Part shown: positions 1 to 32,726 of the stretch, piece by piece
How positions within the stretch are numbered: position 1 is the stretch's first letter
Layout: every line of letters begins with the position of its first letter
Origin: Planctomycetota bacterium
GTDB taxonomy: Bacteria; Planctomycetota; Phycisphaerae; Tepidisphaerales; Tepidisphaeraceae
Assembly: GCA_039182125.1 (NCBI GenBank)
Contig: JBCDCH010000047.1
Coordinates: forward strand, 1 to 32,726
Length of the DNA: 32,726 bases
Reading direction: 5' to 3'
Notes under the pieces: model-generated
What the model was told of the DNA's origin: nothing
The model's database searches: none
Seen by the model: only the letters and a program-made list of their open reading frames with translations
Made by a program: the position numbers and the translations under genes

Positions 1-1
1 C

Positions 2-199
2 TACGAAGTGACCGACAATCAGTCCGGCAAGACCTACGTCACCAAAGACGGCTCGTTCAAACAGAACCGCGTCACCGGCACCGCCCGGTTCGTCGATCTC
101 AAGACCGGCGCGAACGTCGTCCTGCAGGAATACGAATGGGTGAAAATCCCCAAGGAAGAAGCCCAGGGCAAAATCGCCGCGAGCCGCACGGCGGAGTGA
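2..199 (+). CDS. C-terminal fragment of an unknown protein
   Basis: This reading frame is open from the first bases of the window and ends at a TGA at 197-199, so the gene starts upstream and only the last 65 residues are visible. The fragment is polar, has no membrane segment, and contains a short beta-rich-looking stretch (TGTARFVDLKTGANVVLQ) followed by a charged tail. Third codon positions are G/C rich, as in neighbouring genes. I do not recognise the family. It converges with the minus-strand membrane gene ending at 501. Confidence 0.6.
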   Translation, partial: YEVTDNQSGKTYVTKDGSFKQNRVTGTARFVDLKTGANVVLQEYEWVKIPKEEAQGKIAASRTAE

Positions 200-500
200 G
201 CGTCGAATCGGCTGGAAACCAAGTCCCGGTTTCAACAACCCCGCAAGACCCCGAAGCCGCAGCCTGCGGCTTCCTCAACGCCAACGTTGCGCCGACCGCC
301 CCACCCCGCGGAACCCGGCACAACGAGTGGGCACCTGCGCTCTTTGACAAGTGAATACGGCCGGGCGGGCGTGATCGAGTGAGGCCAAATGCCACCAAAG
401 CCACAGGCTGGCAACCCGCTGGCCGAACCGACGAAAGGCCGGGCTAGCCCGGCTAGCGAGCCATCGGCTCGCGGCTCACGGAGAACCTTGCAAACTCCGC
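200..500. repeat. Convergent intergenic region with several strong hairpins
   Basis: This 301-nt gap separates two convergent genes and contains no convincing gene. It holds three clear inverted repeats. At 253-273, GAAGCCGCAG pairs with CTGCGGCTTC. At 438-453 there is a perfect 16-bp palindrome, GCCGGGCTAGCCCGGC. Immediately after it, at 456-472, GCGAGCC pairs with GGCTCGC across ATC. None is followed by a clear T-run. They could be factor-independent terminators for the two converging genes or REP-like extragenic palindromes. Confidence 0.6.
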
Positions 501-880
501 TTAGAAAAAGAGCAGACCAATGAGTTTCACGCCTGCGAATGACAAGTACGACAGCAAGAGGACCGCAACGCACAGGCGTGTCACCCAGCGGAACCATCGA
601 TGCGGCGACTGGTAGAAAAACGCGATGACCGGCCACATCGCGGTCGGAATCGAAAATGCGCAGCAACCGGCCATCATCCCGGCGTATCGAAAGATGTCAG
701 GCTGATTGGGCCCGCCATAGTGAATATCGGGCCGGGTGATTGCGTCGTCTATCACCCCCACTGCGATGGACGCGATTACGAACGTCGCTCCGATCGACAA
801 GACTGTCAAAAGCACTTCGACCACAACTGAAGAGTTCTCCGCATCAACAGCTTCGTACTCGAGCTGATGCGTCACCCGTT

Positions 881-884
<4 letters not shown>
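501..884 (-). CDS. Small three-helix membrane protein coupled to ffh
   Basis: The predicted protein is 127 residues. It has a polar N-terminus of about 20 residues and then three hydrophobic segments at roughly 21-45, 68-92 and 100-125, so it is probably an integral inner-membrane protein. The GTG start at 884-882 overlaps the ffh TGA (883-881) as GTGA, the classic arrangement for translational coupling. This overlap is the main reason to trust the start and the gene. No known domain is recognised, and base composition is somewhat lower in G+C than in ffh. Its position behind ffh hints at a membrane or secretion role, but that is inference only. Confidence 0.65.
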
Positions 885-2356
<1,472 letters not shown>

Positions 2357-2364
2357 GCGGGGGC

Positions 2365-2370
2365 ATGGTA
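2365..2370 (-). promoter_or_regulatory. Putative -10 element of ffh (leaderless)
   Basis: On the minus strand TACCAT ends 8 nt before the ffh ATG at 2356. Transcription would begin at or next to the start codon. It is one of 14 such sites in the window. Confidence 0.55.
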
Positions 2371-2383
2371 CGGACCGACTTGT

Positions 2384-2389
2384 TATGTT
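2384..2389 (+). promoter_or_regulatory. Putative -10 element of the interrupted membrane gene
   Basis: TATGTT lies 7 nt before the ATG at 2397 and is divergent from the ffh promoter. Its presence suggests that the interrupted reading frame was once, or still is, an expressed gene. Confidence 0.45.
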
Positions 2390-2396
2390 GTCCGGC

Positions 2397-2972
2397 ATGA
2401 GCCAGCCGGGGTCACCGTGAAAGAAGGCCAAGCCGAACCTCGACGCCTTGCGGGCACAGGCCGGGGTCGTCGCGACCAAGCAGCATGCACCGGTCGAACA
2501 GGCTCACGACGGCAACACGGTCACGCGGTTCGTCGTCCCCGGCGTCGTCCTCGCCGCCGCACTGATCTGACGCTTACTACAACCCGAGGGGCCCATCGGT
2601 TATGCCCTCGTCACGATCGAAGCGCTGCTCTCGGCGGGACTCGGGACGGTGCTGTTCGTGGTCGGGGCGAAGGTCGTCGATCACGAAATCGTCGACTGGG
2701 CGAGCTTGCCGTTGAAGATCGCGGCGGTCAGCACGTTCTCTCTCGCGCTGGCGTGGTTTCTCGAATCGTTCGACACCGACCCCGACGGCGTGCATGGCAA
2801 AATCTTCGCCCTGCACGCGATTTTCCTCGTCTGGTTCTTCGGCATCCTCGGGATGTTCAAGATCGATTTGCTCGACGGCACCGTCTGCACCATCGCCGCC
2901 GGGGCGGGTCAGCTCGGCATCATCACGGCCCTGAGCGCGGTGACCGATTCGCCAGTGCTGCTGTTTAATTGA
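2397..2972 (+). pseudogene. Multi-pass membrane protein gene interrupted by two in-frame TGA codons
   Basis: A single frame runs from ATG 2397 to TGA 2970-2972 (192 codons) but carries TGA at 2418-2420 and 2568-2570. Coding character continues across both: third positions are strongly G/C, and a hydrophobic segment (VVPGVVLAAALI) ends exactly at the second TGA. About four further membrane segments follow. Both TGAs are one change from CGA (Arg) or TGG (Trp). Other genes here, including ffh and hisB, use TGA as stop, so reassignment is unlikely. The simplest reading is a decayed gene or two base errors. A shorter product from GTG 2649 is possible but would begin inside a membrane segment. Family not recognised. 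Confidence 0.55.
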
Positions 2973-2978
2973 CCGCCC

Positions 2979-2984
2979 TACCGT
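2979..2984 (+). promoter_or_regulatory. Putative -10 element of the RNase Z-like gene
   Basis: TACCGT lies 8 nt before ATG 2993, in the same arrangement as the other leaderless-type starts. Confidence 0.45.
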
Positions 2985-2992
2985 TGGCGTCC

Positions 2993-3940
2993 ATGTCGTC
3001 CGCCGCCTCGCATTTCGGAAAGCCGCTGGAGAAGCCGACCAAGTCGTACCTGGTGCAAAAGTTCGCCAAGCTGGCGTTCGGGCCGTACACAATCCTTGGC
3101 TACTCGGTCGCGGGCGAGGAGACGGTCATTCAAGTGCCAGAACTGAACGTGTGCTTCGACTTCGGTCGGGCACCGCAGTTCATGCTCTCGTCCGACATCG
3201 TTTGTGTGTCCCACGCCCATATGGATCACCTTGCCGGGGTGGCGTATTACCTGTCGCAGCGGCACTTCCAGGGGATGAAGAACAGCACCGTCCTCGTGCC
3301 GGACCCGATGTTCGAGGACGTCGATCGGCTCATGGCCCAGTGGCGTCGACTCGAGGGGCAGGACGTGCCGTTCGAGCTCGTCGGCATGGAACCGGGGCTG
3401 CGGTTCGACGTACGCAAGGACTTCGCGATCGAAGCCGTCCGCACCCACCACGGCCGACACTCGCTCGGCTATGTGCTCATCGAAATCCGCCAAAAGCTCA
3501 AACCCGAGTACCACGACCGCACCGGCGACGAGATCGCCCAACTCCGCACCGACGGCGTCGACGTTCACTACAAGCTCGAAGTCCCGCTCATTGCGTTCCT
3601 CGGCGACACGTCCGCAGGTACCGTCTTCGAGCACGACTTGGTCAAAAACGCCCGCATCCTGCTGACCGAATGCACGTTTTTCGACGACGAGCACCGGCGC
3701 AAAGCCAAGGCGGGCAAGCACCTGCACATGGATCAGTTCGCCGAGATCCTCCCGACGCTGAACAACGAGTCGATCGTGATCGGACACGTCAGCCGACGGA
3801 CCGGGGTCGCTCGGGCCAAGCACCTGCTCCGCAAAACAATCGGCAGCGAGTCCATGGAGCGGGTTCACTTCCTCATGGACCTCGACGACGCGACCGCCGG
3901 CGGAGACATTGACGAGGGCACCGTCGCGTTCGATGATTGA
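2993..3940 (+). CDS. Metallo-beta-lactamase-fold hydrolase, RNase Z-like
   Basis: The 315-residue protein has the metal-binding signature SHAHMDH (His74, His76, Asp78, His79) after a beta-rich N-terminus. It also has a later GDTSAG motif near 203 and a conserved His in the ECTFFDDEH region. This layout fits the RNase Z/ELAC-like branch of the fold, whose best-known job is 3' end processing of tRNA precursors by a dinuclear zinc site. Whether this copy processes tRNA cannot be told from sequence. The frame opens at 2969, but ATG 2993 is preferred because TACCGT stands 8 nt before it and the upstream codons overlap the previous stop. The gene looks monocistronic. Confidence 0.75.
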   Translation: MSSAASHFGKPLEKPTKSYLVQKFAKLAFGPYTILGYSVAGEETVIQVPELNVCFDFGRAPQFMLSSDIVCVSHAHMDHLAGVAYYLSQRHFQGMKNSTVLVPDPMFEDVDRLMAQWRRLEGQDVPFELVGMEPGLRFDVRKDFAIEAVRTHHGRHSLGYVLIEIRQKLKPEYHDRTGDEIAQLRTDGVDVHYKLEVPLIAFLGDTSAGTVFEHDLVKNARILLTECTFFDDEHRRKAKAGKHLHMDQFAEILPTLNNESIVIGHVSRRTGVARAKHLLRKTIGSESMERVHFLMDLDDATAGGDIDEGTVAFDD

Positions 3941-3972
3941 GATTCAAACGTGACTGAGCGGGTCGACGCATG

Positions 3973-3978
3973 TATCCT
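3973..3978 (+). promoter_or_regulatory. Putative -10 element of the fasciclin-domain gene
   Basis: TATCCT is separated by 6 nt (AGTTCC) from ATG 3985. It favours this ATG over the one at 3970, which lies upstream of the hexamer. Confidence 0.55.
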
Positions 3979-3984
3979 AGTTCC

Positions 3985-4866
3985 ATGAATAGGGGCCAAG
4001 CGTTCCAGGTCATTTCGGCGTTGATGTTGTTGACCGTCACCGGCCTGTTGGTCCCGACGGCTAAGGGCACTTCGGTCGATATGCGGATACCTTCGGCGGA
4101 GCGTTCCGACTCGGCGTGGCAGGCGTTGTCGGTCACCGGGGAACACCACACCTTCCTCCGTCTCCTCGCCGTCGCGGGAATGCAACGGGTGCTCGACAGC
4201 GAACACGCCGTCACCGTCTTCGCGCCAACCGATGAGGCGTTCGCCGGTTTCGGCGATGACCGGCTGGCCGAGTTGCTCGATGAGCCGGGACACGCGGAGT
4301 TGCGGCGATTGCTCGGCGGGCACATCGTTTGGGGTGTCTTCGACACGACCAAGGTCACCGGGCTCTCACTCCGTCCGAACGTGGGCGGGTTCACGCTTCG
4401 GCTCACGCCGGACGAATCGGGCGATGCACTGCTGTTGGCCAACGACGTGGCGGTGCGGCCGCTGGAACGTGCATCCGCGCACGGCTCGGTCTTCCTCACT
4501 GATCAACTCATCACGCCGCCGCCAATGACTGCGGCCGTAGCCCCGACGCCGCATGCCCCGGACTGCCACGGCAACCCGCATCAAAGCGGTGGCGGCGAAC
4601 TCGCCCTCGGCGGCGGAGCCAGCTCATCCGACGGCGAGTCTTCTTCGGGTGAAAAGTCCGATCGCGGCGGGGCCGGGGCCAACAACGGCGAGACGACTGC
4701 GACAAGTGAAAGCCAACGGACAAAGGTCGTCGGCAACTCGGTACTAGGTGGCAGCGCTCGCGGCGGTGGCAGCGGTAGTTTAAACAGCCCCGGCGGTGGG
4801 TCTGGTGGAAGCTCGGAACCGCGCTCCAACGGCAGGCCGGGTGGCGGCGGTTGCAGTTGCCAGTAA
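3985..4866 (+). CDS. Secreted fasciclin (FAS1) domain protein with Gly-rich tail
   Basis: The protein has 293 residues. A signal peptide-like N-terminus (basic MNRGQ, then a hydrophobic core around VISALMLLTVTGLLV) is followed by one FAS1 domain at roughly 40-170. The first conserved block is TVFAPTDEAF, and GGHIVWG stands where FAS1 proteins have their second His-containing block. FAS1 domains usually mediate adhesion or carbohydrate and matrix contacts outside the cell. The last 100 residues are low-complexity Gly/Ser-rich and end in Cys-Ser-Cys-Gln, which is unusual. The gene converges with the methyltransferase gene with only 7 nt between their stops. Confidence 0.8.
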   Translation: MNRGQAFQVISALMLLTVTGLLVPTAKGTSVDMRIPSAERSDSAWQALSVTGEHHTFLRLLAVAGMQRVLDSEHAVTVFAPTDEAFAGFGDDRLAELLDEPGHAELRRLLGGHIVWGVFDTTKVTGLSLRPNVGGFTLRLTPDESGDALLLANDVAVRPLERASAHGSVFLTDQLITPPPMTAAVAPTPHAPDCHGNPHQSGGGELALGGGASSSDGESSSGEKSDRGGAGANNGETTATSESQRTKVVGNSVLGGSARGGGSGSLNSPGGGSGGSSEPRSNGRPGGGGCSCQ

Positions 4867-4873
4867 TCCTACA

Positions 4874-5671
4874 TCACCCTTGGCGCGTCGCGAGGTTGAC
4901 GTAATAGGACTCAAGAATCAGGTCGCCTGGCTCACACTGCGCGAACTGTGCCTGGGCGTCCATCCATTTGGGGTCGTTGTCATCGAGGCCGAGGAACTTC
5001 GCTCCCGGCCCTAGGTAGACGCCGCTGAGGTTCTTCGCCGCCGCTCGGTAGCCATCGGGATCGGTGCCGACGGAAATCTTGGGATAGAGAAACGTGTCGA
5101 TTTTCCCGAACCCGGCTTCCTGGGCGGCGTTGTTGACCTTGCGGCCGACGAACGGGTCCGGGCCTTGGCGTTGCATCGCCGTTTCCCAAAGCGCGATCGC
5201 CGACTCGATGGCCGGCTTGGGCGGATAAAACGTGAGCGTTTTGCCGTCAGGTTCGAACGAGTACAACACGCCGCCGGGCTTGAGCACGCGATACGCCTCG
5301 GCCACCGCAGCCCGAAAGTCCCGGCCAATGGCCCAGAATACGAGATTTGCAAACACGAAATCGAAGCTCTCGTCGGCCAGCGACATCGCCGTGGCGTCCA
5401 TGACCTCGAAGCGTTCGCCGGGAAACTTCGCCTTCGCATCGGCGATCGCCTGGTCTCCGAAGTCGATGCCGGTGTAGTCGATGCCCGGCTCGATCGACCG
5501 CAACAACGGCACGTTCGAGCCGATCCCACAACCAAGGTCAAGCACGGCACGTCGACCGGCGAGTACCTCGCGAAGGCCGGGCCGGTCGTGGATTCGCGAC
5601 TGGAGGTCGAGCCGGCCCTGCTCGGCTTCGGGGTGGCCCAACGGATAGAGGTCTTCGACGTTCGCGGCCAT
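4874..5671 (-). CDS. Class I SAM-dependent methyltransferase
   Basis: The 265-residue protein has the Rossmann methyltransferase signature. Motif I is VLDLGCGIGSN near 45-55, an acidic residue ends the next strand (YTGIDFG), VMDATAMSL follows, and the post-motif YRVLKPGG marks type-11 methyltransferases of UbiE/ArsM style. It transfers a methyl group from SAM to a small molecule that the sequence does not identify. An AGGA Shine-Dalgarno sits 6 nt before ATG 5671 and overlaps the TAG stop of the lyase-like gene upstream. The two genes are 8 nt apart and clearly co-transcribed. The C-terminal third has no recognised domain and may set substrate choice. Confidence 0.85.
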   Translation of the reverse strand: MAANVEDLYPLGHPEAEQGRLDLQSRIHDRPGLREVLAGRRAVLDLGCGIGSNVPLLRSIEPGIDYTGIDFGDQAIADAKAKFPGERFEVMDATAMSLADESFDFVFANLVFWAIGRDFRAAVAEAYRVLKPGGVLYSFEPDGKTLTFYPPKPAIESAIALWETAMQRQGPDPFVGRKVNNAAQEAGFGKIDTFLYPKISVGTDPDGYRAAAKNLSGVYLGPGAKFLGLDDNDPKWMDAQAQFAQCEPGDLILESYYVNLATRQG

Positions 5672-5679
5672 GGAGCTTC

Positions 5680-7269
5680 CTAGTTCGGTGGTTCCGACGC
5701 GTACCGCCGGTAGTGGTCGTTGTGCTGGCCCGACGGATGCTCGACATGTTCGCCGGCGAAGTGGTCGGGCAGATCGCCCAGCAACGCGCTCTCCAGATCA
5801 CGTTGCTGGCCGTCGACGACGCCGGCAAAACGGTCACGCAACAGGTGCAGGCTCGAACCGAGATGGCTGACGGCTTCCTTGGTGTCGATCAGGGGCGCGA
5901 CCTCCCGAATCGCGTCATGCAGCGCACTCAGCTTGGGCGGAGCCGGCCGATCAGTGAGCAGCAGCGCCTGGCTCGCCGCGATGGCCAGCGTCGCCATGGA
6001 CGCATCGAACGCCTCGCTGGCTTCGAGGTAGCGCTCGTATGACGTGAACGTGAACGACGCCACGTCTGCCTGCCCGCCGTGAGGATCTTCCAGACCGAGC
6101 GACAACACGGACGGGCGGGCATTGTCCTTGGCCCGCTCGGCGTGGCTGTTCTGGATCCAGGCCAGGTACTCCATCCCGATGATCCCCGAACCTGGCGGGA
6201 TCAACAGCGGCGGCAACCCGAACGCCTGACCGTCGAGCAGCCGCGCGATCTGTTTCGACGCGAGCGAACACAAGTCGGCCAGCGACGCGTTCACACCGTC
6301 GATCGCCCGGCTGGCCTGATGATTGTGAAAGCCGCCCGACGAAATGAACTGCCCGTCCGGATTCTTGTCGTTGGGCGGGAGGAAGATCGGATTGTCGGCC
6401 ACCGTTTGCATCGACGTGGTCGCCACGCATTCCGAACGCCCCACCGCATGGACGGCCGACGCGAGAATGTTGGGCAGCACACGAAAACTCACCGGCGCCT
6501 GCCCAGGCCGCGACGTGAAGTTCGCGGGGTTCGGCGGCACCCCGTCGAGCAGTTCGTTGATCATCCGGATCGCGGTGCGTAAGTCGCCGTCTTCGATGAC
6601 CTCCAGCAACGCGTCGCTGTAGTGATCGAGACACGCGTTGGCCCCCTCGATCGCCATTACGAAGACACGCACCGCGAGGATCAACCGCCGGCGTGCCGTG
6701 AGCGCGACGTCGGTCACCATCCCCACGGCGAACGGCGCCCCGTTGATCAACGCCATCGCCTCACCCGGAGCAAGCTCACAGCCCGACATCGGGCTCAGCA
6801 GAAAGCTCAACGGCAACACTTCACCGGGTCCGTTGGCACTGTCGAACGGAACGCAGGCGTCGCCATGCTCGAGCAGGCCGACGACTTTCTCGACCGTCTC
6901 GGCACGGATCTTGCCGTAACCATCGAGGTAGTTGGACAGGCGGGCCATCACCGCAATACGGGACACGTGATGCGACAAACACCGGCCGCCGGTGCCGACC
7001 CGTGAGGGCAGGTAGTCAATCAGTCGAAGCCCCTGGTCGTTCTGGGCCTCGGGGTTGAGGATGCTGTGGGCACGCGAGCCGGGGCCGGTGGTGATGCCGT
7101 AGATGTACCGGCAACGATCGGAGTCGAGGATCTGCTCGAAGATGCGCCGCCCCTTCTCGATCTTGTCGATCGCGTCGGTGGAGAGTTGGATCCCGTGGTT
7201 GAGATAGCCGACCTTCCAGGCGCTGGCCAGATCGATATCGAATCTCGATGAAAGGGTGACGTCCGCCAT
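5680..7269 (-). CDS. HAL/PAL superfamily protein lacking the MIO Ala-Ser-Gly triad
   Basis: The 529-residue protein matches histidine/phenylalanine ammonia-lyases along its length: YGITTGPG near 57-64 (catalytic Tyr position), EAMALINGAP near 170 (Asn), PVSFRVLPN (Arg), ADNPIF, ISSGGF and a GLED segment. Active members cyclise an Ala-Ser-Gly triad into the electrophilic MIO cofactor. Here the aligned residues are Gly147-Pro148-Gly149 (6823-6831) in DSANGPGEVLPL, so the cyclising serine is absent. It may be a cofactor-independent lyase acting on an already activated amine, or a non-enzymatic homologue; histidine deamination should not be assumed. Start ATG 7269 is chosen because the frame upstream to 7347 looks unlike the family, but ATG 7347 is possible. 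It forms an operon with the methyltransferase and is divergent from argG. Confidence 0.8.
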   Translation of the reverse strand: MADVTLSSRFDIDLASAWKVGYLNHGIQLSTDAIDKIEKGRRIFEQILDSDRCRYIYGITTGPGSRAHSILNPEAQNDQGLRLIDYLPSRVGTGGRCLSHHVSRIAVMARLSNYLDGYGKIRAETVEKVVGLLEHGDACVPFDSANGPGEVLPLSFLLSPMSGCELAPGEAMALINGAPFAVGMVTDVALTARRRLILAVRVFVMAIEGANACLDHYSDALLEVIEDGDLRTAIRMINELLDGVPPNPANFTSRPGQAPVSFRVLPNILASAVHAVGRSECVATTSMQTVADNPIFLPPNDKNPDGQFISSGGFHNHQASRAIDGVNASLADLCSLASKQIARLLDGQAFGLPPLLIPPGSGIIGMEYLAWIQNSHAERAKDNARPSVLSLGLEDPHGGQADVASFTFTSYERYLEASEAFDASMATLAIAASQALLLTDRPAPPKLSALHDAIREVAPLIDTKEAVSHLGSSLHLLRDRFAGVVDGQQRDLESALLGDLPDHFAGEHVEHPSGQHNDHYRRYASEPPN

Positions 7270-7414
7270 GGTGACTCTGCCAAGCCCGAGCGACGGACCG
7301 TTCAATGACACATCGTGGTACGAGTTCAACCCGTAAACAACCGCCATTTGGGCCAGACGCGACTAACCCTTTCAACGCCGCACGCGTCCGATCGGCGGGA
7401 AGCCGTGCACGTCC

Positions 7415-7420
7415 TATCGT
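7415..7420 (+). promoter_or_regulatory. Putative -10 element of argG
   Basis: TATCGT lies 7 nt before ATG 7428. No arginine operator was recognised in the surrounding sequence. Confidence 0.55.
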
Positions 7421-7427
7421 GTCGGCC

Positions 7428-8654
7428 ATGTCCGACGCAACGACCGCGCCCAAGAAAATCGTGCTGGCTTACTCCGGCGGCCTCGACACGTCCGTCATCC
7501 TGCCCTGGCTCAAGAACCGCTACCCCGGCGTGCAGTGCGTCGCCTTTGCCTGTGAACTCGGCCAAGGTTCGGAACTGGAAGGCGTCGAGAAGAAGGCCCG
7601 CGAGTCCGGGGCCGACGACGTGATCGTCGCCGACCTGCGCAAGGAGTTCGCCGAGGATTACTGCTTCGCGATGCTGCGAGCCCATGCGACGTATGAGCGA
7701 GACTACTTGCTGGGCACGTCGATCGCCCGGCCGTTGATCGCCAAGGCGCAGGTCGAAGCGGCCCGGCAGTGCGGTGCCGACGCTGTCGCCCACGGCGCGA
7801 CCGGCAAAGGCAACGACCAGGTCCGCTTCGAGCTGACCTACATGGCCCTCGCGCCGGACCTGCAGATCATCGCGCCGTGGAAGATGCCGGACTTCGAACT
7901 TCGCGACCGGGAGGCCGCCATCGACTACGCCAAGGAGCACGGCGTTCCGGTCACGTCGTCCCGCGAAAAAATCTACTCGCAAGACCGCAACCTCTGGCAC
8001 ATCAGCCACGAGGGTGCGGAGATCGAAGACCCCGCGAGCGAGCCGAACTGGGAAGCGTGCCTCACGATGACGCAGCCGATCAGCGCTTCGCCGGACGAGC
8101 CGGAGCATGTCAAGATCAGCTTCGAGCACGGCAACCCCGTCGCGGTCAACGGCGAGAAACTCGCCGGCGACACGCTCATTGAGAAACTCAACGAACTCGC
8201 CGGCAAGCATGGCGTCGGCGTCAAACTGCTCGTCGAAAACCGCCTCGTCGGCATGAAATCCCGCGGCGTCTACGAGACACCCGGCGGCACCGCCCTCTAC
8301 CGCGCTCACAACGCCTTGGAACAACTCGTCCTCGAGCGCGACCTGTTCCACGCCAAGGAAAAGCTCGCCCTCGACTACGCCCGGCTCGTCTACAACGGCC
8401 AGTGGTTCCACCCCCTCCGCGATGCCTTGCAGGCGTTCATGGATAAGTCCAACGAACTATGCACGGGCGACGTGACGCTCAGCTTCTACAAAGGTACCTG
8501 CGACGCCATCGCCGTCGAATCGCCGCACAGCCTGTACGACCCGGAGCTCGCCAGCTTCAGCATGGACGGCTACGACGTCACCGCCGCCCGCGGCTTCATC
8601 GACTGCTTCGGACTCCCCATGAAAGTCGCCGGCATCAGGGACCGGCGGGGATAG
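7428..8654 (+). CDS. argG: Argininosuccinate synthase
   Basis: ArgG ligates citrulline and aspartate with ATP to form argininosuccinate, the penultimate step of arginine synthesis, in the cytosol. The 408-residue length is typical. The N-terminal PP-loop LAYSGGLDTS binds ATP. Other family blocks are visible: GTSIARPLIAKAQVE, AHGATGKGNDQVRFE, SREKIYSQDRNLWH and ENRLVGMKSRGVYETPGG. The frame is open from 7305, but ATG 7428 is preferred for the family N-terminus and the TATCGT box 7 nt upstream. It appears monocistronic; argJ lies about 6 kb away on the other strand, so arginine genes are scattered. Confidence 0.97.
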   Translation: MSDATTAPKKIVLAYSGGLDTSVILPWLKNRYPGVQCVAFACELGQGSELEGVEKKARESGADDVIVADLRKEFAEDYCFAMLRAHATYERDYLLGTSIARPLIAKAQVEAARQCGADAVAHGATGKGNDQVRFELTYMALAPDLQIIAPWKMPDFELRDREAAIDYAKEHGVPVTSSREKIYSQDRNLWHISHEGAEIEDPASEPNWEACLTMTQPISASPDEPEHVKISFEHGNPVAVNGEKLAGDTLIEKLNELAGKHGVGVKLLVENRLVGMKSRGVYETPGGTALYRAHNALEQLVLERDLFHAKEKLALDYARLVYNGQWFHPLRDALQAFMDKSNELCTGDVTLSFYKGTCDAIAVESPHSLYDPELASFSMDGYDVTAARGFIDCFGLPMKVAGIRDRRG

Positions 8655-8678
8655 TGCGCCACCACCAACCAATCACCT

Positions 8679-9326
8679 CTAAGGTGTTTCGAGAAAATCC
8701 GGCCTCAGCGAATCGTCACGAGTAACAGTGTAACTTCCAATTTGCGCCGAACCCAAGTTTTTAAGGTCACCGCAAAATCGGCCGCCGAGAATGTGGCCCA
8801 GCCGTCCAGCAGCCCACCCGGCACTGTTCTTACGTCCTGACAGATAATCCAAAAAACCGGTCTTTACATTACCTTTTTCACGGCGAATGATCTCAATCAT
8901 TACGCCTTCCGGATGCTCTTTAACTGATACGTCAGTCCGGCTTGGGCTACTTGGATCACTTTCGTTTTCCATCCAAAAGTACTCGATAAACGAAAAATCC
9001 GCATGCGGTTTCCACGATATGATTTTGGCGTAAAGCGGTGTTTGGTGGGATGTAGTCGTCCTAAAGACATCACCCACCCCCGCCGATAGAGCCCCGCTGA
9101 CCGCTCGAACCTTTTCGTCAAACCGGTACCCACCATAGACCAATGAGACCGCCCCAACATTTGCCCTATCCCTTAGATCGAACATAGTGGCGAAGGATTC
9201 CCACACTTGTTCTATATTCTCACCCTTACGCAAGCTTAAGGCTTTTCCTGCAGAGTAGACTTTGGCAGACACTTCAATCTCCCAAATGAGTAACAGCGAG
9301 CTGCGGCCCGAATATTCTACGACCAA
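8679..9326 (-). CDS. Unknown protein encoded in a low-GC patch
   Basis: A 215-codon frame starts at TTG 9326, the first start after an in-frame TGA at 9341-9339. No ATG lies near the 5' end in this frame. The product is soluble-looking, with no signal peptide or membrane helix, and contains a small-residue-rich segment GWAAGRLGHILGGRF near the C-terminus. I do not recognise a family. By hand count 8761-9300 is about 49% G+C, far below the flanking genes, and codons such as ATA, TTA and AGG are used freely. This suggests recent acquisition. It is convergent with argG. Confidence 0.55.
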   Translation of the reverse strand: MVVEYSGRSSLLLIWEIEVSAKVYSAGKALSLRKGENIEQVWESFATMFDLRDRANVGAVSLVYGGYRFDEKVRAVSGALSAGVGDVFRTTTSHQTPLYAKIISWKPHADFSFIEYFWMENESDPSSPSRTDVSVKEHPEGVMIEIIRREKGNVKTGFLDYLSGRKNSAGWAAGRLGHILGGRFCGDLKNLGSAQIGSYTVTRDDSLRPDFLETP

Positions 9327-9379
9327 GCATTTCCAAAATCATCGTGAAACCACCCGAATAAATCCCAAAGGGCCTTCTC

Positions 9380-9691
9380 TTACCCCATCACCGACATTGC
9401 GGCCATGATGAACATCAGGGCGATCACCACCGCCGCGACGACGTAGCCGAGTTTGACCATCGGCGGTGTGTAGTCGAAGTCGGGGCGCTCGCGACTCACG
9501 CGGGTCACCGACGCCGGCGTGGTCGGCGGGTCGGGGAGTTCCGACCCGGGTACCGACGCGGGCGGGCGGGGGTCGTTCTGACCGGAGATGGGTGGCGTCG
9601 GGATAGGGTCGGGGGCGGACATGTCGGGGGGAGCCGCAGTCAGATTGGGCGGAGCCGGCTCGGGCTGCGGCTTGTCGATTGTCGGGGCCAT
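9380..9691 (-). CDS. Small Pro-rich tail-anchored membrane protein
   Basis: The 103-residue protein consists of about 75 residues very rich in Pro, Ala and Asp without recognisable fold, then one hydrophobic helix (about 80-101, LGYVVAAVVIALMFIMAAM) at the extreme C-terminus. That layout suggests a C-tail-anchored or single-pass membrane protein with an extended linker. ATG 9691 is chosen because a purine-rich GGAAAG lies about 9 nt upstream; the frame opens at 9730. A competing frame over the same bases encodes a compositionally random Arg-rich product and is rejected. Function unknown. Confidence 0.6.
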   Translation of the reverse strand: MAPTIDKPQPEPAPPNLTAAPPDMSAPDPIPTPPISGQNDPRPPASVPGSELPDPPTTPASVTRVSRERPDFDYTPPMVKLGYVVAAVVIALMFIMAAMSVMG

Positions 9692-9796
9692 GGTGACTTT
9701 CTTTCCAACATCCCTGACGCCGCACCGCACGCCAAGTTACGCCGGCAGATTACCGGCACAAGTTACGATGTTCCTTGGGCGTGACAATCGCCGCCC

Positions 9797-10774
9797 ATGT
9801 GCCACCATGATGATGTGGCCCACGCCCTTGCGCCTACCCGAGAACCACGCACACCGCTGACCGAGCCGGGGACGCTGGTCCATTTCGCCAGCGACATGTA
9901 TGCCACGTTCGCGGCCGATGTCACCCTAGAGGCCGCCAACGCGGAACTGGCCAGGGGCGGGCAGTGGCTGCCGATCGACGGCGACCCCGCATTGACGTTG
10001 GGCGAACTGCTGTTGACCGACTCGACCGGGCCGTTGCGGCTCGGTTACGGGGCGTGGCGCGACCTGTTGTTGGGCCTGCAATTCTCCAACGGCCGCGGCG
10101 AACTGATCAGCGCAGGCGGCATGACCGTCAAAAACGTCGCGGGCTACGACCTCACCAAATTTCTCGTCGGCTCGGCCGGCTGCTTCGGTACGCCGGTGAC
10201 GCTCACAACCCGCACCCACCGTCTGCCCGACGGCGCGCTCATCGCCGACCTCGAAAAAGGCGACGACGCGTTCGTCCACGGGATCATCCAGACCGACCTC
10301 CGGCCGCAATGGATCATCGCGCACACCAACGGCCTCACGCTCGGCTACATCGGCAAGCGACGTCAGCTCGCGTTCTGGGAAGCCGAACTCCGCGACGGCA
10401 TGGACGGGCCGGCGATCGACCGCATCCGCGGCATCGGGCTCGACCGGGCCGACGAACTGCGCAGGCAACTCTGGCCCGCCCCGCCCGTCGGCAATCTGCG
10501 CGTCGCCCTGCCACCGGCGTCGGCGGTTGCGGCGCTTCGATCTTCGGACGCGCCGACGTGGGCGGTCGACCCGGTTCACGGAATTGCCGTGGCCAATGCC
10601 GATGATCCGAACGCCCTTGCCGACAAGTTGGCCAGCCACGGCGGCAACGCGGTTGTGTACACCGACGGCAAGCCTACCCGCTGGGACGTGGCCGAGAATG
10701 TCCGCCCGCTGCTCGCCCGGCTCAAGCACCGCTTCGACCCCGACGACACACTGCCGCCCCTTCCGATCTCGTAA
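9797..10774 (+). CDS. glcE: Glycolate oxidase FAD-binding subunit GlcE-like, short N-terminus
   Basis: GlcE is the second FAD-type subunit of the GlcDEF glycolate dehydrogenase, which oxidises glycolate to glyoxylate at the membrane. The 325-residue protein has the hallmark GGMTVKNVAGYDLTKFLVGS around 105-125 and the following SAGCFGTPVTLTTRTHRLP block. Typical GlcE starts with about 50-60 more residues that include the glycine-rich pyrophosphate-binding loop. Here the protein enters the domain directly at the LARGGQWLPIDGD segment, so FAD binding may be altered. It runs 9 nt ahead of glcF. No glcD is present in this window. GACAAT 8 nt before the ATG is a weak leaderless -10 candidate. Confidence 0.8.
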   Translation: MCHHDDVAHALAPTREPRTPLTEPGTLVHFASDMYATFAADVTLEAANAELARGGQWLPIDGDPALTLGELLLTDSTGPLRLGYGAWRDLLLGLQFSNGRGELISAGGMTVKNVAGYDLTKFLVGSAGCFGTPVTLTTRTHRLPDGALIADLEKGDDAFVHGIIQTDLRPQWIIAHTNGLTLGYIGKRRQLAFWEAELRDGMDGPAIDRIRGIGLDRADELRRQLWPAPPVGNLRVALPPASAVAALRSSDAPTWAVDPVHGIAVANADDPNALADKLASHGGNAVVYTDGKPTRWDVAENVRPLLARLKHRFDPDDTLPPLPIS

Positions 10775-10777
10775 GCT
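10772..10777 (+). promoter_or_regulatory. Putative -10 element of glcF, overlapping the glcE stop
   Basis: TAAGCT starts on the TAA stop codon of glcE and ends 6 nt before the GTG of glcF. It could give glcF its own leaderless transcript inside the operon. Confidence 0.45.
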
Positions 10778-10783
10778 CACCTC

Positions 10784-12145
10784 GTGGACCAACGCAGTAC
10801 CCACAACCCGATCAAGCTCGACGACGGCGCCGTCGCCGCCGGGGAGGCGTGCGTGCATTGCGGGCTTTGCCTGCCGGCCTGTCCGACGTACACCGAAACG
10901 TTCGACGAGGCCGACTCGCCGCGTGGGCGGATCATGCTCATGCTCGGGCTCAACCGCGGCGATGTGACCTACGACGATTCGGTCAAGGGTCACCTCGACG
11001 GCTGCCTGAACTGCCGAGCGTGCGAGACGGCTTGCCCCTCGGGCGTCGTCTACCACCAGCTACTCGAAAACACGCGTGACAAACTGCACGAGAGCGGCGT
11101 CGATCCGACCGTCGGTGGCGGCGGGCTCACACGTTGGTTCTTCCTCAATGTCCTCACGAAACCGACCCGGCTCAAGCTCGCGCTGTTGCCGGCGCGGGTG
11201 TTGCAAAAGCTCAAGCTTTACGGGTTGGTGCGTGGTCTCGGTTTGCCCCGGCTGCTGCCGCGATCGTTTCGCAAGATGGAGGCCATGCTCGGTCCCGGTG
11301 AGGCTTGGCCCAAACCGTTGCCGGAGCGTTCGCGGTCGGGGGGCGTGAGCAACCTCATCGGCGCGCTCGCGCCGGGCAGCGTCGGTAAGCCGCCCCCGCA
11401 GCCGAAGGTCGGCTTCCTGCCCGGTTGCATCGGCTCGGTCATGTTCAACGACGTCAACCGCAAAGCGGTCGAGTTGCTCGCCGCGGCGGGGGCCGACGTC
11501 TTGGTGCCCAAGGCGCAGACCTGCTGTGGTGCGATCCACCACCACGCGGCCGAAACCGACGATGCGAAACGGATGGCCCGCCAAAACATCGACGCGTTCG
11601 AAAAAGACCGACCGGAGATGATCGCGACGACCATTGCCGGCTGCGGGGCGATGCTCCACGACTACGCCAACCTACTCTCGGACGACCCGGCGTATGCCGA
11701 GAAGGCCAGGCAGTTCGCGGCGACCGTGCGCGATGTCACGCAGGTGCTCACCGACCTGGGCATGCCGGAAATGAAGCACGAGGTCCGACGCACCGTGACG
11801 TACCACGACGCGTGTCACCTGTGCCACGCGCAGAAGGTAACGGCCGAACCGCGGACTTTGCTCGCGGAGGTGCCAGGACTGACCTTGGTGCCGCTGACCG
11901 AAAGCGAGATCTGTTGCGGAGCGGCGGGCACCTACAACCTGACGCAACCGGGCATGGCCGAGCGACTGGCACACCGCAAGCTCAATCACATCGCCGAAAC
12001 TAAAGCCGACATCGCCGCGATGGGCAATGTCGGCTGTGCGACACACCTACGCGCGACCGCAGCCCAACGCGGCGACACGTTGGAAATCGTCCATCCGGTC
12101 GATCTCCTTCACGAGGCGGTCTTCGGCCCCGATGGCGATCGGTAG
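10784..12145 (+). CDS. glcF: Glycolate oxidase iron-sulfur subunit GlcF-like
   Basis: The 453-residue protein carries two 4Fe-4S ferredoxin motifs near the N-terminus (CVHCGLCLPACP and CLNCRACETACP). Two CCG domains follow (TCCGAIHHH in the middle and ICCGAAGTYN near the C-terminus), the standard GlcF/heterodisulfide reductase layout. It passes electrons from the flavin subunit to the membrane pool. The GTG start at 10784 follows the glcE stop by 9 nt and places both cluster motifs at the usual distance from the N-terminus. A TAAGCT box 6 nt upstream also supports it. The stop at 12145 is 5 nt from the convergent DJ-1 gene stop. Confidence 0.92.
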   Translation: MDQRSTHNPIKLDDGAVAAGEACVHCGLCLPACPTYTETFDEADSPRGRIMLMLGLNRGDVTYDDSVKGHLDGCLNCRACETACPSGVVYHQLLENTRDKLHESGVDPTVGGGGLTRWFFLNVLTKPTRLKLALLPARVLQKLKLYGLVRGLGLPRLLPRSFRKMEAMLGPGEAWPKPLPERSRSGGVSNLIGALAPGSVGKPPPQPKVGFLPGCIGSVMFNDVNRKAVELLAAAGADVLVPKAQTCCGAIHHHAAETDDAKRMARQNIDAFEKDRPEMIATTIAGCGAMLHDYANLLSDDPAYAEKARQFAATVRDVTQVLTDLGMPEMKHEVRRTVTYHDACHLCHAQKVTAEPRTLLAEVPGLTLVPLTESEICCGAAGTYNLTQPGMAERLAHRKLNHIAETKADIAAMGNVGCATHLRATAAQRGDTLEIVHPVDLLHEAVFGPDGDR

Positions 12146-12150
12146 GCGGT

Positions 12151-12894
12151 TCATTCGCTGAGCGCTTCGACGACCAGCTTCGCCGCAGCTTCGGCGCTGG
12201 CCGGGTTCTGGCCGGTCACGAGGCGACCATCGCGGACGGCGTTGGCCTCGAAGTTGTCGGCCGGGACAAACGTCGCCCCACGCTCTTCCAGGATGGTCTC
12301 CAACAGGAACGGCATCGCATCGGTCAGCTCGACCGCGTCTTCCTCGGCGTTGGTGAACGCGGTGACGCGCTTGCCGGCAACGAGGTAGCCGCCGCCGACC
12401 TTGACGTTGACCAACGCGGCCGGGCCGTGACACACCGCGGCAACGACGCCGCCCTGCTCGTAGACCGCAGCCGTCACGGCAAGGACGGCCGGATGGTCGG
12501 GCAGGTCGAACATGGTGCCGTGTCCGCCGGCGTAAAAGATCGCATCGGTGTCGGCGAGATCGACGTCGGTCAGCGCCACGGTCATCACCGATTCACCCTG
12601 CACCTCTTGATCTTTCAGGAACGCCGCGTTGGCGGCATCGTCGGTATCGAGGCTTTTGGGGTCGATCGGTGCGAGCCCGCCCTCGGGGCTGGCGATGATC
12701 ACGTCATAGCCAGCCTCGATGAAAACCTGCCAGGGGTGCGCCGCTTCGGACAGGAAAAACCCGGTCGGTTGGCCCGTGTCACCGAGCTCGGCGTGGTTGG
12801 TCAAGACGATCACGACATCGGGCGCGTCGTCCGTGGTGGCCTGGGCCGGCTGGGTGGCGGGCGCTGCAAACAGTGCGAGGAGTAGTGCGAACAT
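12151..12894 (-). CDS. Exported DJ-1/PfpI family protein
   Basis: The 247-residue protein starts with a signal peptide-like segment (MFALLLALFAAPATQPAQA) followed by a DJ-1/PfpI fold. The nucleophile elbow AAVCHGPAAL carries the catalytic-type Cys, SPEGG the paired acidic residue, and YAGGHGTMFDLP the conserved glycine/His turn seen in Hsp31-like members. Relatives act as chaperones, glyoxalases or deglycases; export to the envelope would be notable. ATG 12894 is chosen because it makes a clean signal peptide. An ATG at 12996 would prepend a Cys-containing segment and run through the msrAB terminator. CACACT 7 nt upstream is a weak -10. Confidence 0.82.
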   Translation of the reverse strand: MFALLLALFAAPATQPAQATTDDAPDVVIVLTNHAELGDTGQPTGFFLSEAAHPWQVFIEAGYDVIIASPEGGLAPIDPKSLDTDDAANAAFLKDQEVQGESVMTVALTDVDLADTDAIFYAGGHGTMFDLPDHPAVLAVTAAVYEQGGVVAAVCHGPAALVNVKVGGGYLVAGKRVTAFTNAEEDAVELTDAMPFLLETILEERGATFVPADNFEANAVRDGRLVTGQNPASAEAAAKLVVEALSE

Positions 12895-12946
12895 GAGCGG
12901 AAGTGTGAGGGTTGAACGCTCGGGTGTGAAGTGACAAAACCAAGAC

Positions 12947-12981
12947 GGCGGAAGCGTGAACAAACACATCACGCTTCCGCC
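12947..12981 (-). terminator. Terminator downstream of msrAB
   Basis: A perfect 13-bp inverted repeat (GGCGGAAGCGTGA with its complement) encloses a 9-nt loop. On the minus strand it follows the MsrAB stop by 22 nt and is trailed by the T-rich GTCTTGGTTTTGTC. It separates msrAB transcription from the DJ-1 gene. Confidence 0.7.
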
Positions 12982-13002
12982 ATCGGATGGGGACAAAACA
13001 AC

Positions 13003-14073
13003 TTATCCGGCCGGCTTGAAGTCCAGCGCGATACCGTTGATGCAGTAACGCAGACCGGTCGGACGGGGGCCGTCGTTGAAGACATGGCCTTGGTGGCCGC
13101 CGCAGCCGGCACACTCGACCTCGGTGCGAATCATGCCGAACTTACGATCTTCCTTCTCGGCGATGACGTTGGGCGCGACCGGCTCGTAGAAGCTGGGCCA
13201 ACCGGTGCCACTGTCGTACTTCGCCTCAGAGGAAAACAGCGCCATCTCACAGCCGGCACAGTGGTACATGCCGTCACGCTTCTCATCATTGAGCGGGCTG
13301 GTGAACGGACGCTCGGTGCCGTCCTGGCGGAGGATGTAGAACTCCTCGCTGGTGAGCAGTTCGCGCCACTCGTCTTCGGAACGCTCGATCTTGGACATCG
13401 GCTCGCCGATGAGGTAGCCGAAGGCCTTGTTGAGCTTCACGACCTTCGGGTTCGACCAACGGACGATGTAGGGATGGTTCGGGTTTCGAGCCGCGAAGTC
13501 CTGGTGATACTCCTCGGCGGGAAAGAACTCGATCAACTCTTCAAGGCCCGTCTGAATCGGTCCGTCGAAAACACCGGCCGCGTTGAGCTGCTCGATGTAC
13601 GCACCGGCGACACGCTTCTCATCGGCATCGGCGTAGAAAACAGCGGGCCGATAGTGCGGGCCGTAATCGGGGCGTTGGCCGTTGCCTTCCATCGGGTTGT
13701 GCAGCGTGAAGAACACGTGCAGCAAGTCCCCGTAGGTGATCGCCGACGGGTCATAGGTGACCTTCACGACCTCGACATGCTCGGTCCTGCCGGCCGAGAC
13801 GGCGTTGTAATTGGCGTCACCGGCACTGCCGCCGGCGTAGCCGGACACGACATCCGTCACGCCACGCAACGGCTCGAAGTACGCCTCGACGCACCAAAAA
13901 CACCCGCCGGCAAACACGGCCTCGGCCGTATCGCCCTGCTCCTCGAGGTTTGTCTCGGGCGCGGGCAGGCGCTTCACATCGGCACTGGCGCGAGCCTGAC
14001 CGATGGTCGCCGAATACACGAACAAGCCGACTGCGGCGAGGACGACGGCTCCGAATAACAACTGGCTCTTCAT
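13003..14073 (-). CDS. msrAB: Exported bifunctional peptide methionine sulfoxide reductase MsrA-MsrB
   Basis: The 356-residue fusion repairs both stereoisomers of oxidised methionine in proteins. An N-terminal membrane anchor or signal (about 5-25) is followed by the MsrA domain with GCFWC at 57-61. The MsrB domain has zinc-binding CAGC pairs (YHCAGC and VECAGCGGHQGHVF) and the catalytic Cys in RYCING near the C-terminus. Order is A then B. The leader points to work outside the cytoplasm, where oxidised envelope proteins would be substrates. GGAG lies about 10 nt before ATG 14073, which is why this start is preferred over the 30-nt longer version. A strong hairpin follows the stop. Confidence 0.95.
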   Translation of the reverse strand: MKSQLLFGAVVLAAVGLFVYSATIGQARASADVKRLPAPETNLEEQGDTAEAVFAGGCFWCVEAYFEPLRGVTDVVSGYAGGSAGDANYNAVSAGRTEHVEVVKVTYDPSAITYGDLLHVFFTLHNPMEGNGQRPDYGPHYRPAVFYADADEKRVAGAYIEQLNAAGVFDGPIQTGLEELIEFFPAEEYHQDFAARNPNHPYIVRWSNPKVVKLNKAFGYLIGEPMSKIERSEDEWRELLTSEEFYILRQDGTERPFTSPLNDEKRDGMYHCAGCEMALFSSEAKYDSGTGWPSFYEPVAPNVIAEKEDRKFGMIRTEVECAGCGGHQGHVFNDGPRPTGLRYCINGIALDFKPAG

Positions 14074-14091
14074 ACGATTAACGCTCCGTTT

Positions 14092-14140
14092 CGCTCGGGT
14101 CACCGCGATCCCGTGGACTTAGGAGCCACGGTGCCGAGCG
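14092..14140 (-). terminator. Nested inverted repeat between argJ and msrAB
   Basis: An outer pair CGCTCGG/CCGAGCG (14092-14098, 14134-14140) encloses an inner pair CCGTGG/CCACGG (14111-14116, 14126-14131). It begins 6 nt after the argJ stop and ends before the msrAB start. There is no T-run, so it may be a weak terminator or leader structure of msrAB. Confidence 0.4.
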
Positions 14141-14146
14141 ACCGGT

Positions 14147-15385
14147 TCAGGTCGAGTACTCGGCGTTGATCGTGATGTAGTCTTTACTTAGGTCACAGGT
14201 CCACACGGTGGCGGCCCCTTCTTCCTGGCCGCAAGCGAGGTTGAGCGCCACTTCCTTGGCGTTCATGGCCTTGCTCACCACCTTGGGGTCGAACGGCTTG
14301 GGCTTGCCTTTCGCGTAGACCGTTGTTTTTACGATCTTCAAAGTCGCCAGGTTCGGATCAAACTCCCCGCCACTGGCACCGGCGGCCGCGATGATCCGTC
14401 CCCAATTCGGGTCATTGCCGTGGAGGGCGGTCTTAACGAGCAGGCTGTCGGCGATGCCTCGGGCGATCTTCTCGGCCGCCTCGTCGCTGATCGCTCCGGT
14501 GACATTGACCGTTACCAACTTCGATGCTCCTTCGCCATCGGACGCAATTTTCCGGGCAAGTTCCGTGCAGACTTTCTCCAGCCCGGTCCGGAACTTACGC
14601 GTCGCTTCCACGTCGTTGATCTTCGCACCCGACGCGCCATTGGCGACGAGCACCGCGGTGTCGTTGGTGGATGTATCCCGGTCGACGGTGACGCGATTGA
14701 ACGTCTCTTCCGTGGCGTCGCGCCAAAGCTTGCGCAGGGCGGCGGCGGGCATCTCGGCGTCGGTGAGGATGTACGCCAGCATCGTCGCGTGCTTGGGCCG
14801 GGCCGCCCGCATGACTTCCATGTGCGGCGCGATCATCCCGCTGCCCTTGGCGATGCCAAGGATCTTGACGGGCTGACCGCCGATGCTCACGGACACGGCG
14901 GACACCTTGGTCGTGGTGTCGGTCGTGAGGATGGCTTTGGCGAAGTTCTCGACATCGCCGATGCCGTCGCCGAGGGCATCGACGGCCTTACCGATGCCGG
15001 ACTCGAGCTTTTTCATCGGCAAGGGGTGTCCGATGATGCCGGTGCTGGCGGGCATGACCTCGCCGACGGCACAGCCGACTTTCTTCGCCAACAGCTTCTG
15101 CGACGCAATCACATCCCGCTCGCCCTGCTTGCCGGTGCAAGCGTTGGCGTTGCCGGAGTTCACGAGCATGGCCCGCACGGTCCCGCCGCCGACGAGATCC
15201 TTGGCGAAGACCACCGGGGCCGCGACGACGGTGTTCTGCGTGAACGCACCGGAGATCGCGGCGGGCTTATCGCTGACGATCAGGCCGACGTCGAGCTCAC
15301 CGGCTTTCTTCTTAATCCCGGCGGCAACGCCGGCGAACTGGTACCCACCGGGGATCAACGTGGATTTGAGCTTCGTATCAGGCAC
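14147..15385 (-). CDS. argJ: Bifunctional glutamate N-acetyltransferase / N-acetylglutamate synthase
   Basis: ArgJ moves the acetyl group from N-acetylornithine to glutamate (and in some species uses acetyl-CoA), feeding the cyclic arginine pathway. The 412-residue precursor contains the self-cleavage site HATMLAY; the Thr becomes the N-terminal nucleophile of the beta chain. Other family blocks are visible: LVNSGNANACTG, MPASTGIIGHPLP, DRDTSTNDT and GNDPNWGRI. GTG 15385 is the chosen start: TATGCT stands exactly 6 nt before it, and the product begins PDTKLKSTLIPGGYQ, as ArgJ proteins do. ATGs at 15400 and 15445 would overlap or precede that box. Confidence 0.95.
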   Translation of the reverse strand: MPDTKLKSTLIPGGYQFAGVAAGIKKKAGELDVGLIVSDKPAAISGAFTQNTVVAAPVVFAKDLVGGGTVRAMLVNSGNANACTGKQGERDVIASQKLLAKKVGCAVGEVMPASTGIIGHPLPMKKLESGIGKAVDALGDGIGDVENFAKAILTTDTTTKVSAVSVSIGGQPVKILGIAKGSGMIAPHMEVMRAARPKHATMLAYILTDAEMPAAALRKLWRDATEETFNRVTVDRDTSTNDTAVLVANGASGAKINDVEATRKFRTGLEKVCTELARKIASDGEGASKLVTVNVTGAISDEAAEKIARGIADSLLVKTALHGNDPNWGRIIAAAGASGGEFDPNLATLKIVKTTVYAKGKPKPFDPKVVSKAMNAKEVALNLACGQEEGAATVWTCDLSKDYITINAEYST

Positions 15386-15391
15386 GCCGCG

Positions 15392-15397
15392 AGCATA
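15392..15397 (-). promoter_or_regulatory. Putative -10 element of argJ
   Basis: TATGCT is followed by the 6-nt spacer CGCGGC and GTG 15385. The box overlaps the ATG at 15400-15398, arguing against that codon as the start. Confidence 0.55.
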
Positions 15398-15448
15398 CAT
15401 ATTTTTGCAGGAAACACCGCATGGGGCGTCTGGCGGCCCGGCCAAACG

Positions 15449-16332
15449 CTACAGGCGGAGCTTGACGACCATGTACTGCTGGCCCTCGTCCGGCAGTGCC
15501 TCCTCGAACATCTCCGCGTACCAGCTTGCACGCCAGGCAAACAGCTTTTCCCGCTTGGCAGGATCGTCGGGCAGCTCGAATATCACCTTCATGCTCATGC
15601 CGCCGCCGAAGCTGTACACGGTTTTCGCCCCCATGTTGTACCACTGATCGATCCGATGCTCGGCCTGGTAGTCGGTCATGCCGCTGAGCATCGTCCGCTT
15701 GCTACCGGTCAGCCATTCACGTGCTTCGACCGTGGTGTACGAGTCTATATGTTCACGCGCGGCACGATCCTTGGGGTGGAGTTTGGAGAGATCCTCGCCG
15801 CCCATGAAAGTCTTGATGCCCACGAACCCGCCGATGAAGACCACGACGACGACGGCGAGCAGACCGAGCTTTTTGAGCAGCGCGGCCGCCTCGCCTTGGC
15901 TGTCACCGGTCGTCACGGGACGGCGTGGGGGCGGTGCCGCCGTCGCGCCCAGACCCCCAGACCCGTCGGCGCGGCCGACGGCTGCGGGGTAGGAACTGCC
16001 CCGACCTTCTTGCCGGTCCGAAAGTCCAACCCACAGGCGGTGCAGATCACCGCGTCGGTCGCGACTTCGCTCTGGCACCCACCACAGTGGCGTACCTTCC
16101 CACCGACGGCCGGCAGATCGTCTTCGTCATCGTCGGCGAAGTCGTACATGCCCGCGTCATCGTCAAAGTCGTCCACCTCGCGTTCCGGCGGAACGGTGGG
16201 CACGAGCATGACGGTTCCGCAACTGCACTTGGCTTTTTTGCCGGCGATGGCATCGTTCCATGGCCACTGCTTGCCGCAGTCGTCACACTGAAACATCGGG
16301 CCGGATTCTTCGGTGACGTTTGGTGTAGTCAT
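15449..16332 (-). pseudogene. Zinc-ribbon membrane protein gene with a -1 frameshift
   Basis: Two overlapping minus frames together encode one sensible protein of about 294 residues. The first (from ATG 16332) gives a zinc ribbon (FQCDDCGKQWPWNDAIAGKK then KCSCG), an acidic linker, a second CxxC...CxxC ribbon (HCGGC, CTACGLDFRTG) and a Pro-rich stretch. The second gives APPPRRPVTT, a membrane helix (LLAVVVVVFIGGFVGI) and a 120-residue C-terminal domain. Joining needs one extra G in the G5 run (C5 at 15954-15958 on the plus strand), giving GLGGLGATAAPPP. The cause may be a real deletion, a homopolymer sequencing error or slippage. The function is unknown; the IAGKKAKC-type ribbon is the recognisable part. 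Confidence 0.65.
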
Positions 16333-16434
16333 GTGAATCGCGTCGGCGGACCGTGACGGGTGAGAGGCGCCACGGGAAACGCGGCGAGATAACGAATTTG
16401 CCAAGGCCTGGTCAACGAAACGTGGCCGAACGAA

Positions 16435-16452
16435 TGCTGCGTTGTCGCAGCA
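16435..16452. promoter_or_regulatory. Perfect 7-bp inverted repeat upstream of the micro-protein gene
   Basis: TGCTGCG and CGCAGCA flank TTGT, with no T-run afterwards. It lies 14 nt upstream of a TACACT hexamer (16466-16471) that could be the -10 for the micro-protein transcript, so it sits where an operator might. A terminator role is less likely because no gene ends just before it. The rest of 16333-16550 shows nothing else. Confidence 0.35.
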
Positions 16453-16550
16453 CTTTCGACGGTCCTACACTTCCCGACCGCCACGCCATGGCTTGTGCCT
16501 TGGTGTCGGCCCGTTTGAGTCCACAAGCCGAACTATTTGGAGATTGACGC

Positions 16551-16625
16551 ATGCCCAAGCCCCGACGTCGCCGCAAGGTTGGAAGTAAGAAGCGCAAAGC
16601 CCGGCGCGATCGCCGCAAGAAGTAA
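16551..16625 (+). CDS. 24-residue highly basic micro-protein, possibly ribosomal
   Basis: A short frame from ATG 16551 to TAA 16623 encodes a 24-residue peptide made almost wholly of Arg and Lys (MPKPRRRRKVGSKKRKARRD and four more basic residues). A clear GGAG Shine-Dalgarno lies 8 nt before the ATG, better than most genes here. Size, charge and lack of hydrophobic residues resemble tiny ribosomal proteins such as bTHX or the basic AURKAIP1/COX24-type peptides, which fill pockets in rRNA. No sequence match to a named family is claimed. It precedes ppk1, which seems to have its own promoter. Confidence 0.6.
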   Translation: MPKPRRRRKVGSKKRKARRDRRKK

Positions 16626-16786
16626 CGCAGGGCTTGCCCGTCGTTAACTCGGAAGCCATCGCCATGCGACACCGCGATTCCTCGAACCGGCCAATCGGCG
16701 GTGACAGGAAAATGGTGTCGCCTGGCGATGTGTTTGTTTGGCCCCACGAATTGCCAGCCGTTAACATTTCCCCGCCGATCTTGGGG

Positions 16787-16792
16787 TATGCT
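16787..16792 (+). promoter_or_regulatory. Putative -10 element of ppk1
   Basis: TATGCT is 5 nt from ATG 16798. No PhoB-type direct repeat was seen in 16626-16786, which holds no other recognisable feature. Confidence 0.5.
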
Positions 16793-16797
16793 TTTGC

Positions 16798-18930
16798 ATG
16801 GAAAGCGCGGGTTCGGACAACGTGCAGGCCGTCGATCAACCACGCCTGCTAAATCGGGAACTGTCCTGGCTGGACTTCAACACCCGCGTGCTGGAACTGG
16901 CCGGCGATCCGACCAAACCGGTGCTCGAGCGGGTGAGTTTCCTTGCGATCTTCGCGAGCAACCTCGACGAGTTTTTCATGAAACGCGTCGGCGGCCTCCA
17001 GCGGCAGCTCGCTGCCAAGCAGGCCAAGCTCAGCCCGGACGGTCTCACCGCCCGTGAACAGCTCGATGCCATCCACGCCAAGATCCGCCCACTGCTCCGG
17101 CAAGCGAACGAGTGCTGGTTCGAAGACCTCCACCCGGCGCTGAAGAAACAAGGCGTGAGCGTCCGCCGCTACGCCGACCTGACACCGAGCCAACGGGCTG
17201 AGGCGGACGCGTTTTTCGCCAAGCAGGTTTTCCCGATTCTCACGCCGCTGGCCGTGGACATCGGACACCCGTTTCCGTTCATCAGCAACCTGAGCAAGAG
17301 CATGGGCGTGATGCTCAAGGGCCCCGACGGCACGCCCAGCTTCGTGCGGGTCAAGCTGCCAGAGAACCTGCCGCGCTGGGTGCCGGTCACGCCCAACCCG
17401 GAAGCCAGCGATGTCGACGGCGAACTCGCGCTACGCCGCACCTTCGTCCCGCTGGAAGGCGTCATCGGCGCGAACCTCGAACAGCTCTTTCACGGGATGA
17501 CCGTGGTCGAGCACCATCTCTTCCGCGTCACCCGCAATGCCGATGTCGAGATGGACGAGGAAGACGCCGACGACTTGCTGGCGATGGTCGAGCAGGAACT
17601 CCGCAAGCGACGCATGGCCGGCGTTGTCCGGCTCGAACTGCCCATGGCGATGGACCCCGCCATGCGGAAGATGATCGTCGACGGGCTCGGCACGGCCGAG
17701 GAAGACATCTACACCCTGCCCGGCCCGATCGACATGGACGACCTGTTCCAACTGATCGACATCGACCGTCCGGACTTGAAGTTCGACCCGTGGACACCGA
17801 CGACGCCGCCGAGGTTTGCGGACGAGGATGCCAACATCTTCGACGTCATCAGCCGTGGCGACGTGTTGGTACACCACCCTTACGAAGACTTCGCCGACAG
17901 CGTCGAGCGGTTCATCCTCGAAGCCGCCGACGATCCGTCGGTGCTGGCGATCAAGATGACGCTGTACCGCACGAGCCGAGGCAGCAACTTCGTGCCGGCC
18001 CTGATTCGTGCCGCCGAACAGGGCAAGCAGGTCGCGGTGCTCGTCGAGATCAAGGCACGCTTCGACGAGGAGCGGAACGTGCAGATCGCCCAAGCCCTGG
18101 AGAAGGCCGGCGTGCATGTCGTCTACGGCTTCGTCGGGCTCAAGACCCACACCAAAACCGCCATGGTCGTCCGCGAGGAATCCGGCGGCCCAAAGGTCTA
18201 CGCCCACATCGGCACCGGCAACTACAACGCCCGCACCGCCGAGCTCTACACCGACCTGGGCCTGTTCACCGCCGACCCGGACATCTGCACCGACATCACC
18301 AACCTCTTCCACCACCTCACCGGTCGATCGCTCAAACGCGACTACGCCAAGCTGCTCATCGCGCCGGTGAACATGCGCGACCGGTTCGTCGAGTTGATCC
18401 GCTTCGAAGCCGAGCAGGCCAAGGCTGGCAAGCCCGGACGGATTCGGGCCAAGATGAACCAACTCCAGGACAAGGGGCTCATCAAGGAGCTCTATGCCGC
18501 GAGCCGGGCCGGTGTGAAGATCGACCTGATCGTCCGCGGCTTCTGCTGCCTCCGCCCCGGCGTTCCCGGGCTCAGCGATAACATCCGCGTAAAATCCATC
18601 CTCGGCCGGTTCCTCGAACACAGCCGCGTCTACCACTTCCACCACGCCGGCGACCAGCAGTACTTCATTGGCAGCGCCGACTGGATGAGCCGAAACCTCG
18701 ACTGGCGGGTCGAAGCGATCACGCCGGTCGAAAGCACGCTACTCCAGGCCCGGCTCGATGAACTGCTCAGCCAGCAAATCGCCGACGAACACCATAGTTG
18801 GAACCTTGCCGCCGACGGCACCTGGTCACGCAACAGCACGCCTGAACAACGTGCGGCGGCTCAGGACTCCCAGCAGATCGCGATGGCCCAGCAGCTCGAG
18901 CGGGTCAAGGAAGCGGCATTGAGCTGTTGA
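16798..18930 (+). CDS. ppk1: Polyphosphate kinase 1
   Basis: PPK1 reversibly transfers the terminal phosphate of ATP to a growing polyphosphate chain. The 710-residue protein starts with the N-domain (RLLNRELSWLDFN near 16-28, then SNLDEFFMKRVGG) and continues through the head domain to the two phospholipase D-like catalytic domains. GLKTHTKTAMVV contains His451, the expected autophosphorylated histidine. HIGTGNYN follows, and the second catalytic domain includes FLEHSRVYHF and SADWMSRNLDWR. Length and domain order are normal. It is flanked by the micro-protein and an L,D-transpeptidase and looks monocistronic. Confidence 0.97.
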   Translation: MESAGSDNVQAVDQPRLLNRELSWLDFNTRVLELAGDPTKPVLERVSFLAIFASNLDEFFMKRVGGLQRQLAAKQAKLSPDGLTAREQLDAIHAKIRPLLRQANECWFEDLHPALKKQGVSVRRYADLTPSQRAEADAFFAKQVFPILTPLAVDIGHPFPFISNLSKSMGVMLKGPDGTPSFVRVKLPENLPRWVPVTPNPEASDVDGELALRRTFVPLEGVIGANLEQLFHGMTVVEHHLFRVTRNADVEMDEEDADDLLAMVEQELRKRRMAGVVRLELPMAMDPAMRKMIVDGLGTAEEDIYTLPGPIDMDDLFQLIDIDRPDLKFDPWTPTTPPRFADEDANIFDVISRGDVLVHHPYEDFADSVERFILEAADDPSVLAIKMTLYRTSRGSNFVPALIRAAEQGKQVAVLVEIKARFDEERNVQIAQALEKAGVHVVYGFVGLKTHTKTAMVVREESGGPKVYAHIGTGNYNARTAELYTDLGLFTADPDICTDITNLFHHLTGRSLKRDYAKLLIAPVNMRDRFVELIRFEAEQAKAGKPGRIRAKMNQLQDKGLIKELYAASRAGVKIDLIVRGFCCLRPGVPGLSDNIRVKSILGRFLEHSRVYHFHHAGDQQYFIGSADWMSRNLDWRVEAITPVESTLLQARLDELLSQQIADEHHSWNLAADGTWSRNSTPEQRAAAQDSQQIAMAQQLERVKEAALSC

Positions 18931-18936
18931 GCGCAG

Positions 18937-18987
18937 CGGTGTTCGGAGGCGACGTTCGGGAACCCGGTGTTTCGGGACGGTGTTTCG
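18937..18987 (+). repeat. Three short direct repeats upstream of the L,D-transpeptidase gene
   Basis: CGGTGTTTCG occurs at 18965-18974 and 18978-18987, 13 bp apart, and a one-base-shorter version CGGTGTTCGG lies at 18937-18946. They end about 18 nt before the TACCAT hexamer at 19006 and so cover the -35 region. Confidence 0.4.
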
Positions 18988-19005
18988 AGCCGCGACGACT
19001 TCCCC

Positions 19006-19011
19006 TACCAT
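19006..19011 (+). promoter_or_regulatory. Putative -10 element of the L,D-transpeptidase gene, with a leader
   Basis: TACCAT lies 37 nt before ATG 19049, leaving a leader of about 30 nt with GGAG at 19040-19043. This contrasts with the leaderless-type genes nearby. Confidence 0.4.
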
Positions 19012-19048
19012 CGCGGCCACTTCACCCCACGCCGCTGATGGAGACGGA

Positions 19049-20116
19049 ATGCCACAGTTGAAGCTCAAGAAAAGCCACCGCCGCCGCCCCACCGCGGCGA
19101 TCCTCACCACCCTCGCCTTGGCCGTCGCACTCGTGGCCGCGGTATGGATCGTTCTCCGGGAATCCCCCGAAACCTCGGCCGACTCACTCAAGCTGATGCA
19201 GCCGACGACGGAAGTCGAAAGCACACCGGCGGACGACGCATCAACGACGGAAAGCCGAACAATCCAAACCGTCATCGCCACACCACCGACACCCGAGCCC
19301 TCGGAGGCTGCCGTTGCGACGCCGACGGTCCGATCGACGACGGCCGCGCTCGACCCGGCGTTTCTGCAACAGGCTCGCCAACTCGCCGATGCCGGCAAAC
19401 GGGTGCAGGCCCGCACGATGCTCAACGATCGCCTCGTCGCCGGCGATCTCAACCTCCGCGATCCCCAAAAGCTCAAGCAAGCCATCGCCGAGTTGCAACA
19501 AACACTCATCCTCTCGCCCGAGGTCGACCCCGCCGACCCCCTGGTCGATGTCGTCGAGGTTCCGTCGGGTGGCGCGCTGGCCCGGCTCGCCCGGCCCTTC
19601 GACGTGCCCTGGCAAGGCATGGCCCGCATCAACGGCATCGAGAACCCCAACCGCATCCGTGTTGGCCAGAGGATCAAGGCCGTGCGTGGGCCGTTCCATG
19701 CCGTGGTCGACAAGTCCGACTTTACGCTCGACCTTTACCTGGGTGGCCCGGGCGGTCCCGGCTCCACGTACGTCACGACGCTGCCCGTCGGCCTGGGCGA
19801 GGACTCGTCGACGCCGACCGGACTTTGGCGCTGCACGACCAGCAAGGTCGAGGACCCCAAGTGGACCAACCCCCGCACGGGCGAAGTCGTCGCGGCCGAC
19901 GATCCGGAGAACCCGCTGGGCGAACGCTGGATCGGCCTCGAAGGCATCGAAGGCGATGCCGTCGGCCAGCAGTCCTACGGCATCCACGGCACCATCGAGC
20001 CCGAGACCATCGGCACAAACGCGTCCATGGGCTGCGTCCGCCTGCTCCCCGACGACGTCGCCCTGATCTACGACCTGCTCAAACCCGGCGAAAGCACCGT
20101 CCGAGTCGTCGAGTAG
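19049..20116 (+). CDS. L,D-transpeptidase (YkuD domain), membrane-anchored
   Basis: The 355-residue protein is predicted to cross-link peptidoglycan or attach proteins to it in the periplasm. An N-terminal basic stretch and helix (about 17-38) anchor it. A Thr/Pro-rich linker, a helical repeat-like segment (about 110-160) and a LysM-like stretch (ARLARPFDVPWQGMARINGI, near 180-210) follow. The C-terminal YkuD domain has His313 in YGIHGT and catalytic Cys329 in SMGCVRL. ATG 19049 has GGAG 5 nt upstream and is chosen over the open frame from 18980, which would overlap the promoter. It lies after ppk1 and before the dabb-hisD unit. Confidence 0.93.
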   Translation: MPQLKLKKSHRRRPTAAILTTLALAVALVAAVWIVLRESPETSADSLKLMQPTTEVESTPADDASTTESRTIQTVIATPPTPEPSEAAVATPTVRSTTAALDPAFLQQARQLADAGKRVQARTMLNDRLVAGDLNLRDPQKLKQAIAELQQTLILSPEVDPADPLVDVVEVPSGGALARLARPFDVPWQGMARINGIENPNRIRVGQRIKAVRGPFHAVVDKSDFTLDLYLGGPGGPGSTYVTTLPVGLGEDSSTPTGLWRCTTSKVEDPKWTNPRTGEVVAADDPENPLGERWIGLEGIEGDAVGQQSYGIHGTIEPETIGTNASMGCVRLLPDDVALIYDLLKPGESTVRVVE

Positions 20117-20125
20117 GCCTGGCTT

Positions 20126-20141
20126 GTTCAGTTTACTGAAC
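20126..20141. promoter_or_regulatory. 16-bp palindrome upstream of dabb-hisD
   Basis: GTTCAGTTTACTGAAC has perfect 7-bp arms around TT. It lies at -48 to -33 relative to ATG 20174 and 20 nt before the -10 hexamer, so it is placed like an operator. It shares 11 of 16 positions with the palindrome upstream of hisC. A terminator role for the gene ending at 20116 is possible but no T-run follows. Confidence 0.5.
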
Positions 20142-20161
20142 ATGCCGGAACCAAACCGACC

Positions 20162-20167
20162 TACGGT
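20162..20167 (+). promoter_or_regulatory. Putative -10 element of dabb-hisD
   Basis: TACGGT is 6 nt from ATG 20174. Confidence 0.45.
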
Positions 20168-20173
20168 CCGACC

Positions 20174-20479
20174 ATGCTCACCCACGTCGTCCTCTTCCGC
20201 CTGAAGGCCCCAACCCAAGCCGACGCCCTGATCGCCGACGCGACGCGGCTTCTGCGCGACATCGACACCGTCCGCGGCTTCCACGTCGGCACCCCCGCCG
20301 ACACGCCCGACCGCCCCGTCGTGTACCGCGACTACCACGTCGGTCTGTCGGTCACGTTCGACGACGTCGCCGGCCATGACGTCTACGGCCCGCACCCCAA
20401 GCACGACGAGTTCATCGCGCTGCACAAGGACAACTTCGACGACGTGCGCGTCTTCGACTTCGATGGCGGTGCAGACTGA
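20174..20479 (+). CDS. Dabb (stress-responsive A/B barrel) domain protein
   Basis: The 101-residue protein begins MLTHVVLFRLK and has the alternating pattern of the Dabb ferredoxin-like barrel, including SVTFDDVAGHDVYGPHPKHDEF, which matches the typical family stretch ending in a conserved H..F. Family members are small dimers of varied or unknown function. Its TGA overlaps the hisD ATG as TGATG (20477-20481), so the two are translated together. A link to histidine synthesis is inferred from this coupling only. Confidence 0.85.
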   Translation: MLTHVVLFRLKAPTQADALIADATRLLRDIDTVRGFHVGTPADTPDRPVVYRDYHVGLSVTFDDVAGHDVYGPHPKHDEFIALHKDNFDDVRVFDFDGGAD

Positions 20480-21762
20480 TGCTGCCCATCCATGACATTG
20501 CCGAGGTCGAGCGTTACCTCGACGCCCTTCGGCTCGATCCGCGTTCGCTCATCGTCGCGACCGAGCAGGAGGACGCCGTGCGAAAGATCATGGCCGACGT
20601 CGCCGAGCGTGGCGACAATGCGCTGGTCGAATCCGCCCGGCAGTTCGACGATTCCGAGTTCACCGCCGAGCAGATCCGCGTCACGCCGGGTGAGATGGCC
20701 GAGGCTCACGAACGCGTATCCGAAGCGCTGCGCGTCGCCCTGCGGCGTTCGATTGATCAAGTCCGTGCCTACCAGCAGCACTTCATGCCGACCCAGCCCG
20801 AGCCGATGCGGCGCGACAGTGTGACGCTCGGGCTGCGGTGGACGCCACTCGCGTCGGCCGGTTGTTATTTCCCCGGCGGCAAGGCGAGCTACCCGTCGTC
20901 ACTGATCCATCTCGCGGTGCCGGCGCAGGTCGCGGGCGTCGAGACCGTCGTCGCCGCGACGCCGCCGAGCAAGTACGGCAAGAGCGATCTGGTCCTCGCG
21001 GCCGGCCATGAGCTGGGCCTGCCGTTCATGGTCCGCGCCGGCGGTGCGGCCGGCATCGCCGCCCTCGCCTTCGGCACCGAGTCGATCCCAGCAGTCGACA
21101 AGATCGTCGGCCCGGGCAACACGTTCGTGCAGATCGCCAAGCGCCTGCTTTCCGGCGGCGTCGGTGTCGACGGATTCCTCGGGCCCAGCGAAGTGCTGGT
21201 CATCGCCGACGACACGGCCAACCCCGCGTTCGTCGCCGCCGATCTGCTCGCCCAGGCCGAGCACGACCCGGGCAGTTGCTTCCTCCTCACCGACAGCCGC
21301 GATCTCGCCGAAGCGGTCGTGGCCGAAGTCGGCAAGCAGTTCGAAACACTATCGCGTCAGTCCGCGATCAAGCCGGCGTTGGAGAAACACTCGGCGATCT
21401 TCGTCGGCGACATGGAGCAGTTACTCCCGCTGGCCGACCGGTTCGCCGGCGAACACGTCAACATCCAGACCGCCGACCCGCGGGCGACGCTGGCTCAGCT
21501 GAACAACGCTGGCTGCGTCTTCCTCGGCAAGCACTCGCCCGTCGCGGCGGGTGACTACGTCGCCGGGCCGAGTCACTGCTTGCCGACCAACACCACCGCC
21601 CGCTTCGGCGGCGGCATCAGCGTCTTCGAGTTCCTCAAGCGCACCGGCACCGTCGAGTACACCGCCGCTGGCATCGCCGCCGACGCCCCGCACGTCGACG
21701 CCCTCGCCACCGCCGAGGGCCTCGACGCCCACGCCGCGAGTGTCCGGGCACGCGTCGATTGA
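20479..21762 (+). CDS. hisD: Histidinol dehydrogenase
   Basis: HisD performs the last two oxidations of histidine synthesis, histidinol to histidine, with NAD and a zinc ion. The 427-residue length is typical. The dehydrogenase signature is visible: VDKIVGPGN, GPSEVLVIADD, then DLLAQAEHDPGS with the Gln and His zinc/catalytic residues, EHVNIQT with the Glu-His pair, AGPSHCLPT, and the C-terminal His in LDAHAASVRAR. It overlaps the Dabb gene by 1 nt and is followed by a palindrome and a separate hisC promoter rather than by direct continuation into hisC. Confidence 0.97.
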   Translation: MLPIHDIAEVERYLDALRLDPRSLIVATEQEDAVRKIMADVAERGDNALVESARQFDDSEFTAEQIRVTPGEMAEAHERVSEALRVALRRSIDQVRAYQQHFMPTQPEPMRRDSVTLGLRWTPLASAGCYFPGGKASYPSSLIHLAVPAQVAGVETVVAATPPSKYGKSDLVLAAGHELGLPFMVRAGGAAGIAALAFGTESIPAVDKIVGPGNTFVQIAKRLLSGGVGVDGFLGPSEVLVIADDTANPAFVAADLLAQAEHDPGSCFLLTDSRDLAEAVVAEVGKQFETLSRQSAIKPALEKHSAIFVGDMEQLLPLADRFAGEHVNIQTADPRATLAQLNNAGCVFLGKHSPVAAGDYVAGPSHCLPTNTTARFGGGISVFEFLKRTGTVEYTAAGIAADAPHVDALATAEGLDAHAASVRARVD

Positions 21763-21774
21763 CCCTCAGGCCTG

Positions 21775-21790
21775 GGTCACTTAAGTGACC
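21775..21790. promoter_or_regulatory. 16-bp palindrome upstream of hisC-hisB
   Basis: GGTCACTTAAGTGACC is a perfect palindrome; extended arms GGCCTG and AGGCC with one bulged G lengthen the dyad. It lies at -44 to -29 relative to ATG 21819 and ends 14 nt before the -10 hexamer, covering the -35 region. Together with the dabb-hisD site it fits the pattern GNTCANTTWANTGANC. An alternative is a terminator hairpin for hisD, 12 nt upstream. Confidence 0.5.
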
Positions 21791-21804
21791 AGGCCGAACG
21801 CACA

Positions 21805-21810
21805 TAAACT
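21805..21810 (+). promoter_or_regulatory. Putative -10 element of hisC-hisB
   Basis: TAAACT lies 8 nt before ATG 21819. Confidence 0.5.
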
Positions 21811-21818
21811 CCCACCCG

Positions 21819-22874
21819 ATGTCTCTCGCCCGACCGACGATCCAAGCCATGACCGGCTACGCCCCCGGCGAACAGCCGGCGGCCGGCACGCGCATCGTCA
21901 AGCTCAACACCAACGAGAACCCCTACCCGCCAAGCCCGGCCGTCATGGCCGCGATCGCCGACATTCAGCCGCATGCACTGCAGCGTTACCCCGATCCCGT
22001 CGCCAACAACTTCCGCGATGTCGCCGCCGATCGCCACGGCGTTGCCCGCGACAACGTCCTTGCCGGCAACGGCTCCGACGACATCCTCACCATCGCGATC
22101 CGCACCTTCGTCGAACCCGTCGACGGCATCATCGCCTACCCGACGCCGACGTACTCGCTCTACGCGGTGCTTGCGAAGCTGCAGGACGCGCGGGTGGTCA
22201 CGATGCCATGGGCGGATGGCTGGCAACTGCCGGTCGACGAGCTTGTCGCGGCGAAGCCGGCGTTGACGTTCATTGTCAATCCGAACTCCCCGAGCGGCAC
22301 GTTCATTGAGCCCGACGCGATCGCCGACCTGGCAAGCCGGGTGCCCGGCGTGTTGCTGGTCGACGAGGCGTACGCCGACTTTGCCGGGGCCGACTGCATG
22401 GGGCTCGTTCGCGACCATCCGAACGTGATCGTGAGCCGATCGTTGAGCAAGGGGTACGCGCTGGCCGGGCTGCGGTTTGGTTACTGCGTCGCGGACGCCG
22501 GGCTGATCGGGGAGATGTTGAAGGTCAAGGACAGCTACAACTGCGACGCCGTCAGCATCGCGGCTGCGACGGCCGCACTGACGGACGTTGACCATGCCGC
22601 CCGGAGCTGGGCCGCCGTTGGTCAGGAGCGAGATCGCGTCACGCATCAACTGACCGAGCTCGGTTTCGACTTGCTACCGAGCCGGGCCAACTTCGTCCTC
22701 GCCACCGTCCCCACCGGCCACGACGCCGGTGACCTCTACCGCTCCCTGAAGAGTCAGGCGATCCTCGTCCGCTGGTTCGATACGCCCGGCTTGACCGATA
22801 AGCTCCGTATCACCATCGGCACGCCGGCCGAAAACGCCGCGCTGCTCGACGCCCTCGCCACCCTGCTCGGCTAA
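21819..22874 (+). CDS. hisC: Histidinol-phosphate aminotransferase
   Basis: HisC converts imidazole acetol phosphate to histidinol phosphate using PLP and glutamate. The 351-residue fold-type I aminotransferase has LNTNENPYPPSP at the N-terminus, GNGSDDIL, NPNSPSGT, LVDEAYADF and the PLP-binding lysine in SRSLSKGYALAGLRFGY. Length is normal. It begins at ATG 21819 with a -10 box 8 nt upstream, and ends 3 nt before the hisB start, so hisC and hisB form one transcript. Confidence 0.96.
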   Translation: MSLARPTIQAMTGYAPGEQPAAGTRIVKLNTNENPYPPSPAVMAAIADIQPHALQRYPDPVANNFRDVAADRHGVARDNVLAGNGSDDILTIAIRTFVEPVDGIIAYPTPTYSLYAVLAKLQDARVVTMPWADGWQLPVDELVAAKPALTFIVNPNSPSGTFIEPDAIADLASRVPGVLLVDEAYADFAGADCMGLVRDHPNVIVSRSLSKGYALAGLRFGYCVADAGLIGEMLKVKDSYNCDAVSIAAATAALTDVDHAARSWAAVGQERDRVTHQLTELGFDLLPSRANFVLATVPTGHDAGDLYRSLKSQAILVRWFDTPGLTDKLRITIGTPAENAALLDALATLLG

Positions 22875-22877
22875 CCC

Positions 22878-23474
22878 ATGGCACGCACCGCTTCCATCCA
22901 ACGCACCACCGGCGAGACCGACGTCCGCATCGAGCTCGATCTCGACGGCACCGGCCAATCCACCCTCGCCACCGGCGTCGGGTTCTTCGACCACATGCTC
23001 GACCTGCTGGCCCGCCACGCGCTGATCGACCTGACCGTCGAAGCCAAGGGCGACCTCCACGTCGATGCGCATCACACCGTCGAAGACGTTGGCCTCGCGC
23101 TGGGCCAAGCCCTGCTCCAGGCCATCGGCGACAAGGCCGGCATCCGCCGCTACGGCTCGGCGAAAGTGCCCATGGACGAAGCCCTCGCCGAAGCGATCAT
23201 CGACCTCTCCGGCCGACCCGCCCACGTCCTCACCGTCGACTTCGTCGGCACCACCATCGGCGACTTCCCCGTTGAGCTCGTCCGCGAGTTCTGGAAGTCC
23301 TTCGCCAACGCGGGCAAGCTCAACCTCCACCAGCACGCCCCCTACGGCGACAACGACCACCACCTCGCCGAGGCCATCTGGAAGTCCACCGCCGTCGCCC
23401 TGCGCGCCGCCGTCGAACACGACCCCCGCCGCGGCTCCGACGTCCCGAGCACCAAAGGCACGCTGGCGGACTGA
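22878..23474 (+). CDS. hisB: Imidazoleglycerol-phosphate dehydratase
   Basis: This enzyme dehydrates imidazoleglycerol phosphate to imidazole acetol phosphate, the substrate of HisC. The 198-residue single-domain form lacks the histidinol phosphatase fusion of enteric HisB. Both metal-binding repeats are present: FFDHMLDLLARH with DAHHTVEDVG in the first half, and a matching NDHHLAEAIWK in the second. The start lies 3 nt after the hisC stop with no room for a separate promoter, indicating translational coupling. A small lipoprotein gene with its own -10 follows. Confidence 0.97.
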   Translation: MARTASIQRTTGETDVRIELDLDGTGQSTLATGVGFFDHMLDLLARHALIDLTVEAKGDLHVDAHHTVEDVGLALGQALLQAIGDKAGIRRYGSAKVPMDEALAEAIIDLSGRPAHVLTVDFVGTTIGDFPVELVREFWKSFANAGKLNLHQHAPYGDNDHHLAEAIWKSTAVALRAAVEHDPRRGSDVPSTKGTLAD

Positions 23475-23489
23475 CCCGCGCCGTTGTCC

Positions 23490-23495
23490 TACGCT
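23490..23495 (+). promoter_or_regulatory. Putative -10 element of the small lipoprotein gene
   Basis: TACGCT is 5 nt from ATG 23501. Confidence 0.45.
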
Positions 23496-23500
23496 GCGGC

Positions 23501-23893
23501 ATGCGATGCTTAGGGCTCTTAATCCTGGTCGGATTGGCGGGATGTTTGCCGGCGAAAGAGCCGGAACTGTTGATGCCGTTCGAGCTTTCCCGGCAGACCC
23601 CGGCGGTGCTGACATCGGACAAGGGAACGTTCGCCCTCGGCCATCGCAACACGACCGACGAGGAATGGCGGATCGTCCGAGGGAGCGTCGTCGCGGTGCC
23701 ACAGGGAACACGGCTGGGCTTCCGTCCGGTCGACGGAAAGGTCGAAGCCGTGGTCGGTAACGGCACGTTCCCGCTCCGCGAGGTGCCGGCCACGGCGACC
23801 GAGGTCGCCTGGCTTCGGGTATACGACCTGCCCGAAAGCGAAGAAGTCGACGGTGAGGCACGCGAGGAGACCGGACTACCGGACTTTGACTGA
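23501..23893 (+). CDS. Small predicted lipoprotein
   Basis: The 130-residue protein has a short lipoprotein signal (MRCLGLLILVGLAGC) with lipobox LAGC and Cys15 as the likely lipidated residue. The rest is beta-rich-looking, with no known domain and an acidic C-terminus. It lies directly after hisB but has its own promoter-like hexamer. No function can be assigned. Confidence 0.7.
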   Translation: MRCLGLLILVGLAGCLPAKEPELLMPFELSRQTPAVLTSDKGTFALGHRNTTDEEWRIVRGSVVAVPQGTRLGFRPVDGKVEAVVGNGTFPLREVPATATEVAWLRVYDLPESEEVDGEAREETGLPDFD

Positions 23894-23921
23894 CGGCCTT
23901 TTCCATTGCAGCTTTTGACGA

Positions 23922-24209
23922 ATGACCATGGCAGCAGCCCCGACCGTCGAACATGAGAGCAAGGCCGAGCAGGCCTCGACCGAGACCCGGGCGCGGTCAA
24001 TTGCCAAAACGGTTAGTTGGCGTGCGCTGGCTTCGATTACGACCGGCGTCATCGCATTGGTCGCACTCACCCTATTCGACACCGGCGACACCGCGGGCAA
24101 GGCCAGTGCCGTCGGCAGCATCGCCGTGGTCGAAGTACCCAGCAAGCTACTGCTCTACTACCTTCACGAGCGGGTCTGGAGTCGGGTCGGCTGGGGCCGG
24201 GTTTCGTAG
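23922..24209 (+). CDS. DUF2061 membrane protein
   Basis: The 95-residue protein matches the DUF2061 pattern: SIAKTVSWRALASITT leading into a first membrane helix, a second segment SAVGSIAVVEVPSKLLLYYLHER, and the closing ERVWSRVGWG. Such proteins are small two-helix inner-membrane proteins of unknown function, sometimes fused to or near sulfate assimilation genes; no such neighbour is seen here. The start could be ATG 23922 or 23928. A terminator hairpin follows, shared with the convergent gene. Confidence 0.8.
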   Translation: MTMAAAPTVEHESKAEQASTETRARSIAKTVSWRALASITTGVIALVALTLFDTGDTAGKASAVGSIAVVEVPSKLLLYYLHERVWSRVGWGRVS

Positions 24210-24215
24210 AAACCA

Positions 24216-24255
24216 AGCAAAAAGTGCAGGATGCCCGCACGGGCACCCTGCACTT
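24216..24255 (-). terminator. Intrinsic terminator of the LolA-like gene
   Basis: A 15-16 bp stem (AAGTGCAGG, one mismatch, then GCCCG with its complement) with a CAC loop spans 24222-24255. Read on the minus strand it is followed by TTTTTGCTT, a proper U-tract. It lies 28 nt after the minus-strand stop at 24284 and probably also stops plus-strand transcripts. Confidence 0.8.
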
Positions 24256-24283
24256 GTGGATCGCGTGACGAATTCGATCGCAT

Positions 24284-25120
24284 TTACTTTAGTTCGTCAG
24301 GCACGTCGAACGAGTTGCCGCCGAGGTCAAACTCGTCGGACACACCCGAAACCGTGAGCAACACCGACCCGCCCATTTGCGACTGGGTCGTTTCGGTCGG
24401 CATCAGGATGCCGAGGAACTCCTTGTAATTGTCGAACTGGACCGTGGTCTCGACAACGCTGCCCGGCATGGGCGCAAACACGGTCGCCTTGAGCAACAGG
24501 CCGGTCTCGATGCTGTAGAAGCGCGTTTCGGTTTCGCCGGTGAGTTTGTCGACGAGTTCGACCTTGTGGGTTTCCTCACCGTTGACGTTTTCGGTGCCGA
24601 CAACGGTCATGGACTCGTAGTGCTCGGTGGGATTTAACAGCGAATCGAATCCGCTCTCGCGGACGGTCGCCTCTTTCTCGGCACCTTCGACGATGCGGGC
24701 ACCGGTCATGAGATTGGACTCCCAGAACGTCTCGCCGTCGTAGCCACGCTTGATCTCCCCGAAGTTGGGAATGTCGGCGACCATCAGCATCTTCTCGCCG
24801 TCGCGGTACATCTTGTACGTGCCTTCGATGCCCTGGGCCTGAATGATGATCTTGCCGTCGATGACGTAGGACGCTTCGGCGACGGTCTCGTACGCCGCGC
24901 GACCGCCGGTCGCTTCGATGTAGGCATCGATGACTTGCTGGGCGGTCACTTCCGACGCATCGCCATGATCAGCGGCGGGCTCGGTCGCCGGGCCCGTGGA
25001 CGGCACCGTCGACGGCTGAGTCGCTGGCGTGGTCGTGGCATGGTCATGGGCGAACGCCGGCAGCGCGACAAGGGCGGCGGCCAGAACGAGTGTCGTACGA
25101 AGGGTCGTGGTCTTGGTCAT
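24284..25120 (-). CDS. Exported LolA-like / outer-membrane lipoprotein-sorting domain protein
   Basis: The 278-residue protein has a signal peptide (TTLVLAAALVALPAFA, cleavage near 24), a Thr/Pro-rich linker to about 55, and a beta-rich domain. The domain begins with a helix (AQQVIDAYIEATGG) and contains GEKMLMVADIPNFGEIKRGYDG and TETRFYSIETGLLLK. This pattern resembles LolA/LolB-fold or DUF4292-type periplasmic proteins. Real lipoprotein carriage is not shown. It lies 63 nt downstream of the S41 protease gene in the same direction and may share its transcript. A strong terminator follows. Confidence 0.7.
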   Translation of the reverse strand: MTKTTTLRTTLVLAAALVALPAFAHDHATTTPATQPSTVPSTGPATEPAADHGDASEVTAQQVIDAYIEATGGRAAYETVAEASYVIDGKIIIQAQGIEGTYKMYRDGEKMLMVADIPNFGEIKRGYDGETFWESNLMTGARIVEGAEKEATVRESGFDSLLNPTEHYESMTVVGTENVNGEETHKVELVDKLTGETETRFYSIETGLLLKATVFAPMPGSVVETTVQFDNYKEFLGILMPTETTQSQMGGSVLLTVSGVSDEFDLGGNSFDVPDELK

Positions 25121-25183
25121 GATGGGGTTCTACGGGGAAAGCGGGTCAAAGTTTCACGGAATCGCGGTTCGGTCGTGCAAGGC

Positions 25184-26653
25184 TCAAGCCGCCCGGCGGC
25201 GCGTGCCATTGCGGCGGTTCTCCTCGCGCTCGGCGGCACGGACCTGGGTGATCCACTGCAACGCCGCCTCGATCACCGGGTCCTTTCCGGCGGCATACGT
25301 CGCACGATCCGGCACGACGCGAACGTCGGGTTGGACACCGTTGCCTTCGAGGCGTTGGCCCTTGTCCGACACATAGTCGGCGAACGCGTATTGAAGTTTG
25401 TCACCGTTGGGCAGATCGATGATGACGCTCGGCAGCGCGGCCCCGGCGGTGCGGGTACCGAACAAGCGGGCGCGATCGAGGTCGGCCAAGCCTTGTGCGA
25501 AAATCTCCGACGTGCTCATCGAGCCGCCGTCGATCAACACCGCGAGCGGCCCGTCGTAGTACGGCCGGCGTGGGTTGACGTTGAAGTCGAGCGTGGTGCC
25601 CCGCTGCTCCATCGTCCCGAGCTTCAGGCCGGTCTCGTCGACGAAGTACCCCACGATCCCGCCGGCTAGCGCACCGAGCCCGCCGGGGTTGCCGCGAACA
25701 TCGATGATGACACCGGCCGCGTTTTGCTCAACGGCGTTCTGCACGGCGTCACGGATTGCGGGGATCAGCTTCGGCGGTGCGAGGAAAATGTTGAACGTGA
25801 TGTACACGACCGGACCCTCGGGGGAATCGAACGTCCTCGACTCCACCGTCATCGGGAACGGCGGCAGATTTCCGAACTGCACCAACTCACCCTCGGGCGC
25901 GGTGCGCTCGATACCAACGAGGTCGCGTTGGCCATCAACACTCTCCAACTCAACTTCGACCGCGCTGCCGCGATCTCCGTTGAGCAGGTCGGTTACCGCC
26001 ATCTTGCGGACGAACTCGCCGAGGAGGTCTCCGTTGGTTTCGTCGTAGAGGCGGTCAAGCAACGGTTCGAGCGGCTTGCCGTTGACGGCAATGATCTCCG
26101 CGCCCGGCACAACCGCCGGGTACCGATCGGCGACCTCGTCGGATACGTTCGTGACGATGGCCGCGTCGCCGGCGATGGCGATATCGAAACCGACGGTGCC
26201 CGGCAGCCCGCTGCTGCCGCTACCGGCCGGGGCGGTGGTCGGGTCATCGCTGAGGAGTTCCTCGGTCAGCCCGCTCTCGAACGAGTCGGCGGGGATGATC
26301 GCATAGTGCGACTCGCTGAGCCGGCCGATCATTTCCTGCATGACCGCCCGCGCTTCGGCCATCGACTCGGCGTCGATCACCTCGGGCCGCAGTTCGTCAC
26401 GCACCGCTTGCCAGTCAACGCCGTTGAGGTTGGCGTCGTAGTGGTTGTCGCGGATGGTTTCCCACGTCAGGTCGAACGAGGCGACATTGTCTGCCCGCTG
26501 ACGTTCGGTCAGCCCGGCCCGCGTCGGTCGAATGTCGGCCGAACCGTCATCACTAGGCGTGGTGACTCTTGCGCAACCGGGCGCAAGCAGCATCGCGGCG
26601 AGCAGCCCGCAGGCGGCGAAAGACAACTTTGTGCCGGTGTTGCGTCGCATCAT
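25184..26653 (-). CDS. S41-family peptidase, predicted lipoprotein
   Basis: The 489-residue protein has a lipoprotein signal (lipobox LAPGC, Cys27), a helical N-domain with SESHYAIIP, a PDZ-like region (VPGAEIIAVNGKPLEPLL) and a tail-specific-protease core. The core has VIIDVRGNPGG, then the nucleophile region DGGSMSTSEIFAQ. The lysine that follows in CtpA-type enzymes is not found in the expected GTRTAGAALPS segment, which fits the tricorn/IRBP-like branch using Ser and His. It should work in the periplasm. ATG 26653 is chosen for the lipobox and a TAACCT box 7 nt upstream; the frame extends to 26773. It is divergent from rpsA. Confidence 0.88.
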   Translation of the reverse strand: MMRRNTGTKLSFAACGLLAAMLLAPGCARVTTPSDDGSADIRPTRAGLTERQRADNVASFDLTWETIRDNHYDANLNGVDWQAVRDELRPEVIDAESMAEARAVMQEMIGRLSESHYAIIPADSFESGLTEELLSDDPTTAPAGSGSSGLPGTVGFDIAIAGDAAIVTNVSDEVADRYPAVVPGAEIIAVNGKPLEPLLDRLYDETNGDLLGEFVRKMAVTDLLNGDRGSAVEVELESVDGQRDLVGIERTAPEGELVQFGNLPPFPMTVESRTFDSPEGPVVYITFNIFLAPPKLIPAIRDAVQNAVEQNAAGVIIDVRGNPGGLGALAGGIVGYFVDETGLKLGTMEQRGTTLDFNVNPRRPYYDGPLAVLIDGGSMSTSEIFAQGLADLDRARLFGTRTAGAALPSVIIDLPNGDKLQYAFADYVSDKGQRLEGNGVQPDVRVVPDRATYAAGKDPVIEAALQWITQVRAAEREENRRNGTRRRAA

Positions 26654-26660
26654 TGCGGGC

Positions 26661-26666
26661 AGGTTA
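26661..26666 (-). promoter_or_regulatory. Putative -10 element of the S41 peptidase gene
   Basis: TAACCT on the minus strand ends 7 nt before ATG 26653. Confidence 0.5.
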
Positions 26667-26712
26667 TGCGTTCGAAAGTGCCTTGGCAGCGCCGGGGATT
26701 TGACGGCCTCAA

Positions 26713-26900
26713 TATGCTGCGGTGCCGGTGGAGCGATCACCGGGGCGAGGCTATCCTCTAGCTTGCGCCACATTGTCCGTGGTGCGACCGAACCGGGCGA
26801 TGAGGCGGCGTCCCGCCGGTCGGTGCATTTGCAAATCGCTATTGCCGCCTTTTCCCAGTGGACGGTGCCGCCATCGGCCCGTCGGATTCACGGTACTTTT
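26713..26900 (+). promoter_or_regulatory. Leader region of rpsA
   Basis: Two -10-like hexamers, TATGCT at 26713-26718 and TATCCT at 26752-26757, lie far upstream of ATG 26901 and would give leaders of about 135-180 nt. No Shine-Dalgarno is visible before the ATG. In E. coli the rpsA leader also lacks a good Shine-Dalgarno and is the target of S1 autoregulation, so a similar role is plausible here. No gene is seen in this stretch. Confidence 0.35.
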
Positions 26901-28622
<1,722 letters not shown>

Positions 28623-28649
28623 GTCACAACGTCAACGCACGAATCACCG

Positions 28650-28677
28650 AAAGCCCACGCCTTCAGGCGTGGGCTTT
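28650..28677. terminator. Terminator / repeat hairpin after rpsA with a TTCA loop
   Basis: A perfect 12-bp stem, AAAGCCCACGCC with its complement, encloses TTCA. It follows the rpsA stop and also contains the last codons and TGA stop of the convergent DinB-like gene. The same hairpin with the last two stem pairs changed is found twice at 31025-31092, so it is a repeat family as well as a likely bidirectional terminator. Confidence 0.75.
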
Positions 28678-29235
28678 GGGTTGCGCGCCAAGCACACTCC
28701 GGCTCGCCGCCGTGCCCCAGGTCTCCTCGTTGAACGCCCGGCTCTCGCCCGGCGCGACCGTCAGCCAGTTCCAGCCGTCGTCGCTCTCACGGAGCAAACG
28801 TGCCAACAGCATCACCTGGCCGATGTGATACGAAACATGAGTCAACGCACGGTCGATCGCATCGGGAATCGTATGGTCGACGCCGCGAATCCAAACCGTT
28901 CGGTCAACGTCGGCAGGTCCGAGCGCTTCGAGCGTTTCGGTAAAGCAAGACCAACCCGTATCGAACCACGCCATCAACTCCGCGCGGCTGCCCGGCCAGT
29001 CCTGCATCTCAGCGTCGCGATCGCGCGTCGGCTTTTCGCCATCGGTCGTGAGAAAGTCAGTGAACCGACTCTGCAGATTACCGCCCAAGTGCCGCAAGAT
29101 GACCGCGATGCTGTTCATCCCCGGCCGCGGCCGACGCACCAGAACCTCGTCGTCGGTCTGCTCCAAAACCGCGTCGATCATCCGCCGGTAGCCAGCGAGG
29201 GTCTCGCGAGCCGCCGTGAGCCAGGCATCGTTCAT
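28663..29235 (-). CDS. DinB/DUF1572-like four-helix protein
   Basis: The 190-residue protein has the DinB-type helical bundle pattern. An N-terminal helix (AARETLAGYRRMIDAVL) is followed by NSIAVILRHLGGN with a first metal-ligand-type His, and HVSYHIGQVMLLARL with the paired His residues. Such proteins are often metal-dependent thiol-linked transferases, but many are uncharacterised. ATG 29235 is chosen for the TATGCT box 6 nt upstream and because upstream sequence belongs to the divergent gene. The last residues, PKAHA, and the stop are encoded by the repeat hairpin at 28650-28677. Confidence 0.85.
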   Translation of the reverse strand: MNDAWLTAARETLAGYRRMIDAVLEQTDDEVLVRRPRPGMNSIAVILRHLGGNLQSRFTDFLTTDGEKPTRDRDAEMQDWPGSRAELMAWFDTGWSCFTETLEALGPADVDRTVWIRGVDHTIPDAIDRALTHVSYHIGQVMLLARLLRESDDGWNWLTVAPGESRAFNEETWGTAASRSVLGAQPKAHA

Positions 29236-29241
29236 GGCATC

Positions 29242-29247
29242 AGCATA
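29242..29247 (-). promoter_or_regulatory. Putative -10 element of the DinB-like gene
   Basis: TATGCT followed by 6 nt and ATG 29235. It is divergent from the promoter at 29257, with only 9 nt between the two hexamers. Confidence 0.55.
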
Positions 29248-29256
29248 ACCGTGGTG

Positions 29257-29262
29257 TAGGCT
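29257..29262 (+). promoter_or_regulatory. Putative -10 element of the pheA-like gene
   Basis: TAGGCT is 6 nt from ATG 29269 and only 3 nt from the alternative GTG 29266, favouring the ATG. Confidence 0.5.
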
Positions 29263-29268
29263 TCCGTG

Positions 29269-30066
29269 ATGCCTGTTCATCACCTCGGACCGCGCGGCAC
29301 GTTTTCCGAAGCGGCCGCCCGACACTTCGGCGACGAACTTATCCCACAACCGTCGTTCGACGCGCTCGCGTCGGCGGTCGGCGGTGACGCGGTCGGCGTG
29401 CTGCCGTACTACAACCTGCTCGAAGGCTTGGTTCAGGAACCGATCGACCTGATTTTCGAGCGTGAGTTGCACGTGAACGGCGCGGTGCGAATCCCCGTCA
29501 CGTTCGCCGCCGGCGGCGCGGGCGAGCCGATCCGATCGCACCCGAAGGCGCTCGCCCAGTGCAGTGATTGGATCGCCGGCCGGGCCACGCAAGCCGCCCC
29601 GAGCACCGCCGACGCCGCCAAGCTCGCCGCGACCGACGGCGGCACCGCGCTCGCCGCCCGCCCCGCCATCGAAGCCGCCGGGCTCACGGTCATCCACGAC
29701 GACGTCGGCAACCGTCGTGGCGGCCGGGCCAACTTCACCGACTTCCTTTTCGTCGCTGACACGCCTGCTGATCTGCGGGCCGGTGACTATCGGACGCTCC
29801 TCGCGGTGACGCCCGCGGAGGAACGCCCCGGCCTGCTCGCGGAGTTGCTCGCCCAGTTCGCCTTCCACCGGCTCAACATCGCCAAGATCCACAGCCGCCC
29901 CGCCTTCGGGGCCAACCACGACATCGAGCCGCAGATGTTCTACTTGGAGGTCATGTGTCGGCCCGACGACGACGCATTCGTGCGTTGTGCCGAGGCGATC
30001 CGCTGGCACTTCCGAAGCAGCGCCGACGCCGTCCGATTACTCGGCGGCTGGCCCGCATTAGGCTGA
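29269..30066 (+). CDS. Prephenate dehydratase-like protein with ACT domain
   Basis: The 265-residue protein follows the layout of monofunctional prephenate dehydratase, which makes phenylpyruvate for phenylalanine. It opens with LGPRGTFSEAAARHFG and ends with an ACT domain (about 180-250) whose PGLLAELL and IAKIHSRP blocks correspond to the GALV and ESRP phenylalanine-binding motifs. Two catalytic motifs deviate: the usual PxENSxEG is PYYNLLEG, and the essential Thr-Arg-Phe is Thr157-Asp158-Phe159. Activity as a true dehydratase is therefore doubtful; it may be a regulator-binding or altered-reaction homologue. The gene is divergent from the DinB-like gene. Confidence 0.8.
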   Translation: MPVHHLGPRGTFSEAAARHFGDELIPQPSFDALASAVGGDAVGVLPYYNLLEGLVQEPIDLIFERELHVNGAVRIPVTFAAGGAGEPIRSHPKALAQCSDWIAGRATQAAPSTADAAKLAATDGGTALAARPAIEAAGLTVIHDDVGNRRGGRANFTDFLFVADTPADLRAGDYRTLLAVTPAEERPGLLAELLAQFAFHRLNIAKIHSRPAFGANHDIEPQMFYLEVMCRPDDDAFVRCAEAIRWHFRSSADAVRLLGGWPALG

Positions 30067-30110
30067 TTTCGCCGGTAAACCCCCGGTGAGTTCGACCCGA
30101 TGCGCACTGC

Positions 30111-31010
30111 ATGGTCGCCAAGGCGGAGAAAACCAAACGTGCGTCGGCCCGCAAGGCCGAACCCAAAGCTGCCGCCCGCTCATCCGCGGTGCAGACGCCC
30201 ATCCAGATCTACCTCAAGCAGATCAACAACTCGCCGCTGCTCACCGCCGACGACGAGAAGCTGCTCGCCCGTCGGATCATCCACCATCAGGACGCCCGCG
30301 CCCGTGACCGCATGGTCCGCTCCAACCTGCGCCTGGTCGTCAACATCGCCAAGCACTACACCAACCGCGGCCTCACGCTGCTCGATCTCATCGAGGAAGG
30401 CAACGTCGGCCTGCTCAAAGCCGTCGAGGGCTTCGACCCGGAAAACGGCGCACGCTTCTCCACCTACGCCAGTTGGTGGATCAAGCAGGCGATCAAGCGT
30501 GCCCTGATCAACGGCGGCCAGCCGATTCACATTCCCGCGTACATGGTCGAACTCATGACCAAGTTCCGCCGGGCCCACCACAAGCTCGAAGAAAAGCTCG
30601 GCCGCCCGCCGCGCGATTCGGAGATCGGCCGGGAGATGGACGTGCCGGTCAAGAAGGTCAAGATCATCCGCAAGGCGATCAAGGCGTTCAACGCCCCGAG
30701 CCAGTTCGGCGGCACCGGCCCCGATGGCGAGGAAGCCACCATCGCCGACGTCGTCTCCGACGACCGCACCCCCTTCCCCGACGAGCTCGTCCGCCACCGC
30801 GACGACCTGAAAAAGCTCGCAAGCGTGTTGGAGCAGATCGACGAACGGGCCGCGACGATCCTCAAGCTCCGCTACGGCCTCGAAGGCAACGACGGCGAAC
30901 CGATGACCCTCAAGGAAATCGGCGCCCGCATCGGCCTGACAAGAGAACGCGTCCGCCAAATCGAGCACGAAACGCTCAAGCGCCTACGCGAAACGATGGA
31001 AGCGGCGTAA
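30111..31010 (+). CDS. Sigma-70 family RNA polymerase sigma factor
   Basis: The 299-residue protein has a basic N-terminal tail, region 1.2 (TPIQIYLKQINNSPLLT), a complete region 2 (RLVVNIAKHYTNRGLTLLDLIEEGN, then RFSTYASWWIKQAIKRAL), region 3 (IHIPAYMVELMTKF) and region 4 ending in the helix-turn-helix TLKEIGARIGLTRERVRQIE. Region 1.1 is absent, as in group 2/3 and some compact primary sigmas. A direct reading of -10 boxes by such a factor would fit the TANNNT sites here, but that pairing is inference. The start is not decided by a clear Shine-Dalgarno or -10. A repeat hairpin follows the stop by 14 nt. Confidence 0.93.
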   Translation: MVAKAEKTKRASARKAEPKAAARSSAVQTPIQIYLKQINNSPLLTADDEKLLARRIIHHQDARARDRMVRSNLRLVVNIAKHYTNRGLTLLDLIEEGNVGLLKAVEGFDPENGARFSTYASWWIKQAIKRALINGGQPIHIPAYMVELMTKFRRAHHKLEEKLGRPPRDSEIGREMDVPVKKVKIIRKAIKAFNAPSQFGGTGPDGEEATIADVVSDDRTPFPDELVRHRDDLKKLASVLEQIDERAATILKLRYGLEGNDGEPMTLKEIGARIGLTRERVRQIEHETLKRLRETMEAA

Positions 31011-31024
31011 GCAAAATCGACTGC

Positions 31025-31092
31025 AAAGCCCACGGCTTCAGCCGTGGGTCCGCGAGACCGCACGACGACCCACGGCTGAAGCCGTGGGCTTT
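31025..31092. repeat. Double hairpin repeat between convergent genes
   Basis: Two inverted copies of AAAGCCCACGGC-TTCA-GCCGTGGG face each other at 31025-31048 and 31069-31092. Each can fold alone; the outer AAAGCCCACGGC and GCCGTGGGCTTT can also pair across the whole 68 nt. The element fills the space between the sigma factor and permease stops, a BIME-like arrangement that probably terminates both. Confidence 0.75.
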
Positions 31093-31100
31093 CGTAAACA

Positions 31101-32699
31101 TCACTCAAACCGCAGCGCGTCCACCGGCTTGAGCCGTGCCGCCTGGATCGCGGGGACCACCGCGCCGATCACGCTGCTCACCACCGCCACGGCGAAGATC
31201 ACCGTGGTCTTGAACGGCGGCAGTTCGCTCGGGATTTGATCGAACTGGTAGAACTGAGGATCCCACACCTGCACGCCCAGCAGGTTGTTCATCGCGTCGT
31301 GGATGGCGTTGATGTTCCAGACGACCACGCCGCCGAGCAGCACACCGAGCAGGCCGCCGACGATGCCGATGACCGCGCCGTAGCCGATAAAGATCCCGGC
31401 AATCCCCCACCCGGTCGCGCCGACGGATTTCAGGATGCCGATGTCGCGCGTCTTCTCCACGACGATCATGTAGAAGATGCAGAAGATCAGGAAGATCGCG
31501 ACGATGCTCACGCCGCCGAGCAGGAACGTCACGAGTGCCGTTTCCTTCTCGACCTGCGAGATGAACGGGCGGTTCACGTCTTCCCAACTCACGACGTACG
31601 TCTGGCCGAACACGTCCAAGCCCTCCTCGAGCGCGACGGCGTCGACGATCTTTTTGACCTTGGCCTTGAGCACCTCGAGGTCCGTGCCGGGGACGGCGGC
31701 GACCTGAATCGCCGTGGTGCGGTCTGGCTCGCGAAACGCATTCCCCTCCGGATCGATCCCCTCACGCCCGACCATGTCGGCCATCTCTTGCAGGGTGTCG
31801 AAGTCGACGTACACCGTGTTGGCATCGCGGACATGCACGCCGGTCAGCGCGTCGTCGGCGACCCAGAACAACTGTGCGACGGGCGCGTCATCGGCACTGA
31901 CCGCGATGCCGGAACCGGGCCGGGTCTTGGGCACGGTGAGCTTGGCGTCGAGGACGAACGTGCCGTAGCCGCGCGTCGGGCTGCCGTCTTCCTCGGTGTT
32001 GGGCGGGATGCGGGCCGAGAGGATCATGCCCGGCAAGTCCGACGCGTTGCGGCGTTGTCGCGAGAGATCAAGCTGCTCGTTGTAAATCCCCGGCGGCAAC
32101 GGCAACGCCGTGCTCGGCCCCGACGCGTCGGCCAACTCGCGCAACGCGTCGGCCTGTGCTTCGGTCAACGCCGTCGGGTCTTCCGCCGCCGCCCGCAGCG
32201 CGGCCTTCTGCGCGTCCGTCACCTCGCCATCGCTGCGCGAAAGCAACGCCAACTCCTCCAGCTCGCCGAGCATGGCCACCTCGCCGTCGGCGATCTCATG
32301 GAGCAGTTGGTGCCGCAGGTATAACGCCTTGGGAAAATCGTTCACCAAACCGATGCGGTCCATCGGGTAGCCGACGACCTGCACACCGTCGGACAGGGTG
32401 CCCCGTTGCAGGGATAGAAAGCCGAACGCCTCGATCGTCGGCACTGCCGCCGTCACCTCCGGCAGTTTCTCCAACTCCTCGACCATCCGCTCGTAATGCG
32501 GAAAGCCGGAATAGCTCTGGGCCTGCACGATCACGTCGCCCGACAGCCCCTTGAACGACCGCTTGAACGTGTCGAGCCACCCGCCCATGACACTGATCGT
32601 CACCAGCACCATCGCCGTGCAGAGCATCACCGCAATGAGCGACGCCCACGCGATGCGGCGTTTGAAGAGGTACTTGCGGATGAGGAGGGGGAGGTACAT
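31101..32699 (-). CDS. LolC/LolE-type ABC transporter permease (FtsX family)
   Basis: The 532-residue protein has one N-terminal membrane helix after MYLPLLIRKYLFKRR, then a large extracytoplasmic domain (about 45-385), then three C-terminal helices. The last part contains VEKTRDIGILKSVGATGW, the coupling segment that contacts the ATPase, and ends AARLKPVDALRFE, the standard LolC/E ending. In LolCDE this releases lipoproteins from the inner membrane. The ectodomain is roughly 120 residues longer than in typical LolC/E, with an acidic Ala-rich helical insertion near 140-200. No ATPase gene is visible; it may lie upstream beyond the window. ATG 32699 is the first start seen. Confidence 0.88.
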   Translation of the reverse strand: MYLPLLIRKYLFKRRIAWASLIAVMLCTAMVLVTISVMGGWLDTFKRSFKGLSGDVIVQAQSYSGFPHYERMVEELEKLPEVTAAVPTIEAFGFLSLQRGTLSDGVQVVGYPMDRIGLVNDFPKALYLRHQLLHEIADGEVAMLGELEELALLSRSDGEVTDAQKAALRAAAEDPTALTEAQADALRELADASGPSTALPLPPGIYNEQLDLSRQRRNASDLPGMILSARIPPNTEEDGSPTRGYGTFVLDAKLTVPKTRPGSGIAVSADDAPVAQLFWVADDALTGVHVRDANTVYVDFDTLQEMADMVGREGIDPEGNAFREPDRTTAIQVAAVPGTDLEVLKAKVKKIVDAVALEEGLDVFGQTYVVSWEDVNRPFISQVEKETALVTFLLGGVSIVAIFLIFCIFYMIVVEKTRDIGILKSVGATGWGIAGIFIGYGAVIGIVGGLLGVLLGGVVVWNINAIHDAMNNLLGVQVWDPQFYQFDQIPSELPPFKTTVIFAVAVVSSVIGAVVPAIQAARLKPVDALRFE

Positions 32700-32726
32700 G
32701 AACGACTACGTCCCCCTTCTGTCATC

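Follow-up and report, generated by a model that had tools for sequence, protein, structure and literature searches.

A Lyase-Family Protein of a Planctomycetota Bacterium Lacking the MIO-Forming Tripeptide, With Predicted Trimethylamine-Eliminating Activity

The Lyase Gene and Its Neighbors

The window analyzed here is a stretch of 32,726 nucleotides from a Planctomycetota bacterium (assembly GCA_039182125.1, contig JBCDCH010000047.1). Its minus strand carries a frame free of stop codons from 5680 to 7347, which contains an intact ORF for an aromatic-amino-acid-lyase-family protein without MIO. The long frame begins with an ATG at 7347; a start at its Met27 (position 7269), which gives a protein of 529 amino acids (5680..7269, minus strand), is likelier because the Rhizobium relatives described below also begin at that point. 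With this start, the residue numbers 147-149 originally given to the altered tripeptide hold. The protein matches PF00221 with 170.2 bits (Pfam cut-off 27.3), and its scores against the HutH models TIGR01225 (118.6 bits, cut-off 539.15) and NF006871 (119.8 bits, cut-off 524) both lie far below the curated cut-offs. The intact frame stated in the original prediction is borne out. The GC3 of the lyase gene (0.83) resembles that of the neighboring genes (0.75-0.88), which is indicative of a functioning gene without decay.

A class I SAM-dependent methyltransferase gene (Methyltransf_11; 4874..5671, minus strand) follows, its ATG lying 8 bp downstream of the stop codon of the lyase, and the two genes are likely on one transcript. 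The best PDB match of the methyltransferase scores 50 bits, so that no close characterized match is available. Across 25 further genomes from the family the best hit reached 46 bits, and no close homolog was found there. On the opposite strand to the lyase gene, argG begins at about 7428. The methyltransferase gene converges with one for a fasciclin-domain protein (3970-4866), the end of which lies 7 bases away.

Loss of the MIO-Forming Tripeptide

The minus strand from 6831 to 6823 reads GGA CCC GGT, which encodes Gly147-Pro148-Gly149 in place of the MIO-forming Ala-Ser-Gly, as the original prediction had stated. In the alignment with Pseudomonas putida HAL, Pro148 takes the position of Ser143 and Gly149 that of Gly144, whereas Ala142 falls into a one-residue deletion, so that the loop (NG-PGEVLPL) is one residue shorter than that of HAL. 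The loop (HGDACVPFDSANGPGEVLPLS) holds no Ala-Ser-Gly elsewhere, and neither its sequence nor the alignment offers any other Ala/Thr/Ser-Ser/Cys-Gly tripeptide. The MIO-forming tripeptide has been lost from this protein. Every aligned PF00221 protein of the same class or phylum in which the loop is present keeps [AVTS]-[SC]-G; together with the intact ORF and the normal GC3, this argues that the Gly-Pro-Gly is neither a chance change nor an assembly slip.

PMC13405746, citing Maurer et al. 2019, describes ergothionase as an enzyme without MIO which releases trimethylamine. The loop of the Treponema denticola enzyme (PDB 6s7j, 6s7q) reads SSIG-EGDITTL against GSVGASGDLAPL in HAL, and it has lost the tripeptide with the same one-residue shortening (IGEGDI in ergothionase, NGPGEV here); for 6s7j we used the sequence shown in alignments between PDB entries and a related lyase from a Streptomyces plasmid. 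Since the aligned loops of our protein (SANG-PGEVLPL), the Rhizobium relatives (GQGG-AGEILAL), and ergothionase coincide, the pattern G-x-G-[DE]-[IV] is common to all of them. A deletion of about 25 residues after the loop is shared by the 529-residue protein and the relatives from R. jaguaris and R. tropici, whereas 6s7j retains this segment.

Active-Site Positions and Predicted Fold

Most of the active-site frame of HutH is present. Alignment with P. putida HAL, with codon coordinates read from the minus strand, identifies Tyr57 (7099..7101) with the catalytic Tyr53, Asn176 (6742..6744) with Asn195, and Arg263 (6481..6483) with Arg283, which contacts the substrate carboxylate; the Gln277 equivalent is also kept. 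The retention of Tyr, Asn, and Arg noted originally is therefore correct, with the refinement that three further positions have changed: His83 to Arg, Tyr280 to Val (Val260, 6490..6492), and Glu414 to Ala (Ala401, 6067..6069). All 16 MIO enzymes in the comparison have Tyr at the HAL Tyr280 position. In the five proteins with broken MIO motifs this position is aliphatic throughout (Val in the 529-residue protein and in R. jaguaris, Leu in 6s7j, Ile in the Streptomyces protein, and Leu in the Sinorhizobium protein), and the same five keep the equivalents of Tyr53, Gln277, Arg283, and Asn313. The combination of a G-x-G-[DE] loop with an aliphatic residue at HAL Tyr280 provides a simple way of recognizing MIO-free lyases from sequence.

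With ergothionase the protein also shares the equivalents of Tyr53, Gln277, Arg283, and Phe329, as well as the HAL fold. The two differ in that 6s7j keeps the His83 and Glu414 equivalents and loses Asn195, whereas our protein has Arg and Ala at the former positions and keeps the Asn. Identity between them is 19%, and identity to P. putida HAL is about 21%. An AlphaFold2 model, computed with same-phylum homologs as input (pLDDT 83, pTM 0.88), superimposes on HAL 1b8f with a Z score of 35.4 (rmsd 2.4, 477 aligned residues) and on 6s7j with a Z score of 35.3 (rmsd 2.3, 468 aligned residues). The model confirms a predicted HAL-type fold, and as HAL and ergothionase match it equally, it does not choose between them. 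We did not interpret the pocket because the confidence of the model is low at the loop stretch (block means 56-65).

Relatives and Phylogeny

Of the proteins found, the most closely related are encoded on megaplasmids of R. jaguaris and R. tropici CIAT 899, with identities of 33-35% (E 3e-48). The host's own taxa (26 genomes from its family, 396 more from the class, and a phylum sample of 392) yielded no close relatives, and the viral and phage collections contained nothing close to the protein. A single scan of genome contigs gave only a distant relative, with ACG in the loop. In a tree computed without the loop columns, our protein and the R. jaguaris and R. tropici proteins were joined with a support of 100/99, and all three share the GxGE loop, the post-loop deletion, Val at the Tyr280 position, and a QAPVS block. 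The Rhizobium proteins differ in having Gly-Ala-Gly rather than Gly-Pro-Gly and Asp rather than Ala at the Glu414 position. A clade of Gly-Pro-Gly proteins, for which the original prediction had suggested building a tree, was not found, as these nearest relatives have GAG.

On the best tree, 6s7j groups with the Streptomyces and Sinorhizobium proteins, apart from the clade of the 529-residue protein, whose own branch is very long (3.14). A clear grouping with T. denticola ergothionase is hence not obtained on the best tree, while a single MIO-free clade is not rejected by the AU test (p-AU 0.39 and 0.41) in a tree with very long branches. The best reading places our protein on a deep branch that is probably separate from the one of T. 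denticola ergothionase.

The Rhizobium Neighborhood and the Host Genome

The Rhizobium lyase gene is surrounded by genes for a LysR-type regulator, UbiX, UbiD, an M20 amidase, a hydantoinase-type amidohydrolase, and an ABC transporter with an OpuAC binding protein. The two hydrolases of this locus exceed the cut-offs of NCBIfam models: ErtD, the hydantoin-5-propionate amidohydrolase (760 bits, cut-off 600), the NCBI short name of which is ergo_util_ErtD, and ErtE, the N-carbamyl-L-glutamate amidohydrolase (575 bits, cut-off 520). Because the locus encodes both ErtD and ErtE, the Rhizobium lyase is, as far as we can infer, the obvious candidate for the first step, in which trimethylamine would be released. 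The Rhizobium sister would thereby connect ergothioneine breakdown, by which bacteria produce trimethylamine, with another MIO-free branch that has diverged deeply. The UbiX and UbiD genes lie at L035:5101-7074, beside ErtD, ErtE, and the MIO-free lyase. A neighboring NCBIfam model that we tried, NF058537, proved to be an unrelated regulator, and the name ErtD was not found in the open-access papers searched.

In our host, by contrast with Rhizobium, the lyase gene adjoins the methyltransferase gene and argG. The host genome encodes EgtB (534 bits, cut-off 360) and EgtD (375 bits, cut-off 290.9) side by side, and hercynine and ergothioneine are therefore probably made by the host. It has one OpuAC-type (betaine/EgtU-type) transporter, a fusion of binding protein and permease with ProX and EgtUC as best PDB matches. 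The gene for this transporter is not adjacent to the lyase gene, which counts against an ergothioneine substrate, as do the absence of the MttB family from the host genome and the absence of ErtD and ErtE equivalogs from it (best matches of 234 and 310 bits, below cut-off). The genome has no match to urocanase (HutU, PF01175) and no second PF00221 gene.

The sub-threshold ErtD and ErtE matches of the host lie together in one gene cluster (L102:5690-10345) with a uricase-like, an allantoinase-like, and a fused allantoate-amidohydrolase-like frame, and the cluster reads as one for putative urate/allantoin breakdown.

Possible Function of the MIO-Free Lyase

We predict, with a probability of roughly 55%, that the 529-residue protein works without MIO on a HAL fold and splits trimethylamine off ergothioneine, hercynine, or a similar betaine. 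Trimethylamine, not ammonia, is probably the group removed, because the nearest relatives sit among ergothioneine-breakdown genes, and the most likely substrate would be ergothioneine or hercynine. Tyr57 would take the beta proton of such a betaine while Arg263 would hold its carboxylate, and trimethylamine would leave unaided to give thiourocanate or urocanate, the MIO-forming loop having been shortened to G-x-G-E. By established chemistry trimethylamine departs far more readily than ammonia, and with so good a leaving group the electrophilic MIO would not be required here. In the cell, the enzyme may serve to turn over ergothioneine or hercynine, whether made internally or imported. The original prediction had already proposed a lyase acting on a quaternary amine without MIO, and four results support it: the loop aligns with that of ergothionase, the Tyr280 position is aliphatic in all MIO-free members compared, the Rhizobium lyase genes adjoin those for ErtD, ErtE, and a betaine-type transporter, and the host has EgtB and EgtD and no urocanase. 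On the other side stand the position outside the ergothionase clade on the best tree, although one shared origin is not rejected, the identity of 19% to the characterized enzyme, and the residues at the His83 and Glu414 positions, which differ from those of 6s7j. That such a gene occurs together with EgtB and EgtD invites the question whether organisms that make ergothioneine also recycle it or tune its level.

The gene arrangement admits a different substrate. The methyltransferase, encoded on the same strand directly after the lyase, may N- or S-methylate another amino acid to make the leaving group, so that the lyase would act on a quaternary-amine or sulfonium compound other than those above. 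The missing downstream Ert enzymes of the host and the Ala at the Glu414 position, unlike in 6s7j, would also fit, and we regard this as possible although unlikely, for the methyltransferase has no better PDB match than that of 50 bits, the Rhizobium relatives have no methyltransferase neighbor, and EgtD already provides trimethylated histidine. The stronger proposal that the two enzymes form a two-step elimination module outside ergothioneine metabolism, in which an amine or sulfur is methylated and then expelled, appears decidedly doubtful; if true, it would be an MIO-free route to alpha,beta-unsaturated acids. A protein that has kept the fold and is catalytically dead or repurposed, for example for binding or regulation, could likewise have lost MIO and the His83 and Glu414 equivalents, and its branch could be expected to be as long as the one seen here, with close relatives absent from the 396 other class genomes. 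Such a pseudoenzyme is nevertheless improbable, as the equivalents of Tyr53, Asn195, Gln277, Arg283, and Asn313 are all present, relatives encoded beside pathway genes show the same principal changes, and neither GC3 nor the reading frame is unusual.

An ordinary histidine or aromatic ammonia-lyase, with MIO formed from other residues or with a mis-aligned loop, is scarcely credible. The significant PF00221 match and the fact that the HutH models match best speak for it, against the lack of any suitable tripeptide in the loop, the loss of Tyr280, a HutH score of about 119 bits where 524-539 are required, and a host without urocanase. An identity as HutH was ruled out by these scores, by the loss of MIO against the loops of the same phylum, and by the protein being the sole PF00221 gene product of a genome without a urocanase partner; that the host has EgtB and EgtD, with neither urocanase nor a second ammonia-lyase, also argues that it is not HutH. 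MIO-free members of this superfamily are seldom recognized, and annotation by similarity would tend to call the 529-residue protein a histidine ammonia-lyase, a liability to mis-calling that had been anticipated.

Other Lyases With a Broken MIO Motif or an Aliphatic Residue at Tyr280

Further lyases of this kind were noted on plasmids. The protein encoded at L068:8001-9518 of a Sinorhizobium terangae plasmid has a broken MIO tripeptide (KGSAGYLTHNAH), its Tyr280 position is occupied by Leu, and it closely resembles HutH (476 bits, cut-off 539); its gene adjoins apparent amino-acid-type ABC transporter genes and one for an FAD amine oxidase. A Streptomyces chartreusis plasmid (L071:5845-7395) encodes a lyase that has GASDL instead of GASGDL, carries Ile where HAL has Tyr280, and counts 6s7j among its best PDB matches (237 bits). 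A lyase from the same phylum as our host (L033, G060:C537) shows QDPLSFR, that is, Leu at the Tyr280 position; its loop lies beyond the contig end, and judging from this residue the protein is perhaps MIO-free.
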